A stretch of 64,000 bases of DNA from contig NZ_CP021431.1 in assembly GCF_002158905.1 (NCBI RefSeq), forward strand, positions 2,853,001-2,917,000. The letters are read 5' to 3'. The position numbers and the translations under genes are program-made. The notes below the pieces were generated by a model. That model was not told the origin of the DNA and did not search any database. It worked only from the letters and a program-made list of their open reading frames with translations. The stretch's first letter is position 1; each line of letters begins with the position of its first letter. This document shows, one piece after another, positions 1 through 64,000 of the stretch. The DNA is from Yoonia vestfoldensis (lineage in GTDB: Bacteria; Pseudomonadota; Alphaproteobacteria; Rhodobacterales; Rhodobacteraceae).

Positions 1-940
1 GGGCCTGCATGGATCACCGACCGCCGTGATGGAATATTCCGGCGCGACCGGCTGGCTGGTGGGGCCGGAACATGGCGGCATGGCCGCGATGTTCACCATG
101 ATGAACAACGCCCGTCTGGGTGTCGGCACGCAGGGAATCGGCACCGCCGAACGCGCGCTGCAGCACGCGCTGGCCTATGCGCAGGACCGCAAGCAAGGCC
201 GCGCGCAAGGCACAGGTGCCATTATCGAACATGCCGATGTGCGCCGGATGCTGACCACGATGCGCGCCGATATCTATGCCGCCCGCGCCATCGCGCTGAT
301 GAATGCCGTGGCCATCGATATGGCGACGGCGACAGATGATCCCGCATGGCAGGCGCGCGCGGCCTTTCTGACGCCGATCACCAAGGCTTTTGGCACCGAT
401 ATCGGCGTCGAGGCCAGCAATACCGGCGTGCAAATCCATGGAGGCATGGGCTTTATCGAGGAAACGGGGGCGGCGCAATTCGTCCGCGATGTGCGCGTCA
501 GCACGATCTACGAAGGCACCAATGGCATTCAGGCGATGGATCTTGTCGCGCGCAAGCTGATGGATGGCGGCGATGCCGCGTTCCGACTGCTGGATGATGT
601 GGTGCGCGGCGCAGAGGCCGCCAAGGCGACCCATCCCGATCTGGCCCATGCCGTCTGGGAAGCCGCCGAAACCCTGCGCGAGGCGACCGAATGGCTGGTC
701 AGCCAGCCCGATCTGAACGACCGTTTCGCCGGTGCCGTGCCTTACCTGCGCGCCTTTGCGCGGGTGCTGGGCGGGCATGTGCATCTGGCCAGCGCCGTGG
801 CGGGCGATGCAGGCCATTTGCGGCTGGCGACCTTCTATATCAAGCGGCTGCTGCCCGAACATATATCCCTTTTGGCACATGTGCGCGAAGGGGCGGCCGA
901 TCTTGCCGCGATCACACCTGCCGATCTGGCCGCCGCCTGA
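1..940 (+). CDS. Acyl-CoA dehydrogenase, C-terminal part (5' end outside window)
   Basis: This is the last 312 residues of an acyl-CoA dehydrogenase, an FAD enzyme that makes the alpha-beta double bond of acyl-CoAs. The frame is open to the window edge, so the N-terminus is missing. The flavoprotein C-terminal helical domain is clear, with QIHGGMGF and later the IYEGTNGIQ motif. After it comes an extra C-terminal region (LATFYIKRLLPEH and following), which is typical of the long subfamily that includes 3-methylmercaptopropionyl-CoA dehydrogenases (DmdC). Substrate cannot be decided from this fragment. Its TGA shares a base with the start of the next gene, so the two are probably co-transcribed. 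Confidence 0.93.
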   Translation, partial: GLHGSPTAVMEYSGATGWLVGPEHGGMAAMFTMMNNARLGVGTQGIGTAERALQHALAYAQDRKQGRAQGTGAIIEHADVRRMLTTMRADIYAARAIALMNAVAIDMATATDDPAWQARAAFLTPITKAFGTDIGVEASNTGVQIHGGMGFIEETGAAQFVRDVRVSTIYEGTNGIQAMDLVARKLMDGGDAAFRLLDDVVRGAEAAKATHPDLAHAVWEAAETLREATEWLVSQPDLNDRFAGAVPYLRAFARVLGGHVHLASAVAGDAGHLRLATFYIKRLLPEHISLLAHVREGAADLAAITPADLAAA

Positions 941-1977
941 TGCCTGACGGCGTCATGGGCATCCGTTATCCTTTTGCCGATCCGCCTGCTGCAGGCGAGG
1001 CGATCACAGTGGCCGATGGGATCTTGTGGATGCGGCTGCCGCTGCCGATGGCGCTGGATCACGTCAATGTCTATGCGCTGAATGATGGCGATGGCTGGAC
1101 GATCGTGGATACCGGCTTTGCCAGCACAAAATCCAAGGCGATCTGGCAAGCGCTGCTGGATGGCCCTTTGGCAGGCAAGCCCGTCACCCGCGTGATCGTC
1201 ACGCATCACCACCCCGATCATGTGGGGCTGGCGGGCTGGTTCGTGGCACAGGGGGCCGCGCTACATATGCCGCGCACCGGCTGGCTGATGGCGCGAATGC
1301 TGGTGCTGGATGCGCAGGACCGGCCCACGCCGGACACCATCGCCTTTTATGAACGCGCAGGCATGGCGGCGGATGAACTGGCCCGGCGCAAGGCCGAACG
1401 CCCGTTCAATTTCGCCGATTGCGTCGCCCCCCTGCCGCTGGGGTATCAGCGGTTGCGCGATGGCGACACGATCCGCATGGGCGGGCGCAAATGGGATATC
1501 CGCATGGGTGACGGCCATGCGCCTGAACATGCGACTTTCTGGTCGCGTGACGATGCGGTCGTGCTGGGCGGCGACCAATTGCTGCCCTCGATCAGCGCCA
1601 ATCTGGGGGTCTATCCGACGGAACCTGATGCCGACCCGGTGAGTGATTGGATCGCGTCCTGCGAAAGGTTCCAGCCGCTGGCGCGCCCCGATCATCTGGT
1701 GCTTGGCGGGCATAAATTGCCCTTTACCGGCCTGCCCCTGCGGCTGAGGCAGATGATCGACAACCACCATGGCGCGCTGGACCGGCTGGTCGCGCATCTG
1801 GACCAGCCGCGCGCGGCGGGCGAGTGTTTTCTGCCGCTGTTCAAGCGCCAGATCGGCCCTGCCGAATACGGGTTGGCGCTGGTCGAGGCGGTGGCCCATC
1901 TGAACCATCTGCACCAAACCGGCCGCGCCACGCGGCAATTGCGCGACGACGGTGCTTTTGCCTATTCAGCCGCCTGA
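940..1977 (+). CDS. MBL-fold metallo-hydrolase
   Basis: The protein has 345 residues and is a metallo-beta-lactamase-fold hydrolase. The zinc motif HxHxDH is visible at residues 89-94 (THHHPDHVG). A GDGHAPEH segment and a late GGHKLPF segment fit the remaining metal ligands. The ATG at 940 overlaps the TGA of the acyl-CoA dehydrogenase gene; the frame is open further upstream, but that stretch is a shadow of the previous gene. Together with the upstream neighbour it could act on thioesters or lactones in acyl-CoA metabolism, but this is inferred from context only. Its 3' end overlaps the convergent amidotransferase gene by 16 bases. Confidence 0.9.
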   Translation: MPDGVMGIRYPFADPPAAGEAITVADGILWMRLPLPMALDHVNVYALNDGDGWTIVDTGFASTKSKAIWQALLDGPLAGKPVTRVIVTHHHPDHVGLAGWFVAQGAALHMPRTGWLMARMLVLDAQDRPTPDTIAFYERAGMAADELARRKAERPFNFADCVAPLPLGYQRLRDGDTIRMGGRKWDIRMGDGHAPEHATFWSRDDAVVLGGDQLLPSISANLGVYPTEPDADPVSDWIASCERFQPLARPDHLVLGGHKLPFTGLPLRLRQMIDNHHGALDRLVAHLDQPRAAGECFLPLFKRQIGPAEYGLALVEAVAHLNHLHQTGRATRQLRDDGAFAYSAA

Positions 1978-2753
1978 AGCGCTGCGGCGCGGCTCGGTCC
2001 GATTTCTTCGGTCTGCACACCCTCTGCCGTGATCCGGCACAGCATGTTGCAGGGCAGCGCGGTCCAGCGGTCGGTCATCCCGCATAAAGGTTCTGACGCG
2101 ACAGCGCGCCCGCCGTTATCCAGCACGCCCGAAAGGTACAGTGTCGGGCTGTCCCCGCTAGAGGCATGACGGAAGGCAAACAGCCCCTGCCCATCCGAAA
2201 AGACACAGGTCAGCTTGACCGGACCGCTGGCATCCTCGGGTCCGATATCGCGCAGCGTGGCGGCGATGGCGGCGGCAGGGTCCGTGTCCAGCCCATGCGC
2301 CTGCATCGTCAGAAAGATCATCTCGCTATCGGTGGTGCCACGCCGCGCATCGAACAAGGCATCAGGCAGGGCAGCCATCATCCGCCGCTTGATCCGGCCG
2401 AAATGCGGGATCTGGCCGTTGTGACAAAATGACCAGCGGCCCAGCGCGAAAGGATGGCAATTCGCGCGGCTGGTTTCCCCCACGGTCGAGGCGCGGATAT
2501 GCGCGATGAACAAATGCGACCGCACCATGCGGCACAGGTTGGTCAGATTGTCATCCGCCCAAGCGGGCAGCACGTCACGGTAGAGACCGGGTCTTTCGTC
2601 CTGACCATACCAGCTGATCCCGAAACCGTCGCCATTGACGGCCAGCTTGGCCTCGTTCGCATGCTGGCTTTGGGTCAGCAGCGAATGGCGCGGCCGCACG
2701 ATGATGTTTTCCAACGGAATGGCCGGTCCGGTATAGGCGGCAATGCGACACAT
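1962..2753 (-). CDS. Class II glutamine amidotransferase (YafJ-like)
   Basis: The product has 263 residues and begins Met-Cys-Arg-Ile-Ala. In Ntn-type glutamine amidotransferases the Cys after the initiator Met becomes the N-terminal nucleophile, which is why I chose the start at 2753 rather than the upstream in-frame start. Later motifs are AHIRASTVG, NCHPFALG and FCHNGQI, all typical of the GATase-2 fold. No synthase domain is attached, as in the YafJ/EgtC-like group. The acceptor substrate is unknown. The start codon overlaps the stop of the upstream DUF6356 gene by one base, so they form a two-gene unit. Confidence 0.9.
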   Translation of the reverse strand: MCRIAAYTGPAIPLENIIVRPRHSLLTQSQHANEAKLAVNGDGFGISWYGQDERPGLYRDVLPAWADDNLTNLCRMVRSHLFIAHIRASTVGETSRANCHPFALGRWSFCHNGQIPHFGRIKRRMMAALPDALFDARRGTTDSEMIFLTMQAHGLDTDPAAAIAATLRDIGPEDASGPVKLTCVFSDGQGLFAFRHASSGDSPTLYLSGVLDNGGRAVASEPLCGMTDRWTALPCNMLCRITAEGVQTEEIGPSRAAALQAAE

Positions 2754-2992
2754 CAGTGGCGGTCCATGATCCGGGCATGCAACCGCTTGAGAATACGGCT
2801 GGCCGTCGTTTCGCATAGCGCGGGGATGAAGGCATGGACCAGTGCCGCCAAGGCCGCCACGCCCAGCCAGAATGCAAACCCCAAGGCAAAGCGCATATGC
2901 CCAAGATAGGTTTCATTCACGCTGGCCGGATGGTCCAGAAACAGGCTGGCGACAAGCGTGCTGCGGGTAGAGTCTTGGGATGTGTCTGACAT
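2753..2992 (-). CDS. DUF6356 family small membrane protein
   Basis: This is a 79-residue protein with a conserved-looking FLDHPASVNETYLGH segment, then one or two hydrophobic stretches (about residues 35-60) and a basic C-terminus. The pattern matches the DUF6356 family of small alphaproteobacterial membrane proteins, whose role is not known. I start at MSDTSQD (2992) because the upstream extension has no family similarity. It is divergent from the Lrp regulator at 3098 and overlaps the amidotransferase gene by one base. Confidence 0.8.
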   Translation of the reverse strand: MSDTSQDSTRSTLVASLFLDHPASVNETYLGHMRFALGFAFWLGVAALAALVHAFIPALCETTASRILKRLHARIMDRH

Positions 2993-3097
2993 GGAAACCT
3001 CTGTGCATGGCATTTGTGACAGGCTAGCCCTGAACGCCGCAAATCCGGTCCCAAAATACATTGTAATACGGGCTATTTATGAGATATCATCCCACAT

Positions 3098-3559
3098 ATG
3101 CCCGCTATTATCGACGAAACCGACCGCCGTATCCTGCAAGTGCTGCAAACCGACGCCAGCCTGTCCGTCGATGACATCAGCGCCGCCGTGCATCTGTCGC
3201 GCAATGCCTGCTGGCGGCGAATCAAGGCGCTGGAACAGGCGGGGGTGATCCGGGCGCGCGTCGCCTTGGTTGATCCGGCCAAGGTCGGCGTGCCGCTGAT
3301 GGCGATGGTGCTGATCCGCACCAATGCCCATGACGCGCAATGGATGGATAAATTCCAGAAAGCCCTGCGCAGCCTGCCCGAGGTGGTCGGCGCCTATAGG
3401 ATGACGGGTGATCTCGATTACGTTTTGCGCGTGCGCGTGGCCGATGTGCCGGCCTATGACGCGTTTTACAAACGGCTGACGGCGCGGATCTCGGTCTCGG
3501 ATATTTCGGCCAGTTTCGTCATGGAGGAAATCAAGGAAACCACGGCGGTCCCGCTCTAG
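3098..3559 (+). CDS. Lrp/AsnC family transcriptional regulator
   Basis: The 153-residue protein has the Lrp layout. An N-terminal winged helix-turn-helix (about residues 5-55, with DRRILQVLQ and LSRNACWRRIKALEQAGVI) is followed by a RAM/AsnC ligand domain with AYRMTGDLDYVLRV. Such regulators sense amino acids and often control transport or catabolic genes. Here it faces the DUF6356/amidotransferase pair, and AzlCD lies about 1 kb downstream; either could be a target, but nothing in the sequence proves it. The ATG at 3098 sits in the short divergent intergenic region. Confidence 0.93.
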   Translation: MPAIIDETDRRILQVLQTDASLSVDDISAAVHLSRNACWRRIKALEQAGVIRARVALVDPAKVGVPLMAMVLIRTNAHDAQWMDKFQKALRSLPEVVGAYRMTGDLDYVLRVRVADVPAYDAFYKRLTARISVSDISASFVMEEIKETTAVPL

Positions 3560-3646
3560 CGCATGACAAATCGTGACCACCTGACCGCGTGACAGCCTGC
3601 AACAAATCGGGTAAGCGAGAGCAAATCAGCAAATCAGGAGCCGACG

Positions 3647-3787
3647 ATGGCCGACCACGACTATGAGCCCGGAAAGATGGACATCACCGAACAGGAAAAA
3701 ACCTTTAACGGTTTCGTCAGCCTGTCGGTGAAAGGGGCGGTAATCTGCATCGCGCTGCTGATCCTGCTTGCGCTTGTGAACGCCTGA
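3647..3787 (+). CDS. aa3-type cytochrome c oxidase subunit IV (46 aa)
   Basis: This is a very short gene of 46 residues beginning MADHDYEPGKMD. It has a charged N-terminus with the segment ITEQEKTFNGF and one C-terminal transmembrane helix. This matches the small bacterial aa3 oxidase subunit IV family, which forms a single helix at the surface of the oxidase. A good ribosome site (AGGAG, 3636-3640) lies upstream of the ATG. The other oxidase genes are not nearby, which is usual for this subunit in Rhodobacteraceae. Confidence 0.88.
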   Translation: MADHDYEPGKMDITEQEKTFNGFVSLSVKGAVICIALLILLALVNA

Positions 3788-3793
3788 TCACAG

Positions 3794-4402
3794 GTGCAGC
3801 GACGGTTCTTCCTGATCGGCGCGCCGCTGGCCTTGTCGGGCTGCGCTGCCCAAGAGGTCTGGGCGCCCGATGACATCGTCGCGCGCGCCATTTTTCGTGA
3901 CCCCGACAACAGCTCTCTGACGCTCTATACGATGAAAAACAACGGCTCTGGCAACGGGGCCCATTCCGCGCTGCTGATCAATGCAAGCCAGCGGGTGCTG
4001 TTCGATCCGGCGGGGTCTTTCGTGCAGAACCGGATGCCGGAACGCAATGATGTGCTGTTCGGCGTGACACCAGAACTGGAACGGTTCTACGTCAGCTACC
4101 ACGCCCGTGTGACCTATCATGTCGTCGGACAAACCGTACCGGTCGCGCCTGAAATTGCCGAACAGGCACTGCAACTGGCGCTGGCGAATGGGGCAGTGCC
4201 ACAGGCGCATTGCGCGCGCGCCACCTCGCGGCTTTTGCGCCAATTGCCGGGCTTCGCTGGGATCCGGCAGACATGGTCCCCCAACCGGCTGTCAGATGAT
4301 TTCGCCTACTTGCCCGGCGTGGAAACCCGCACCTACCGCGAGGACGACCCCGACGACAAGGGGATCGCCGCCGCCCGGATCAACGCCGTCCTTAGCGAAT
4401 AG
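3794..4402 (+). CDS. Predicted lipoprotein of unknown function
   Basis: The protein has 202 residues from a GTG start. It opens with a short basic and hydrophobic signal and a lipobox (LALSGC, Cys at about residue 17), so it should be lipidated in the membrane. The mature part contains HSALLIN and YHARVTYHVVGQ, and a C-terminal LPGVETRTYREDD region. I do not recognise a named family with certainty, although its like is common in Rhodobacteraceae. It starts six bases after the oxidase subunit IV gene. Its 3' end overlaps the convergent azlD gene by 11 bases. Confidence 0.8.
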   Translation: MQRRFFLIGAPLALSGCAAQEVWAPDDIVARAIFRDPDNSSLTLYTMKNNGSGNGAHSALLINASQRVLFDPAGSFVQNRMPERNDVLFGVTPELERFYVSYHARVTYHVVGQTVPVAPEIAEQALQLALANGAVPQAHCARATSRLLRQLPGFAGIRQTWSPNRLSDDFAYLPGVETRTYREDDPDDKGIAAARINAVLSE

Positions 4403-4727
4403 CGAATAACCACAGCGCCAGATAAAGCGTCCCGATCCCCGCAGCGATCCCCCAGATCGCGCTGCGGGTCTTGACGCCCACGGCCACCGTCACGACAGCC
4501 GCGACCATCCGCGCAGGATCGGGCGTGCCCTGCGTCGCAGCAGGCCAGAGCACAAGCGGCGCCACCATCCCCGGCAAAACCGCAACCGGCGTGAAACGCA
4601 GCAGTTTCAGCACGACAGGCGGCATCGGCCGATCACCGATCAACCCCAGAAACGAAAACCGGATCAGAAAGGTCCCGATCCCAAGGATCGCGATGATCAG
4701 CCAGATCTCGAAAGTGGTATAGGTCAT
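4392..4727 (-). CDS. azlD: AzlD domain protein, branched-chain amino acid exporter small subunit
   Basis: This is a 111-residue, almost wholly hydrophobic protein starting MTYTTFEIW, with three or four predicted membrane segments and the AzlD feature FLIRFSFLGL near residue 25. AzlD works with AzlC as a small partner in export of branched-chain amino acids. The start at 4727 overlaps the azlC stop by four bases (ATGA). A longer in-frame extension upstream is a shadow of azlC. Confidence 0.9.
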   Translation of the reverse strand: MTYTTFEIWLIIAILGIGTFLIRFSFLGLIGDRPMPPVVLKLLRFTPVAVLPGMVAPLVLWPAATQGTPDPARMVAAVVTVAVGVKTRSAIWGIAAGIGTLYLALWLFAIR

Positions 4728-5446
4728 GGCTTGCGCCTTTCCATCCAGGTCTCGACCAGCGCGCCCGTCACCATCGCCGCCGCCGCCGCCACCAGCAACC
4801 CGGTGCCCGAAGGCAGCCCGACCAGCGCCAGCGCGACGCTGACCGACACAGCCGCCGCCGCCACATGGGCCAGCGATTTCAGCATCGGCGACACCATGGC
4901 CAGGAACATGATCGGCACGATGAAATCCAGCGCCCAGGCCTCGGGAATGGCGGATCCAACCATGATCCCGACCAAGGTCATGATGAACCACAAAGGCGTG
5001 ATCGGTGTGGCCACCCCCAGGAAATACAAGACACGGTCCTGCATGCGCATGTCGGGGCGCGCCTCATAGCGGGCGACAGAGGTGATATAGGTCTGGTCGA
5101 AATTCAGATAGGCCACCAGCGCACGTTGCCACAAAGGGGCGGCCCCCAGATAGGGCACCAAGGATGCCGAATACATCGCCATGCGCAGATTGACCGCCAA
5201 TGCGGCCAGCAGGACAAAGGCGATGCCCGCATCCTCCATCATCATCTGCACGGCGGCAAATTGCGCAGCCCCCGCGATGACCAGAACCGTGAACCCCATC
5301 GCCTGGCCGACCGTTAGCCCCGCATCAGTCGCCACCACGCCGAACAAAGTCGCGAAAGGCACGGCCATCAGCACGAAAGGACTGCCATCGCGCAGCCCCG
5401 CCCAATAGGCGGATGGCGCAGGGGATTTGACGGTGGAACTTGTCAT
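4724..5446 (-). CDS. azlC: AzlC family branched-chain amino acid permease
   Basis: The 240-residue membrane protein has the AzlC hallmarks near its N-terminus (AYWAGLRDGSPF and PFATLFGVVA), then about six hydrophobic segments and a FDQTYI motif in the middle. It is the large subunit of the AzlCD exporter. It is the promoter-proximal gene of the pair and is divergent from fdhD at 5507, leaving only about 60 bases for both promoters. Confidence 0.92.
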   Translation of the reverse strand: MTSSTVKSPAPSAYWAGLRDGSPFVLMAVPFATLFGVVATDAGLTVGQAMGFTVLVIAGAAQFAAVQMMMEDAGIAFVLLAALAVNLRMAMYSASLVPYLGAAPLWQRALVAYLNFDQTYITSVARYEARPDMRMQDRVLYFLGVATPITPLWFIMTLVGIMVGSAIPEAWALDFIVPIMFLAMVSPMLKSLAHVAAAAVSVSVALALVGLPSGTGLLVAAAAAMVTGALVETWMERRKP

Positions 5447-5506
5447 GGCTATGGCCTAGCTTGGCTGCGGTAAGGCAGGCTTAAACCCGTGAAATGGAAA
5501 TGACAA

Positions 5507-6388
5507 TTGGCACGACTTGATGATCTTTCCTCCTATCTGATCGCCCCCGATCCGGCAGCAGACCGGCTGACGCGGGCGGTCACCGGCACCGACCAGACCG
5601 GCGCGCCCATCGACCTGCGCGTGATCGAGGAACGGCCCCTGACGATCTATCTCAACGGCCAGGAAATCGTCACCGCCATGACAATCGGGGATTATCCGCG
5701 CTATCTGGCGCTGGGGTTCCTGCGCAACCAGGGCATGCTGCGCGCCGATGATACCGTGACCGGCATCGATTATGACGAAGAGCTGGAAACCGTGGTCGTG
5801 CGCACGGCGTCAAAAACCACCTTCGAGGACAAGCTGCGCAAGAAAACCCGCACCAGCGGCTGCGCGGTTGGCACGGTCTTTGGCGATATGATGGAAGGGC
5901 TGGCAGGCGTCACCCTGCCCGACATGCCGCTGCGGACCTCCGATCTTTACGCGCTGGCGGCAACGATCAACCGGACCCCCTCGCTCTATCTTTCGGCAGG
6001 GGCGATCCATGGCACGGTGCTGTGCCAGGGCGCGCGCCCGCTGGTCTATATGGAAGATGTGGGGCGCCATAATGCGGTGGACAAGATCGCCGGCTGGATG
6101 CACCACCACAAGGTCGAGGCCGGTGACAAATTGCTTTACACGACAGGGCGGCTGACCTCGGAAATGGTGATCAAGACGGCCCTGATGGGGATACCCGCGC
6201 TGGCCTCGCGGTCGGGTTTCACCGCTTGGGGCGTGGAAATCGCACGCGAAATCGGGCTGACCCTGATCGGGCGGATGAAAGGGCAGCGGTTTGTCTGCCT
6301 CGCCGGTGAAGACCGCCTGATCCGCGATGCCGATCCGGCCGCGATCCCGGACGAACCGGCGCGCGCCGGGCGAAAGGCCGCCACATGA
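5507..6388 (+). CDS. fdhD: Formate dehydrogenase accessory sulfurtransferase FdhD
   Basis: FdhD carries sulfur from the cysteine desulfurase to the Mo/W-bis-MGD cofactor of formate dehydrogenase. The 293-residue protein has the family segments RYLALGFL, TSGCAVGT, VYMEDVGRHNAVDK and SRSGFTAWG. The start is TTG at 5507, because an in-frame stop lies two codons upstream; GGAA precedes it at a suitable distance. The usual CxxC loop keeps only its first cysteine (Cys119; CAVG in place of CxxC). The first cysteine is the one reported as essential in E. coli. It leads a molybdenum-cofactor set with mobA, mobB and moeA. Confidence 0.95.
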   Translation: MARLDDLSSYLIAPDPAADRLTRAVTGTDQTGAPIDLRVIEERPLTIYLNGQEIVTAMTIGDYPRYLALGFLRNQGMLRADDTVTGIDYDEELETVVVRTASKTTFEDKLRKKTRTSGCAVGTVFGDMMEGLAGVTLPDMPLRTSDLYALAATINRTPSLYLSAGAIHGTVLCQGARPLVYMEDVGRHNAVDKIAGWMHHHKVEAGDKLLYTTGRLTSEMVIKTALMGIPALASRSGFTAWGVEIAREIGLTLIGRMKGQRFVCLAGEDRLIRDADPAAIPDEPARAGRKAAT

Positions 6389-6397
6389 ATCCCGCAG

Positions 6398-6428
6398 CTT
6401 CTTTTTTCCAAAATACTCCCGCCGGAGG
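6398..6428. repeat. Dispersed intergenic repeat, copy 1 (variant form)
   Basis: This AT-rich then GC-rich element (CTTCTTTTTTCCAAAATAC followed by TCCCGCCGGAGG) lies between fdhD and mobA. It closely resembles the copy at 33753 and is related to the forms at 20495, 38381 and 44727. All five are intergenic. Confidence 0.75.
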
Positions 6429-6460
6429 CTCCCAAATCACCGGCATCCACAGGTGTCTGC

Positions 6461-7042
6461 GTGAACGCGCCGCTTGGGGTGATCCTCGCGGGCGGGCTTG
6501 CGACGCGGATGGGGGGCGGCGACAAAGGGCTGTTGCCCTTGGGCGACAGCACGATCCTGGGGCATGTGATTGACCGGTTGGCGCCGCAGGTGGCGGGGCT
6601 GGCGCTCAATGCCAACGGCGATCCCGCGCGCTTTGCCGCGGTCGGCCTGCCGGTGATCGCAGACAGTATCGCGGATTTCGCAGGGCCTTTGTCGGGGGTG
6701 CTGGCGGGGCTGGACTGGGCGGCGGACCAAGGGGCCAGCCATATCGTGACCGCCGCCGCCGACACGCCGTTTCTGCCCTGCGATCTGGTACCGCGCCTGC
6801 AACTGGCGGGGGGCAATCAGGGGCTGGCGCTGGCGGCAAGCCCGGGGGGCCGACAGCCGACCTTTGGTCTGTGGCCGGTCGCCCTGCGCGAGGATCTGCG
6901 CGCAGCGTTGCTGGGCGGATTGCGCAAGGTCGTGCTTTGGACCAATGACCATGGCGCAGGCACGGCGGAATTCCCCGATGACATCGCCTTTTTCAACGTC
7001 AACACGCCGGATGATCTGGCCCGCGCGCAGGGAATGCTATGA
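6461..7042 (+). CDS. mobA: Molybdenum cofactor guanylyltransferase MobA
   Basis: MobA transfers GMP from GTP to molybdopterin to give MGD. The 193-residue protein starts at a GTG preceded by AGGTG. It shows the nucleotidyltransferase signature (LAGG at residues 9-12, RMGG, DKGLLPLG) and the TAAADTPFLP segment that binds the metal and nucleotide. It overlaps mobB by four bases. With fdhD upstream and moeA downstream it serves a bis-MGD enzyme such as formate dehydrogenase. Confidence 0.94.
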   Translation: MNAPLGVILAGGLATRMGGGDKGLLPLGDSTILGHVIDRLAPQVAGLALNANGDPARFAAVGLPVIADSIADFAGPLSGVLAGLDWAADQGASHIVTAAADTPFLPCDLVPRLQLAGGNQGLALAASPGGRQPTFGLWPVALREDLRAALLGGLRKVVLWTNDHGAGTAEFPDDIAFFNVNTPDDLARAQGML

Positions 7043-7530
7043 AAATATATGGCATCGTCGGCTATAAAAACGCGGGCAAGACCGGGCTGATGGAACGGCT
7101 CGTGACAGAGATCACAGGCCGCGGGATCAGCGTGTCGACCCTCAAACACGCGCATCATACGTTCGACGTGGATCACCCCGGCAAGGATTCCTATCGCCAC
7201 CGGCAGGCGGGGGCGCAGCAGGTGCTGCTTGCCTCTGGCACGCGCTGGGCGCTGATGAGCGAATTGCGCGGCGCGGCGGAACCGCCGCTGGCCGATCTGT
7301 TGCAGCTGTTGTCACCGGTCGATCTGGTGCTGGTCGAGGGCTATAAACGCGACGCCCATCCCAAGGTCGAAGCCTTTCGCGCCGTGACGGGCAATCCGCT
7401 GATCGCGCCGGGCGATCCGACCGTGCGCGCGGTGGCCAGTGACACGGGCCTGACATTGGACCGGCCGGTCTTTGATCTCGATGACACGGCCGCCATCGCC
7501 GATTTCATCCTCGCCGAGGTCGGATTGTAA
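7039..7530 (+). CDS. mobB: Molybdopterin-guanine dinucleotide biosynthesis protein MobB
   Basis: This 163-residue P-loop GTP-binding protein has its Walker A at residues 8-15 (GYKNAGKT) and the MobB motifs STLKHAHH, DSYRHRQAG and LVEGYK. It is thought to assist MobA by supplying GTP, though it is often dispensable. The ATG overlaps the mobA stop (ATGA), and its own stop overlaps the start of the fused moeA gene by one base, so the three genes are translated as a tight operon. Confidence 0.94.
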   Translation: MKIYGIVGYKNAGKTGLMERLVTEITGRGISVSTLKHAHHTFDVDHPGKDSYRHRQAGAQQVLLASGTRWALMSELRGAAEPPLADLLQLLSPVDLVLVEGYKRDAHPKVEAFRAVTGNPLIAPGDPTVRAVASDTGLTLDRPVFDLDDTAAIADFILAEVGL

Positions 7531-9617
7531 TGTGGGACACCGTGCTGATCGTCGATTGGTCAGGTGGCAACGACCGCGGCGCCAGCCCCAAGAAAGACGC
7601 GATCTGGACGGGTGTGGCCCGCGCAGGCCAGGCAGAGGACCCGGTCTATCACCGCAACCGCCAGCTGGCCGAGGCCTGGATCATCCAGTTTCTGACCGAT
7701 GAACATGCCGCCGGACGCCGCGTGCTGGCCGGGTTCGATTTCGCCTTTGGCTATCCGGCAGGCTTCGGCCGGGTGCTGACCGGATCGGACGATCCTTTTG
7801 CGATCTGGGACTGGTTCGCCGCCCATGTGCAGGACAGCCCCAAGGCCAATAACCGTTTCGATCTGGCGGGGCAGATCAACGCGCGTTTCCCCGGGATCGG
7901 CCCGTTCTGGGGCAATGGGCTGGCGCGTGACATTCCCGACCTGCCCCGCAAGGGGCTGGCGCGGCATGGGCATGGGATCGCCGAAAAACGCGCGGCCGAA
8001 CAGCAGGCGAAAGGGGCCTTTGCGGTCTGGCAGCTGTCTGGTGCGGGGGCTGTCGGCAGTCAGGTCATCATGGGGCTGCCAGTTCTGGCGCGGCTGCGGC
8101 AGCGCTTTGGTGCAGATCTGGCGGTCTGGCCGTTTGAGCCGCTGACCCCGCCGATCGCCTTGGTCGAGGTCTGGCCCTCGCTGATTGCCAAGACCATCGC
8201 CGCCACCTGCCCGCCAGGGGCGATCAAGGATGCGCATCAGGTCCGGGTTCTGGCACAGGCGATCTCGGCACTGGCGCCCGAAGATCTGGCACGCATGCTC
8301 GATGCGCCGGGTGGCACTGCCGAAGGCGCGATCCTGGGGCTGGGCCATGTGGCGCTGCTGGAACAGGCGGCCCGCGCGCCGGTCTTGCGCAATGATTGCT
8401 TTGCGCTGCCCCAAGGCGTGCATTGGACCCCGGTGGATCAGGCCTTGGCGCATCTGCGTCAGCATTTGCCACCCGTTGCTGGGGTGCAACCCCAGCCCCT
8501 TGCTGCCGCAGCAGGACAATATCTGGCACAGGATGTCACAGCCTTGCGCGCCCATCCCCCCAGCCCCAATGCGGCGGTTGATGGCTATGGCTTTGCCGGA
8601 CCGGCAGGCACCGGCGCACAACGGCTGACGCTGGTCCAGGGGCGGTCCGCCGCGGGGCAACCTTATGACGGCACTATCCGCGCAGGACAGGCGATCCGCA
8701 TCCTGACGGGCGCGGATTTGCCAGATGGCGTCGATACCGTGGTGATGCAAGAAGACGTGCAGGCAACCGATACGGCCATCACCTTTCAAGGCCCGCTCAA
8801 ACGCGGGGCCAATGCGCGGGCCGCAGGCGAGGATATGGCCGCAGGCCAGATCATCGCGCGGCAGGGGCGCAGGCTGACCCCTGCGGATCTGGGCATGTGC
8901 GCCGCGGCAGGGATCGGCCAGCTGCTGGTCTATCGGCCTTTGCGGGTTGGCATCCTGTCCACCGGTGACGAATTGCGCGACCCGGGCAGCACGATTGCCC
9001 AAGGGCAGATTTTCGACGCCAACCGCCCGATGCTGGCCGCACTGGTGCACCAATGGGGGCATCAGGCGGTCGATCTGGGGCGCGCGCCTGATAACCGCAG
9101 CATCCTGCGTGGCATGCTGGATCAAGCAGCCGCGACCTGCGATGTGATCCTGACCTCGGGCGGGGCCTCGGCCGGGGACGAAGATCATATGTCCGCCTTG
9201 CTGGCCGGCACCGGCTCGCTGGCCTTGTGGCGGGTGGCGATGAAACCGGGGCGACCGCTTGCCATGGGTCTCTGGGGCGGCAGGCCGGTGCTGGGCCTGC
9301 CCGGCAATCCGGTCGCGGCGATGGTCTGCGCGCTGGTCTTTGCGCATCCGGCATTGGCGCTGATGGCAGGTGGCGACTGGCCGGAACCGCAAGGTTTTAC
9401 CCTGCCCGCCGCCTTTGCCAAAACCAAAAAGGCCGGGCGGCGCGAATATCTGCGCGCCCGGATCAGGGATGGCAAAGCCGAGGTTTTCGCCTCGGAAGGA
9501 TCGGGGCGGGTCAGCGGGCTGGCCTGGGCCGAAGGGCTGGTCATGCTGCCCGATGCGGCGATGACGATCACCCCCGGCGATCCGGTCACCTATCTGCCCT
9601 TTGGCAGTTTCAGATGA
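7530..9617 (+). CDS. moeA: MoeA fused to an N-terminal uncharacterised domain (695 aa)
   Basis: MoeA inserts molybdate into adenylylated molybdopterin. Residues from about 295 on form a complete MoeA, with PNAAVDGYGFA, LTGADLPDGVDTVVMQED, STGDEL, SGGASAGDEDH and GLPGNPVA. Residues 1 to about 285 are a separate domain with VDWSGGNDRG at the start and a GFDFAFGYP motif near residue 70. That part has an RNase-H-like look, similar in style to DUF429 proteins, but I do not recognise a proven function. A standard MoeA is about 400 residues, so this is a true fusion and not a wrong start: the ATG overlaps the mobB stop. Confidence 0.9.
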   Translation: MWDTVLIVDWSGGNDRGASPKKDAIWTGVARAGQAEDPVYHRNRQLAEAWIIQFLTDEHAAGRRVLAGFDFAFGYPAGFGRVLTGSDDPFAIWDWFAAHVQDSPKANNRFDLAGQINARFPGIGPFWGNGLARDIPDLPRKGLARHGHGIAEKRAAEQQAKGAFAVWQLSGAGAVGSQVIMGLPVLARLRQRFGADLAVWPFEPLTPPIALVEVWPSLIAKTIAATCPPGAIKDAHQVRVLAQAISALAPEDLARMLDAPGGTAEGAILGLGHVALLEQAARAPVLRNDCFALPQGVHWTPVDQALAHLRQHLPPVAGVQPQPLAAAAGQYLAQDVTALRAHPPSPNAAVDGYGFAGPAGTGAQRLTLVQGRSAAGQPYDGTIRAGQAIRILTGADLPDGVDTVVMQEDVQATDTAITFQGPLKRGANARAAGEDMAAGQIIARQGRRLTPADLGMCAAAGIGQLLVYRPLRVGILSTGDELRDPGSTIAQGQIFDANRPMLAALVHQWGHQAVDLGRAPDNRSILRGMLDQAAATCDVILTSGGASAGDEDHMSALLAGTGSLALWRVAMKPGRPLAMGLWGGRPVLGLPGNPVAAMVCALVFAHPALALMAGGDWPEPQGFTLPAAFAKTKKAGRREYLRARIRDGKAEVFASEGSGRVSGLAWAEGLVMLPDAAMTITPGDPVTYLPFGSFR

Positions 9618-10192
9618 ATATCACCATCGGCATCCCCGATACGCACCGGGCCGACGTCGCTGCGCTATATTGGGAAGCTTTTGGCGCAAAGCTGGGTTTG
9701 GTCATGGGGCCGAAACACCGCGCGCTTTTGTTCATCGGCCAGGTCCTGCGCGCCGATCACGGCATTTGCGCGCATGACGCGCAGGGCCGCCTGTTGGGGG
9801 TGGCGGGGTTCAAAACGCCGCAAGGCGCGCTGGTCAGCGGCAGTTTCACCGATCTGCGGCGGGTCTATGGCTGGGCCGGGGCCGTGCTGCGCAGCGGTCT
9901 TTTGGCGGCGCTGGAACGCGACACCGATAATGACCGTTTCCTGATGGACGGGATCTTTGTCGCCCCGGCATATCGCGGGCGCGGTGTGGGCAGCGCCCTG
10001 CTGGACGCAATCACCGCCGAGGCCAAGACGCGCGGTTACCGGCAGGTCCGGCTAGACGTGATCGACACGAACCCACGGGCGCGCGCGCTTTACCGGCAGC
10101 GCGGCTTTGTCGAGACGCAGACCCATCAGATGGGGCTGTGGCGGCATGTCTTTGGGTTCAATGCCGTCACAACCATGGTCCGCGATATCTAG
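9614..10192 (+). CDS. GNAT family N-acetyltransferase
   Basis: The 192-residue protein has a C-terminal GNAT acetyl-CoA site: DGIFVAPAYRGRGVG (about residues 115-130) followed by RARALYRQRGF. The substrate is not predictable. The ATG at 9614 overlaps the stop of moeA (ATGA), and I chose it over a much longer in-frame extension that runs antisense-like through moeA codons. Its stop lies in a CTAG shared with the convergent mbfA stop. Confidence 0.9.
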   Translation: MNITIGIPDTHRADVAALYWEAFGAKLGLVMGPKHRALLFIGQVLRADHGICAHDAQGRLLGVAGFKTPQGALVSGSFTDLRRVYGWAGAVLRSGLLAALERDTDNDRFLMDGIFVAPAYRGRGVGSALLDAITAEAKTRGYRQVRLDVIDTNPRARALYRQRGFVETQTHQMGLWRHVFGFNAVTTMVRDI

Positions 10193-11166
10193 CCCGACCC
10201 GATCAGCGCCCCAGCGGCAAAGACCAAGGCCCCGCCCAGAACCACCTGAAACACCGCCCGCCCCCATGGCGTCTGCATATATTTGTTCTGTATCCAGGCA
10301 ATCGCCCATAATTCGACGACCACAACGATCAGTGCCACGGTCGTGGCGGTCCAGAAATCGGTGATCAGATAGGGCAGCGCATGGCCCAGACCGCCGATCG
10401 TGGTCATCACCCCTGCCGCCAGCCCGCGTTTATAGGGCGAACCACGGCCCGAAATCTTGCCGTCATCCGACGCAGCCTCGGTGAAACCCATCGAGATGCC
10501 CGCCCCCACCGAGGCCGCCAGCCCGACCAGAAACGTGGTCCATGTGTCCTGCGTTGCAAAAGCCACCGCGAAAATCGGGGCCAGTGTGGACACCGACCCA
10601 TCCATCAACCCCGCCAGACCCGGCTGCACCCAGGTCAGCACGAATTGGCGATAGGCGGCGGATTCCTCGGTTGATTTGACATCACCATCCAGATGCGTCG
10701 CCGCCAAATTCGCGGCCTTGTCGGCATGCCCGGCCTCGGCTGCGGCCAGATCGCCCAGCAATTTGCGGGTCGCGGCATCGCGCGCATGACTGGCGGCGAT
10801 TTCATAGAAACGCTGCGCATCATGTTCCATCCGCGCCGCCTCGTCGCGGATCCGCGCAAGGCCCAGGTTTTCAACCAGCCATGTCGGGCGACGTGCATAG
10901 AACCCGGCCACATGTTCGCGCCGGATCAGCGGGATGACATCACCGAACCGCGCGACATGCAGGTCGATCAGGCGGCGGCGATGCGCGTCCTCTTCAAGCG
11001 CCATACCATCGAAAACGGCGGCAGAGGCGGGATAGGCCGGGCGCAGTTTTTCGGCATAGGCACGATAGATGCGGGCATCATCCTCTTCGGATGAAATCGC
11101 CAGGGCAAGAATTTCCTGTTCCGACAGGTCGTTGAAACGGCGGCGGTCGGCGAATCCGAGAATCAT
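10189..11166 (-). CDS. mbfA: Membrane-bound ferritin / iron exporter MbfA
   Basis: MbfA combines a ferritin-like diiron domain (about residues 10-170) with a C-terminal CCC1/VIT1-type membrane domain (from about 180). In rhizobia it exports iron and protects against iron and peroxide stress under Irr control. Ligand-bearing helices are seen as SSEEDDARIY, ALEEDAHRRR, RMEHDAQRFYE and AAAEAGHADK. The VIT1 part shows GLMDGSVSTLAP. At 325 residues it has the expected length. A strong ribosome site (AGGAGG) precedes the ATG at 11166, and an Irr-box palindrome touches it. Confidence 0.94.
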   Translation of the reverse strand: MILGFADRRRFNDLSEQEILALAISSEEDDARIYRAYAEKLRPAYPASAAVFDGMALEEDAHRRRLIDLHVARFGDVIPLIRREHVAGFYARRPTWLVENLGLARIRDEAARMEHDAQRFYEIAASHARDAATRKLLGDLAAAEAGHADKAANLAATHLDGDVKSTEESAAYRQFVLTWVQPGLAGLMDGSVSTLAPIFAVAFATQDTWTTFLVGLAASVGAGISMGFTEAASDDGKISGRGSPYKRGLAAGVMTTIGGLGHALPYLITDFWTATTVALIVVVVELWAIAWIQNKYMQTPWGRAVFQVVLGGALVFAAGALIGSG

Positions 11167-11178
11167 CGGGCATCCTCC

Positions 11179-11195
11179 TTTAGAATGATTCTAAC
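11179..11195. promoter_or_regulatory. Irr box (iron control element) of mbfA
   Basis: A near-perfect palindrome, TTTAGAA-TGA-TTCTAAC, lies 13 bases upstream of the mbfA ATG and touches its AGGAGG ribosome site. It matches the alphaproteobacterial Irr consensus (TTTAGAA-N3-TTCTAAA). Binding by Irr under low iron would repress the iron exporter. Because it sits so close to the start codon, the transcription start is probably within or just upstream of the box. Confidence 0.85.
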
Positions 11196-11230
11196 TTAGG
11201 CAGCCATGGCGCGCTGGCAAGTGCGGAAAG

Positions 11231-11246
11231 TGAACCCGTCAGTTCA
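11231..11246. promoter_or_regulatory. Operator-like inverted repeat 1 (TGAAC-N6-GTTCA)
   Basis: TGAACCCGTCAGTTCA is a perfect pentamer palindrome, 80 bases upstream of the small exported gene. The same arms recur at 11264 and 11519, either side of that gene. A TetR protein is encoded just downstream, so it is the likely binder. Confidence 0.65.
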
Positions 11247-11263
11247 TTTTCTTATTGCACAAG

Positions 11264-11279
11264 TGAACTAGACTGTTTA
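11264..11279. promoter_or_regulatory. Operator-like inverted repeat 2 (TGAAC-N6-GTTTA)
   Basis: TGAACTAGACTGTTTA has one mismatch from a perfect palindrome. It starts 33 bases after site 1, about three helical turns, so proteins on both sites could face the same side of the DNA. Confidence 0.65.
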
Positions 11280-11310
11280 GTTATGCCCTCACTCAGCACA
11301 GGAGACCCCC

Positions 11311-11487
11311 ATGACCCGCCTGGTATTTGCATCCATGTTTTGTGCGGCCTTCGCAGCGCCTGCCCTGTCATTGTTCATCAGCCTGCCGTCGCTGACCCGC
11401 CCGCCGGTGATGCCGATCGAGGAACGCCCGGCCTCTTGCGGCATCGCACAACCGCTGGTCGAGGTCTGCGCCATGCCCATCGGATAG
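11311..11487 (+). CDS. Small exported protein, 58 aa, unknown function
   Basis: This short gene encodes MTRLVFASMF followed by a hydrophobic stretch ending near AAFAAPALS, which looks like a Sec signal peptide. The mature part is proline-rich and has two cysteines (about residues 43 and 53) that could form a disulfide. A GGAG at 11301-11304 is well placed for the ATG. The gene sits between two operator pairs and just upstream of the TetR gene, so it is probably the regulator's target. I know no family for it. Confidence 0.65.
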   Translation: MTRLVFASMFCAAFAAPALSLFISLPSLTRPPVMPIEERPASCGIAQPLVEVCAMPIG

Positions 11488-11518
11488 GCCGGGGCGCGTC
11501 TAATCACCTTGCCCAAAG

Positions 11519-11534
11519 TGAACCGCGCGGTTTA
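11519..11534. promoter_or_regulatory. Operator-like inverted repeat 3 (TGAAC-N6-GTTTA)
   Basis: TGAACCGCGCGGTTTA lies 22 bases before the TetR start codon and is followed by a further half-site (TGAACCC at 11538). Its position fits autoregulation of the TetR gene. Confidence 0.7.
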
Positions 11535-11555
11535 TAGTGAACCCATGGGGAGATC

Positions 11556-12182
11556 ATGATGCCAGATGGTGCAACAGAGCCGAAAAAGGGCCGCAAACTC
11601 GATCAGGTTCTGGAAGGTGCGCGTCAGGTGTTCATGTCCGACGGATATGAAGGCGCGTCAGTGGATGATATCGCGCGCGCTGCGGGCGTGTCCAAGGCGA
11701 CGCTTTACAGCTATTTCCCGGATAAGAAATTGCTATTCATGCAGGTTGCGAAAATGGCCTGCCACCGTCAGGCCCGCCACGTTATCGAAACCGTTGATTT
11801 CAACGCCCCCGCGGCAGTCGTGCTGCGCAATATCGCAACCGAAATGGTCGATTTCATCACCTCTGAATTCGGCACCCGGGTCTTTCGTATCTGCGTCGCG
11901 GAAAGCAGCCGCTTCCCCGAGCTGGCACGCGAATTCTACGAATCTGCCCCGATGCTGCTGCGCGCGCGCGTCGTCGACTTTTTGCACATCGCGATGGAGC
12001 GTGGCGAATTGCAGATCGATGATGTCGTTCTGGCCGCCGACCAATTCCATGAATTATGCAAGGCGGATCTGTTCCTGCGCATGGTGTTCAGCATGTCCGA
12101 CAATTTTACCCGCGCCGAACGGGACCGGGTCATCAATGGCGCGGTCGAGATGTTCATGGCCCGTTACGGCGTGAAAGCCTAA
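11556..12182 (+). CDS. TetR/AcrR family transcriptional regulator
   Basis: The 208-residue protein has an N-terminal TetR helix-turn-helix: DQVLEGARQVFMSDGYEGAS and then the recognition helix VSKATLYSYFPDKKLLF (about residues 43-60). The C-terminal ligand domain ends in a helix with NFTRAERDRVING. Such proteins usually repress a transporter or exporter. No efflux pump lies next to it, so the visible candidates are itself and the small exported protein at 11311, through the three TGAAC-N6-GTTYA sites. Its stop codon overlaps the convergent NYN gene. Confidence 0.93.
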   Translation: MMPDGATEPKKGRKLDQVLEGARQVFMSDGYEGASVDDIARAAGVSKATLYSYFPDKKLLFMQVAKMACHRQARHVIETVDFNAPAAVVLRNIATEMVDFITSEFGTRVFRICVAESSRFPELAREFYESAPMLLRARVVDFLHIAMERGELQIDDVVLAADQFHELCKADLFLRMVFSMSDNFTRAERDRVINGAVEMFMARYGVKA

Positions 12183-12919
12183 TCCAGCCTGCGCGCCTCG
12201 AGGTGGTTGCCCTGGCCTTTGCGCACCTCGAACCGGCCCGATTTGACCAGAAGATCGGATAGTTTCGCGCTGCCATAGGTGCGCGGGTCGAAATCGGGGG
12301 CGGCGCGGGTGATATATTGGCCCAGCTGGCCCAGCGAATACCATTCCCCTTCGGCGTCGATACTATCCATCGCCTTGATCACCATCGGGATCGCGGCCGA
12401 GGGCGGTTTGCGTGTCGGCGTGCTTGCAGGGGCGGGCTTTGTCGTCTCGCCTTTGGCGGCGACCGGCTGATCCTTGTCCTGATCCACAAGGTTTTCGATC
12501 AAGATGAACCGGTTGCAGACATTGCGCAGGCTGACGGGCGCCTTGCCTTCACCGATCCCGATCACGACGACACCGTTTTCGCGCAGCCGGTTGGCCAGGG
12601 CTGTGAAATCGCTGTCGGAACTGACCAGCACGAAGCCGTCAAATCGGCCCGAGTGCAGAATATCCATCGCATCGATGACCAGGCCGATGTCGCTGGCATT
12701 CTTGCCACGGGTATTGGCGGTTTCCTGATTGGCGACAAGGCCCAGCTCTACGACCTCTTTCTTCCAGCCGCCCAAGGCGGGGCTGGACCAGTCACCGTAA
12801 ACCCGGCGCAGGGCCGGTTCGCCATAGGTGGTGACCTCGCGCAGGATGGGGCCTGCGTATTTGGCAGGGATATTATCCGCGTCGATCAACACGGCCAGCA
12901 ACATACGATCCTTGGCCAT
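12179..12919 (-). CDS. NYN domain (LabA/DUF88) protein with C-terminal OST-HTH/LOTUS domain
   Basis: The first 150 or so residues form a NYN/PIN-like nuclease fold. Acidic motifs are LIDADNIP near the N-terminus, KNASDIGLVIDAMDIL and VLVSSDSDFTAL, the set expected to bind metal. A linker rich in Ala, Pro and Thr follows (about residues 150-175). The C-terminal 70 residues (YSLGQLGQYI to RFEVRKGQG) resemble the OST-HTH/LOTUS RNA-binding domain. An RNA-processing role is the usual guess for the family. At 246 residues it is full length. Confidence 0.88.
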   Translation of the reverse strand: MAKDRMLLAVLIDADNIPAKYAGPILREVTTYGEPALRRVYGDWSSPALGGWKKEVVELGLVANQETANTRGKNASDIGLVIDAMDILHSGRFDGFVLVSSDSDFTALANRLRENGVVVIGIGEGKAPVSLRNVCNRFILIENLVDQDKDQPVAAKGETTKPAPASTPTRKPPSAAIPMVIKAMDSIDAEGEWYSLGQLGQYITRAAPDFDPRTYGSAKLSDLLVKSGRFEVRKGQGNHLEARRLD

Positions 12920-12948
12920 GTCTGCCCTTTCTGTGCCGGTGGTCCAGC

Positions 12949-14061
12949 TTAAAATTCGACAACCGCGCGGATGCTTTCGCCCGCATGCATCAGATCAAAG
13001 CCCTTGTTGATGTCCTCAAGCTTCAGCCTATGGGTGATCATCGGGTCGATCTCGATCTTGCCCTGCATATACCAATCCACGATCTTGGGCACATCCGTGC
13101 GCCCGCGCGCGCCGCCAAAGGCCGTGCCACGCCAGCTGCGCCCGGTCACCAGCTGAAACGGCCGGGTCGAGATTTCGGCCCCTGCAGGTGCCACGCCGAT
13201 GATGATGCTTTCGCCCCAGCCTTTATGCGCGGCTTCCAATGCGGTGCGCATCACGCCGACATTGCCGGTGGCGTCGAATGTGTAATCGGCCCCGCCCTTG
13301 GTCAGCGCCACCAGATGCGCGACCAGATCGCCCGTCACTTTCGACGGGTTCACGAAATCGGTCATGCCGAAACGGGTGGCCATCTCGACCTTGCTGTCGT
13401 TCAGGTCGACACCGACGATCTGGTCAGCGCCCGCCAGACGCAGACCCTGAAGCACGTTCAGCCCGATCCCGCCCAAACCAAAGACGATGGCACGGCTGCC
13501 GATTTCGACCTTGGCGGTGTTGATGACCGCACCGATGCCAGTGGTGACACCGCAGCCGATGTAACAGATCTTGTCGAATGGCGCATCCTTGCGCACCTTG
13601 GCCAGCGCGATTTCCGGCAGGACCGTGTGATTGGCAAAGGTCGAACAGCCCATGTAATGCAGGATCGGCGTGCCATCGAGCATCGAAAACCGGCTGGTGC
13701 CGTCGGGCATGAGGCCTTGGCCCTGGGTCGTGCGAATCGACTGGCACAGGTTGGTTTTCGGGTTCAGGCAATATTCGCATTCGCGGCATTCGGGCGTGTA
13801 AAGCGGGATGACGTGATCGCCGGGCTGCAAGGATGTGACCCCTTCGCCGACCTCGATCACGACGCCTGCACCTTCATGGCCAAGAATGGCGGGAAACAGG
13901 CCCTCGGGGTCGGCGCCCGAACGGGTGAATTCATCCGTATGGCAAATGCCCGTTGCCTTGATCTCGACCAGAACCTCGCCCGCGCGCGGGCCTTCGAGAT
14001 TGACTTCCATGACCTGCAAAGGCGCGCCAGCCGCCATTGCCACTGCTGCTCTTGTGCGCAT
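12949..14061 (-). CDS. frmA: S-(hydroxymethyl)glutathione dehydrogenase / class III alcohol dehydrogenase
   Basis: The enzyme oxidises the glutathione adduct of formaldehyde with NAD+. It has 370 residues, the usual size. Catalytic zinc ligands are seen as Cys40 (ATGICHTDE) and His62 (GHEGAG). The structural zinc site is the cysteine set at 92, 95, 98 and 106. A nucleotide-binding FGLGGIG follows. The start MRTRAAV at 14061 has GAGG upstream. S-formylglutathione hydrolase, the next enzyme, is encoded 10.5 kb away at 24628. The Rhodobacter name is adhI or flhA. Confidence 0.94.
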   Translation of the reverse strand: MRTRAAVAMAAGAPLQVMEVNLEGPRAGEVLVEIKATGICHTDEFTRSGADPEGLFPAILGHEGAGVVIEVGEGVTSLQPGDHVIPLYTPECRECEYCLNPKTNLCQSIRTTQGQGLMPDGTSRFSMLDGTPILHYMGCSTFANHTVLPEIALAKVRKDAPFDKICYIGCGVTTGIGAVINTAKVEIGSRAIVFGLGGIGLNVLQGLRLAGADQIVGVDLNDSKVEMATRFGMTDFVNPSKVTGDLVAHLVALTKGGADYTFDATGNVGVMRTALEAAHKGWGESIIIGVAPAGAEISTRPFQLVTGRSWRGTAFGGARGRTDVPKIVDWYMQGKIEIDPMITHRLKLEDINKGFDLMHAGESIRAVVEF

Positions 14062-14161
14062 ATCGACCTCTCCGTGCTGCGATAAACTGTTGATCTGCGA
14101 AACCGGGCGGGATTTCAACCACCCACTTGCCAAAGCCGGTGATAGCAGGAAAACTGACGCC

Positions 14162-14428
14162 ATGCGCCATCTGATCCCCTTGCTGTTTCTTGCCGCCTGC
14201 GCCAGCACGCAGGACCCGCCCCGCGGCCCGTCGCTGCCCGATACCTGCGGCGCGGGTGATTACAGCTATCTTGTCGGACAGCCCGCCCGCGCGCTGGAAC
14301 GGGTGCTGATCATGGAAGAATTGCGCATCATCCGCCCCCAAACCATGGTGACGATGGATTACCGCGCGGGCCGGATCAATTTCAAGATCAGCGATCAAGA
14401 TATCATCACGGATGTCACCTGCGGCTAG
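14162..14428 (+). CDS. I78 family peptidase inhibitor-like lipoprotein
   Basis: This 88-residue protein starts MRHLIPLLFLAACAS, a lipoprotein signal with Cys at about residue 13. The mature part contains CGAGDYSYLVGQ and ends RINFKISDQDIITDVTCG, which matches the I78 inhibitor fold (two cysteines bracketing the domain). Family members inhibit serine proteases. It is divergent from the formaldehyde dehydrogenase gene. Confidence 0.85.
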   Translation: MRHLIPLLFLAACASTQDPPRGPSLPDTCGAGDYSYLVGQPARALERVLIMEELRIIRPQTMVTMDYRAGRINFKISDQDIITDVTCG

Positions 14429-14430
14429 GG

Positions 14431-14504
14431 CATAGCGAAAGTCCTCGATGCCACGGACTGGGTGGGGGCTTTGGGCCGCAGCATCGAGGTAGCATTTCGC
14501 TATG
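14431..14504. other. Long interrupted inverted repeat downstream of the I78 gene
   Basis: CATAGCGAAA (14431-14440) pairs with TTTCGCTATG (14495-14504), and CCTCGATGC (14443-14451) pairs with GCATCGAGG (14481-14489). The inner loop is about 29 bases and G-rich. There is no T-run, so it is not a classical terminator. It occupies a third of the 218-base gap before DUF2794. It could be an RNA structure, a transcription barrier or part of a small RNA. Confidence 0.6.
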
Positions 14505-14646
14505 TGTTAACTATTGCCAAGCTGTGTGTTCCAATTTGGCTGCGCTCTGGGCATTCCGGCGGTATTATTGCGGCGGAACCAAGGCTGCGCGCGGTCCTTC
14601 TGTCAAAGGGGCTTGATTTCAGGGGCGGTCGGCGCGAGCATTCCCA

Positions 14647-14985
14647 ATGACCATCCAGACCCCTACCCCGTTCGACGCGCCCGCACAGGTCGCTTTTCAC
14701 CGCACCGAACTGGCGCTGATTCTCGGGCTTTATGGACGGATGGTCGCGGCGGGCGAATGGCGCGACTATGGCATTTCCAATCTGCGCGACATGGCGGTCT
14801 TTTCGATCTTCCGGCGCACGGCGGAAAATCCGCTGTACCGGATCGAGAAACATCCCCGCCTGCGGCTGCGCCAGGGGCAATATGCCGTGGTCGGCATGGA
14901 TGGGCAGGTGCTGAAACGCGGCAATGACCTGCGGTCCGTGCTGCAGGTGCTGGAACGCAAGCTGATCCGGCTGGTCACGAAATAA
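14647..14985 (+). CDS. DUF2794 domain-containing protein
   Basis: The 112-residue protein contains FHRTELALILGLYGRMVAAG and DYGISNLRDMAVFSIFRR. These define DUF2794, a family found almost only in Alphaproteobacteria and still without a function. A KHPRLRLRQGQYAV segment follows and the C-terminus is basic. It lies just before the hemP promoter but is probably transcribed separately. Confidence 0.9.
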   Translation: MTIQTPTPFDAPAQVAFHRTELALILGLYGRMVAAGEWRDYGISNLRDMAVFSIFRRTAENPLYRIEKHPRLRLRQGQYAVVGMDGQVLKRGNDLRSVLQVLERKLIRLVTK

Positions 14986-14990
14986 TTTAT

Positions 14991-15011
14991 ACCTGACTAA
15001 AAAACTCAGGT
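14991..15011. promoter_or_regulatory. Iron-responsive operator upstream of hemP (ACCTGA-N9-TCAGGT)
   Basis: This is a perfect 6+6 inverted repeat with a nine-base A-rich centre. Its last base is the first base of a TTGACA box, so a bound protein would block RNA polymerase. The shape resembles the Iron-Rhodo box assigned to IscR/RirA-type regulators in Rhodobacterales; I infer the regulator from that resemblance and from hemP being the target. Confidence 0.75.
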
Positions 15012-15039
15012 TGACATTCCGGCCCGTCGGCAGGATGAT
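15011..15039 (+). promoter_or_regulatory. hemP promoter, -35 TTGACA and -10 GATGAT
   Basis: A consensus TTGACA (15011-15016) is followed after 17 bases by GATGAT (15034-15039), four of six matches to TATAAT. The hemP ATG is 71 bases further on. The operator overlaps the -35 box. Confidence 0.65.
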
Positions 15040-15110
15040 CTGACCGTGTCCAGCCAGCCTGTCCCCCCGTGCAAGCAAGCCCGATCAAATATTTGAAAGG
15101 TCCGTGGCAA

Positions 15111-15278
15111 ATGACAATTCACTCTCTTCCCAAGTCGGCGACACCGGCAACCCGCGCGCTTCCGGCCCATGAGGCATCCCGTTTGACCGAAGGCGGGGAC
15201 CAGGCCCATATCGTGCTGAACGATCAGACCTACACTTTGCGGATCACCCGTGCCGGCAAGCTGATCTTGACGAAATGA
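15111..15278 (+). CDS. hemP: Hemin uptake protein HemP
   Basis: HemP/HmuP is a small protein linked to haem uptake and, in rhizobia, to activation of the haem receptor gene. The 55-residue product ends YTLRITRAGKLILTK, the conserved HemP core, preceded by HIVLNDQ. I start at 15111 (MTIHSLP), where AAAGG lies upstream; an in-frame extension to 15069 is less likely. The promoter has an iron-type operator. No haem receptor or transporter follows directly; the next gene overlaps it by four bases. Confidence 0.88.
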   Translation: MTIHSLPKSATPATRALPAHEASRLTEGGDQAHIVLNDQTYTLRITRAGKLILTK

Positions 15279-15733
15279 CCATTCATGACCCGTCGCTTGG
15301 CAGCCAGGCGATCACCCGCCTGTCCCAGCTTGATGATCTGGAAGCCTGCGTCGTGATCTATCTGCGCCTGTGGTGCGCGGGGCCTGTGGGACGTTGCGCC
15401 ATGCGCAGCGATCTGGCCAATGGTCTGGGCGCGCCGCGCGCGGCAATGGCGACCGATGCTTTCGCGGCGATGTTCAGCATGCTGACCCGCCACCCGCGCA
15501 ACCCGCTGCGCCATAACGCCTTGCAAAGCGCCTGCCTGCATCCGGACGAGACCAGCTTTGCGCGCTTTGTGGCGCAGGCGGCCAGTGGCGACCGCGAAGG
15601 CGCGTTATGGTTGGCACTGCCGATGGTGCGCGCCGATCTGGCCCCGCAGCTGACGGCGGCGGCGACCGATTTCGGCTTGCGGATCAGGCAGATGCTGGTG
15701 CAGCGGCCCGATACAACGCCCTATCTGCACTAG
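15275..15733 (+). CDS. Uncharacterised protein in the hemP operon
   Basis: This 152-residue, alpha-helix-rich protein overlaps hemP by four bases (ATGA), so it is translated with it and should share its iron control. Recognisable only by its own features: an LDDLEACVVIYLRLW helix, GRCAMRSDLANGLG in the middle, and a FARFVAQAASGDREGA segment. There is no signal peptide or membrane helix. I do not recognise a family. Operon position suggests a role in haem or iron handling, but this is inference. Confidence 0.75.
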   Translation: MTIHDPSLGSQAITRLSQLDDLEACVVIYLRLWCAGPVGRCAMRSDLANGLGAPRAAMATDAFAAMFSMLTRHPRNPLRHNALQSACLHPDETSFARFVAQAASGDREGALWLALPMVRADLAPQLTAAATDFGLRIRQMLVQRPDTTPYLH

Positions 15734-16545
15734 ATCCGGCGGCGCGCAGTGATCGGACCGCCGCCCTGTGCGGCGATGCGCAGGGTTGCGGCCTCCAGCG
15801 GTTCATAAGCGGTGGCCATGTGATGCGCATTGGCATGGATCAGGGTTGCCGCATCCACCATCATCGCAACATGGCCGCGCCAAAAGATCAGGTCACCGCG
15901 CTGCGCCGCACCGCCAAAATCGGCGCCAAGTCCCGCGCATTGCAGATCGCTATCCGCAGGACATGCGACAGCGCAGGCCCCCAAGGCGGCCGCCACCAGC
16001 CCTGAACAATCAATGCCCCGCGTGGAATTGCCCCCCCAAAGATAGGGCACCCCGAAATGCAGCTGCGCCACGGTGGCCGGATCGGTGAACGGCCGGTCCA
16101 GTGGGCGCAAATGCTTTTTCGGGACATAGCCGACCGTCGTCTCAAAGAATTTTGCCCGTTCATCCAGCACGCTGACCCGCGCCCCGAATGGCAGCGCCAT
16201 GACATCGGGCGATTTCATATCCTCGGTCAGATAGGCATGGGTGGCTGCTGTGCCGACACTATGGGTGACCTGCTGCACAGGCCCCAACCTGTCCGAGGCG
16301 ACATAGCCGACATAGCCATCCACCGCCTGCACAAAGGACCAGCCACCCCGATCCTCGAAGACCGTCACGACCGCGCCCAGCAGCAATTGGCGGTCCCGCG
16401 CGCCCGCAGGTGCGGCGCAAAGGTCGCTGAACGGCCGGATCAGCATCATCGGCTGGCCTGCCAGATAGCGGTCAGCCGTGACCTGCCCCGCCAGATGCAG
16501 GGCCGCGACACGCCCATTGGCCGGTGTCAGGCGGCGGTCGGTCAC
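15730..16545 (-). CDS. NlpC/P60 family cell-wall hydrolase
   Basis: The 271-residue protein ends in an NlpC/P60 (C40) peptidase domain: DCSGLVAAAL carries the catalytic cysteine, GHVAMM the histidine, and HANAHH the third site. Two SH3-like regions precede it (about residues 30-150, with GWSFVQAVDGYVGYV). It probably cleaves gamma-D-glutamyl-diamino acid bonds in peptidoglycan peptides. No signal peptide is seen. It overlaps the upstream M17 aminopeptidase gene by four bases, a pairing that suggests peptide recycling. Confidence 0.92.
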   Translation of the reverse strand: MTDRRLTPANGRVAALHLAGQVTADRYLAGQPMMLIRPFSDLCAAPAGARDRQLLLGAVVTVFEDRGGWSFVQAVDGYVGYVASDRLGPVQQVTHSVGTAATHAYLTEDMKSPDVMALPFGARVSVLDERAKFFETTVGYVPKKHLRPLDRPFTDPATVAQLHFGVPYLWGGNSTRGIDCSGLVAAALGACAVACPADSDLQCAGLGADFGGAAQRGDLIFWRGHVAMMVDAATLIHANAHHMATAYEPLEAATLRIAAQGGGPITARRRI

Positions 16546-17918
16546 AGGCGCAAAAGCTGCGGCAATGCCGCCAGCACCGCCCGCGCGCCCATGCCGATGC
16601 CGCCCTTGGGGCGCGACGGGGCCGCGGATGGCTGCCAGCCGTAGATATCGAAATGGACATAGGGGCTTTGCACGAACCGCCGCAGGAACAAGGCCGCAGT
16701 GATCGCACCCGCCATGCCGCCACCCGGCGCATTGTCCAGATCGGCAATGCCCGGTTCGATCAGCGCCTCATAGGGGTCATGAAACGGCATCCGCCAGACC
16801 GGATCGGCCACCTGCCGCGCGGCTGTGGCGATGGCGGCGGCATGATCGTCGCTGTCGGTAAAGAACGGCGCCAGATCCGGCCCCACCGCGACCCGCGCAG
16901 CCCCGGTCAGCGTCGCCATGGAAATCACCAGATCGGGCGTTTCCTCATCCGCCAGCGCCAGCGCATCGGCCAGCACCAGGCGGCCTTCGGCATCGGTATT
17001 ATTGATCTCGACCGTCAGCCCCTTGCGCGAGGATAGAATATCCTGCGGCCGAAACGCATTGCCCGCGATGCTGTTTTCAACGGCGGGGATCAGCACGCGC
17101 AGCCGCAGCTTGACGCCCAGCGCCATGATCATCTGCGCCAGCCCCAGCACCGTCGCCGCACCGCCCATATCCTTTTTCATCAACCCCATGGAGGCACCGG
17201 GTTTGATATTCAGCCCACCAGTGTCGAAACACACGCCCTTGCCAACCAGCGTCAGGGTCGGACCGGCATCGCCCCAGCGCATGTCGATCAGGCGCGGCGC
17301 GCGGGTGCTGGCGCGCCCGACCGCATGGATCAGCGGAAAATCCGTGATCAGGTCGTCACCTGTCGTGACAGTGATCGCGGCATCATGGGCCAGGGCCAGA
17401 ACGCGCGCGGCATCCTCCAGCTCTTGCGGCCCCATATCCGATGCGGGCGTGTTGATCAGGTCGCGGGTCAGCGCCTCGGCCTGAGCGATGATCTGGATGC
17501 GCGCCGCGTCGATCCCGTCAGGCGCAACAAGCCCCGCGATCGGCGTGGCGGCTTTGCGGTAACGGTCGAACTGATAGCCCGCCAGCAACCAGCCAAGGGC
17601 GGCTTCTTCCAGATCAAGGCCCGACAGGCCGGATGCGATGCGATAGACGCCCTTGGGCAATTGCCGCGCCACGGCCCCGATGTGGAACCGCCCGCGCGCG
17701 CGCGCCTGCGCCGTGCCATAGCCGACCAGCACCTCGGCCAGACCGCCCTGCGCATCGGGCAAGACCAAGACCTGCCCCAGCGCGCCGGTAAACCCATGCT
17801 GGCTGGCCCAGGCCTGCCCGGCCGCAGGCAAGGCGGCGATATATGCGGATGCCTCTTGCGATGGCAGAACATGCAGTGGGATCGCATCAGGATTAGCGGC
17901 AGCAAAAGTCAGGCGCAT
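16542..17918 (-). CDS. Leucyl aminopeptidase family protein (M17)
   Basis: This is a 458-residue cytosolic metallo-aminopeptidase. The M17 core is intact, with VGKGVCFDTGGLNIKP, MKKDMGGAA and the signature NTDAEGRLVLADAL that holds the two metal ions. The N-terminal domain is diverged, as in the PepA-related group common in Alphaproteobacteria. Translation is coupled to the NlpC/P60 gene downstream. A GTCAGGT-N6-ACCTGAC inverted repeat lies just upstream of the start. Confidence 0.92.
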   Translation of the reverse strand: MRLTFAAANPDAIPLHVLPSQEASAYIAALPAAGQAWASQHGFTGALGQVLVLPDAQGGLAEVLVGYGTAQARARGRFHIGAVARQLPKGVYRIASGLSGLDLEEAALGWLLAGYQFDRYRKAATPIAGLVAPDGIDAARIQIIAQAEALTRDLINTPASDMGPQELEDAARVLALAHDAAITVTTGDDLITDFPLIHAVGRASTRAPRLIDMRWGDAGPTLTLVGKGVCFDTGGLNIKPGASMGLMKKDMGGAATVLGLAQMIMALGVKLRLRVLIPAVENSIAGNAFRPQDILSSRKGLTVEINNTDAEGRLVLADALALADEETPDLVISMATLTGAARVAVGPDLAPFFTDSDDHAAAIATAARQVADPVWRMPFHDPYEALIEPGIADLDNAPGGGMAGAITAALFLRRFVQSPYVHFDIYGWQPSAAPSRPKGGIGMGARAVLAALPQLLRL

Positions 17919-17928
17919 GGGTCATCCA

Positions 17929-17948
17929 GTCAGGTCATATCACCTGAC
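17929..17948. promoter_or_regulatory. Inverted repeat GTCAGGT-N6-ACCTGAC upstream of the M17 gene
   Basis: This is a perfect 7+7 palindrome starting 11 bases before the aminopeptidase start. It is either an operator or a hairpin at the 5' end of the message. It has no T-run. Confidence 0.45.
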
Positions 17949-17989
17949 AGAGTAACCGCCGCCATCCGGGCTGCAAGGGCCATCCGCTG

Positions 17990-18406
17990 TCACGGATCGC
18001 GGAAATCCCACAGCTCTGTCACGGTGACGTCAAAGGCGCGTTCCAGCCGCCCCAGAATTGCGGCAAGCGCGTGACGGTCGCCAAAAGCGGCCGCATCCGC
18101 GACATGTTTGGCAGCAAGGGCAACATCGGTCAGCCCGATCTGCCCCGCCACCAGTGCGATCCGGGCTGCGGGCTTGGCCATGGCCGCATGATCGGCCGCG
18201 GCCAGCCGCTGCTGCAACTGGTCCAGCCAATTGGCCATGCCTTCGAGGATATCGCATAACATATCTTCTGCCGCGCGGCCGGGATGATCGGCAAAAACCT
18301 GCGCCAACCGGCTTGGATCGCGCTGCGCGCCGCCAAGCTGGCGCAGAAAAACAACCTCGCAGCCGGGGCGGGGATGGGCGATGTGGAAATGCATTGTCTT
18401 GTCCAT
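17990..18406 (-). CDS. Uncharacterised helical protein
   Basis: The 138-residue product (start MDKTMHFHIAHP) is mostly helical and alanine-rich from residue 40 on, with MANWLDQLQQRLAAADH and an Ile-Gly-Leu-Thr-Asp helix, ending LERAFDVTVTELWDFRDP. The helical second half is Hpt-like in style, but I cannot see a convincing phospho-histidine motif. It is divergent from the carbonic anhydrase gene. Function unknown. Confidence 0.7.
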   Translation of the reverse strand: MDKTMHFHIAHPRPGCEVVFLRQLGGAQRDPSRLAQVFADHPGRAAEDMLCDILEGMANWLDQLQQRLAAADHAAMAKPAARIALVAGQIGLTDVALAAKHVADAAAFGDRHALAAILGRLERAFDVTVTELWDFRDP

Positions 18407-18517
18407 GACCCCAGCCTTACGATACCGACATTCCCAGAAGGTTGACGGAAAAGTAAAAATCGCTCGAAATTCATAAAAATGCGACGTATTCCCTCCAAAG
18501 ATTGCAAGGATTGATGC

Positions 18518-19165
18518 ATGCACTATGTCCGCCCGCTTCCGGCCTATCTGGTCGAGCGCTATCACGGCTGGAAAGCGACCGTTTTCGAATCCAACAGGTT
18601 TGTTTTCGGGGAACTCGCCGCAAAGGGTCAGCAGCCACGGGTCATGATCGTCTCTTGCTGCGACAGCCGGCTGCATGTCACATCAATCTTTGGCGCCGAT
18701 CTTGGCGAATTGTTCATTCACCGCAATATCGCCAATCTGATCCCGCAATATGAACCCGACGGGCTGCATCACGGCACATCCGCCGCCGTGGAATACGGTG
18801 TGCGCACGTTGAAAGTGCAGCATCTGATCGTGCTGGGCCATTCGGGCTGCGGCGGCGTCGAGGGCTGCTATAACATGTGCGCGGGACATGCCCCCGACCT
18901 GAACGAAAAGTCCAGCTTTGTCGGCCGCTGGCTCGATATCATGCGCCCGGCCTATGACGGGCTTCCGGCGGGCGATGATTCCAGCCGCAAACAGGCGCTG
19001 GAAAAGGCCTCCATTCTGGTTTCATTGCAAAATCTGATGACCTTCCCCTTCATCCGCAGCGCCGTGCTTGATGGCAGCATCAGCCTGCATGGGCTGTGGA
19101 AAGATATCGGCGAAGGCCTGCTTGAAACCTATGACCCGACCGACGATTGCTTTGTCCCATTGTGA
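18518..19165 (+). CDS. Beta-class carbonic anhydrase
   Basis: The enzyme interconverts CO2 and bicarbonate. Zinc ligands are visible: Cys47 and Asp49 in the CCDSR motif, with Arg51 next to them, and His108 and Cys111 in HSGCGG. At 215 residues it has the normal length. The gene lies ten bases before sbtA and two genes before an SbtB-like protein, so the three form an inorganic-carbon operon. It is divergent from the helical protein at 17990; the spacer has a TTGACG that could be a -35 box. Confidence 0.94.
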   Translation: MHYVRPLPAYLVERYHGWKATVFESNRFVFGELAAKGQQPRVMIVSCCDSRLHVTSIFGADLGELFIHRNIANLIPQYEPDGLHHGTSAAVEYGVRTLKVQHLIVLGHSGCGGVEGCYNMCAGHAPDLNEKSSFVGRWLDIMRPAYDGLPAGDDSSRKQALEKASILVSLQNLMTFPFIRSAVLDGSISLHGLWKDIGEGLLETYDPTDDCFVPL

Positions 19166-19174
19166 AAGCCTGAT

Positions 19175-20152
19175 ATGATCGAAATACTGTCCCTCGCCGG
19201 CGCAAACCTGATCTCGCCGATTATCCTGAGCTTTGCGCTGGGGCTTTTGGCGGCTCTGGCGCGGTCCGACCTGACCATCCCCGAGGCCGTGGCCAAGGGC
19301 ATGTCGATCTATCTGTTATTTGCGATCGGGTTCAAGGGCGGGGTCGCGGTCAGCGCGCATGGCATCGACCAGACGCTGGTGCTGGCCCTGCTGGCGGGGC
19401 TTGTGCTGTCTTTTACGCTGCCGCTGCTGGCCTTTGGTCTGCTGCGGGTGTTGACGGGGCTGTCGGCCGTGGATGCGGCCGCTGTCGCGGCGCATTACGG
19501 CTCGATCAGCATCGTGACCTTCGTTGCGGCAACATCCGTGCTGCAAGGGCGGATGATCTCGTCCGAGGGCTATATGGTTGCGGTCGCCGCCGTGATGGAA
19601 GCCCCCGCCATTCTCTCGGCGCTCTGGCTTGTGGCGCGCTCGGGCGGCGAGGCCCGGATGGAGCCCGGGCTGATCCGCGAATTGCTGCTGAACGGCTCGA
19701 TCGTGCTGCTGGTCGGGGCGTTTTTCATTGGCGCGATCACCGGCGAAAAAGGCTTTGCCGAAATCAGCGCCTTCATCGAGGCCCCGTTCAAAGGTGTCTT
19801 GTGCCTGTTCTTGCTGGATATGGGGCTGATCGCAGGGCGTGGATTGCGCCAGTCGCGCGGCGTGCTGGGCCTGGGCGCTGTCGGTTTTGCCATCGCGATG
19901 CCGCTGGTCAGCGCGCTGCTCGGCCTCGGTGTCGGCGCGTTGATCGGGCTGTCGCTGGGCGGGATCGTGCTGATGATGGTGCTTTGCGCCTCGGCCAGCT
20001 ATATCGCCGTGCCCGCCGCCATGCGCGTCGCCTTGCCAGAGGCCAATCCGGCAATATACCTGACGCTCTCGCTGGGCGTGACCTTCCCCTTCAACCTGAC
20101 GCTGGGCATCCCGCTCTATCTTGCCATCGCCCAAGCCGTGACCGGAGCCTGA
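19175..20152 (+). CDS. sbtA: SbtA-type sodium-dependent bicarbonate transporter
   Basis: The 325-residue protein has about ten hydrophobic segments in two inverted halves. The N-terminal half shows NLISPIILSFALGL, AIGFKGGVAV and HYGSISIVTFVAATSVL, which are SbtA family features; SYIAVPAAMR matches the second half. SbtA imports bicarbonate with Na+ in cyanobacteria. The neighbouring carbonic anhydrase and PII-like gene strongly support this assignment. Confidence 0.92.
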   Translation: MIEILSLAGANLISPIILSFALGLLAALARSDLTIPEAVAKGMSIYLLFAIGFKGGVAVSAHGIDQTLVLALLAGLVLSFTLPLLAFGLLRVLTGLSAVDAAAVAAHYGSISIVTFVAATSVLQGRMISSEGYMVAVAAVMEAPAILSALWLVARSGGEARMEPGLIRELLLNGSIVLLVGAFFIGAITGEKGFAEISAFIEAPFKGVLCLFLLDMGLIAGRGLRQSRGVLGLGAVGFAIAMPLVSALLGLGVGALIGLSLGGIVLMMVLCASASYIAVPAAMRVALPEANPAIYLTLSLGVTFPFNLTLGIPLYLAIAQAVTGA

Positions 20153-20153
20153 C

Positions 20154-20462
20154 ATGCAGACCCATATCGCCAAACGCGTCGAAATCGTGATCGAAGCCCC
20201 GCTGGAACGCCGCCTGACCGAGGCGCTGACCGCCGCGGGGGTCACCGGCTATACCGTGCTGCCGGTTCTGGGCGGGTCGGGACGGTCAGGGCAATGGTCG
20301 CGCGACGGACAGGTCGGGCGCGCGGGCATGGTCAGCGTGGTCTGCCTGATCAAGCCGAAACGGCTGGACGGGCTGCTGGATGCGATCTTTGCCGTGGTCA
20401 AGAAACATATCGGCGTCGTCAGCGTCACCGATGCCCATGTGCTGCGCGCCGAACGGTTCTGA
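20154..20462 (+). CDS. sbtB: SbtB-like PII-family regulator
   Basis: The 102-residue protein has the PII/SbtB ferredoxin-like fold pattern: an opening VEIVIEAPLERRLTEAL, a long T-loop-like stretch with GGSGRSGQW, and VCLIKPKRLDGLLDAIF. SbtB binds adenine nucleotides (including cAMP) and gates SbtA. The gene follows sbtA by one base. The C-terminus is short and lacks the cysteine pair seen in some cyanobacterial SbtB, so redox control of that type is unlikely. Confidence 0.9.
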   Translation: MQTHIAKRVEIVIEAPLERRLTEALTAAGVTGYTVLPVLGGSGRSGQWSRDGQVGRAGMVSVVCLIKPKRLDGLLDAIFAVVKKHIGVVSVTDAHVLRAERF

Positions 20463-20494
20463 TCCGCGCGGGGACAGGCCGAAGATACTTTTAA

Positions 20495-20576
20495 GCCTCC
20501 GGCGGGGATATTTAGGCTCGGAAGATGGGGGTAAGTCGCTCTGCATCTTCCGAGTAAAAATATCCCCGCCGGAGGC
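20495..20576. repeat. Dispersed intergenic repeat, copy 2: near-perfect inverted pair
   Basis: Two 33-base copies face each other (20495-20527 and 20544-20576) with a 16-base loop. Each runs from GCCTCCGGCGGGGATATTT to TCGGAAGATG. Thirty of 33 positions pair. The element lies between convergent sbtB and zapE, so it may act as a two-way transcription stop. Confidence 0.85.
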
Positions 20577-20586
20577 CCAAAAGTTT

Positions 20587-21648
20587 CTATCCGGCCGCCT
20601 GCCCCCATCCCGCCGATTGCATTTCGCGCAAGCGGCTGGCGGTGCGGGCGAATTCGAACGTGCCTTCACCTTCGAGATAGAGCATCTCGGGGCTGGCGGC
20701 AGCCGAACAGATCAACCGCACCTTCGCCTCGTAAAGCGCGTCGATCAGCGTGACAAAGCGTTTCGCCTCGTTGAAATTGCTGCGCGACAGGGCGGGGATA
20801 TCCTCGAGGATCAGCACCCGTACGGCATCGGCCAGCGTCAGGTAATCCGCGGGGCCAAGCGGGCGACCGCACAGATCATAGAATGTCGCCCGCGCGACCC
20901 CGTTGTGAAACCGCGGCAGCGTGACCTGCCGTCCGTTGACATGCAGCACCAGCGCCTCGGACTGGCCCATGCTGAAATCATCCCAGATGGCGTTGATCGC
21001 GGCACGGGACACGGCATCAATCGGGGTGAAATAGCTGGGGCTGCCGGCCAGACGGTCCTGCCGGTAATCGGTTGCGCTGGCCAGTTCATGCAGGACCATC
21101 CGCTCCTTGAGAAGCGCGATGAAAGGCAAGAAAAGCTGCCGGTTCAGCCCGTTGAGATAAAGATCATCGGGTGGCCGGTTCGATGTCGTCACCACCACGA
21201 CCCCTGCCGCCATCAGCGCGGTAAAAAGCCGCCCGACGATCATCGCATCGGTGATGTCGCTGATCTGCATTTCATCAAAGGCCAGAAACCGCACCCGGCC
21301 TGCCAGTTTAGCCGCCACTGGGGCGATGGCGTCATCCACCCCGTCCTTGCGCGCCAGCGCGATTTCGGCATGGACCCATTGCATGAAAGCGTGGAAATGC
21401 CAGCGTTCCTTGGGCGCATCCACCGTGGCAAACAGCATATCCATCAACATGGATTTGCCCCGCCCGACCCCGCCCCAAAGATAAAGCCCCTTTGCAGGCG
21501 GCGGCCTCTTGCGGAAAAAGCCGGTTTTGACCGGGACGGCCAGCGCTGCCCTGATCCGCTCTAACGCGGGCAAGGCTGCGCTTTGCGCCGGATCGGGCGT
21601 CAGTTTGCCTGCGGCGACGGCGGCCTCATATGCCTGTTGGATGGTCAT
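20587..21648 (-). CDS. zapE: Cell division protein ZapE (AFG1-like ATPase)
   Basis: ZapE is a cytosolic AFG1/LACE1-type AAA ATPase that affects Z-ring stability. The 353-residue protein has a Walker A (GGVGRGKSMLMD), a Walker B (FLAFDEMQISD), a sensor region (VVTTSNRPPDDLY) and a late RFVTLIDALYE helix. The start at 21648 (MTIQQAYEAA) gives the normal size; the extension further upstream overlaps the hydrolase gene's region and looks unlike the family. Confidence 0.92.
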   Translation of the reverse strand: MTIQQAYEAAVAAGKLTPDPAQSAALPALERIRAALAVPVKTGFFRKRPPPAKGLYLWGGVGRGKSMLMDMLFATVDAPKERWHFHAFMQWVHAEIALARKDGVDDAIAPVAAKLAGRVRFLAFDEMQISDITDAMIVGRLFTALMAAGVVVVTTSNRPPDDLYLNGLNRQLFLPFIALLKERMVLHELASATDYRQDRLAGSPSYFTPIDAVSRAAINAIWDDFSMGQSEALVLHVNGRQVTLPRFHNGVARATFYDLCGRPLGPADYLTLADAVRVLILEDIPALSRSNFNEAKRFVTLIDALYEAKVRLICSAAASPEMLYLEGEGTFEFARTASRLREMQSAGWGQAAG

Positions 21649-21697
21649 GCGCGCTGCATAGCGTGACTGCCCTGCCTTGAAAAGGACCGCCCGCAGG

Positions 21698-22621
21698 TCA
21701 GCCGCGCAGGGCGGTGCGCAGCGCCTTGATCGTCTCGGCCGGGTGGCTATAGGGCATTGCATGGCCTGCCTTTGGCACGACCTCTTGGCGCGCATCGCGG
21801 TTCCACTGAGCCAGCAGCCCAAGCGCGGATAGCGTGGTGATCTCGTCCTTCTCGGCCCAGATCGCAACCACGGGCAGCGCCAGAGCCGCGATCTTGCGAT
21901 GCTCTTTTTCCAACCTTTGGGACAGGATGCCGCGTCGGCTTGACAGGATCGCACGCAAAGAACCCCGGCGGTTCAGCGCGGCATGTTGCGCCGCCTGCAT
22001 GATATTGAGGGTCAGGTTCGGCCCATTTGCCGGGATCGCCGCCCGCAGGTAACGGCAGCCGAACATGCCATGGACCCAATCGCCGACCACCGGGGTGCGG
22101 CGACAGAAACGGGTGAACCGATCCTCGCTGCTGCTGATCCCGGCCGAGGCAAAAAGCATCAGCCGAGTCACGCGGTGCGGGTGCTGCGCGGCAAAGAGCG
22201 TCGCGATTGATCCGCCCATGTCATAGCCGACCAGCGTCACCGCTTCCGGGACCTGCTGATGGTCCAGAAGGTCCGACAATTGCCGTGTGAAAAACCGGCC
22301 ATCCTGTCGTCCACGCACTGCATCGGACAGGCCCCGCCCGTAAAGATCATAGACCAGCACCCGGTAGCCCAGCTGGCCCAGCCCTTCGGCCAGGTCGACC
22401 ATGCAGACAGAGGGTGTCGCGACCCCGTGGATCAGCACCGCAACCGGCCCCCGCGCCGAGCCCAGCCAGCGATAACAGGTCACCCCCTGCGACAGGGCTG
22501 CGAAATCGCCCCTGGCCCCTTGCCGCGCGTCAGCCCCGATGCTGACCCGCCGCCTGTCCAACCACCACGGCAGCACCGCGATCCCCGCAAGGGCCAGCAC
22601 CAAGATCACCAGATACCACAT
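21698..22621 (-). CDS. Alpha/beta hydrolase with N-terminal membrane anchor
   Basis: The 307-residue protein starts with a hydrophobic helix (about residues 2-20) and continues as an alpha/beta hydrolase with the oxyanion HG (VLIHGVATPS). The nucleophile elbow reads GYDMGGS, with Asp in place of the usual Ser, as in haloalkane dehalogenases and epoxide hydrolases. A likely acid lies in WAEKDEIT and the histidine in AGHAMPYSHP. Substrate unknown. It sits between the ornithine cyclodeaminase-like gene and zapE on the same strand. Confidence 0.87.
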   Translation of the reverse strand: MWYLVILVLALAGIAVLPWWLDRRRVSIGADARQGARGDFAALSQGVTCYRWLGSARGPVAVLIHGVATPSVCMVDLAEGLGQLGYRVLVYDLYGRGLSDAVRGRQDGRFFTRQLSDLLDHQQVPEAVTLVGYDMGGSIATLFAAQHPHRVTRLMLFASAGISSSEDRFTRFCRRTPVVGDWVHGMFGCRYLRAAIPANGPNLTLNIMQAAQHAALNRRGSLRAILSSRRGILSQRLEKEHRKIAALALPVVAIWAEKDEITTLSALGLLAQWNRDARQEVVPKAGHAMPYSHPAETIKALRTALRG

Positions 22622-22635
22622 CGGCCCGCATCCTA

Positions 22636-23550
22636 TCAGCCGCGCGCTTGCCAGACATCCAGAATATGCCGGCAGGTCATCAGATCGAGATGCGCGCCAC
22701 CCCCGTTCTTGAACAGGGTAATCTCGTCGGGATTATGGCGCTTGAACTGGTCCAGCGCGTAATAATCGGCGATGATATCATTTTGCGTGATCGCCCCGGC
22801 CGCGATGGGGATTTTCAGCTCTCCGATATGGTGAGTCGTGGTGTCCCGGCTATCGACGAAAATGCGCGCTTTTTGCAGGGCGGCATCATCCGCTTCGCGC
22901 ATATCGGGGCGGTAGGCGCCGATCAGGTCAAGATGGGTGCCGGGTTGCAACCACTGGCCCTTGATCAAAGGCGCCGTGGACATGGTGGCAGAGGTCACGA
23001 TATCCGCGCCGCGCACCGCCTGTTCCAGATCACCCGCGACAGTCACATCCGGAAAGGCTTGGCGAAATGCCTCGGCCCCCTCGGCAGAGCGGTTCCAGAT
23101 TGTGAACCGCGCGTCGGGAAAGGCCGCGCCATAGGCCTGCCGCAGCGACTGGCCCACGGTACCCGCGCCGACGATCAGGATATTGCGGCTGTCGGGCCGT
23201 GCCAGCAGGCGCGCCGCCAGCAGGCTGTCACCGGCGGTTTTCCATTTTGTCACCAGATGGAAATCAAGGATCGCCTCCAGCGCGCCATCTGTCCCTGAAA
23301 ACAGGTTCACCGCCCCGCCGATGGCAGGTTTGCCCAGCGCCTTGTTGGCGGGAAAGATCGTGGCGCATTTCACCGCCAGCCCCAGCCCCGCGATCCAGGC
23401 GGACCGGTTCAGCAGGGTGTTTTGCCCTTCGTAAAGGAACACATCGGCGACATCGGCCTTTGGCCCTTGATGCCCTGCCGCCAGCGCATCGGTCAGGGCG
23501 AGCCAGTCGAGCATGGGATCGGCTTCGGCAAAGGGGATCATCACGGTCAT
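22636..23550 (-). CDS. Ornithine cyclodeaminase family protein
   Basis: The 304-residue protein belongs to the ornithine cyclodeaminase / mu-crystallin family. It shows the substrate loop AVKCATIFPAN, a FHLVTKWKTAGDSLLAARLL helix, the Rossmann motif VGAGTVGQ, and SATMSTAPLIKGQWL. Members use NAD(P) to cyclise ornithine or reduce cyclic imines such as pyrroline-2-carboxylate. The start at 23550 (MTVMIPF) overlaps the upstream HAD gene by four bases. Confidence 0.88.
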   Translation of the reverse strand: MTVMIPFAEADPMLDWLALTDALAAGHQGPKADVADVFLYEGQNTLLNRSAWIAGLGLAVKCATIFPANKALGKPAIGGAVNLFSGTDGALEAILDFHLVTKWKTAGDSLLAARLLARPDSRNILIVGAGTVGQSLRQAYGAAFPDARFTIWNRSAEGAEAFRQAFPDVTVAGDLEQAVRGADIVTSATMSTAPLIKGQWLQPGTHLDLIGAYRPDMREADDAALQKARIFVDSRDTTTHHIGELKIPIAAGAITQNDIIADYYALDQFKRHNPDEITLFKNGGGAHLDLMTCRHILDVWQARG

Positions 23551-24170
23551 CGGGCTTGGCTTTCTGTCAAAAGACCCGCAGCCACCAGCCGGTCGGCCCA
23601 GCCCTGCGGATGTGTGAAAAGATGCGTCTGCCAACCGCGCGCGGCAGCGGCGGTGATATTGTCGATCCGGTCATCGGCGAACAAAAGCGATGCGGGATCA
23701 AGGCCGCAATCATCCTCGACCATCTGATAAATGGCGGCGTCGGGTTTGATCACCGCCATATGCCCCGAAATATAGCGCCGGTCGAATTCGGACAGGAACG
23801 GATAGACCGGTTCGGCGATCTCGAAGGTCTGGATGCCGAAATTGGTCAGCGCGAAGACCGGCACAGCGTTGCCGCGCAGCGCCCGCAGCAGCCGCACCGA
23901 ATGGTCGATGGCGGGGGATGCCATCTCGATCCAGCGGTCGTGCCACATCAGCACCTCGTCGCGCCAATCGGGGTTGGCCTCGGCTGCGGCATGGATCGTG
24001 TCGCGGAAATGTTCGCCACGGTCCACCGCGTCATTGATCCCGTGCAGGTCGATGGCGGCGAACATCGCGGCGCGGCGGTCGGCACCGATGACGCTGTCGA
24101 AAAACCGTTCGGGCTGCCATTCGATCAGCACATTACCAATATCGAACACCACGGCCTGGACATCTGGCAT
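23547..24170 (-). CDS. HAD family hydrolase (HAD-IA)
   Basis: The 207-residue enzyme has HAD motif I as VFDIGNVLIEW, a helical cap, motif II as ALTNFG, a lysine in VIKPDAAIYQ, and motif III/IV as LFADDRIDNI. Motif I has DIGN, so the second Asp of the common DxD is replaced by Asn, as in many HAD-IA members of the YihX/epoxide-hydrolase-N type. Phosphatase activity on a small metabolite is likely. It overlaps the next gene by four bases. Confidence 0.88.
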   Translation of the reverse strand: MPDVQAVVFDIGNVLIEWQPERFFDSVIGADRRAAMFAAIDLHGINDAVDRGEHFRDTIHAAAEANPDWRDEVLMWHDRWIEMASPAIDHSVRLLRALRGNAVPVFALTNFGIQTFEIAEPVYPFLSEFDRRYISGHMAVIKPDAAIYQMVEDDCGLDPASLLFADDRIDNITAAAARGWQTHLFTHPQGWADRLVAAGLLTESQAR

Positions 24171-24184
24171 CTTCGTTCCTTTGC

Positions 24185-24631
24185 TTAGGGGCGCGCCGCC
24201 GCGCGGACCGCCCGTTCCAGCGCATCCAGAAACCTTGCGCGGTCCGCCTTGGTGAATGGCTTGCCGCCGCCTTGCCGGAACGGATCGGCGGCGCGCATAT
24301 CGGCCATCAGGTCGCGTGTCGCCAGCACATTGCCGATATTGGCCTGTGTCAGCGGCTCGCCATTATGTTTCAGCACCAGCGCGCCATTGGCGATGCAGCG
24401 CGCCGCCAAGGGAATATCGCCGGTGATCACCACATCGCCCTTGGTCGCGCGATCCGCGATCCACATATCAGCCACATCGGGACCATCAGGGACCACCACC
24501 GTTTCGACCAGCGGATTGGCCGAGGGCCGGATGCCACCGTTCGAGACGACAAACATGCCCAGCCCGTGGCGGGTGCCGACGCGTTCCACCTCGGCCTTTA
24601 CGGGGCAGGCATCGGCATCGACATAGATCAT
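24185..24631 (-). CDS. YaiI/YqxD family protein (DUF188)
   Basis: The 148-residue product has the family opening [11 protein letters not shown] and later [12 protein letters not shown] and [16 protein letters not shown]. The fold is PIN-like with conserved aspartates, and the biochemical role is not established. Its start overlaps the stop of S-formylglutathione hydrolase by four bases. Confidence 0.93.
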
Positions 24632-25458
24632 GCGTAAAGCGCCTGCGCATGGAAATCGATATGGTCTTCCATGAAGGTCGCGATAAAGAAATAGGAATGG
24701 TCATAGCCCTTTTGCAGGCGCAAGACCCCGTCCTGACGGCGCGCGGCCATGGCGGCGGCCAGATGTTCGGTGCCCAAAAGATCGCCGAATTGGTCCGCGG
24801 TGCCGGTGTCGATCAACACGGGGCCGTCGAAGCCATTTTTCTGCATCAACAGCGTCGCGTCATGCGCGGCCCAAGCCGCTTCGTCCGCGCCCAGATAGGC
24901 GGTGAATTGCTTGCGGCCCCAATCGCTGCGCGTCGGATGGCAGATCGGCGCAAAGGCGGAAACAGACCGAAACCGCCCCGGCAGACCCATCGCCAGTGTC
25001 AGCGCGCCATGCCCGCCCATCGAATGGCCAGTGATGGCTTGGCGGTCCATATCCAGCGCAAATTTCGCCCCGATCAGATCAGGCAATTCTGCGCTGATGT
25101 AGTCCCACATCTGGAAATGCGGTGCCCAAGGATCTTGGGTGGCATTCACATAGAACCCCGCGCCCTGCCCCAGATCGTAAGCTTCGTCATTGGCGACGCC
25201 TTCGCCGCGTGGCGAGGTATCGGGGAAAACAACCGCAATGCCTTGTTCGGCGGCCCAGCCTTGGGCACCGGCCTTGATCATCGCGTTTTCATGCGTGCAG
25301 GTCAGGCCGGACAGGAACCACAAGACCGGCACGGGGCCGGTGGCGGCCTCTTCTGGCAGGAACAGGCCAAAGGTCATCTCTGTGCCGCAGGCTTTGGAGG
25401 CGTGGCTATAGACGCCCTGTGTGCCGCCAAAGCAGCGGTTTTCCGCGATTGTTTTCAT
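24628..25458 (-). CDS. fghA: S-formylglutathione hydrolase
   Basis: This esterase hydrolyses S-formylglutathione to formate and glutathione, the second step of glutathione-dependent formaldehyde oxidation. The 276-residue protein has an alpha/beta fold with the nucleophile elbow GHSMGGHG, an opening rich in [16 protein letters not shown], and the family segment NAMIKAGAQ. The catalytic His is in YDHSYFF. The first enzyme, formaldehyde dehydrogenase, is at 12949. Formate could be handled by the dehydrogenase that fdhD and mobA/B serve. Confidence 0.94.
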
Positions 25459-25467
25459 CTGTCTGTC

Positions 25468-26403
25468 CTATCCCATGAATCCCGTGACCCAGCCGATCAC
25501 CAGCGACACCGTGACCACGCTGCCCGCCGTTGACACCAGGATCGACGCCGATACGCGCGCGGGTGCGACGCCGTAATGCTGCGCCAGAATGAACACATTG
25601 CCCGCCACGGGCAGCGCGGCGGCGGCGATCATCACGCCCGCAGCATAGGGGTCGATTGTAAACACCAAAAGCGCGGCAATGGCCACGGCCGCAGGATGCA
25701 GCACCAATTTGCAAAACGTCAGCCAGCCCGCGACCGCGACCCGTTCGGCAGATTTCGTGGCCAGCGATGCGCCGATGGCGAACAAGGCCCCCGGTGTCGC
25801 CGCGGCCCCCAGCAAGACCATGAATTCATTGATCGGCACCGGCACGGTCCAGCCAAGGGACGACACCGTCAGCCCCAAGGTGATCGACACGATCATCGGG
25901 TTCTTGATCAGCCCGGTGAAGACGGTGACAAGGATCACCGGCGACATGCGCCCATCGCGCGATCCGGTGATCAGGATCACGATCAGGCTGCCAAAGACGA
26001 TCAGATCAACCGCCAAGACCAGCATGATCGGGCCAATGGCTGGTTCACCCAGCAACAGCACCAGCATCGGGATGCCAAGGAAACCGACATTGCCGATCAC
26101 CGCGCATTGCGCCTCGACCGCGGCTTCGGTCATCGGGCGGTTGCGGCGCAGGGCCACCAATGTGGCCAGCACATAGACCACCGATGTCCCCGCCAGATAG
26201 GCAAAGACGAACTGCCAATCAAGGATCGCATCCAGCGACAGATTGGCCGAAAACCGGAACAGCATCGCCGAGAGCGCAAAGTAGAACACGAATTTCGTCA
26301 GATAGGCGGTGGCTTCGGCGGAGAAGAACTTGGTCCGGCCAGAGCCGTAGCCAAGGGCGATCAGCATGAAGAAAGGCAAGGTCTTAAGAAAGATATCCCA
26401 CAT
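25468..26403 (-). CDS. AEC family transporter (auxin efflux carrier-like)
   Basis: The 311-residue protein has ten hydrophobic segments in two halves of five. The AEC family pattern is seen in LIALGYGSGRTKFFS near the N-terminus and NVFILAQHYGVAP in the second half. Substrates for bacterial members are organic acids or amino-acid-like molecules; nothing here decides. It is three bases after the coiled membrane protein at 26407 and ten bases before fghA. Confidence 0.9.
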   Translation of the reverse strand: MWDIFLKTLPFFMLIALGYGSGRTKFFSAEATAYLTKFVFYFALSAMLFRFSANLSLDAILDWQFVFAYLAGTSVVYVLATLVALRRNRPMTEAAVEAQCAVIGNVGFLGIPMLVLLLGEPAIGPIMLVLAVDLIVFGSLIVILITGSRDGRMSPVILVTVFTGLIKNPMIVSITLGLTVSSLGWTVPVPINEFMVLLGAAATPGALFAIGASLATKSAERVAVAGWLTFCKLVLHPAAVAIAALLVFTIDPYAAGVMIAAAALPVAGNVFILAQHYGVAPARVSASILVSTAGSVVTVSLVIGWVTGFMG

Positions 26404-26406
26404 GGC

Positions 26407-27366
26407 CTAGTCAAAGGTCCGTGTCGCGCGCCCAAGCAGCATAAAGGCGCGCGCAGTGCGGGTCTCTGCCAGCGCAAGCAGGTCGGTATCAGTGGCGTTT
26501 TGCACGAATGTCACAAGGATTTCATCGAAACGGCGCATGAAATGATGCACGGCATCGCGAAAGATCGTGTCCTCGCGCATCCGCGCCGCAACCACCGACA
26601 GCGCGGTGCCATCGCGGACCGCCCCCAAGCCGTCGATACCGCGCCCGCGTTCCCCCTTGGCGAAACGACGCCACAGATCGGCGCTGGCGGGGTCGGGCCG
26701 CAAATCATCCATGTAAATGCCATCCTGCGACAAAAGCGTCAGCACATCCTGACTGGCCTGCACCAGACGGCGCGCCTGCCGGTCGCGCAAGGCCCGGCGC
26801 AATGCCGCGAAACCATCGGTATCGTCCTGATTCTCTGGAAAGTTCAAGGCGCGCACCAGATCGGGGCGTTCCAAGGGCGGATCGTCATCCTCGGGTCCGG
26901 GACCCAGCGCCAGCGTCGGCTGGTCGGCCTGCCCTTGCGCGGGCGCGCGCGGCGCGATCTGGCGCGACATCTCGCGGCGGGATGCGAACTGCGATGCGGC
27001 ATCGGGCGCCGGGGTCGGTGCAGGCGCAGGGGCCAGTGTGGGAGCGGGCGCAGGCGCAGGTGCCGGTGCAGGAGCGTGGCGGGCGTCGATCAGGGCCTGC
27101 CGCAGGGCATCGATCGTGGCTTGCATGCTTTGGGTCTGCGCAACCATCCGGCGCGCCGTGCGGGCCGACAGCAAGGCGATCCATGCCATACCCACCGGCA
27201 GGCATAGGGCCAGCAGCATCACCACATGACGCAGACCATCCGTATCCGCCGGCAGAAACCAGAAGAACAGCCCCATGCCGACGATCCAGAGAACGGACAG
27301 CAGGGCCGCCACGGTTTCGGTCTGCGTCAAGCCTTGCAGATCATCTGTGTGCGGCCTTTGCGGCAT
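26407..27366 (-). CDS. Uncharacterised membrane protein with Pro-Ala repeat
   Basis: The 319-residue protein has two N-terminal transmembrane helices (about residues 18-65), a short helix, then a Pro-Ala repeat (about residues 98-122) that would act as a stiff spacer. The C-terminal domain (from about 165) is soluble and helical, with RDRQARRLVQASQDVLTLL, GIYMDDLRP and VHHFMRRFDEIL. I know no function. It lies between greA and the AEC gene in the same direction. Confidence 0.8.
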   Translation of the reverse strand: MPQRPHTDDLQGLTQTETVAALLSVLWIVGMGLFFWFLPADTDGLRHVVMLLALCLPVGMAWIALLSARTARRMVAQTQSMQATIDALRQALIDARHAPAPAPAPAPAPTLAPAPAPTPAPDAASQFASRREMSRQIAPRAPAQGQADQPTLALGPGPEDDDPPLERPDLVRALNFPENQDDTDGFAALRRALRDRQARRLVQASQDVLTLLSQDGIYMDDLRPDPASADLWRRFAKGERGRGIDGLGAVRDGTALSVVAARMREDTIFRDAVHHFMRRFDEILVTFVQNATDTDLLALAETRTARAFMLLGRATRTFD

Positions 27367-27380
27367 CGCCTGCGCGCTTT

Positions 27381-27851
27381 CTATTTATAGGTGATCTTCA
27401 ATATCTCGTAGCTGCGTACGCCGCCCGGCGTGCTGACCTCGATACTGTCGCCTTCCTCTTTGCCGATCAAGGCACGCGACAGAGGCGATTTCATGTTCAG
27501 CTTGCCGCTTTCGATATCGGCCTCGTATTCGCCGACGATCTGATAGGTCTTTTCCTCGTCGGTGTCTTCATCGACCAGCACGACGGTCGCGCCGAATTTC
27601 ACCGGACCCGAGAATTTCGACGGGTCGATCACCTCGGCCAGCGAAATCACGCTTTCCAGTTCTTTCACGCGCCCTTCGATAAACGACTGCTTTTCCTTTG
27701 CGGAATGGTATTCGGCGTTTTCCGATAGATCGCCATGTTCGCGCGCCTCCGAGATCGCGCGGATGATCGCGGGGCGTTCCACGGTTTTGAGATGCTTGAG
27801 TTCAGCATCAATCTTGTCGAAACCCGCACGGGTTAGTGGAATCTTTTCCAT
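27381..27851 (-). CDS. greA: Transcription elongation factor GreA
   Basis: GreA rescues backtracked RNA polymerase by stimulating transcript cleavage. The 156-residue protein has the N-terminal coiled coil with its acidic tip ([20 protein letters not shown]) and the C-terminal FKBP-like domain ([25 protein letters not shown]). It is the first gene of a minus-strand run toward fghA and zapE, and is divergent from the ETF-QO gene. Confidence 0.97.
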
Positions 27852-28065
27852 CTCGCAGGCCCTCCCGGGCGAAAAATATCAGTCCGACGTTCATAGCCTA
27901 TCAGGGCAGAGCAAAGTCAAGGCCTGCCGCACGCTTGTCGGCGGTGGCACATTTTGACGCCGTGTCTTGATTGCCCCGTGGCTATGCATCAGGTAACGCT
28001 TGCTGCGACCAGATAAAAGGGGGCTGCCCCCGATCTTGACAGGCCCGTTTTCTAAAGGACAGACA

Positions 28066-29709
28066 ATGACCCAGATTGAACGCGAAGCGATGGAATATGA
28101 TGTCGTCATCGTTGGCGCAGGCCCCGCAGGTCTGTCCGCCGCGATCCGCCTGAAACAGCTTGACGCCGATCTGAACGTGGTCGTTCTGGAAAAAGGGTCA
28201 GAGGTCGGCGCGCATATCCTGTCGGGCGCCGTGCTGGACCCTGTCGGGCTGAACCAGCTGATCCCCGATTGGAAGGCCAAGGGCGCGCCCCTGAACGTGC
28301 CGGTGACCGAAGATAATTTCTACATGCTGGGGCAGGCCGGACAAATCCGCATCCCCAATATGGTGATGCCGCCTTTGATGAACAACCACGGCAATTACAT
28401 CGTCTCGATGGGCAATGTCTGCCGCTGGCTGGCCGAACAGGCCGAGGAATTGGGCGTCGAGATTTTCCCCGGCATGTCCTGTTCAGAGGTCGTCTATGGC
28501 GCGGATGGCGCGGTCAAAGGCGTGGTGGCCGGTGAATTCGGCAAGAACCCCGATGGCACCCAAGGGCCTAACTATGAACCCGGCATGGAATTGCACGGCA
28601 AATATGTCTTTCTTGGCGAAGGTGTGCGCGGATCGCTGTCCAAACAGGTGATCGCGAAATTCGATCTGGATGCGAATTCCGACGTGCAGAAATACGGCCT
28701 CGGCATGAAGGAAATCTGGGAAATCGACCCCGCCAAGCACAAACCCGGCACCGTGACCCATACGATGGGCTGGCCGCTGGACAGCAATGCAGGCGGTGGG
28801 TCTTTTATCTATCACCTTGATAATAATCAGGTTTATGTCGGCTTTGTTGTCCACCTGAACTATAAGAACCCCTATGTATTCCCCTATATGGAATTCCAGC
28901 GGTTCAAACATCACCCGATGGTGGCGGACCTGCTGAAAGGCGGCAAACGCGTGGCTTATGGCGCGCGCGCGATTTCCGAAGGCGGGTTCCAGTCGCTGCC
29001 GCAGCTGGCCTTTCCGGGCGGTGCGCTGCTGGGCTGTGCGGCAGGCATGGTCAACGTGCCGCGCATCAAGGGCAACCATAATGCCATGCTGTCCGGCATC
29101 GCCGCCGCCGAGGCTGCTGTTGGCGCGATCAAGGCCGGCCGCAGCGGTGACGCGCTGGACGATTACGACGCTGCCGTGCGCAATGGCCTGATCGGGCGCG
29201 ACCTGAAAAAGGTCCGCAATGTCAAACCGCTCTGGTCGCGTTACGGTCTGATGGCGTCACTCAGCCTTGGGGGCACGGATATGTGGCTGAACACATTCGG
29301 TATCCGGCTGGGCACGCTCTTGCATGGCAAGACCGATGCCGCCGCGACCGAACCCGCATCCAAGCATAAAGTGATCGATTACCCCAAACCCGACGGCACT
29401 TTGTCGTTCGACCGGCTGACCAATGTCGCCTTCAGCTTTACCAATCACGAAGAAAGCCAGCCTGCGCATCTGCAGTTAAAGGATCCCGCCCTTCCGGTGG
29501 CGGTGAACCTGCCCAAATTCGCAGGCCCTTCTGCGCGCTACTGCCCCGCGGGTGTTTATGAATTCGTCGGCTCTGGCGATGACACGCGGTTCCAGATCAA
29601 TTTCCAGAACTGCGTGCATTGCAAGACCTGCGATATCAAGGACCCCAGCCAGAACATCGTCTGGACGGTCCCGCAGGGTGGCGACGGGCCGAATTACCCC
29701 AATATGTAA
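28066..29709 (+). CDS. Electron transfer flavoprotein-ubiquinone oxidoreductase
   Basis: ETF-QO passes electrons from acyl-CoA dehydrogenases via ETF to ubiquinone at the membrane. The 547-residue protein has an N-terminal FAD motif (VIVGAGPAGLSAA), a quinone-binding middle part, and a C-terminal [4Fe-4S] site (RYCPAGVYEF, then NCVHCKTCDIKDP). I start at MTQIERE (28066); the extra 22 residues upstream are unlike the family. It links to the acyl-CoA dehydrogenase at the window start by function. A strong hairpin terminator follows. Confidence 0.96.
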   Translation: MTQIEREAMEYDVVIVGAGPAGLSAAIRLKQLDADLNVVVLEKGSEVGAHILSGAVLDPVGLNQLIPDWKAKGAPLNVPVTEDNFYMLGQAGQIRIPNMVMPPLMNNHGNYIVSMGNVCRWLAEQAEELGVEIFPGMSCSEVVYGADGAVKGVVAGEFGKNPDGTQGPNYEPGMELHGKYVFLGEGVRGSLSKQVIAKFDLDANSDVQKYGLGMKEIWEIDPAKHKPGTVTHTMGWPLDSNAGGGSFIYHLDNNQVYVGFVVHLNYKNPYVFPYMEFQRFKHHPMVADLLKGGKRVAYGARAISEGGFQSLPQLAFPGGALLGCAAGMVNVPRIKGNHNAMLSGIAAAEAAVGAIKAGRSGDALDDYDAAVRNGLIGRDLKKVRNVKPLWSRYGLMASLSLGGTDMWLNTFGIRLGTLLHGKTDAAATEPASKHKVIDYPKPDGTLSFDRLTNVAFSFTNHEESQPAHLQLKDPALPVAVNLPKFAGPSARYCPAGVYEFVGSGDDTRFQINFQNCVHCKTCDIKDPSQNIVWTVPQGGDGPNYPNM

Positions 29710-29716
29710 TCGCAGG

Positions 29717-29748
29717 TTAGCCTGCCGCAATGACCTGCGGCAGGCTAA
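29717..29748. terminator. Hairpin between ETF-QO and ctpA genes
   Basis: TTAGCCTGCCGCA pairs perfectly with TGCGGCAGGCTAA (13 bp) over a six-base loop. It lies between convergent genes and has no long T-run. Confidence 0.75.
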
Positions 29749-29754
29749 GCGGGT

Positions 29755-31095
29755 TCAGTCCGCGCCATTGGCCAGCGGGCCAAGCGCGTTCAACCCTTTG
29801 AGGATATCAATCGCATAGGCCAGCTGGTAATCCTGTTCGCGCAATTGCGCGGCGGTTTCGGCGCGGGCGCGTTCTTGCTCGACCTGACGCAGCTGGTCTT
29901 CGGACAGGCCGTTGTTCAAGGCCCCGCGCAAATCAGCCTCTGAGCGCGTCGCGGGCGCGTCATCTTCCTCATCGGTGGCGGGCTGCGGGCGTGGCTGTTC
30001 CACGATGATATCAGGCGAAATACCCAAAGCCTGGATAGACCGGCCCGATGGTGTGTAATAGCGCGATGTGGTCAGGCGCATCGCCCCCTCGCCGCGCAGG
30101 GGCACAACGGTCTGCACCGATCCTTTGCCAAAGGAATTGGTGCCCACGATGATCGCGCGGCGATGGTCCTGCAAGGCCCCCGCCACGATTTCCGAGGCCG
30201 AGGCAGAGCCGCCATTGATCAGCACCACAATCGGCTTGCCTTCGGCCAGATCGCCGGATGTGGCGTTAAAGCGTTCGCCATCCTCGGGGTTGCGGCCACG
30301 GGTCGAGGTAATCTCGCCTGCATCCAGAAAAGCATCGGCAACATAGATCGCCTGGCTAAGCAGGCCGCCGGGGTTGTTGCGCAAATCCAGTACGATCCCG
30401 TCGATATTGTCCAAGCCTCCGGCAGCAGCGACCTGTTCGGCCATGCCGTCGCGCAGATTGGGAAAGGTCTGTTCGTTAAAGGTGGACACGCGCAACACGA
30501 CGGCATCACCTTCGGTGCGGGTGCGCACGGCGGTCAGCTTGATCGTGTCGCGGATGATCGACACTTCGAAGGGTTCCACTTCACCTTCGCGCACGACGGT
30601 GATCACGATTTCCGATCCGACAGGGCCGCGCATCAGGTTCACCGCATCATCCAGCGTCAGGCCCATCACGCTTTCGCCATCAACGGCCGTGATGAAATCG
30701 CCCGCCATGATACCCGCAACATCCGCCGGTGTGCCATCCATGGGCGAGACGACCTTGACCCAGCCTTCCTCTTGCGTGACCTCGATCCCCAGACCGCCGA
30801 ATTCACCCGATGTCTGCACGCGCATCGCGGCGGCATCCTCGGCAGACAGATAGCTGGAATGCGGATCAAGGGATGTCAGCATGCCATTGATCGCGGCCTC
30901 GATCAGTTCTCGGTCATCGACCTCTTCGACATAGCCCGCGCGGATCCGCTCGAAGATATCGCCAAACAGATCCAGCTGTTCGTATACGCTGGTTTGTTGA
31001 CCCTGCTCTTGCGCCAAGAGAGGGCCCGCCACCTGACTTGTCACCAAGAGCCCCAGCACAGCACCGCCTGTCGCGGCCATCATCAGCTTATTCAT
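29755..31095 (-). CDS. ctpA: S41 family C-terminal processing peptidase CtpA
   Basis: This 446-residue periplasmic protease has an N-terminal signal/anchor (MNKLMMAATGGAVLGLL), an S41 helical region with LTSLDPHSSYL, a PDZ domain (about residues 95-175), and the catalytic Ser in GGSASASEI with Lys in NSFGKGSVQT. The C-terminal 90 residues are acidic and then helical. Its frame is also the frame into which envC runs because of the G-run at 31243. I chose MNKLMM (31095) as start; an alternative Met is four codons upstream. Confidence 0.94.
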   Translation of the reverse strand: MNKLMMAATGGAVLGLLVTSQVAGPLLAQEQGQQTSVYEQLDLFGDIFERIRAGYVEEVDDRELIEAAINGMLTSLDPHSSYLSAEDAAAMRVQTSGEFGGLGIEVTQEEGWVKVVSPMDGTPADVAGIMAGDFITAVDGESVMGLTLDDAVNLMRGPVGSEIVITVVREGEVEPFEVSIIRDTIKLTAVRTRTEGDAVVLRVSTFNEQTFPNLRDGMAEQVAAAGGLDNIDGIVLDLRNNPGGLLSQAIYVADAFLDAGEITSTRGRNPEDGERFNATSGDLAEGKPIVVLINGGSASASEIVAGALQDHRRAIIVGTNSFGKGSVQTVVPLRGEGAMRLTTSRYYTPSGRSIQALGISPDIIVEQPRPQPATDEEDDAPATRSEADLRGALNNGLSEDQLRQVEQERARAETAAQLREQDYQLAYAIDILKGLNALGPLANGAD

Positions 31096-31108
31096 CGGTT
31101 TTCCCATT

Positions 31109-32175
31109 CTATTCCAGCGCGAACCATGCATCCGGGTTGACCGAAGCTTGCCCATCCCTGACCTCAAGATAAAGGGGCTGCGTGGTCTGACCGGCATCAA
31201 TCGCCTGATTGTGACCAAGATTAGCGTCATCCATGCCGATGTCCCCCCCATGAGACCAAGTGGCGCACCAGCCGCGATGATCTCGCCGGGTTGGCCAAAG
31301 GCCTCGGCCATGCCCGCGATCACGAAAAGCACATCCTCGGCCGGTTCCAGAATGACGACATTGCCATAGTCAAGCAAGGGTCCGCGAAACAGCAGCGTGG
31401 CGCGCACCGGCGATGTGACCAAGGCCTGCGGGGCAGCGGCGATGGTGATACCGGGGCGGTCCGGGGTGCCGGTGCGGATGATCCCGGCCACCGGCAAAGG
31501 CAGATCGGCCGCAGGCGCAAGGTCGGTCTGTGCGGGCATGTCCAGCCCCGCAAGCTCGGATGCCAGCGCCGCCAGCGTTTGCGCAGAGGCCAGACGCTGC
31601 GCGCTTTGCGCCGGATCCTCGACAAAACGGCGCGGCACATCCTGCCGTTCCGAAATCGCGCGGCCCAAGGCCGCGCGCGCCGTCTGGGCGAAATCCAACC
31701 CTTCGCGCAACATTTCTGCCGCGGCGATCCGCCGGTCGCGCAGGTCGCGCAACCTGTCAAACTCGCGCTGCAACCGGATCACGTCATCGCGCAGGGCCGG
31801 GGTCAGATCGGCGATGATCATACCGGCGCGCACGGCCCCGACCGGCCCTTCGGGATTGGCCAGCATCACCGGCTGCGGGCTTTGGCCGATACTGGCCAGC
31901 ACCATCAGAAACCCCGCAATCTCGTCGCGGCGCGCGGCCAGATCGGCGGCCACCTCGGCTTCAGCTGCGGTGATCTCGCGCAGGCTCTGGCGCATGGCAA
32001 GCAGCCCTGCCTCATAGGCCTGCACGGTCTGGGTCAGCGCGGCGACCTGATCGGCCGCCCCCTCTGCCGCGCCAAGCTGGGCATTGGCAGCCAGCAGCTG
32101 GCGCGCAGCGTCATCGGCGCTTTGCTGGGCGGCGGCAGGCAGGGCAAGCAGGATCAGGATGGCGGCCCATCTCAT
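31109..32175 (-). pseudogene. envC: EnvC-like murein hydrolase activator (M23/LytM), frameshifted at a G7 run
   Basis: EnvC-type proteins activate periplasmic amidases at division. The N-terminus has a signal peptide (ILILLALPAAAQ) and a long coiled coil (about residues 20-165). The LytM-like domain follows (FRGPLLDYGNVVILEP). At 31243-31249, seven Gs (minus strand) put the last 44 codons out of frame. The -1 frame after that point reads DIGMDDANLGHNQAIDAG and ends DAWFALE then TAG at 31109, exactly the expected LytM end. Without the shift the frame stays open into ctpA. Full length after correction would be 355 residues. Its start overlaps gpmI by four bases. Confidence 0.82.
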
Positions 32176-33686
32176 CGCCGGATCAGCGTCCGGCCGGTCA
32201 TCTCAGGCGGCAGCGCCAGCCCCATCAGGTCAAGCATTGTGGGCGCCAGATCGGCCAAACGCCCGTCGCGCAGGGTGACGCCGTCAGGCCCGCCGACCAG
32301 CGCGACTGGCACAGGGTTCAGCGTATGCGCGGTATGCGGCCCGCCCGTGACGGGATCGATCATGGTTTCGCAATTGCCGTGATCCGCGGTAACGATCATC
32401 GCACCGCCCGCCTCCTGCAACGCCGCCAGCACCGCACCCAAACCGGTATCGACAGCCTCGCAGGCTTTGACGGCGGCGGCGATATCGCCGGTATGGCCGA
32501 CCATATCGGGATTGGCGTAATTGGTGACGATCAGATCATAGCCCGCACCAATCGCCTGGACAAAAGCCTCGGTCACTGCGGCTGCGGACATTTCGGGCTG
32601 CAAATCATAGGTCGCGACCTTGGGCGATTGCGGCATATGGCGGTCCTCACCGGGATAGGGCGTCTCGACCCCGCCATTGAGGAAAAACGTCACATGCGGA
32701 TATTTCTCGGTTTCGGCCAGCCGGAACTGGCGCAGACCGTGCTGGGCGACCCAAGCCCCCAGCGTGTTCTGGATATCGCGCTTGGGAAAGACGATGTCGA
32801 ACCAGCCATCATGGCGGTCCGAATAGGACACCATGCCCAGCAGCGCCACAAGCGCGGGCTGCTGGCGCGCAAAGCCGTCGAATTCCGGATCAGCGATGGC
32901 GGCCAAGATCTCACGCGCGCGGTCGGACCGGAAATTCAGGCAGAAAAGCCCGTCATCCGGCGCAAAACCGGGATAATCGCCGATCACATGGGCGGGGATG
33001 AATTCATCGGTCTGACCAGCCGCCTGCGCCGCGGCAACCGCCGCCAGCGGATCAGCGGCAGGCACGCCCTGGCCCAGCACCATGGCGCGATAGGCGGTCT
33101 CGACCCGGTCCCAGCGGTTATCGCGGTCCATCGCGTAATAGCGGCCTGTCACGGTGGCGATGCGTGCCTGAGGCGGCAACATCTCGATCAAGGCCGTCAT
33201 GAAATGGCCGGCCGAGGATGGGGCCACATCGCGCCCGTCGGTGATGGCGTGCACAATGACCGGCACACCCGCATCGGTGATGGCGCGGGCCGCGGCGGCG
33301 ATATGGGCCAGATGGCCATGCACGCCACCATCCGACACCAGCCCCATCAAATGCGCGGCCCCGCCGCTGGCGCGCAGCTTGGCGATAAACCCGGCCAGCG
33401 CGGCATTGCGAAAAAACGAGCCATCCTCGATCGCCAGATCGATCTGGCCCAGATCCATCGCCACCACGCGGCCCGCGCCGATATTGGTATGGCCGACCTC
33501 GGAATTGCCCATCTGGCCGGTGGGCAGGCCCGCATCATTGCCATGGGTCAAAAGCTTGGCATGCGGGCCTTGCATGATCGCATCGAAATGCGGGGTCTGG
33601 GCCAGCTTGGGCGCATTGCCTTCGACAATGTCGCGCAGGCCCCAGCCATCCAGAATGCACAAAACGACAGGTTTGGGGGCGGACAT
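32172..33686 (-). CDS. gpmI: 2,3-bisphosphoglycerate-independent phosphoglycerate mutase
   Basis: The glycolytic enzyme interconverts 3- and 2-phosphoglycerate using two Mn ions. The 504-residue protein has the alkaline-phosphatase-type core (CILDGWG, catalytic Ser in MGNSEVGHTNIGAG, TADHGN) and the phosphotransferase insert (HAITDGRDVAP, GRYYAMDRD). The start MSAPKPVV at 33686 has GAGGAG upstream. The order rsfS-rlmH-gpmI-envC-ctpA is usual for Rhodobacteraceae. Confidence 0.96.
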   Translation of the reverse strand: MSAPKPVVLCILDGWGLRDIVEGNAPKLAQTPHFDAIMQGPHAKLLTHGNDAGLPTGQMGNSEVGHTNIGAGRVVAMDLGQIDLAIEDGSFFRNAALAGFIAKLRASGGAAHLMGLVSDGGVHGHLAHIAAAARAITDAGVPVIVHAITDGRDVAPSSAGHFMTALIEMLPPQARIATVTGRYYAMDRDNRWDRVETAYRAMVLGQGVPAADPLAAVAAAQAAGQTDEFIPAHVIGDYPGFAPDDGLFCLNFRSDRAREILAAIADPEFDGFARQQPALVALLGMVSYSDRHDGWFDIVFPKRDIQNTLGAWVAQHGLRQFRLAETEKYPHVTFFLNGGVETPYPGEDRHMPQSPKVATYDLQPEMSAAAVTEAFVQAIGAGYDLIVTNYANPDMVGHTGDIAAAVKACEAVDTGLGAVLAALQEAGGAMIVTADHGNCETMIDPVTGGPHTAHTLNPVPVALVGGPDGVTLRDGRLADLAPTMLDLMGLALPPEMTGRTLIRR

Positions 33687-33752
33687 GGCGAACTCCTCTG
33701 CATGCCCGCGATTCATACCGCCGGATCAGCCCAGCGCCAACCCGGCCAGCAC

Positions 33753-33788
33753 CTTCTTTTTTCCAAAAATACTCCCCGCGCGGAGCGC
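33753..33788. repeat. Dispersed intergenic repeat, copy 3 (variant form)
   Basis: CTTCTTTTTTCCAAAAATAC followed by TCCCCGCGCGGAGCGC lies between rlmH and gpmI. It is nearly the same as the copy at 6398, except that the GC-rich end carries GCGCGG in place of GCCGG. Confidence 0.7.
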
Positions 33789-33789
33789 A

Positions 33790-34260
33790 TCAAACCCGGT
33801 GATACGGCCCGCCCGACAGGATCGACGCCGCCCGGTACAGCTGTTCGGCCAGCATCACCCGCACCAGCATATGCGGCCAGACCATCGCGCCGAAACTCAA
33901 AGACGCATCCGCATCGGCGCGCAAGGCGGGGTCGATCCCATCCGCGCCGCCGATCACAAAGGCCACATCCTGCCGCCCTTGATCGCGCCAGCCTGCCAGC
34001 AGGTCGGCAAATTGCGGCGAGCTCATCACCCGCCCGCGTTCATCCAATGTGCAGATCAGCGCGCCAAGCGGCACCGCACGGCGCAGCAATGCGGCCTCTG
34101 CCGCCATGCCGCCGCCCTTTTTATCCTCGACCTCGATCAGCTGCGCAGGGCCAAGCGCCAAGGCGCGTCCCGTCCGCTCGAACCGGGTCAGGTAATCATC
34201 GTATAAATCACGCTCGGGCCCCTGCCGCAGCCGGCCCATGGCGCAAATCTGGATGCGCAT
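33790..34260 (-). CDS. rlmH: 23S rRNA (pseudouridine-1915-N3)-methyltransferase RlmH
   Basis: RlmH methylates pseudouridine 1915 in helix 69 of 23S rRNA. The 156-residue SPOUT enzyme has LIEVEDKKGG, LDERGRVMSSPQFA, VIGGADGI, and the C-terminal LVRVMLAEQLYRA and GGPYHR motifs of the trefoil knot. The start at 34260 shares one base with the rsfS stop. Confidence 0.96.
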   Translation of the reverse strand: MRIQICAMGRLRQGPERDLYDDYLTRFERTGRALALGPAQLIEVEDKKGGGMAAEAALLRRAVPLGALICTLDERGRVMSSPQFADLLAGWRDQGRQDVAFVIGGADGIDPALRADADASLSFGAMVWPHMLVRVMLAEQLYRAASILSGGPYHRV

Positions 34261-34616
34261 CAGCCCGCGGCGACTTTGCCCGGCTGCCACATCTTTTCAA
34301 GCTGATAGAACTCGCGCACTTCGGGGCGAAAGATATGGACGATCACATCGCCGGTATCCACCAGCACCCAATCGCCGGTATCTTTGCCTTCGGTCTTGGA
34401 AATGATGCCAAGATCCTGCTTGAGCCTGTCGGTCAGCTTTTCCGCCATGGCGCTGACCTGACGCGTCGACCGGCCAGAGGCGATGACCATGTAATCACCC
34501 ATTTCCGACTTGCCGCGCAGATTGATCTGCACGATGTCTTCGCCTTTGTCATCATCAAGGGATTGCAGAACAGCCGCCAGAATGGTTTCGCTATTCACAT
34601 TTGTCAGAGCCTGCAT
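34260..34616 (-). CDS. rsfS: Ribosome silencing factor RsfS
   Basis: RsfS binds uL14 and keeps 50S subunits from joining 30S when nutrients are low. The 118-residue protein has LDDDKGEDIVQINLRGK, DYMVIASGRSTRQVSAMAE and DTGDWVLVDTGDVIVHIF, the whole domain. I place the start at 34616 (MQALTNVN), with GGAG upstream; the frame is open to 34715, but that stretch has no family similarity. A short reading frame with a strong AGGAGG overlaps the start from another frame. Confidence 0.92.
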   Translation of the reverse strand: MQALTNVNSETILAAVLQSLDDDKGEDIVQINLRGKSEMGDYMVIASGRSTRQVSAMAEKLTDRLKQDLGIISKTEGKDTGDWVLVDTGDVIVHIFRPEVREFYQLEKMWQPGKVAAG

Positions 34617-34672
34617 GGCATTGGCTCCGCTTGTGGCCGCCGGTGCAGCCGAGTGGGAAAGAGACAGTTCAT
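34604..34672 (-). other. Possible 22-codon leader peptide overlapping the rsfS start
   Basis: An ATG at 34672, three bases after a perfect AGGAGG, opens a 22-residue frame that ends with TGA at 34604, 12 bases inside rsfS. Its spacing is short for strong initiation. It could couple translation to rsfS, or be chance. Confidence 0.3.
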
Positions 34673-34809
34673 TGTCCTCCTGGGTTGGCGCCGACAGGGC
34701 CTCGGCGCAGGGCATAGCTATAAACTAGCAATCGCGTGGCCATTTTTCAACAAATCCGACAGCGCAAGCCGCCCCTTTGGCGGAAATACCCCGCCATGGC
34801 AATGCCAGA

Positions 34810-35835
34810 TCAGGCGGCAGGATCAATAAACGCCTTGCCATCGGGCATCGCCAGAACCGCGGGCAGCTGCGCCATCGCCTGTGAAAGCGGGACAATGCCC
34901 GCCAGATCGGTGGTCCATGCCCGGGTCACGAAACGCTCTTGGATCGTCGCAAAGGCCTGCGGGATGCGGGCGGGGTCGACCTCTTTCATCCAGCGCGTCA
35001 GCCAGAACCCTTCGATCCTTTTGCCTTGAAAGATCAATTGCCCCAGCGCGGCCAGTTTCGGCGCATCGGTGGATAATTTGCCGTAATTGACCCAGCGCGC
35101 GCCGTTCGGCATCGCGAAAAACAGATCGGCGGTGAACTGGTCGCCCACGGCATCCAGCAGGATGCGCGGCTGATAGGTCTTGAACAAGGCCCGTGCCTGC
35201 GCCAGCGGATCAGCCGCGCCGGTCACGATCACCTCGGCCGCCCCCAGCGCAAGCAAGGCCTCGGCCTGCGCGGCGCGGCGCACCACGGCAATCGCGGGGA
35301 TGCCAGCGTCGCGGCCCAGGGCGATCAGTAACTTACCCAATTGCGAGCCTGCCGCATTCAGCACGAAACTATCGGCCCCGCTGTCGCGGACAAGGTCGAA
35401 CATTGCAAGCGCGGTCAGCGGGTTCACCAATTGCCCTGCGGCATCGACATCCGCCAGATCGGGGCGGCAGGGGATCAGCCCGCTGATATCGGTCATCGCA
35501 TATTCGGCCCATGTGCCCGACGCCCCGGCAAAGAAACTGACGCGCTGACCCAGCAGCGGTGTGTCACCACCGACAACTTCGCCCACGCCTTCGAAACCGG
35601 CAGGCTGGCCCGAAACGCGCGGCTGGCCATATTCGCCCTTGATGAAATGGATATCCGACGGGTTCACGGCGGCCAGTTTCACCTTGATCAGCGCCTGCCC
35701 TTGGCCGGGGCTCGGCACGGGGATGTCGCGCAAGGCCAGGAATGGCGCAGCATCGGCAAGGGCGGGGCCGGTCTGGGTGCCGGCATAGCCATCCTGCACT
35801 TGCACAAGCGCGCGCATCATCTGGGGAAGTGTCAT
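34810..35835 (-). CDS. Zinc-type/quinone-oxidoreductase-like MDR dehydrogenase
   Basis: The 341-residue protein belongs to the medium-chain dehydrogenase/reductase family. It shows KLAAVNPSDIHFIKGEYGQPR and GFEGVGEVVG at the N-terminal domain and a NADPH-binding Rossmann part (VLNAAGSQLGKLLIALGR). No zinc-ligand cysteines are seen at the expected places, as in quinone oxidoreductase and crotonyl reductase types. It may reduce enones or quinones. The 3' end of xthA overlaps its start by four bases. Confidence 0.88.
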   Translation of the reverse strand: MTLPQMMRALVQVQDGYAGTQTGPALADAAPFLALRDIPVPSPGQGQALIKVKLAAVNPSDIHFIKGEYGQPRVSGQPAGFEGVGEVVGGDTPLLGQRVSFFAGASGTWAEYAMTDISGLIPCRPDLADVDAAGQLVNPLTALAMFDLVRDSGADSFVLNAAGSQLGKLLIALGRDAGIPAIAVVRRAAQAEALLALGAAEVIVTGAADPLAQARALFKTYQPRILLDAVGDQFTADLFFAMPNGARWVNYGKLSTDAPKLAALGQLIFQGKRIEGFWLTRWMKEVDPARIPQAFATIQERFVTRAWTTDLAGIVPLSQAMAQLPAVLAMPDGKAFIDPAA

Positions 35836-36620
35836 AGATCAAAACTTGCAAAAACGGGGGCATGGTCGCTGGGTTTGTCCCAGCCACGCACATGACGCAA
35901 CACACGCGAACCATGCGCCGCACCCGAGATATCGGTCGTCGCCCAGACATGATCAAGCCTGCGCCCCTTGTCGGCGGCATCCCAATCGGGTGACCGATAG
36001 GACCACCAGCTATAAAGATTGCCCAGCGGGATATCCTGTCGCGTCACGTCAACCCAAGCGCCTGCGTCCATCACCTGCCCGAAATGATCGACCTCGATCG
36101 GCGTGTGGCTGACCACCTTCAGCAGCGCCTTGTGGTTCCAGACGTCATCTTCACGCGGGGCGATGTTCAGATCGCCAACAAGGATGGATTTTTCCGGCTT
36201 CAATGCGTGATAGGCGTCGCGCATATCGGTCAGGTAATCCAGCTTGTTGCCGAATTTGGCATTGACCGTGCGGTCGGCAATATCGCCACCGGCGGGGACA
36301 TAATGATTATGGATCGTCACGCCGTTTTCCAGCCGTGCCGCGACATGGCGGGCATGGCCCAATGCGGCGTAATCCTCGCCCCCGGCTTCCTGCAATGGCA
36401 GCTTGGAAATGATCGCCACCCCGTTATACCCTTTTTGCCCGCGCGCGACCATATGGGTATAGCCCAGCGCCTGAAACTGCGCGACGGGGATCAGGTCAAC
36501 CGGGCTTTTGCATTCCTGCAGGCACAGGATGTCGGGGGATTCGTCGCGCAGCAATTGCAGCACAAGCTCTTCGCGCAGGCGGACCGAATTGATGTTCCAA
36601 GTGGCAAGGGTAAAGGGCAT
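35832..36620 (-). CDS. xthA: Exodeoxyribonuclease III (AP endonuclease)
   Basis: The 262-residue enzyme cuts at abasic sites and degrades 3' ends in base-excision repair. The EEP-fold motifs are complete: TWNINSVRLR, LQECK, YNGVAIISK, VGDLNIAPREDD, RLDHVWAT and SDHAPVFASF. It lies 21 bases after the asparaginase gene on the minus strand. Confidence 0.95.
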   Translation of the reverse strand: MPFTLATWNINSVRLREELVLQLLRDESPDILCLQECKSPVDLIPVAQFQALGYTHMVARGQKGYNGVAIISKLPLQEAGGEDYAALGHARHVAARLENGVTIHNHYVPAGGDIADRTVNAKFGNKLDYLTDMRDAYHALKPEKSILVGDLNIAPREDDVWNHKALLKVVSHTPIEVDHFGQVMDAGAWVDVTRQDIPLGNLYSWWSYRSPDWDAADKGRRLDHVWATTDISGAAHGSRVLRHVRGWDKPSDHAPVFASFDL

Positions 36621-36641
36621 GGCAGGCTTTCTTTGAGAAGG

Positions 36642-37631
36642 TCACAAAAGGGCGGCAGTCGGCGTGATATGGCCCGTCACACGGCCATCCCAGTTCAACA
36701 CCGGCGGTGTCATCCGTGCGCGCGCGGCGGGATGATCGGCATTCAGCACACCCAGTTTGACAAGGATCGACGCCATGACGCATTCGCTGGCGCGCGTCGC
36801 ACCATCGGTGATCTTGAGCGCGACACCCAGTCGCTTTTCGGGGATGATCGCGATGAACACGCCCTCGGCCCCGGTTTTCACCGCGACCTTGCCATCCATC
36901 GCGCGCATCAGATCAGTGCAGGCGCGGCCTTGGCCTGCGACCAGTTCTGGAAAGGCCATCATGGCTTCGGTCAGTTTCTGCGCCGCCGTGCTGCGGGTGT
37001 CGCTGCGATCCTGCGCCGAGGCGAAAAACGCCATCGCGCGGGCAAGGCCGTGGACCGTGCAGGCATGGTTCGGGGCGGTGCAGCCGTCGATGCCGTAACC
37101 CGGGCTGGTTTCCTGGGTGACTTCCTCAAAGGCGGATTTGCATGCGATCTGCACCGGGTGGTCGATCTCGGTGTATTCGGGCCCTGCTTGCAAATGTTTG
37201 GTCAGCGTCAGGAAACCTGCGTGCTTGCCAGAACAATTGTTGTGGATACGGCAGGGTTCGCGGTGTGCACGGATCATCGACAGGTAAAGATCCTTGTCGC
37301 GCGACGCTTGCGGGCCGCAGCGGAAATCATCATCCCCCAGCCCCAGATCGGCCAGCCAATCGCCGACCATGGCCACATGCAAAGGCGCGCCTTCATGCGA
37401 GGCACAGGCCAGCGCCAGCTGTTCGCCCTTCAGATGCGCGCCTGCACCGCTTTCCAAAAGCGGCAGCGCCTGCAGCATCTTGCAAGAGGATCGCGGATAG
37501 ATCACCGCCTGCGGGTTGCCCCAGGCCTGCAGGATCGCGCCGTGATGGTCGCACACGACCGCATGGCCCTGATGCAGACTTTCGCACAGATCGCCGCGCC
37601 AGACTTCGACCAGATCAACAGGATGTGTCAT
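36642..37631 (-). CDS. Asparaginase (L-asparaginase II family)
   Basis: This 329-residue protein belongs to the rhizobial-type asparaginase family (PF06089), unrelated to E. coli AnsA/B. Diagnostic segments are YPRSSCKMLQALPLLESGA, CASHEGAPLHVAMV, HNNCSGKHAGFL and GYGIDGCTAPNHACTVHGLA. The protein is predicted cytosolic and would release ammonium from asparagine. Confidence 0.93.
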   Translation of the reverse strand: MTHPVDLVEVWRGDLCESLHQGHAVVCDHHGAILQAWGNPQAVIYPRSSCKMLQALPLLESGAGAHLKGEQLALACASHEGAPLHVAMVGDWLADLGLGDDDFRCGPQASRDKDLYLSMIRAHREPCRIHNNCSGKHAGFLTLTKHLQAGPEYTEIDHPVQIACKSAFEEVTQETSPGYGIDGCTAPNHACTVHGLARAMAFFASAQDRSDTRSTAAQKLTEAMMAFPELVAGQGRACTDLMRAMDGKVAVKTGAEGVFIAIIPEKRLGVALKITDGATRASECVMASILVKLGVLNADHPAARARMTPPVLNWDGRVTGHITPTAALL

Positions 37632-37827
37632 GTGATGCCTTCTTGGTTTGTTGCTTTCACTGCATTACTTTGCCGAGTGAATTTTTCAGGGGTTTCCCCG
37701 AGGCGCTTTTTCTTGATAGCAAGCAACGTAACGGGTTACAGACGTTCCTGCCAGTGCAAAGGGTGCCGCAAGACGCGTCCAGGCTGGCGCGAACATCCCG
37801 AGGCAACGACGGTTTGGAGACGACAGG

Positions 37828-38358
37828 ATGATCTTGAAGACGATGACAACGGCCGGCTTTCTGGCAGCGGTGACACTGGCAGGGATGGCGGGCGCACAAG
37901 AGCAAAGCGAAAACCGCGTGACGGCGACATCCGACTGGTCGGTTTATGTCGAGACAAGCCCGCGCGAATGCTGGGCCGTATCCGCCCCGGTCGAGACCAT
38001 CAACACGCGCGATGGCACAGCGGTCGATGTGAACCGTGGTGATATCCAGCTGATCATCTTCTACCGTCCCGGTGACAATATCACGGGCCAGATCATGTTT
38101 GCCGGTGGCTATCCTTTTGCCCCCGGCTCTGTCGTGACGGTGCGGATCGGGGATACAACCTATGAATTGTTCACCGAGGGCAATTTTGCATGGCCCGCGT
38201 CGTCCGAGGATGATGCGCGCATGGTGGCCGCGATGAAGCGCGGTGCCGATGCCACCATCGTCGGCCGGTCCTCGCGCGGGACCCAGACCAGCGACAAGTT
38301 CAGCCTGATCGGCTTTACCGCCGCGGTGGACGAGGCAGCCAGCCGCTGCGCGGGGTGA
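37828..38358 (+). CDS. Invasion-associated locus B (IalB)-like secreted protein
   Basis: The 176-residue protein has a signal peptide ending near AGMAGAQ, then SDWSVYVETSPRECWAVS and RGDIQLIIFYRPGDN, the IalB fold. Two cysteines (in ECWAVS and near the end, ASRCAG) may pair. Role is unknown outside pathogens, and it is common in Rhodobacteraceae. It is divergent from the asparaginase gene, with about 195 bases between them. Confidence 0.88.
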   Translation: MILKTMTTAGFLAAVTLAGMAGAQEQSENRVTATSDWSVYVETSPRECWAVSAPVETINTRDGTAVDVNRGDIQLIIFYRPGDNITGQIMFAGGYPFAPGSVVTVRIGDTTYELFTEGNFAWPASSEDDARMVAAMKRGADATIVGRSSRGTQTSDKFSLIGFTAAVDEAASRCAG

Positions 38359-38380
38359 TGGATCTGTAAAAAACTTCTCT

Positions 38381-38417
38381 GCCTCCGGCGGGGATATTTA
38401 TACTCGGAAGATGGGGG
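38381..38417. repeat. Dispersed intergenic repeat, copy 4
   Basis: GCCTCCGGCGGGGATATTT, a short AT spacer and TCGGAAGATGGGGG lie between ialB and rlmN. It matches the left arm of the copy at 20495 almost base for base. Confidence 0.8.
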
Positions 38418-38480
38418 CGGTTTTCTTGTGGAAACCGGCCCTTTCGCCTATATGGCGGCGATACCCTGCCAGAAAGACCT

Positions 38481-39659
38481 ATGATGGACGCCCAAGCCCC
38501 GATCACGCAAGACGTGCTGACCATTCCGCGCAAGGCGGTCGAAGGGTTGCCGAACCTTGTCGGCATGACCCGCGAGGCGATGCGCGCGGCGCTAATTGCA
38601 GCGGGCACGCCCGAAAAGCAGGCGAAGATGCGCGTGGGCCAGATCTGGCAATGGATCTATCACTGGGGCGTGCGCGATTTTGCCCTGATGACCAATCTGG
38701 CCAAGGATTACCGTGCCATGCTGGCCGCCAATTTCGTGGTCGCCGTGCCAGAGGTCGTGACCCGTCAGCTGAGCGGCGACGGCACCCGCAAATATCTGGT
38801 GCGCATCGCGGGCGGCCATGAGGTCGAGGTGGTCTACATCCCCGAAACCGACCGTGGCACGCTTTGCATATCGTCGCAGGTGGGCTGCACGCTGACCTGT
38901 TCGTTCTGCCATACCGGCACCCAGAAACTGGTGCGCAACCTGACCAGTGCCGAAATCATCGGGCAGGTCATGGTCGCGCGCGACGATCTGGGCGAATGGC
39001 CGGTACAGGGCGCGCCCAAGGATGAAACCCGGCTTTTGTCCAATATCGTGCTGATGGGCATGGGCGAGCCTTTGTATAATTTCGAAAATGTCCGAGATGC
39101 GATGAAGATCGCGATGGACCCGGATGGCATTCAGCTGTCGCGCCGCCGGATCACCCTGTCGACATCCGGCGTCGTGCCGGAAATCGCGCGCACGGCGCAG
39201 GAAATCGGCTGCCAATTGGCGATTTCCTTTCATGCCACCACCGACGAGGTCCGCGACAAGCTGGTCCCGATCAACAAGCGCTGGCCCATCGCCGATTTGC
39301 TCGACGCGTTGCGCAGCTATCCCAAGGTCAGCAATTCAGAGCGGATCACATTTGAATATGTCATGCTGGACGGTGTGAACGACAGCGATGCCGATGCCCG
39401 CCGTCTGATCAAGCTGATCGATGGCATTCCGGCCAAGATCAACCTGATCCCGTTCAACGAATGGCCCGGCGCGCCCTATCGGCGGTCATCGAACAACCGC
39501 ATCCGCGCCTTTGCCGATATCATCTATAAGGCGGGCTATGCCTCGCCGATCCGCACCCCGCGCGGCGAGGATATCATGGCCGCCTGTGGCCAGCTGAAAT
39601 CGGCAACCGAACGCGCGCGCAAATCCAAGGCCCAGATCGCGCAAGAGGCGGGGCTGTGA
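38481..39659 (+). CDS. rlmN: 23S rRNA (adenine-2503-C2)-methyltransferase RlmN
   Basis: RlmN is a radical-SAM enzyme that methylates A2503 of 23S rRNA and A37 of some tRNAs. The 392-residue protein has the CxxxCxxC iron-sulfur site at about residues 136, 140 and 143, [18 protein letters not shown], and a C-terminal Cys in [10 protein letters not shown] needed for the methyl transfer. The start ATG at 38481 is one codon before a second Met; either is possible. Confidence 0.96.
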
Positions 39660-39710
39660 TTTTGGCGCGCCGCTAAGGGTTTTTTTACCAATTTATGGTG
39701 AAAAGGCTGC

Positions 39711-39881
39711 ATGACGCATATCATCCTTGGCCTGCCACCTGAAATCATGGACGCCCTGCAACATCTGGCTGGCCGTAATGATGCCGAGATCCAAAGGATC
39801 ATCTGCGAAGCCCTGCGCAATGATTTTCATCGCCGTGCCAGAATGGCGCGCGATCGCGGGCATAAACCTGTCGCCGCCTGA
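39711..39881 (+). CDS. Small ribbon-helix-helix-like protein, 56 aa
   Basis: The short gene encodes MTHIILGLPPEIMDALQHL, then a second helix (EIQRIICEALRNDFHRR) and a basic tail. The pattern of a beta strand followed by two amphipathic helices looks like an Arc/MetJ ribbon-helix-helix DNA-binding protein. An AAAAGG lies seven bases ahead of the ATG. There is no toxin gene next to it. A short GC hairpin (CGCCGCC/GGCGGCG) overlaps the stop codon. Confidence 0.6.
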   Translation: MTHIILGLPPEIMDALQHLAGRNDAEIQRIICEALRNDFHRRARMARDRGHKPVAA

Positions 39882-39954
39882 AACCGGCGGCGGCAGGCGA
39901 TTATCCTGTCAGACCAACAGCCTGCGGATGTCCTGATGCAGCCAAGGCTGCGTT

Positions 39955-40440
39955 TCAGACAATCCGCTGGATCGCTGCGATGATCGCCGCAACCGGCTGG
40001 TCGATCCGCACCGCAATCGTCGGATTCTGCGGGGTTTCCAGCGTCGCATATTGGCTGTCAAGCAGGCTGGCGGGCATGAAATGCCCCTGCCGCTGCGCCA
40101 GACGCGCCAGCACCACGTCACGCGGCGCATCCAGATAGGCGATCCGCAGGCCGGGCACCGCCGCGCGCAGATGGTCGCGGTAGGATTTGCGCAGCGCCGA
40201 ACAGGCAAAGACCACCGGCCCGTCCTGGCGCGCTGCCTGCACCGCCTGCCCCAGCGCATCCAGCCAGGGCCAGCGCATCGCATCGGTCAAGGGCTGGCCT
40301 GCCGCCATCTGCGCCCGGTTCTGCGGCGGATGATAATCATCGCCATCCAGAAAGCGCGCCCCGATAGAATTCGCCAGACCGGCCCCGATTGTGGACTTGC
40401 CACTGCCCGAGACGCCCATGACCATGATCGCGGGATGCAT
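39955..40440 (-). CDS. gntK: Gluconokinase
   Basis: The enzyme phosphorylates gluconate for the Entner-Doudoroff or pentose-phosphate route. The 161-residue P-loop kinase has Walker A GVSGSGKST at residues 9-17, DGDDYHPPQNRAQMAAGQPL, FACSALRKSYRD and LLDSQYATLE. I start at 40440 (MHPAIMVMG); the upstream extension has no similarity to the family. The LOG-family gene ends one base upstream. Confidence 0.93.
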   Translation of the reverse strand: MHPAIMVMGVSGSGKSTIGAGLANSIGARFLDGDDYHPPQNRAQMAAGQPLTDAMRWPWLDALGQAVQAARQDGPVVFACSALRKSYRDHLRAAVPGLRIAYLDAPRDVVLARLAQRQGHFMPASLLDSQYATLETPQNPTIAVRIDQPVAAIIAAIQRIV

Positions 40441-40441
40441 C

Positions 40442-41287
40442 TTAGCGGCCGGGGATTTCGCTGCGCTTGGTGCCGGTGCCTTCCCAGCTGTCCATCGCCA
40501 CCAGCGCCTCTTCGGCGGTTTCGACAAAACGGAACAGATCAAGGTCATCGGCAGAGATCGTGCCCGCCTCGGCCAAGGCATCCCAATTGATGATCTTTTC
40601 CCAGAACGCCCGGCCAAACAGCAGGAATGGCACATTGCCCATCCGGCCAGTCTGGATCAGGGTCAACGCCTCGAAGGTTTCGTCCAGCGTGCCAAACCCG
40701 CCCGGAAACACGCAGACTGCAGACGCGCGCATCAGGAAATGCATCTTGCGGATGGCGAAATAGTGAAAGTTGAAACACAGCTCTGGCGTCACATAGGCAT
40801 TGGGTGCCTGTTCATGCGGCAGCACGATGTTCAACCCGATGGACCGCCCGCCCGCATCCTGCGCACCGCGATTGCCCGCCTCCATCACACCCGGCCCGCC
40901 GCCCGTGACGATGACATTGTCGGTGCCGCCCGCCTGCAAGGACCGCTCTGTGACCAGCCGCGCGAATTTGCGCGCCTCGTCGTAATAGGCCGAGAGGCCC
41001 GCCAGCGTTGCGGTCTTGGCTGTGTCCTTTTGCGCCGGTTCAGGGATACGCGCGCCGCCGAACAGGACGACGGTCGAATTGATCCCCGCCTCGTTCATCA
41101 TCAGTTCGGGTTTGAGTAGTTCAAGCTGCAACCGCACCGGGCGCAATTCCTCGCGCAGCAGGAATTCCTGGTCGGCAAAGGCCAGCGCATAAGACGGCGC
41201 ACGCGTCTGCGGCGTGTCGGGGATATGGGTCGCGGCCTCGCGGTCCTGCTGGCTGTCACGAAACGGATGGCGGCGGTCGTCTTTCAT
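40442..41287 (-). CDS. LOG family protein (TIGR00730-type Rossmann fold)
   Basis: LOG proteins hydrolyse cytokinin-type nucleotides to base and ribose-5-phosphate; many bacterial members act as nucleotide hydrolases (PpnN-like). The 281-residue protein carries the diagnostic PGGFGTLDE motif, [14 protein letters not shown] and a VVLFGGARI opening. The start MKDDRRHP at 41287 has AAGGAAG ahead. It is divergent from dapD. Confidence 0.9.
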
Positions 41288-41371
41288 GGCGTCTTCCTTG
41301 CATTGCGCCCTCGGGCAGTTCCGGTCTATAGCCCCTTGCAACCGCGAGCCACAGCAAAACCGGAGAAACCC

Positions 41372-42199
41372 ATGTCAAACGCCGCCCTGGAAACCGCCAT
41401 CGAAGCCGCATGGGATGCGCGCGACACGATTACCCCCGCCACCACAGGCGCCGTCCGCGACGCGATCGAAACCACGCTGAACGCGCTGGACAGCGGCAGC
41501 TTGCGCGTTGCGGAAAAGCAGGCGGACGGGGCCTGGCATGTCAACCAATGGGCCAAGAAAGCCGTTCTGCTGTCGTTCCGTCTGAACGATATGGAACCGA
41601 TTTCCGGCGGCAATGGCGGCAGCACATGGTGGGACAAGGTGCCATCGAAATTTGACGGCTGGGGCGAAAACCAGTGGCGCGCTGCCGGTTTTCGCGCTGT
41701 GCCCGGGTCCATCGTGCGCCGGTCCGCGTTTATCGGCAAAGGCGTCGTGCTGATGCCGTCTTTCGTGAACCTTGGCGCCTATGTCGATGAAGGCACAATG
41801 GTCGATGGCTGGGCCACGGTCGGGTCCTGCGCGCAGATCGGCAAGAACGTACATCTGTCAGGCGGCGTCGGCATCGGCGGCGTGCTGGAACCGATGCAGG
41901 CGGGGCCCACAATCATCGAGGATAATTGCTTTATCGGTGCCCGGTCAGAGGTCGTCGAAGGCTGCATCATCCGCGAAGGGTCCGTGCTGGGCATGGGCGT
42001 TTTCATCGGCCAATCCACGAAAATCGTCGACCGCGCCACCGGCGAGGTGATGTATGGCGAAGTGCCCCCCTATTCGGTGGTCGTGGCAGGCTCCATGCCA
42101 TCCACCAACGGGATCAACCTTTACTGTGCCGTGATCGTCAAACGCGTCGATGAAAAGACACGGTCCAAGACCGGCATCAACGAATTGCTGCGCGACTGA
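41372..42199 (+). CDS. dapD: 2,3,4,5-Tetrahydropyridine-2,6-dicarboxylate N-succinyltransferase
   Basis: DapD uses succinyl-CoA in the succinylase branch of lysine and meso-diaminopimelate synthesis. The 275-residue protein has an N-terminal helical part and a left-handed beta helix with hexapeptide repeats ([40 protein letters not shown]). ATG at 41372 lies nine bases after a GGAG. It heads a three-gene run with the two small genes that follow. Confidence 0.96.
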
Positions 42200-42200
42200 C

Positions 42201-42482
42201 ATGATCCTTAGCCGGATCCTTGCGCGCAGGCGGATCGCGACGGGCAACATGCCCTCGTTCCGCGCGGCCTGGGCGCCGGTGGTGGTTGATATCGCGATGA
42301 TCGCGCTGCTGCTTGCGCTGGTTTGGCAGCCGATCCTGACGGCGGTCTATATTGCCGGGTTGCCACTTGTCGGGACGATCATGGTCCTGTTGTGTACCAT
42401 CTACCTGCCCTTTCACATCATCGTCGTGATATCGACGCTCTGGGCCGTCAAATCCCGCTGGATCGAGGAAGACAGCAAATGA
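42201..42482 (+). CDS. Small membrane protein, 93 aa, unknown
   Basis: This protein has a basic N-terminus (ILARRRIATGN) and two transmembrane helices (about residues 28-45 and 50-78), ending KSRWIEEDSK. It begins one base after dapD and overlaps the next gene by four bases. I do not recognise a family. Confidence 0.75.
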   Translation: MILSRILARRRIATGNMPSFRAAWAPVVVDIAMIALLLALVWQPILTAVYIAGLPLVGTIMVLLCTIYLPFHIIVVISTLWAVKSRWIEEDSK

Positions 42483-42811
42483 CCAAGAAGGAAAGCCGCC
42501 AAAAGGTGTTCACCCTGCTGGTCGAGGTTGGGCGCAGCACCGGTGACGGCCTGCCCGACGGGGCGACGGGTGCGGCGCTGATGTGCTATGCCTCGGGCGT
42601 GGACGAGGCCGAGGCGGTGCGCGAAACCGTGGCGATCCTGAAACAGGCCGATCTGGCACCGCTGGATGTGTCAGGCTATGGCACGCTGGACGAACGGCTG
42701 GCCGAAGGGCACGATATCCCCGATGAGGAACGCGCATTGATGCAGCGCGCACTGGATGAAAACAGCGTCATCGTGGCCCAGATGACACCGTTCTACGACA
42801 AGGCGGATTAG
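42479..42811 (+). CDS. Uncharacterised soluble protein, 110 aa
   Basis: The protein begins MTKKESRQKVFTLLVEVGRS and has ATGAALMCYASGVDEAEAVRE and HDIPDEERALMQRALDENSV. It is predicted cytosolic and helical. Its ATG overlaps the stop of the small membrane gene. Similar genes next to dapD are common in Rhodobacteraceae, in my recollection; no function is known. Confidence 0.75.
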   Translation: MTKKESRQKVFTLLVEVGRSTGDGLPDGATGAALMCYASGVDEAEAVRETVAILKQADLAPLDVSGYGTLDERLAEGHDIPDEERALMQRALDENSVIVAQMTPFYDKAD

Positions 42812-42813
42812 CA

Positions 42814-42899
42814 TTTCGGGCAAAGCAGAGACTGCTTTTCGTTGCCTCTCGCTTCGCTCGAACGCGAAAAGCAATCAAAGTTGTCTGATAACCCCGAAA
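42814..42899. terminator. Nested inverted repeats between convergent genes
   Basis: Outer arms TTTCGGG (42814-42820) and CCCGAAA (42893-42899) enclose TGCTTTTCG (42833-42841) and CGAAAAGCA (42865-42873). The element fills nearly the whole gap between the 110-residue protein gene and the D-amino-acid transaminase gene, so it is likely a two-way stop. Confidence 0.55.
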
Positions 42900-42903
42900 C
42901 GCT

Positions 42904-43764
42904 TTAAACCGCGACCTTGCGGCTTTCATCGAGGTAAATCTCGCGCAGCCGTGCCGCGACAGGCCCGGGCGTGCCTGCGCCCACGGCAGCACCGTCGATT
43001 TCCACCACCGGCATGACGAATGCGCTGGCCGAGGTGATGAACGCCTCATCCGCCGCCTGCGCCTCTGCGATGGAAAAACTGCGCTCTTCAACATGCATCT
43101 GCGCTTCGCGCGCGAAACGCAGCACGGCGGCGCGGGTGATCCCATGCAGGATTTCATTGCCCAGATGGCGGGTGATGATCGTATTGCCCTTGACGATATA
43201 GGCGTTGTTGGATGTGCCTTCGGTCACCATCCCATCCTCGACCATCCAGGCGTCATCGACACCGGCGGCCTTGGCCATCATCTTGCCCATCGATGGGTAG
43301 AGCAGCTGCACCGTCTTGATATCCCGTCGCGCCCAGCGCTGGTCGGCAACCGAAATCACCTTGATCCCGGTCTTGGCGACAGGGCTATTGGCAAGGCCCG
43401 GCTTGTTCTGGGTGAACAGCACCACGGTCGGCATGCAGGTTTCAGGGTCCGGAAAGACGAAATCGCGGTCACCGGGCGCGCCACGGGTGATCTGCAGATA
43501 GATCATGCCTTCTTCGATCCCGTTCAGGCGCACCAATTCGCGGTGGATCTCCAACAGGTCGGGCAGACATGCCGGGCGCGGCATGTCGAGCTCATTCAAG
43601 GACCGTTCCAGCCGTTTGGCATGACCGGCGAAATCGATCAGCTTGCCGTCCAGCACAGATGTCACCTCATAAACGCCATCGGCCATCAGAAAGCCACGGT
43701 CAAAGATCGAAATCATGGCTTCGTTTTCAGGCAGATAGGTGCCGTTGACATAGACTATGCGCAT
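42904..43764 (-). CDS. dat: D-amino-acid transaminase
   Basis: This PLP fold-IV aminotransferase interconverts D-alanine or D-glutamate and 2-oxo acids. The 286-residue protein has the opening IVYVNGTYLPENEA, FDRGFLMADGVYE, an active-site Lys150 (RRDIKTVQLLYPS) and the phosphate-binding EGTSNNAYIV. The start MRIVYVNG at 43764 has GGGGA at good spacing; two upstream Mets are less likely. It follows dgcA by two bases, so it belongs to a D-amino-acid operon. Confidence 0.93.
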   Translation of the reverse strand: MRIVYVNGTYLPENEAMISIFDRGFLMADGVYEVTSVLDGKLIDFAGHAKRLERSLNELDMPRPACLPDLLEIHRELVRLNGIEEGMIYLQITRGAPGDRDFVFPDPETCMPTVVLFTQNKPGLANSPVAKTGIKVISVADQRWARRDIKTVQLLYPSMGKMMAKAAGVDDAWMVEDGMVTEGTSNNAYIVKGNTIITRHLGNEILHGITRAAVLRFAREAQMHVEERSFSIAEAQAADEAFITSASAFVMPVVEIDGAAVGAGTPGPVAARLREIYLDESRKVAV

Positions 43765-43766
43765 AT

Positions 43767-44729
43767 TCATCCCCAAAGCTCGGCAGCGGGCGGATGCACG
43801 CCGCTGTCGTCAAAATGCAAAGCTGCATCCCGGTCTTCGGCCAATAACAGCGGCCCGTCAAGGTCCGTAAAGGCCACGCCCTGCGCCAGTATCGTCGCAG
43901 GGGCCATGGCCAGCGACGATCCGACCATGCAGCCCACCATGATCCCATATCCTTCGGCCTGCGCCTGCGCCTTCAGCGCCAGCGCCTCGGTCAGCCCGCC
44001 GGTTTTATCCAGCTTGATATTGACCATGTCATATTTGCCGCGCAGGGCGGGCAGGCTGGCACGGTCATGGCAGCTTTCATCCGCGCAAACCGGCAAAGGC
44101 CGCGCGATTTCCGCCAGCATGTCATCCGCCCCCGCAGGCAAGGGCTGCTCGACCATCTGCACGCCAAGGCGGATCAGATGCGGGGCCAGATCGGCGTAAA
44201 CCTCGGCGGTCCAGCCTTCATTGGCATCCACGATGATGCGCGCGGTGGGCGCGCCACGGCGCACGGCCTCCAGCCGGGCCATATCATCCGGCGTGCCAAG
44301 CTTGATCTTCAACAATGGGCGATGCGCATTCTGCGCCGCCTGTGCCTGCATCGCGGCGGGCCTGTCCAGCGACAGCGTATAGGCGGTGATCTCGGGGCGC
44401 GGCACGGGCAGACCCAGCAGGTCCCAGACGCGCTTGCCTGCCTTTTTCGCCGCATGATCCCAGAATGCACAATCCAGCGCATTGCGCGCGGCCCCTGCGG
44501 GCAAAGCATCCTGAAGATCAGGCCAAGCCCCCGCAAACCCCGCAATCTGCGCGGCGACACTTTCCAAAGTCTCGCCATAGCGCGCATAGGGCACACATTC
44601 GCCGCGCCCGACAATCCCGCCATCCGCCACCGTCACGGTCAGCACCTTGGCCTCGGTCCGCGACCCGCGGCTGATGGTGAACACCTGCGCCAGCCGGAAC
44701 ACATCAGATGAAACTGCAACCTTCATCAT
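43767..44729 (-). CDS. dgcA: N-acetyl-D-glutamate racemase DgcA (dipeptide-epimerase-like)
   Basis: The 320-residue enolase-superfamily enzyme has the KxK pair (LLKIKLG), metal ligands in VDANEGW, VEQPLP and ADESC, and a second Lys in VNIKLDKTGG. Alone it would be called L-Ala-D/L-Glu epimerase, but next to dgcN it fits DgcA, which converts N-acetyl-D-Glu to N-acetyl-L-Glu. The start is ATG at 44729 or the next codon; the first lies inside a dispersed repeat copy. Confidence 0.9.
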   Translation of the reverse strand: MMKVAVSSDVFRLAQVFTISRGSRTEAKVLTVTVADGGIVGRGECVPYARYGETLESVAAQIAGFAGAWPDLQDALPAGAARNALDCAFWDHAAKKAGKRVWDLLGLPVPRPEITAYTLSLDRPAAMQAQAAQNAHRPLLKIKLGTPDDMARLEAVRRGAPTARIIVDANEGWTAEVYADLAPHLIRLGVQMVEQPLPAGADDMLAEIARPLPVCADESCHDRASLPALRGKYDMVNIKLDKTGGLTEALALKAQAQAEGYGIMVGCMVGSSLAMAPATILAQGVAFTDLDGPLLLAEDRDAALHFDDSGVHPPAAELWG

Positions 44730-44759
44730 CTTACGAGCCCAAATATCCCCGCCGGAGGC
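44727..44759. repeat. Dispersed intergenic repeat, copy 5, overlapping the dgcA start
   Basis: CATCTTACGAGCCCAAAT followed by ATCCCCGCCGGAGGC is the reverse of the family form. On the minus strand it supplies the dgcA leader and the first of two Met codons. Confidence 0.8.
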
Positions 44760-44784
44760 ATCGGGTTTCGCCAGAAATCCGACA

Positions 44785-45786
44785 TCAGATCGCCTCCAGC
44801 GCATCAACCAGCCGCGCTGCCCCTTGCCGGAACGTATCGACCGTGGGCAAGCCCATCCGCCCTTCGACCTCGGCCAGATAGGCCAAGGCATCAACCTCGG
44901 ACAGATGCTGCGTGTTGACCGAGATGCCGACGATCTGACAGGCCGGGTTGGCGATGCGGGCGATCGGCAGCACCATGTCGCGCAAAGCTTCCAGCTTGGG
45001 CAGCGCATAGCCGGGCAAGCCGCGCATATGTTTGCGCGTCGGTTCATGCGCCAGCACCAGCGCATCGGGCTGGCCGCCATGGATCAGCGCCATGGTCACA
45101 CCGGAATAGGACACATGGAACAGGCTGCCCTGCCCTTCGATATGATCCCAATGATCGGGGTCGTTGTCGGGGGTCAGATATTCCACGGCCCCCGCCATGA
45201 AATCCGCGACCACCGCATCCAGCGGCACGCCGCCGCCGGTGATCAGGATACCGGTCTGGCCGGTGGGGCGGAAGGTGGATTTCATGCCGCGCTTTTGCAT
45301 CTCGATATCCATGGCAAGGCCGGTATACATCTTGCCCACCGAACAATCGGTGCCGACGGCCAGACAGCGCTTGCCCGTCCGTTTCACACCATTGGCGATC
45401 GGATAGGCCACCGATGGCACACGCACGTCAAACAGGCTCCGGCCATGCTCTTCGGCGGCGGCGACCAGATCAGGCTCGTCGCGCAGCAGGTTATGCAGGC
45501 CCGAGGCCAGATCGAACCCCAGCGCCAGCGCCTGCAACAGCACCTCTTTCCACGCGGCAGAGATCACGCCGCCCCGATTGGCCACGCCGATGACCAGCGT
45601 CTTGGCGCCGGCGGCCCGCGCCTCTTGCAGCGTCATATCCGCCATGCCGACATCGGCCCCGCAGCCGGGCATCCGGTATTGGCCCACGGCATTCTGCGGA
45701 CGCCAATCCTTGATCCCCTGCGCCACTTTCGCGGCCAGCTGGTCCGGCGCATCGCCAAGAAACAAAAGATAGGGGGTCTGGATCAT
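44785..45786 (-). CDS. dgcN: N-acetyltransferase DgcN (DUF1611)
   Basis: This 333-residue DUF1611 protein has a Rossmann-like N-terminal half (YLLFLGDAPDQL, KTLVIGVANRGG) and a P-loop-like GTDCSVGKMYT, then TFRPTGQTGILITG. DgcN acetylates D-glutamate in a D-Glu catabolic route described from marine bacteria. Gene order dgcN-dgcA-dat on one strand supports this. Upstream lies a 225-base gap with AT-rich sequence, the probable promoter region. Confidence 0.9.
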   Translation of the reverse strand: MIQTPYLLFLGDAPDQLAAKVAQGIKDWRPQNAVGQYRMPGCGADVGMADMTLQEARAAGAKTLVIGVANRGGVISAAWKEVLLQALALGFDLASGLHNLLRDEPDLVAAAEEHGRSLFDVRVPSVAYPIANGVKRTGKRCLAVGTDCSVGKMYTGLAMDIEMQKRGMKSTFRPTGQTGILITGGGVPLDAVVADFMAGAVEYLTPDNDPDHWDHIEGQGSLFHVSYSGVTMALIHGGQPDALVLAHEPTRKHMRGLPGYALPKLEALRDMVLPIARIANPACQIVGISVNTQHLSEVDALAYLAEVEGRMGLPTVDTFRQGAARLVDALEAI

Positions 45787-45962
45787 CGCAAGCTCCGGTC
45801 AATCGGTTAAGGACATGGACAGTCTATCGCGGAAAAGGCCGGATATTCTTTGCAAAATCATTGCCTGATGACAATTTATTCGAAGCTTTCTGCGCCATAG
45901 GCCGATTCTACCGTAAAAGCCACCATCCACATCACCCGGATTAAAATCACCCGCGCAACGCA

Positions 45963-45990
45963 AAAGCCCGGACGCGAACGCCCGGGCTTT
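45963..45990 (-). terminator. Terminator of the glnK-amt operon
   Basis: AAAGCCCGG pairs with CCGGGCTTT over a ten-base loop. It lies 22 bases beyond the amt stop on the minus strand, and a short T-run follows in that direction. Confidence 0.8.
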
Positions 45991-46011
45991 CGTTGATTTT
46001 GCAAGGCTGGA

Positions 46012-47331
46012 TCAGCCTTTGGAAAACTCTGGATAGGCTTCCATACCCAGCTCGCTCAGGTCCAGACCGGTCACTTCCGATTCCTGGCTGACGCGGATCC
46101 CCATGGTCATCTTGAAGATATACCACACGACGAGGGACACGAAGAAGGTGAACACACCGTAGGCCACGATACCGGTCAGCTGTGTCATCAGGCTGGTGCC
46201 GTCATTGTAGAAGACAACAGCAATGGTGCCCCAGATACCGGCGAACAGGTGGACAGGGATCGCACCGACGACATCGTCGATCTTCAGCTTGTCCAGCAGC
46301 GGCACGGCGAAGACCACGATCACACCACCGACAGCACCGATCCAGAGCGCGCCAAACAGCGTCGGATAGAGCGGTTCCGCAGTGATGGCGACCAGACCGG
46401 CCAGCGCGCCGTTCAGCACCATGGTCAGATCGACCTTCTTGTACAGGATCTGCGTCAGGATCAGCGCGGTCACCGCACCGGCAGACGCCGCCATGTTGGT
46501 ATTCGCAAAGATCCGGCCGACATCGGTGATGTCACCCACGGTGCCCGCAGCCAGCTGCGAACCGCCGTTGAAACCGAACCAGCCCAGCCACAGGATGAAC
46601 GTCCCCAATGTGGCCAGCGCAAGGTTGGAACCGGGCATCGGGTTGACGCGGCCATCCTTGTATTTGCCCAGACGCGGACCCAGCACGATGGCACCAGCCA
46701 AAGCAGCCCAGCCACCGACCGAATGCACAACAGTCGAACCAGCAAAGTCAGAGAAGCCCATCTCAGACAGCCAGCCGCCGCCCCACTGCCAGGACCCCGA
46801 GATCGGATACATGAAGCCCGTCAGCACGACGACAAAGGCAAGAAACGGCCACAGTTTGATCCGCTCGGCCAGCGCACCCGACACGATGGATGCCGTGGCA
46901 GCAACGAACATCAACTGAAAGAAGAAGTCCGACGCAACAGAGGCGTAATCAAGCGATGCCTCATCCGCGCCAAGGCCCACAGCCTCTAGCACCGTGATGT
47001 TGAAGAACCCGCCGACATAGCCGTTGAAATCGCCCGGATACATCAGGTTAAAGCCGACCAGCCAATACATGATGCCCGCGATGGAAAACAACGCGATATT
47101 CTTGGTCAGCTGCGTGGTGACGTTCTTGGACCGGACCAGACCAGCCTCGAGCATGGTAAAGCCAGCCGCCATCCAGAACACCAGAAAGCCGCCCACAAGG
47201 AACAGCAGGGTGGTCATGATATAGGGGCCGATTTCGTCGAAGGTGGGTGCCACTTCCGCCTCTTGCGCGAAGCCCGCCATGGGAAGCAGCGCAAGCCCCG
47301 CCCCAAGCATAATTAGTTTTTTCATATTCAT
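46012..47331 (-). CDS. amt: Ammonium transporter Amt
   Basis: Amt is a trimeric ammonium channel of the inner membrane. The 439-residue protein has a signal-like N-terminus (MNMKKLIMLGAG), eleven hydrophobic segments, and the paired channel histidines in STVVHSVGGW and PVHLFAGIWG. The Amt signature region with FNGGSQLAAG is present. I start at 47331, with GAGG nine bases ahead. It follows glnK, which blocks it when nitrogen is plentiful. Confidence 0.95.
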   Translation of the reverse strand: MNMKKLIMLGAGLALLPMAGFAQEAEVAPTFDEIGPYIMTTLLFLVGGFLVFWMAAGFTMLEAGLVRSKNVTTQLTKNIALFSIAGIMYWLVGFNLMYPGDFNGYVGGFFNITVLEAVGLGADEASLDYASVASDFFFQLMFVAATASIVSGALAERIKLWPFLAFVVVLTGFMYPISGSWQWGGGWLSEMGFSDFAGSTVVHSVGGWAALAGAIVLGPRLGKYKDGRVNPMPGSNLALATLGTFILWLGWFGFNGGSQLAAGTVGDITDVGRIFANTNMAASAGAVTALILTQILYKKVDLTMVLNGALAGLVAITAEPLYPTLFGALWIGAVGGVIVVFAVPLLDKLKIDDVVGAIPVHLFAGIWGTIAVVFYNDGTSLMTQLTGIVAYGVFTFFVSLVVWYIFKMTMGIRVSQESEVTGLDLSELGMEAYPEFSKG

Positions 47332-47356
47332 GGATTTGTTCCTCGTTGCGCCGCGT

Positions 47357-47695
47357 TTACAGCGCGTCATCATTGGTCTCGCCGGTGCGCACGCGCACTG
47401 CGCTTTGCACGTCGAGCACGAAAACCTTGCCGTCGCCGATCTTGTCGGTCTTGGCGGTGGTGGTGATGGTAGAGACGACCTGATCAGCCATGCTGTCAGG
47501 CACGACGATCTCGAGCTTCACCTTGGGCACAAAATTCACGGCATATTCCGCGCCGCGATAGATTTCTGTATGGCCCGACTGCGATCCGAACCCCTTGATT
47601 TCTGACACCATCATGCCGCGCACGCCGATGGTGGTCAGCGCTTCGCGGACCTCCTCCAGCTTGAACGGCTTGATTGTTGCAATGATGAGTTTCAC
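47357..47695 (-). CDS. glnK: Nitrogen regulatory protein P-II (GlnK)
   Basis: GlnK senses 2-oxoglutarate and ATP/ADP and gates the ammonium channel. The 112-residue protein has MKLIIATIKPFKLEEV, the T-loop with the uridylylated Tyr51 (RGAEYAVNF), and a C-terminal VRTGETNDDAL. The start is GTG at 47695, preceded by GGGGAA; the longer frame has an unlikely N-terminus. Gene order glnK-amt is classic. Confidence 0.97.
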   Translation of the reverse strand: MKLIIATIKPFKLEEVREALTTIGVRGMMVSEIKGFGSQSGHTEIYRGAEYAVNFVPKVKLEIVVPDSMADQVVSTITTTAKTDKIGDGKVFVLDVQSAVRVRTGETNDDAL

Positions 47696-47847
47696 GTTCT
47701 TCCCCTCGCAATGGATTGCGGCAACGCCCAGCCCGGCGTCCGCTTGCACGCACCAAAGAACGCGGCAGTGCAGCATCGGCAAGGATTTGCCTATGTGCGG
47801 ACGGGTTCAGATCGGGTGAGTTTGCACAAATATTGCACAATTTAATC

Positions 47848-47872
47848 GCTTTGCCCAATTAATAAGCAAAGC
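47848..47872. promoter_or_regulatory. Possible NtrC site upstream of glnK (GCTTTGC-N11-GCAAAGC)
   Basis: This perfect 7+7 inverted repeat contains TGC-N11-GCA, the core spacing of NtrC sites, about 153 bases upstream of the glnK start. Two TTGTGCA direct repeats lie between it and the gene on the minus strand. NtrC control of glnK-amt is usual, so I rate this as likely but unproven. Confidence 0.55.
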
Positions 47873-47965
47873 AAAAAGAGGAGAGCGCGACTCATCGCAT
47901 CTCTACAATTCCTTTCCATCCGTTTAAGATATCGCAAAACAGGCGCAGATACATTCGGGCGGATC

Positions 47966-50140
47966 ATGAGCAGCAACGGCAAAAGACGGACACCGCTGGT
48001 GGCCGACAAACGCTATCCCGACAAGGCCAGCCCGAAAAAACCGGCTGCCAAGAAAGCTGCCAAAACACCGCCGCCCCCGCGCAAGCCGCGCAGCCGCAAG
48101 CCAGCCCGCCGCGCGCGTCCGACCACATTGCTGGGATGGCTGCTCTGGCCGTTTCGTCTTTTGCTGCGGATCATCTGGGCGATCACCTGGCGCAGCGGGC
48201 TTGTTGCCGCGCTGATCGTCGCGGCGGTGTCGATGTATTTTGCCCAGCAAATGCCCCCGATCCAAACCCTGATCGACCAGCGCGCGCGCGGATCGGTCAC
48301 CATGGCCGATCTGACCGGAGAGGTCTTTGCCTGGCGCGGCGACCAGTTCGGCGGCATGGTCACGGCGCGCAACATATCCCCGCATCTGCATGATGCCGTC
48401 GTCGCCACCGAGGACCGGCGCTTTTATCGCCATTTCGGCCTGTCGCCGCGCGGCATCGCCTCTGCCATTCGCATTAACATGAATGAAGGGCGCGGCCCTT
48501 TGTCCGGCAACGGCGGGTCCACGATAACCCAACAGACAGCAAAACTGCTTTGCCTTGGCGTGCCCTATGATCCCAACGCTTGGGAATCAGAGGCCGCCTA
48601 TGAAGCGGATTGCCGCCGCACGACGCTGGCCCGCAAGATCCGCGAGGCATTTTACGCCATCGGCATGGAAATCGCCTATACCAAGGAAGAGATCCTGACA
48701 CTTTACCTCAACCGTGCCTATTTGGGCGCGGGCAGTCGCGGGTTCGAGGCGGCCGCACAGCGCTATTTCGGGATCTCGGCCGCCGAGGTGAACCCAGCCC
48801 AGGCCGCAATGCTGGCGGGGCTGCTCAAGGCGCCGTCTACCCTGGCCCCCACGGCGAATATCGAACGCTCCCGCGAACGGGCCGCTGTCGTGATCGGGTT
48901 GATGGCCGATCAGGACTATCTGACCGCCGCGCAGGCAAGCGAGGCGCTTGCCAACCCCGCAAGGCTGTCACGCGCCGCCGAGGCCCGGTCGGGCGGGTTC
49001 TTTGCCGATTGGGTCATGGAAAGCGGGCCGGAATTCTTTACCCGCAACACCACCGAAGACGTGATCATCCGCACCACGCTTGACCAACGCATCCAGCGCG
49101 CCGCCGAAGAGGCCTTGGTATCGGTGTTCGAAAATCAGGTCGCCGAAGGGTCCGAGGCGCAGGCCGCGATCGTGGTCATGTCCGCCGACGGGGCCGTGCG
49201 CGCCATGGTCGGCGGGCGTAATTTGCGCGCCACGGGTGCGTTCAACCGCGCCACACAGGCCTTGCGCCAGACCGGTTCGGCCTTCAAGCCTTTCATCTAT
49301 GCCGCAGCGCTCGATCTGGGCGTGTCGCCCTATGCGATGGTCAATGATGCGCCGCAATGCTGGTCGATCCGCGGATCGCGCGAATGGTGTCCCGAGAATT
49401 ATGACCGCGAATTCAAAGGGCCGGTGACCCTGACCCAGGCGCTGGCCGAAAGCCGCAACCTGCCTGCCATCCTGCTGTCCGAGGATGTCGGCCGCGAATA
49501 TGTCCGCAATGTCGCCAATGGGTTCGGCTTGCAAGGCGAACTGGCCGAAGGGCCGGCATTGGCGCTGGGTGTTTCGGAAAGCACGCTGCTGAACATCACC
49601 GGGGCCTATGCGGGCATCCTGAACGGCGGGTCACAGGTAACGCCTTACGGCTTGCTCGATCTGCGGATTCTGGGCGATTCAGAGGTCTTGATGGATTCCC
49701 AAGGCGCCGGCATCGGCAAGCGGATCATCAGCGCAGAGGCCGCGCGCCAATTGACCTGGATGATGACCCGCGTCGTCGAAGAAGGCACCGGACGGCGCGC
49801 CCGCATCGCGGGCTGGGAAATCGCGGGCAAGACCGGTACCACGAATTCATCGCGCGATGCATGGTTCATCGGCTTTACCGGCGATTATGTCACCGGGGTC
49901 TGGATGGGCTATGACAACAACACGCCGTTGCGCGGTGTGACGGGTGGCGGCCTGCCCGCCGATATCTGGCGCGAAACCATGGTCCGTGTGCTGGAAGGCC
50001 AGACGCCCATACCGCTGCCCATGATGGTGCCACAGACAGCAGCCCCCACGGGCATTCTGGACAGCCAAGGCGGTGAAGTCGTGGATGACGACATCGTCAA
50101 TCTGCTGGATCTGCTGGTCCAAGGGGCCGCGGCGAACTGA
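47966..50140 (+). CDS. Class A penicillin-binding protein (PBP1A type)
   Basis: This bifunctional enzyme polymerises and cross-links peptidoglycan. The 724-residue protein has a basic, Lys/Pro-rich cytosolic tail (1-52), one transmembrane helix (about 55-95), the GT51 domain with catalytic Glu149 (ATEDRRFYRHFG) and GGSTITQQTAK, then the transpeptidase domain with Ser438 and Lys441 (GSAFKPF), the ESRN motif and GKTGTTN. The basic tail is long. Start at 47966. Confidence 0.95.
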   Translation: MSSNGKRRTPLVADKRYPDKASPKKPAAKKAAKTPPPPRKPRSRKPARRARPTTLLGWLLWPFRLLLRIIWAITWRSGLVAALIVAAVSMYFAQQMPPIQTLIDQRARGSVTMADLTGEVFAWRGDQFGGMVTARNISPHLHDAVVATEDRRFYRHFGLSPRGIASAIRINMNEGRGPLSGNGGSTITQQTAKLLCLGVPYDPNAWESEAAYEADCRRTTLARKIREAFYAIGMEIAYTKEEILTLYLNRAYLGAGSRGFEAAAQRYFGISAAEVNPAQAAMLAGLLKAPSTLAPTANIERSRERAAVVIGLMADQDYLTAAQASEALANPARLSRAAEARSGGFFADWVMESGPEFFTRNTTEDVIIRTTLDQRIQRAAEEALVSVFENQVAEGSEAQAAIVVMSADGAVRAMVGGRNLRATGAFNRATQALRQTGSAFKPFIYAAALDLGVSPYAMVNDAPQCWSIRGSREWCPENYDREFKGPVTLTQALAESRNLPAILLSEDVGREYVRNVANGFGLQGELAEGPALALGVSESTLLNITGAYAGILNGGSQVTPYGLLDLRILGDSEVLMDSQGAGIGKRIISAEAARQLTWMMTRVVEEGTGRRARIAGWEIAGKTGTTNSSRDAWFIGFTGDYVTGVWMGYDNNTPLRGVTGGGLPADIWRETMVRVLEGQTPIPLPMMVPQTAAPTGILDSQGGEVVDDDIVNLLDLLVQGAAAN

Positions 50141-50148
50141 GACCAGCG

Positions 50149-50514
50149 CTAGGGTGCCACATCCGGGCAAAGCCCGTAAACAAAAACATAGCCGTTCCAG
50201 ACCATATAGAGCCCGGCGCCATCGGCGGTGCGCATCATCATCGCCCGCTCGGACCATTGCTGGCCATCCGCTGCACATTCCATCGTGTAAAGCGTGGCAT
50301 CCATGCCGTTGACATCCACCGGGCGGGTCATCTGGCACTGCGTTTCGACCCCGTAAAACACCCCTTCGGCGATCCGCACCGAGGTTCCATCGCCGCCGAT
50401 CACCGCGCAATCGGCATCGGCGGTCTGCCGGTAAATGCCATCATAGGGTGCCGCCGCCGCCATGGCAGGGACAAGGCCGATCAGAACGGCGGATTGGCGC
50501 AAAAATCGGTTCAT
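50149..50514 (-). CDS. Small exported protein, unknown
   Basis: The 121-residue protein has a signal peptide (AVLIGLVPAMAAAA) and a mature part opening PYDGIYRQTADADCAVIGG with four cysteines and a VWNGYVFVYGLCPD end. Similar proteins are frequent in Rhodobacteraceae but uncharacterised. It is divergent from the type I secretion genes and convergent with the PBP gene. Confidence 0.78.
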   Translation of the reverse strand: MNRFLRQSAVLIGLVPAMAAAAPYDGIYRQTADADCAVIGGDGTSVRIAEGVFYGVETQCQMTRPVDVNGMDATLYTMECAADGQQWSERAMMMRTADGAGLYMVWNGYVFVYGLCPDVAP

Positions 50515-50681
50515 CTTCCATTCATGCGGCAAATCGGGCGCGTAATCAACAAGATCAAGTTGCGCCACAAGCGGATGTTATCGCATTGCCTGCCCGCCCC
50601 GTATTGGCAAGCTTGTTAACCCATCCATGCTTTGATCCGGGCCACAGACAGGCATCGCCGGATCAGCGGGCAAGGGGCAAG

Positions 50682-52421
50682 ATGACACAGGCGGCGACGG
50701 CAGCAGGACAGGCGGAATTGCGCGGCGCATGGCGCGACAGCCGGCTGCTTTATTGGGTCGTCGGTATCTTCAGCTTTTTCGTCAACCTGCTGATGCTGAC
50801 CGGCCCGCTTTACATGCTCAACGTCTATGACCGCGTCTTGCACGCGCGGTCCGTGGAAACGCTGGTCGCGCTGACGGTGCTGGTGGCGTTTCTCTATGGG
50901 GTGATGGGCCTCCTCGATTACGTCCGGGGACGTGTGATGGCGCGGGTCGGCGCGCGGTTTCAGGCGCGGCTGGACCGGCGGGTCTTTGCGGCGGTGATGG
51001 CGGCCACGACCCAGCACCGCGCCCCGCGCGCGGCGGCGACCGGCCTGCGCGATCTGGAATCGGTGCAGCGGCTGATCACCTCGCCCGCGCTGATGGCGCT
51101 GTTTGATCTGCCTTGGGCGCCGCTCTTTTTCTTTGGCATCTTCATTTTCCATCCGCTGATGGGGCTGCTGGCAATTTGCGGCGCGCTGGTGCTGGTCGTC
51201 GTCGCCGTGCTGAACCAGATCAGCACCCGCGCGCCCTTGGCGCAGGCCAATGCGGCCAGTTTTACCTCTGATCAGATGGGCAACCAGATCCGGCAAGAAA
51301 GCGAGATGGTCCATGCGCTGGGCATGCGCGGTGCTGCCTTTGATCGCTGGCAGCTGGCGCGCAATGCAGCACTTGATGCCAGTATCGGCGCGTCGGATGC
51401 CGCCGGCAGCTATACCGCGCTGACCAAGACGTTCCGGCTGTTCCTGCAATCGGCCATGCTGGGGCTTGGCGCCTATCTGGTGCTGCTGGGTCAATTGTCG
51501 CCCGGCGCGATGATCGCGGGCTCGATCCTGCTGGGCCGCGCGCTCGCCCCGGTCGAGATGATCGTGGGCCAATGGGCCATATTCCAGCGCGGGCGCGAAG
51601 GCTGGGGCAATCTGGCGGTGCTGCTGGGGCAGGTCACGCCAGAGGCCGCGCGCACCCGCCTGCCAAAGCCCAAGGCAAGGCTGCGTGCCGAACAGATCAC
51701 AATCATCCCGCCGGGAGAAAGTGTCGCCGCCCTGCGCATGGTCAGTTTCGATCTGGGCGCAGGGCAGGCCGTGGGGGTCATCGGCACATCCGGCGCGGGC
51801 AAATCCACGCTGGCGCGCGCGCTGACCGGCGTCTGGCAACCAGCGGGCGGGCAGATCAGGCTGGATGGCGCGGCGCTGGATCAATATGACCCGGACGTGC
51901 TGGGCCAGCATATCGGCTATCTGCCGCAGCGGGTGCAATTGTTTGACGGCACGATCAAGGACAATATCGCCCGCATGGCGATGTTGCCCGATGACGCCGC
52001 CGTGGTGCTGGCCGCGCAAAAGGCAGCCGCGCATGACATGATCCTGACCTTGCCTGACGGCTATGACACCCGCGTGAGTGCTACCTCGGGCCGCTTGTCC
52101 GGCGGACAGATCCAGCGGATCGGGTTGGCCCGCGCGCTTTATGGCAATCCGGTGGTGCTGGTGCTGGATGAACCCAATTCCAACCTCGACAATGACGGAT
52201 CACTGGCGCTGAACGCCGCGATCCGCGCCTTCAAGGCGGCAGGCGGGATCGTGTTCATCATGGCGCACCGGCCTGCGGCCATTCAGGAATGCGACCTGTT
52301 GCTGGTGATCGATGGCGGGATGCGCCGCGCCTTTGGCCCCAAGGACAAAGTGCTGGCCGATATGGTCCAGAACCACGCGCAGATCACCCGCGCTACAGCC
52401 CAATCCGGGGGCGTATCATGA
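50682..52421 (+). CDS. Type I secretion system ABC transporter (PrtD/HlyB type)
   Basis: This 579-residue protein has a six-helix membrane domain (about residues 22-310) and an ATPase domain with Walker A GTSGAGKSTL (about 367-376), signature LSGGQIQRIGL, Walker B VLVLDEPNSNLD and the H-loop MAHRP. It lacks an N-terminal C39 peptidase domain, so it belongs to the PrtD class that exports proteins with C-terminal signals. It overlaps the adaptor gene by four bases. Confidence 0.93.
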   Translation: MTQAATAAGQAELRGAWRDSRLLYWVVGIFSFFVNLLMLTGPLYMLNVYDRVLHARSVETLVALTVLVAFLYGVMGLLDYVRGRVMARVGARFQARLDRRVFAAVMAATTQHRAPRAAATGLRDLESVQRLITSPALMALFDLPWAPLFFFGIFIFHPLMGLLAICGALVLVVVAVLNQISTRAPLAQANAASFTSDQMGNQIRQESEMVHALGMRGAAFDRWQLARNAALDASIGASDAAGSYTALTKTFRLFLQSAMLGLGAYLVLLGQLSPGAMIAGSILLGRALAPVEMIVGQWAIFQRGREGWGNLAVLLGQVTPEAARTRLPKPKARLRAEQITIIPPGESVAALRMVSFDLGAGQAVGVIGTSGAGKSTLARALTGVWQPAGGQIRLDGAALDQYDPDVLGQHIGYLPQRVQLFDGTIKDNIARMAMLPDDAAVVLAAQKAAAHDMILTLPDGYDTRVSATSGRLSGGQIQRIGLARALYGNPVVLVLDEPNSNLDNDGSLALNAAIRAFKAAGGIVFIMAHRPAAIQECDLLLVIDGGMRRAFGPKDKVLADMVQNHAQITRATAQSGGVS

Positions 52422-53710
52422 ATACGCATTGGCCGGTCCGGCGCTATATGATCATCGGCACCGCCGCGCTGGCCGTGCTGGTGGGTGGGCTCGGCACATG
52501 GTCGGTGCTGGCGCAGATCAATGGCGCGGTCATCACCAGCGGCCAGATCGAGGTGGATCGCAACCGCCAGATCGTGCAGCACCCGTTTGGCGGGGTGGTC
52601 GCCGATATCCTTGTGGCCGAAGGCGACAGCGTGGCCAGGGGCGACCTGCTGATCCGGCTGGACCCGACCGACCTGCAATCGGAACTGGCAATCGTCGAAG
52701 GGCAATATTTCGAAATCCTTGCCCGCCGCGCGCGGCTGACGGCGGAACGCGATGATGCAAGCGCGCTGGTCTTTGACCCGGTCCTGCGCGACGCAGGCAC
52801 CCCTGCGGCCGCCGAATTGATGCAGGGGCAGGAACGGCTATTCGCGGCGCGGCTGGAAACCAGCCTGCAATCCACCCATCAGCTGACCCAGCAACGCGCC
52901 CAGATCGCCAGCCAGATCACCGGCATCACCGCGCAGCAAACCGCGCTGCAAACCCAACAGCGCCTGATCGCGCGCGAATTGGCCGACCAGCAAAGCCTGC
53001 TGGATCGCGGCCTTTCACAGGCCAGCCGCGTGCTGGCCCTGCAACGCGAAGCGGCGAGCCTTCTGGGCCGCCTTGGTGAATTGACAGCGCAGGCCGCGCA
53101 GGCCGCCGAACGCATGACCGAGATCGAGATCCAGATCCTCGGCCTGTCGTCCTTTCGCCGGGAAGAGGCGATCACCCGCCTGCGCGATCTGCAATTCAGC
53201 CAGCTGGAACTGGCCGAACGCCGCCAGATGCTGCTGCGCCAGCGCGACCAGCGCGACATCCGCGCGCCGGTCGCGGGGATCGTCTATGGCATGCAGGTCT
53301 TTGCGCCCCGCTCTGTCATCCGCCCCGCCGATCCGGTGTTGTTCCTGATCCCCCAAGACCGCCCCCTTGTGATCGCAGCACAGGTGCAGACCACGGATAT
53401 TGATCAGGTCTTTGTCGGGCAGGACGTGACCTTGCGGTTTTCCGCCTTTGACCAGCGGCGCACGCCGGAACTGGCCGGGCGGGTGACGCTGTTATCGGCG
53501 GATGCGTTTCAGGATCAGGCGACGGGCCAGTCTTTTTACCGCGCCGAAGTGCAGCTGAACGACGGCGAATTGCAGCGACTGCCCGCCGATCTGGCCCTGC
53601 TGCCAGGCATGCCGGTCGAGGCTTTTTTGCGCACCGGTGACCGCAGCCCGATGGATTACCTGATCAAGCCGCTGGCGGATTATTTCGCCCGCGCGTTTCG
53701 CGACAGCTGA
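52418..53710 (+). CDS. Type I secretion periplasmic adaptor (HlyD/PrtE type)
   Basis: The 430-residue membrane fusion protein has one N-terminal transmembrane helix (about 12-32), a lipoyl-like half (HPFGGVVADILVAEGDSV), a long coiled-coil hairpin (about 110-280), and the second lipoyl half with DIRAPVAGIVYGMQVF. It bridges the ABC protein to a TolC-type channel. Neither that channel nor a recognisable exported substrate lies in the window. Confidence 0.92.
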   Translation: MNTHWPVRRYMIIGTAALAVLVGGLGTWSVLAQINGAVITSGQIEVDRNRQIVQHPFGGVVADILVAEGDSVARGDLLIRLDPTDLQSELAIVEGQYFEILARRARLTAERDDASALVFDPVLRDAGTPAAAELMQGQERLFAARLETSLQSTHQLTQQRAQIASQITGITAQQTALQTQQRLIARELADQQSLLDRGLSQASRVLALQREAASLLGRLGELTAQAAQAAERMTEIEIQILGLSSFRREEAITRLRDLQFSQLELAERRQMLLRQRDQRDIRAPVAGIVYGMQVFAPRSVIRPADPVLFLIPQDRPLVIAAQVQTTDIDQVFVGQDVTLRFSAFDQRRTPELAGRVTLLSADAFQDQATGQSFYRAEVQLNDGELQRLPADLALLPGMPVEAFLRTGDRSPMDYLIKPLADYFARAFRDS

Positions 53711-53765
53711 TTGCGCGCCGCCGCATTGCCCGCTAGCGTCCGGCCAAACAGCCAAGGAGACTGAT

Positions 53766-54227
53766 ATGAGCGTGATCGAAACCCGTCTGGCCGAACTGGG
53801 CGTGACCCTGCCCGACGCCCCTGCCCCCGCGGCGAATTATGTCCCCTTCGTGCAAACAGGCAATCTGGTGCATGTCTCGGGGCAAATTTCGGCCAATGCG
53901 GATGGCATGATCAAGGGCAAGCTGGGCGTCGACATGGATGCTGACGCAGGTGCCGCCGCCGCGCGCGCCTGTGCGATCAGCCTGCTGGCGCAGCTCAAGG
54001 CCGCTTGCGGCGGTGATATCGACCGGCTGGTGCGGGTGGTCAAACTGGTGGGTTTCGTCAATTCCACCTCCGATTTTGGCGACCAACCCAAGGTGATCAA
54101 CGGTGCCTCTGATTTCATGGTTTCCGCCCTTGGTGACAAGGGCCACCATGCGCGCTCTGCCGTCAGTGCCGCCAGCCTGCCCTTTGGCGTCGCCGTTGAA
54201 ATCGAAGGCATCTTCGAGATCGCATGA
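53766..54227 (+). CDS. RidA family protein
   Basis: RidA proteins hydrolyse reactive enamines/imines made by PLP enzymes. The 153-residue protein is of the longer YjgF subtype, with ANYVPFVQTGNLVHVSGQ, DLDRLVRVVKLVGFVNST-like segments and HHARSAVSAASLPFGVAVE. An active-site Arg in the ARSAV motif is present. It overlaps the phosphodiesterase gene by four bases. Confidence 0.92.
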   Translation: MSVIETRLAELGVTLPDAPAPAANYVPFVQTGNLVHVSGQISANADGMIKGKLGVDMDADAGAAAARACAISLLAQLKAACGGDIDRLVRVVKLVGFVNSTSDFGDQPKVINGASDFMVSALGDKGHHARSAVSAASLPFGVAVEIEGIFEIA

Positions 54228-54976
54228 CCCTGCCTGCCGCCTTTCTTGCCCGCCCCATCGCGCATCGCGCCTTGCATGACCGCAAGGCGGGGCGGGTCGA
54301 AAATTCCATCGCCGCGATCAAGGCCGCGATTGCCGCCGGTTACGGGATAGAAATCGACGTGCAATTGTCCAGCGATGGCCATGCGATGGTGTTTCACGAT
54401 GACAATCTGGACCGGCTGACTGCGCAAAGCGGACCGCTGCGCGCATGCAGCCGTGCGCAACTGGAACAGACCCCGCTGAAAGACGACACCGGCACGATCC
54501 CCGCGCTAAAGGATGTGCTGGCGCTGGTCGCAGGCCAAGTGCCCCTGCTGATCGAGATCAAGGATCAAGACGGCCAGATGGGGCCGGATGTCGGCGCGCT
54601 TGAACGCGCGACCTGCGCGGCGCTGGCCGATTACAAAGGCGATGTCGCGCTGATGTCCTTCAACCCGCATAGCATCGCCGCCTGCCGGACCCTCGCCCCC
54701 GCCATTCCGCGCGGGCTGGTCACATCCGCCTATGATCCGGTGTTCTGGCCCGATCTGCCCGCTGCGGTGCGCGACCATCTGCGCGCCATTCCCGATTACG
54801 ACCGTGTGGGTGCCTGTTTCATCAGCCACGAGGCCAAAGATCTGCCCCGCCCCCGCGTGGCCGAGATCAAGGCGACAGCCGCGCCGATCCTGTGCTGGAC
54901 CATCCGTTCGCCGCAAGATGAGGCAAAGGCACGGTTGATCGCGGATAATGTGACCTTCGAGGGCTATCATGCTTGA
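54224..54976 (+). CDS. Glycerophosphodiester phosphodiesterase
   Basis: This 250-residue GDPD releases glycerol-3-phosphate from phospholipid head-group diesters. It has the PIAHRALHDRKAGRVENS opening with the HR motif, IEIDVQLSSDG, VFHDDNLDRLT, and LIEIKDQ. No signal peptide is seen, so it is cytosolic. Confidence 0.93.
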   Translation: MTLPAAFLARPIAHRALHDRKAGRVENSIAAIKAAIAAGYGIEIDVQLSSDGHAMVFHDDNLDRLTAQSGPLRACSRAQLEQTPLKDDTGTIPALKDVLALVAGQVPLLIEIKDQDGQMGPDVGALERATCAALADYKGDVALMSFNPHSIAACRTLAPAIPRGLVTSAYDPVFWPDLPAAVRDHLRAIPDYDRVGACFISHEAKDLPRPRVAEIKATAAPILCWTIRSPQDEAKARLIADNVTFEGYHA

Positions 54977-55006
54977 CGCGCGCCGCGCGCCAGCCAGTTA
55001 AAGCAG

Positions 55007-56191
55007 ATGGACGGATCAGCGATCGAAATCACCACCCATGCCAGTATCAACGGCATCACCCCCGCCGATTGGGATGCCTGCGCCTGCCCCGAGGCCGCCG
55101 ATGGCCGCCCCATCGACCCGTTCACAACGCATCGTTTTCTCAAGGCGCTAGAGGACAGCTATTCTGTTGGGGCGGGCACCGGCTGGCAGCCGCGCTACTT
55201 AAGCGCGCAGCAAAACGGCCAGATCATCGCGGTGGCCCCGCTTTATGCCAAGGGGCATAGCCAGGGCGAATATATCTTTGATCACAATTGGGCGCATGCC
55301 TATGAAAACGCAGGCGGGCGGTATTATCCGAAGCTCCAGATCGCGGTGCCGTTCACGCCCGCCACGGGGCGGCGGTTCCTGACCCGTCCGGGGCATGAGG
55401 CCGTGGGCATGGCCGCCTTGGTCCAGGGTGCTGTCCAGATCGCCGCCGACAACAACCTGTCATCCTTGCACGCGACCTTCTGCACCGAGGCCGAGGCGCT
55501 GGCAGGGGCCGAAATGGGCCTGCAACCCCGCATCGGGCAGCAGTTTCACTGGGTCAACGACGGCTATGGCGGGTTTGACGATTTCCTTGCCAGCCTGTCC
55601 AGCCGCAAGCGCAAGAATATCCGCAAGGAACGCGAGACCGCGCAGGGCTTCGGCGGGCAGATCCTGGCGCTGACCGGCGACCAGATCCAGCCGGAACATT
55701 GGGATGCGTTCTGGCAATTCTATCAGGACACCGGCAACCGCAAATGGGGCACGCCGTATCTGACGCGGAATTTCTTTCACTTCGCGCATCAGACTTTGCG
55801 CGATGATATGCTGATGGTGCTGGCGATCCGTGATGGCGTGCCTGTCGCGGGCGCGCTAAACTTTATCGGGCGCGACACGTTATATGGCCGCTATTGGGGC
55901 TGCACCGAACACCATGCCTGCCTGCATTTCGAATTATGCTATTATCAGGCCATCGACTTTGCCATCGCCCATGGCATGGCGCGGGTCGAGGCGGGCGCGC
56001 AGGGCGAACACAAGCTGGCGCGCGGCTATCTGCCGGTCCCGGTGCATTCGCTGCATTGGTTCGCGGATGCCGGTTTTCGCGATGCGGTGGGCCGCTATCT
56101 GCTGGCCGAACGCGACGCGGTGGATCACGAAATCGAGGTGCTGACCAGCTATGGTCCGTTCCGCAAATCAGACAGGGAGGAACACCAATGA
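55007..56191 (+). CDS. DUF482 / FemAB-like GNAT protein
   Basis: The 394-residue protein belongs to the COG3146 'peptidogalycan biosynthesis' family. It shows [47 protein letters not shown] and [21 protein letters not shown]. These are acyltransferase-fold proteins of unknown specificity. It overlaps phhB by four bases. Confidence 0.9.
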
Positions 56192-56487
56192 CCGACGCAT
56201 TGACCCAAACCGAACGCGACAGCGACCTTGCCCCCCTTCTGGCCAATGGCTGGCAATTGGTCGAAGGGCGCGACGCGATCCATAAGCAATTCGTCTTTCG
56301 CAACTTTATCGACGCCTTTGGTTTCATGACAAAGGTTGCCCTTTGGGCCGAAAAATGGAATCACCACCCCGAATGGTCGAATGTCTATAAAACCGTCGAG
56401 GTGACATTGACGACCCATGACGCGGGCGGATTGTCGGCGCTGGACACCAAACTGGGTGCGAAAATGGACGCGCTCGCCGGGGGCTGA
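56188..56487 (+). CDS. phhB: 4a-Hydroxytetrahydrobiopterin dehydratase (pterin carbinolamine dehydratase)
   Basis: The 99-residue enzyme regenerates the pterin cofactor of aromatic amino-acid hydroxylases. It carries the family motif [18 protein letters not shown] with the catalytic histidines. ATG at 56188 overlaps the previous stop, with GGGAGG ahead. No phenylalanine hydroxylase is in the window. Confidence 0.93.
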
Positions 56488-56488
56488 C

Positions 56489-57334
56489 TTGGACAATTTG
56501 CTGACGACAGAGATTATCAACGGGCGCACATTGGCCGATCTGCTGACGCTCGAATTCATGGTTTCGATCTTTGGCAGTGTCCTTGCGGCGATCCTGATCC
56601 TGATCACGGGGTTTATCATTGGCGGCTGGCTGCGCGGGCGGCTGATCCGCGTGGGGCAGATGAACCGGCATCTGGACGCGACTTTGTTCAGCTTTCTGGG
56701 CAATATCGTCCGCTATGTGATCATCGGCTTTGCGTTTCTGTTCGTTCTCAACACTTTCGGGGTGCAGACGACATCTTTTGTGGCGGTCATCGGTGCCGCC
56801 GGTCTGGCCATCGGTCTGGCCTTGCAAGGCACATTGTCCAATATCGCGGCGGGTGTGATGATCGTGTTCTTCCGCCCCGTGAAACTGGGTGATTTCGTCG
56901 AGGTCAACGGCCAGATGGGCACGGTGAAAGAAATCAACCTCAACTTCATCGAACTCGCGTCGATTGCCAATGTGCAGATCATCATTCCCAACAGCCAGGT
57001 CTGGGGCAATACGATCGTCAATTATTCCGTCTATGACAGCCGCCGCGCGGAATGGGTGTTCGGCGTCAGCTATGGCGCGGACCTGAAACTGGCCGAGGAG
57101 ACGATCCGCATGACGATCCTGTCGGACCCACGGTCCTGGGCAGAGCCTGCACCGTTCATTCAGGTCAACAACCTTGGCGATTTCTCGGTCGATTTTCTGG
57201 TGCGGGTCTGGTGTTCCAGCGCCGATTTCTTTCAGTATCAGGCCGATATGAAGCGGCAGGTGAAAGAGGCGCTAGACGCAGCCGGTGTGGAAATCCCCTT
57301 CCCGACGCGCAGGGTGCTCAACACCACCGAATGA
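56489..57334 (+). CDS. MscS-type small-conductance mechanosensitive channel
   Basis: The 281-residue channel has three N-terminal membrane helices (the pore helix TM3 at GAAGLAIGLALQGTLSNIAAG), and the beta and alpha/beta cytosolic domains (VKLGDFVEVNGQMGTVKEI, IIIPNSQVWG). I infer a TTG start at 56489, one base after the phhB stop, because no in-frame ATG precedes the first helix; GGGGG lies upstream. Confidence 0.92.
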   Translation: MDNLLTTEIINGRTLADLLTLEFMVSIFGSVLAAILILITGFIIGGWLRGRLIRVGQMNRHLDATLFSFLGNIVRYVIIGFAFLFVLNTFGVQTTSFVAVIGAAGLAIGLALQGTLSNIAAGVMIVFFRPVKLGDFVEVNGQMGTVKEINLNFIELASIANVQIIIPNSQVWGNTIVNYSVYDSRRAEWVFGVSYGADLKLAEETIRMTILSDPRSWAEPAPFIQVNNLGDFSVDFLVRVWCSSADFFQYQADMKRQVKEALDAAGVEIPFPTRRVLNTTE

Positions 57335-57335
57335 A

Positions 57336-57359
57336 AAGGGCGGCCCTTTGGCCGCCCTT
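57336..57359. terminator. Two-way terminator between mscS and peroxiredoxin genes
   Basis: AAGGGCGGCC pairs with GGCCGCCCTT over a CTTT loop. It overlaps the gap between the two stop codons, and is flanked by A and T runs on the two sides. Confidence 0.85.
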
Positions 57360-57363
57360 GTCG

Positions 57364-57855
57364 TTATGCCAGTTCCGCGAGCAGCGTTTGACCAGCCGAG
57401 ATTTCGCACTGACCCGGTCCTGCCTCTTCGTTCAGGATCTTGACCACGCCATCCTCGACCAGCATCGCATAGCGCCGCGAGCGGTTCACGAAACCGACAG
57501 GCCCTGCGCTGAAATCCATCCCGATGGCGGTGGTAAAGGCGCTTTCGGCATCCGCCAGCATGGTGATGCCGGTTTCCATCGCGCCGGTGCTTTCGCCCCA
57601 GGCCTTCATCACGAAAGGATCATTGACCGACATGCAGATGATCTCATCCACGCCTTTGGCCATGAAATCGTCATAGGTCGCCATAAAGCTGGGCACATGG
57701 GCCGTGGTACAAGTGCCGGTAAAGGCGCCGGGCAGCCCGAAGATCACGACCTTGCGGCCTTTGATCTTATCGGCAAGAGCCACCGGCTCTGGTCCATTGT
57801 CACCCATCACCAGCAAAGTCGCATCCGGTAGTGTATCGCCTGTCTTGATTGTCAT
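57364..57855 (-). CDS. Peroxiredoxin (Prx5/type II)
   Basis: The 163-residue thiol peroxidase has the Prx5 peroxidatic cysteine in GAFTGTCTTAHVPSF and a second Cys in GPGQCEIS. GFVNRSRRYAMLVEDG matches the dimer region. It removes peroxides with glutaredoxin/thioredoxin. I start at 57855 (MTIKTGD). Confidence 0.94.
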   Translation of the reverse strand: MTIKTGDTLPDATLLVMGDNGPEPVALADKIKGRKVVIFGLPGAFTGTCTTAHVPSFMATYDDFMAKGVDEIICMSVNDPFVMKAWGESTGAMETGITMLADAESAFTTAIGMDFSAGPVGFVNRSRRYAMLVEDGVVKILNEEAGPGQCEISAGQTLLAELA

Positions 57856-57943
57856 GGCTTTCGCCCCCTCTTCGCGTTGTATCGCCGATTGCTTCCCATA
57901 TAGAGTGCGGCAAAACAAGTGGTGTCACCAAGGGAACAGTTTC

Positions 57944-59158
57944 ATGACGCATGTTGTTGTCGCAGGCGCGGGGCAGGCCGGTGCATCTGTGGTCGCGAAA
58001 TTGCGCGCCGAAGGGTTCGCAGGTGCCATCACATTGATCGGCGCAGAACCGGTCCCGCCCTATCAGCGCCCGCCCCTGTCCAAAGCCTATCTGCTGGGCG
58101 ATATGGCGCAAGAACGGCTCTATCTGCGGCCAGCCGAATTTTACGCCGACCAAGGTATCACCCTGCGGCTTGGCACCCGCGTCGTGGCGGTTGATCCAGC
58201 GGCAAAGACCGTCACGCTGACCGGTGATGAAATGCTGGGCTATGATCATCTGGTGCTGACGACGGGCGCGCATCCGCGCATCTTGCCTGCGGCGATTGGC
58301 GGTATGCTCGACGGTGTCTATGCGATGCGCGATCTGGCCGATGCCGATGCTTTGGCCCCTGAACTGGTCGCAGGGCGGCAGGTGCTGATCGTCGGCGGCG
58401 GCTATATCGGGCTAGAGGCGGCGGCGGTCGCGGCCAAGCGCGGGTTGCGCGTGACGCTGGTGGAAATGGCTGACCGTATCCTGCAACGGGTGGCGGCGCC
58501 GCAAACCTCGGATTATTTCCGCGCCTTGCACCAATCGCATGGCGTCACGATCCGCGAAGGGCTGGGGCTGGGCCGTCTGCTGGGCGATAGCCGTGTGACG
58601 GGGGCGCGGCTGACCGATGGCACCGAACTGGCCGTGGATTTCGCCATTATCGGTGCGGGGATCACGCCTGCGACCATCTTGGCCGATAGCGCGGGCCTGC
58701 ATGTCGAGAACGGCATTACGACCGATAGCCACGGCCGCACATCCGACCCGCATATCTGGGCCGCCGGCGATTGCGCATCCTGCCTGTTTCACGGCAACCG
58801 CATCCGGCTGGAAAGCGTCGGCAATGCCATTGATCAGGCCGAGGCCGTGGCGCTGAACATCATGGGCCGCGACCTGCCCTACCAGCCCAAACCCTGGTTC
58901 TGGTCGGATCAATATGATTGCAAGCTGCAGATCGCGGGGCTGAATACGGGCTATACGGATGTGCATATCCGCAAGGGCGACGCGCCCGGCGTGCAATCGC
59001 ATTGGTATTATCGCGGCGCGGACCTGCTGGCGGTGGATGCGATGAATGATCCGCGCAATTACATGATCGGCAAGCGCCTGATCGAGGCGGGCCGCAGCCC
59101 CGACCCCGCGCTGATCACCAACCCTGCCACCGATATGAAGGCGCTGCTGGCCGCATGA
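57944..59158 (+). CDS. FAD-dependent ferredoxin/rhodocoxin reductase-like protein
   Basis: This 404-residue flavoprotein has an N-terminal FAD motif (VVAGAGQAGASVV), a NAD motif (VLIVGGGYIGLEAAAVAAKRG) and the late FAD contact HIWAAGDCASC. It resembles ferredoxin reductases of P450 and dioxygenase systems. A C-terminal reductase-type domain (YDCKLQIAGLNTGY) is present. No ferredoxin gene is adjacent; its partner is unknown. It overlaps rsmD by four bases and is divergent from the peroxiredoxin gene. Confidence 0.92.
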   Translation: MTHVVVAGAGQAGASVVAKLRAEGFAGAITLIGAEPVPPYQRPPLSKAYLLGDMAQERLYLRPAEFYADQGITLRLGTRVVAVDPAAKTVTLTGDEMLGYDHLVLTTGAHPRILPAAIGGMLDGVYAMRDLADADALAPELVAGRQVLIVGGGYIGLEAAAVAAKRGLRVTLVEMADRILQRVAAPQTSDYFRALHQSHGVTIREGLGLGRLLGDSRVTGARLTDGTELAVDFAIIGAGITPATILADSAGLHVENGITTDSHGRTSDPHIWAAGDCASCLFHGNRIRLESVGNAIDQAEAVALNIMGRDLPYQPKPWFWSDQYDCKLQIAGLNTGYTDVHIRKGDAPGVQSHWYYRGADLLAVDAMNDPRNYMIGKRLIEAGRSPDPALITNPATDMKALLAA

Positions 59159-59718
59159 GGATCATCGCAGGCACCCATCGCGGCACCCAGCTGGCCGCTG
59201 TCGGCGCGGGGGATGACGCCGCCCATCTGCGCCCGACCAGCGACCGGGTGCGCGAAAGCCTGTTCAACGTGCTGCAAGGCGGCCGGTTCGGCGATATCCT
59301 GCGCGGGGCGCGGGTGCTGGACCTGTTCGCAGGCACGGGTGCGCTGGGGCTAGAGGCGTTGTCGCGCGGCGCTGTTCATGCGACCTTTGTCGATAACGGG
59401 CGCGCGGCGCAGCTGCTGATCCGCGCGAATATCGCCAAGCTGCGGCGCGAACGGGACACCCGCCTGATCCCGACCAGCGTCGTGGCGATCCCCGCAGGCC
59501 AGCCCTGCAATCTGGTGTTTCTTGATCCGCCTTATGGTCTGGCGCTGGGACATGCCGCGCTGGATGCCGCATTGCGCCAAGGCTGGATCGCGCCAGAAGC
59601 GCTGATCGTCTGGGAAGAAGGGCGCGGCCAAGTCGCCCCCGAAGGATTCTCTGTCGTCGATCAGCGCCGCTATGGCGAGACATTCATCACCCTGATGCGC
59701 CGCGATCAGGCCGGTTGA
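59155..59718 (+). CDS. rsmD: 16S rRNA (guanine-966-N2)-methyltransferase RsmD
   Basis: The 187-residue enzyme methylates G966 of 16S rRNA. It has RIIAGTHRGTQL, RPTSDRVRESLFN, VLDLFAGTGALGLEALSRGA and FLDPPYGLAL, the catalytic NPPY-type motif. The end overlaps convergent ispE by 13 bases. Confidence 0.95.
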   Translation: MRIIAGTHRGTQLAAVGAGDDAAHLRPTSDRVRESLFNVLQGGRFGDILRGARVLDLFAGTGALGLEALSRGAVHATFVDNGRAAQLLIRANIAKLRRERDTRLIPTSVVAIPAGQPCNLVFLDPPYGLALGHAALDAALRQGWIAPEALIVWEEGRGQVAPEGFSVVDQRRYGETFITLMRRDQAG

Positions 59719-60572
59719 AGCACCGCCGCAGGGGCAACCCACCAATTCATATGCGCAATCTGCATCCGGCGCGCGACCTGACGCGCGGTCGCCATATCCT
59801 TGACCAAGCCGTAACATGTGGCCCCCGACCCCGACATGCCCGCATAGCTGACAACGGGCAGCGCGCGCAATGCGGCAATCGCTTGGGTGATTGCGGGTGC
59901 GATGCTTTCGGCGGGGGCTTGCAGATCGTTGCGCTGTGCGGCCAGCCATCGCGCGAAACCGTCGTAATCCAGCCCCTGCGGCAAAGCATCCATGCCGCTG
60001 CCATCGCGGCTGGTCAGCGCCTGAAACACCGCCGCCGTCGGCACATCGACAGGCGGGCGCACCAGCACCAATGCGCAATCAGGCAGAGGCGGCACATCGG
60101 ACAGCCTGTCACCGATACCGGTCATGCGCGTCGGTGCCGGGGCTTGCAGACAGACCGGCACATCGGCACCCAAGGCGACCACCTCGGGGGCATCGGCGGG
60201 CAAAGGCGGCACGCCCCAAAGCTCTGCCAGCATCGCAAGGGTCAGCGCCGCATCCGACGACCCGCTGCCGATGCCCGCCGCATGGGGCAGATGTTTTTCC
60301 AAGGTCAGCGCAGCGCCGAGCTCGACCCCGCGCACCCGTTGCAGCGCGATGGCTGCCCGCATCATCAGGTTGCTGTCATCATTCGGCACGCCGGGCGAAA
60401 ACGGACCCGTGACGCTGAGCCGCATATCAGGCGAGCTGGTGGCGCTCAGCTGGTCGCAGACCCCGGCAAAGACCACCAGCGAATCCAGCAGGTGATAGCC
60501 GTCATCGCGGCGGCCGGTCACATGCAAGGTCAGGTTGACCTTGGCGGGGGCTGTGGCCTTAATCGTTGCCAC
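59706..60572 (-). CDS. ispE: 4-(Cytidine 5'-diphospho)-2-C-methyl-D-erythritol kinase
   Basis: IspE is the GHMP kinase of the MEP isoprenoid route. The 288-residue protein has APAKVNLTLHVTGRRDDGYH, the phosphate loop LPHAAGIGSGSSDAA and SGSGATCYGL. The order TPR protein then ispE on the minus strand, with 14 bases of overlap, is common in Rhodobacteraceae. Confidence 0.95.
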   Translation of the reverse strand: MATIKATAPAKVNLTLHVTGRRDDGYHLLDSLVVFAGVCDQLSATSSPDMRLSVTGPFSPGVPNDDSNLMMRAAIALQRVRGVELGAALTLEKHLPHAAGIGSGSSDAALTLAMLAELWGVPPLPADAPEVVALGADVPVCLQAPAPTRMTGIGDRLSDVPPLPDCALVLVRPPVDVPTAAVFQALTSRDGSGMDALPQGLDYDGFARWLAAQRNDLQAPAESIAPAITQAIAALRALPVVSYAGMSGSGATCYGLVKDMATARQVARRMQIAHMNWWVAPAAVLQPA

Positions 60573-62256
60573 GGGCCAGCCTGAGAGGCTCTTTGCCTTC
60601 GGCGATCAGCACAAGATCAAGACCGCTGCTCAGCTTGTCGCGGATGCGCTGCGCATCAGCCTCGGCAGGGTTGAAGGACAAGGCGCGCTGCCATTGAAAC
60701 CGCGCCTCTATGGTGCGGCCCACGGCCCAATAGGCATCGCCCAGATGGTCATTGATCACAGGATCGACAGGTTCCAGCGTCGCGGCGCGTTCAAGGATTT
60801 CAACCGCTTGCTGAAAATCGCCCAGCTGGAACAGCACCCAGCCCAGCGAATCGACAATCGCCCCGTTATCAGGCAAGGCCGCAACGGCGGTTTCGATCAT
60901 CGCCAACGCCTCGTCCAGCTTTTCGCCGCGTTCGACCAGCGAATAGCCCAGGTAATTCAGGATCTGTGGATTATCAGGCTGCAAGGCCAGCGCGGCACGG
61001 AAATCGGCCTCGGCCTCGGGCCAAAGGTCAAGCTGGTGATTGGCGATGCCGCGCGTATAGAAAACGATCCATTTGGCGGGGGCTGCATCATCATAAAGCG
61101 CCAGCGCGCGGGTATAGGCGGCTTTGGCGTCTTCCAGACGGTCAGCCTCGCGCAGCAGGTTGCCCTTGGCGGCAAAAACCCGCGGCATATCGGGGTAACT
61201 GCGCGACAAGGCTTGCAGAACCTCCATCGCAGCATCCTGCCTGCCGGCCGCGCGCAGCACATCGGCGCGCCCCAGCTCGGCCGAAGGAAACGCCAGATCG
61301 TCCCGCGCGACGCCGGTATAGGCGGCATTGGCCAGATCATATTGCCCCAGATCTTCCAGCAAGCCTGCGGTCATCAGCAAAGCTGGCGTGTTTTCGGGGG
61401 CCAGCGATGTGGCGGCCCGTGCGAACAGCAGGGTAAAGGTGTCAGGCACATCGGTCTGCACCAGACCCGCCACGGTGATATAGACCTCTGCCAACCCCGC
61501 CCGCGGGGTCGGCACCGCGGCAAAAGGCACGGCCTCGCCCGCCACCAAGGCAGCGCGCAGCGCGGCCACCCCCGCATCGGGCTGGCTGCCGAAGATACCG
61601 TCAAGCAAGTCCAGCGCTTGGGGATTGCGACCCAGCTGGCTGAGGATCTCGATATGGGCGATGGCGCTTTTGCGGCTGTATTGCATATCCGGGCGCGCGG
61701 AAAACAACGCTTCGGCCCCGTCGAAATCACCAACCGATGCAAGGGCATAGGCTTTGTGGGTGATCCCGTACATCGTCATATTGGCGGTCTCGATCACCTG
61801 ATCGAACTGAGCCAGCGCGCGCCGGATATTGCCATTGCCCATATGCGCCCAGCCCTGCGTCAGCCCATCGACCAACGGGCCGACAGAGCGGCCGCTTTCC
61901 AGCGCCTCGAAGATGCCATACCAATTGCCGGTCTTGGCATCAGCGACATTGATGACAAGATCGGCAATCTGGCTGGGCAGACGCAGACGCACCATTTCGC
62001 GGGCCATCACCTCGGCCTTGTCGAAATCGCCCAGCGCCACGAAAGAGGTCAGCGCGCTTTCGAGCAGGACAGGATTGCCCGGATCAGCCTGCAAGGCCGC
62101 GCTGAAATATTGCGCGCCCTGGGCAAAATCATTGGCCCCCGCCGCCTGCCGCCCGGCCAGATAGGCCCCAAGATCGGCCTGCGCCAGCGCAGCCCCCCCC
62201 GGCGCGCAAAGCGCGGCCGTCATGCCAGCGATCAGGATTTTTCTTAGCACGCTCAT
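60559..62256 (-). CDS. Tetratricopeptide repeat protein, exported
   Basis: This 565-residue protein has a signal peptide (MTAALCAPGGAALAQA) and at least ten TPR units spread over residues 30-560, such as GDFDKAEVMAREMVRL and AVEILERAATLEPVDPV. TPR proteins act as scaffolds; this one is likely periplasmic or outer-membrane. Function not known. The start at 62256 overlaps no other gene. Confidence 0.9.
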   Translation of the reverse strand: MSVLRKILIAGMTAALCAPGGAALAQADLGAYLAGRQAAGANDFAQGAQYFSAALQADPGNPVLLESALTSFVALGDFDKAEVMAREMVRLRLPSQIADLVINVADAKTGNWYGIFEALESGRSVGPLVDGLTQGWAHMGNGNIRRALAQFDQVIETANMTMYGITHKAYALASVGDFDGAEALFSARPDMQYSRKSAIAHIEILSQLGRNPQALDLLDGIFGSQPDAGVAALRAALVAGEAVPFAAVPTPRAGLAEVYITVAGLVQTDVPDTFTLLFARAATSLAPENTPALLMTAGLLEDLGQYDLANAAYTGVARDDLAFPSAELGRADVLRAAGRQDAAMEVLQALSRSYPDMPRVFAAKGNLLREADRLEDAKAAYTRALALYDDAAPAKWIVFYTRGIANHQLDLWPEAEADFRAALALQPDNPQILNYLGYSLVERGEKLDEALAMIETAVAALPDNGAIVDSLGWVLFQLGDFQQAVEILERAATLEPVDPVINDHLGDAYWAVGRTIEARFQWQRALSFNPAEADAQRIRDKLSSGLDLVLIAEGKEPLRLARGND

Positions 62257-62374
62257 GCCTCACTTTCGGGCTTATGCCTTGACGCTAGCCTTTCACCCGA
62301 TGTCTTGCAAATATGTGCGGCTGTCGGGCAGCAATAAGTCGCGGATCGCGCGCTGATAGGCCCACAAACAAAGA

Positions 62375-62394
62375 GGCAGGCCCGAAAGCCTGCC
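62375..62394 (-). terminator. Terminator downstream of the 62498 gene
   Basis: GGCAGGC pairs with GCCTGCC over a six-base loop, followed on the minus strand by TCTTTGTTTG. It suits the end of the exported-protein gene that stops at 62498. Confidence 0.75.
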
Positions 62395-62497
62395 GTCTCG
62401 TCCCGCCCCACTGCCCGGCAACGCCCGTTTTTATGGCGCTTTGCGTTGCACAGACCCTATGCGATGAAGTGATTCGTCGTCAAGTGACTGATTCGCC

Positions 62498-63007
62498 CTA
62501 GCTGGTCGGGGCGTAAATTTCGCAGATCGGGCTGACGGGGGTCGGGCTGACCAGAAACGGGGTTTCCGGTGGCATCCCGCTTTGTTCCAGCCAGACACCG
62601 TTCAGGCAGAAATCCTGCGCGTAATTGCCAAGATTGAAGCCGAAACCCGGATCGCCGCAATCATCGGCATCGCCATTCGCATTCCAGGCCTGGCTGACAC
62701 CCAGCCCCAGCTCATCGGGGGTCAGGAAGGCACCGCGCTGCGGATCAAAATGCAGCTGCCATGTGGCATCCGCTTTGCGTGTCTGCATGTCCCATTTGCC
62801 GATCAGAAGGCCGTCAAGATAGCCCGCGATACGAAAATCGGTCACATCGTTTTCCGTGACCAGTGGCTGGGACAGCGCGGGCGGGGACACCGTCATCTGA
62901 CCGGTCATCGTATAGCCATTGGCACCTTGCCAGCAGAAATAGAAATCAACCGCTTGCGCCTGCGTCCCGATCAAGACGGCAGCGGTCGCGGCCAATCTGG
63001 TGATCAT
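62498..63007 (-). CDS. Exported protein of unknown function
   Basis: The 169-residue protein has a signal peptide (LAATAAVLIGTQAQA) and a mature part with VDFYFCWQGANGYTMTG and LSQPLVTENDVTDFRIAGY. Several cysteines (for example in FCWQG, DDCGDPGF, DFCLNG) may form disulfides. Genes like it next to folC are known from Rhodobacteraceae in my recollection, without function. The start overlaps the folC stop by four bases. Confidence 0.78.
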   Translation of the reverse strand: MITRLAATAAVLIGTQAQAVDFYFCWQGANGYTMTGQMTVSPPALSQPLVTENDVTDFRIAGYLDGLLIGKWDMQTRKADATWQLHFDPQRGAFLTPDELGLGVSQAWNANGDADDCGDPGFGFNLGNYAQDFCLNGVWLEQSGMPPETPFLVSPTPVSPICEIYAPTS

Positions 63008-64000
63008 GCCTCGTTTTCCCGGATGACATGGCCCGCCAGATAGAGCGACCCGCAGATCAGGATGCGCGCCTGCGGATGCGCGGCCCTGATCGCGCTGATC
63101 GCATCCTGCATGCTGGCGGCGGTGGTGGCGGGCAGCCCGACCTCTGCGGCAAAGCGGGCGGTATCCTCGGCGGGGATCGTATTCGCCTCGCCGGGGATGG
63201 ACAGGGCGGTCAGGCTTTGGGCCACCTGCGCCAAGGGCCGCAGATAGCCTGCGATATCCTTGGTGTTCAGCATGCCGCAGATCAGATGCGTCGGGCGCGG
63301 CGATTGCGCGCGCAGGGTCGCGGCAAGAGCCACGCCCGCGGCCGGGTTATGCCCGCCGTCCAGCCAGAGTTCGGCAGGGGCGGCCAGATCGACCAAAGCA
63401 CCCTTGGTCAGCTTTTCCATCCGCGCGGGCCAATAGGCACGGGTGACGGCCGCCTCGCAGGCGGGTTCATCCTTGCCCAAAGCCCGCAGCGCGGCAATGG
63501 CGGCGCCTGCATTCATCACCTGATGCGGGCCGGGCAGATTGGGCAAAGGCAAATCCAAAAGACCGCGCTCATCTTGATAGATCAGCCGGTCGCGTTCGCT
63601 GCTGACATGCCAATGTTGGCCATAAGCCAGCAACGGCGCACCGTTGCGCGCGGCGACCGCCTCGATCACATCCATGCTTTCGGGATGTTGCGGGCCGACG
63701 ACGCAGGGCACGCCGCGCTTGATGATCCCCGCCTTTTCGCCCGCGATCGCGGCCAAGCTGTTACCCAGATATTGCTGGTGGTCCATATCGACCGGCGTGA
63801 TGATGGTCAGCGCGGGCCGTGCCACAACATTGGTCGCATCCAGTCGCCCGCCAAGCCCGACCTCGAGCAGCGTGTAATCGGCGCGTGTTTCGGCAAAGGC
63901 CAGCAAGGCCGCGACGGTGGTGATCTCGAAATAGGTGATCGGGTCGGTGCCATTGGCGTGATAACAGCGGTCCAGCACATCACTTAGCGCGGGTTCGCTG
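63004..64000 (-). CDS. folC: Folylpolyglutamate synthase / dihydrofolate synthase, N-terminus missing
   Basis: The visible 331 residues are the C-terminal three quarters of FolC, a Mur-ligase-type enzyme that adds glutamates to folates. They include TVAALLAFAETRADYTLLEVGLG-type segments, LTIITPVDMDHQQYLG, KAGIIKRGVPCV, and LWLDGGHNPAAGVALAATL. The start lies beyond the window end. It is co-oriented with the exported protein gene. Confidence 0.93.
   Translation of the reverse strand, partial: SEPALSDVLDRCYHANGTDPITYFEITTVAALLAFAETRADYTLLEVGLGGRLDATNVVARPALTIITPVDMDHQQYLGNSLAAIAGEKAGIIKRGVPCVVGPQHPESMDVIEAVAARNGAPLLAYGQHWHVSSERDRLIYQDERGLLDLPLPNLPGPHQVMNAGAAIAALRALGKDEPACEAAVTRAYWPARMEKLTKGALVDLAAPAELWLDGGHNPAAGVALAATLRAQSPRPTHLICGMLNTKDIAGYLRPLAQVAQSLTALSIPGEANTIPAEDTARFAAEVGLPATTAASMQDAISAIRAAHPQARILICGSLYLAGHVIRENEA

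Follow-up and report, generated by a model that had tools for sequence, protein, structure and literature searches.

A broken envC that runs into ctpA in Yoonia vestfoldensis is most likely a one-base homopolymer error of the assembly

EnvC-type murein hydrolase activators combine a coiled coil with an M23/LytM domain, and C-terminal processing peptidases of the CtpA/Prc type (S41, TIGR00225) carry PDZ and Peptidase_S41 domains. Where two such genes stand side by side, a long open frame across both can be read in several ways. Programmed -1 frameshifting, of which dnaX and insertion sequences are examples, uses slippery heptamers of the form X_XXZ_ZZN together with stimulators, i.e. an upstream SD-like motif or a downstream structure. 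Long-read homopolymer deletion errors leave a run one base short. Here, we compare with these systems a locus in which the frame of envC passes its usual end and continues into ctpA. It lies in a window of 64,000 nucleotides of Yoonia vestfoldensis (contig NZ_CP021431.1, positions 2,853,001 to 2,917,000), the whole stretch of DNA that was analysed. Its features, in window coordinates, are the following.

31243..32175, minus strand: in-frame part of envC, murein hydrolase activator (M23/LytM), 311 codons as far as the last G of the run, assigned from the open reading frame, the M23 match and the identity to protein P0001
31243..31249, minus strand: run of seven Gs, where four of the five nearest relatives have one base more
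31109..31243, minus strand: EnvC tail shifted to the -1 frame, 44 codons and TAG, with the same residues as P0001 at 312-355
31096..31242, minus strand: 49 out-of-frame codons, stop-free by chance and in phase with ctpA; the same stretch is open in relatives L010 and L011
29755..31095, minus strand: ctpA, S41 C-terminal processing peptidase, 446 codons from ATG 31095, assigned from PDZ/S41 and TIGR00225

A previous sequence-only reading of this DNA had described seven Gs in envC, a normal EnvC end lying in the -1 frame behind them, and a stop-free frame of 806 codons into ctpA. All of this holds. Direct reading of the sequence gives a run of exactly seven Gs, in the context ..CTC ATG GGG GGG ACA.., and translation of the minus strand in the -1 frame from 31243 gives DIGMDDANLGHNQ...WFALE and a stop that ends at 31109. 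The seven-G run thus displaces the last 44 codons of EnvC to the -1 frame. The list of open reading frames has 806 open codons on the minus strand, from ATG 32175 to 29755, the envC frame running into ctpA, and in their product Pfam finds an incomplete Peptidase_M23 match (profile positions 4-76 of 96) followed by PDZ and Peptidase_S41. On its other side, the start of envC (32175, minus strand) overlaps the end of the gene at 32172-33716, which we take to encode phosphoglycerate mutase. A scan of 30900-31400 for promoters and terminators found none.

The upstream gene resembles EnvC-type activators in its signal-peptide-like start, its M23 match and its place between gpmI and ctpA, and both an intact copy of 355 residues and the relatives are named EnvC by their sources. 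It differs from them in that the LytM domain in the assembly is without its last part, owing to the loss of one base. The downstream gene is a CtpA by the usual marks: its product exceeds the TIGR00225 cut-off (NCBIfam) and contains PDZ and Peptidase_S41 domains (Pfam). Compared with other CtpA/Prc peptidases only the open frame upstream is different, and the gene keeps its own ATG at 31095.

The intact copy is the protein P0001. It has 100% identity to the window's in-frame EnvC over the 310 residues queried, its last 44 residues are those of the window's -1-frame tail, letter for letter, and its Peptidase_M23 match covers positions 4-96 of 96 (Pfam), against 4-76 in the open frame of the window. 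P0001 is found on five contigs, the longest of 532,437 bases, so that the window's contig of 3,836,950 bases is not among them, and it may derive from another strain than the window's. A protein at 99% identity, P0002, is likewise intact.

The relatives are also intact. A search among congeners covered 56 genomes including the window's own, all of which matched, and returned 30 loci, 29 of them from other genomes. The site could thus be read in 29 of the 55 matching congeners. All 29 have an in-frame EnvC tail whose stop lies just ahead of ctpA, and none of them has the broken envC. The five nearest relatives are a Yoonia MAG, SKA53, DSM 16212 and two Loktanella MAGs. Four of them have eight Gs at the tract (L010, L011, L013 and L014), and in the fifth (L012) the run is interrupted, a synonymous C standing between six Gs and a last G. 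More distant relatives mostly have other Gly codons, or other residues, at this position.

The fused frame itself was considered as a special feature of the locus and rejected. In L010 and L011 the same phase past the tract runs without a stop through the 200 codons examined and is that of ctpA, despite an intact EnvC tail, and the fusion frame is therefore incidental. The same phase meets a stop at the ninth codon in L013 and L014 and at the eighth in L012, where it is also out of phase with ctpA. Among the best 120 of 7882 protein matches, none joins EnvC and CtpA, and coverage of the first 500 residues is at most 33% in every case; the window's own 806-codon product is also absent from these 120, which include stand-alone CtpA proteins of 446-448 residues at 96-97% identity (P0123, P0124). 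Judging from these sequences, the 806-codon frame would be the outcome of any one-base loss at this place in the clade, and nothing suggests that a fusion has been selected.

The assembly consists of three contigs with 3,987,360 bases in total, of which the largest has 3,836,950. This matches the published genome of Loktanella (now Yoonia) vestfoldensis SMR4r, a strain from a diatom culture, with a genome of 3,987,360 bases and a chromosome of 3,836,950; it was sequenced by PacBio RS II on one SMRT cell at 177.86x and assembled with Falcon, and the report names no second sequencing technology (PMC5864940). We aligned 404 kb including the window to SKA53, which covered 321,080 bases. Among the one-base differences in these aligned bases, pure G/C runs of at least six were shorter here in five cases and shorter in SKA53 in none, while for pure G/C runs of 2-5 the counts were 12 and 21 (Fisher p 0.012, on five events only in the longer class, the envC site being one). 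Leaving out the envC site gives 4:0 (p 0.028, by hand). There is thus an excess of short homopolymers in this assembly, 5 against 0, in a small sample. The count excludes one run of six that is shorter in SKA53, since it is mixed and not pure. For A/T runs of at least five, five were shorter here and one was shorter in SKA53.

A seven-G tract is in itself not rare, since the genome has 180 exact G7 runs, next to 37 exact G8 runs (both strands together). In the four nearest relatives checked, the corresponding counts of G8 and G7 are 31 and 112 in G022, 39 and 123 in G055, 23 and 134 in G054, and 24 and 101 in G019. A wholesale cutting of long runs was rejected, because these counts resemble each other and four C8 runs were called within the same 321 kb. 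The loss of bases in the assembly is occasional, not wholesale.

Among the examined stretches, three conserved genes are broken at G/C runs: envC and two others. A gene for an AMP-binding ligase is split into two frames at G000:C1:2798904 (L083:5904), where a C run is one base short, and it is whole in the four relatives aligned. A methyltransferase gene is split into two frames at G000:C1:2935073 (L086:18073), where a G run is one base short; it is whole in the three relatives aligned, a fourth having given no alignment. The other two of the five short G/C runs are outside clear genes, as read from the open reading frames. The SMR4r record probably holds further breaks of this kind.

These results make it likely that the consensus of the PacBio RS II assembly lost one base of the G homopolymer that lies late in envC. 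We favour such an error because the relatives and the otherwise identical P0001 are intact, and because other G/C runs of the assembly are short; on the same grounds the sequence-only reading is upheld in so far as it had ranked a sequencing indel first. That reading had also named the observation that would make the site a sequencing error, namely relatives with eight Gs, an intact envC and a separate ctpA, and this is what the relatives show. The chromosome would then have the base that the consensus lacks, and in the organism envC would most likely continue to its usual stop, with ctpA as a separate gene just behind. The site is like known long-read homopolymer deletion errors in that one G is missing and in that other G/C runs one base short break conserved genes here, but our case is built on assembled sequences. 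High coverage usually removes homopolymer errors, and the assembly does call runs of eight elsewhere; both count against an error of the consensus. One might thus suppose that the chromosome itself has recently lost a G, truncating EnvC within its LytM domain and fusing its frame to ctpA, a private loss of function that perhaps arose in culture. This would suit a G run, a natural site of replication slippage, in a gene whose remainder is intact throughout and in a strain isolated from a diatom culture (PMC5864940). But it is at odds with the absence of the break from all 29 relatives and with the existence of P0001, intact and otherwise identical; the EnvC tail shows no decay and is identical to that of P0001, and the further G/C runs of the assembly that are one base short suggest a single technical origin. 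We therefore hold a private mutation to be unlikely, although it comes well ahead of the explanations considered below. Were the base truly lost, envC would be mutated in a single isolate.

Could the run of seven Gs be there for a purpose? The sequence-only reading had proposed a phase-variable tract, which would switch EnvC between an intact and a truncated or fused form. The tract is a homopolymer in a coding region, and across related genomes it has one short and several long states. Yet the four uninterrupted runs among the five nearest relatives are all of the in-frame length, the fifth being interrupted by its synonymous C, and no second out-of-frame tract length is found among the relatives examined. 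Seven or eight Gs are short for phase variation, which would also be unusual in a periplasmic protein related to division. With none of the 29 relatives sharing the break, phase variation is unsupported and we regard it as very improbable. Even less credible is that the ribosome makes a programmed -1 shift, or that RNA polymerase slips, on G_GGG_GGG, so that some products would regain the EnvC end and the rest would be an EnvC-CtpA fusion. As at programmed sites, the heptamer has the X_XXZ_ZZN form when read in the zero frame (ATG GGG GGG), and the conserved EnvC tail follows in the -1 frame. But none of the 29 relatives needs the shift, so that the shifted arrangement is not conserved, and the best 120 of the 7882 matches include no fusion protein. 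The heptamer, previously called ideal, has a fitting form, but a motif made only of Gs is a poor one in E. coli: in a published survey, UUN and AAN codons shift more readily than GGN codons, and G_GG.G_GG.U without a stimulator has the lowest frequency of the set, 0.018%, a figure that is not for the all-G heptamer (PMC4066793). By eye, the SD-like motifs taken from that survey (PMC4066793) are absent from the 30 bases ahead of the site, and the 93 nt downstream fold no better than shuffled sequences (z -0.01). The envC site thus differs from programmed -1 frameshift sites in having neither kind of stimulator, a weak motif and a shifted arrangement that is not conserved. Since in addition the fusion frame is open in two relatives with an intact envC, the earlier suggestion of a programmed frameshift giving EnvC or an EnvC-CtpA fusion finds no support. 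Just as improbable is the idea that the seven-G run is real and used, with occasional -1 slippage giving full EnvC and unslipped translation giving an envelope-anchored EnvC-CtpA fusion, in which processing protease and septal activator would be tied together.

The broken envC of this marine bacterium is thus most likely an ordinary reading error, and it calls for some caution with similar cases. In a GC-rich genome, a slip of one base in a homopolymer can yield a long open frame joining neighbour genes, because the displaced frame is often free of stops and possibly in phase with the next gene.

Scans for further frameshifts gave mixed returns. A tblastn scan of the window flagged 9 and 18 open reading frames against two relatives, and by eye most of these were antisense, spurious or intergenic. 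An alignment census found a net shift in 16 of 172 relative-referenced genes and in 21 of 179 own-referenced genes, mostly where genes end or the sequences diverge, and only the internal shifts at G/C runs were retained from it, namely envC, 2798904 and 2935073. The sites 2881019 and 2926073, where the runs are shorter in SKA53, fall in the first 1-3% of the open reading frame and were not counted as breaks. Site 2929885 was at one point a candidate loss in the window's genome and was dropped: the match is of 1601 bases in G022 and G054 and of 1602 in G055, and the difference looks specific to SKA53.

A few other differences were seen in passing. At window position 38368 a T run on the minus strand has an extra C in both nearest relatives; read base by base, this site was taken as intergenic. 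At 41301, directly ahead of the point where a conserved gene starts (MKDDRRHPF), one base differs from both SKA53 and the MAG G022. A longer frame in the relatives spans this site, which was read base by base as outside genes; the start of the gene or the base itself may deserve attention. At 21697 the own-referenced comparison gives a net one-base shift relative to SKA53, at 81% of an open frame of 1368 bases. Finally, at G000:C1:2852197, about 800 bases before the start of the window, a tandem duplication of 13 bases relative to SKA53 falls within an open frame that is 2.2 kb long in SKA53, and is possibly another broken gene or a real change in a repeat.
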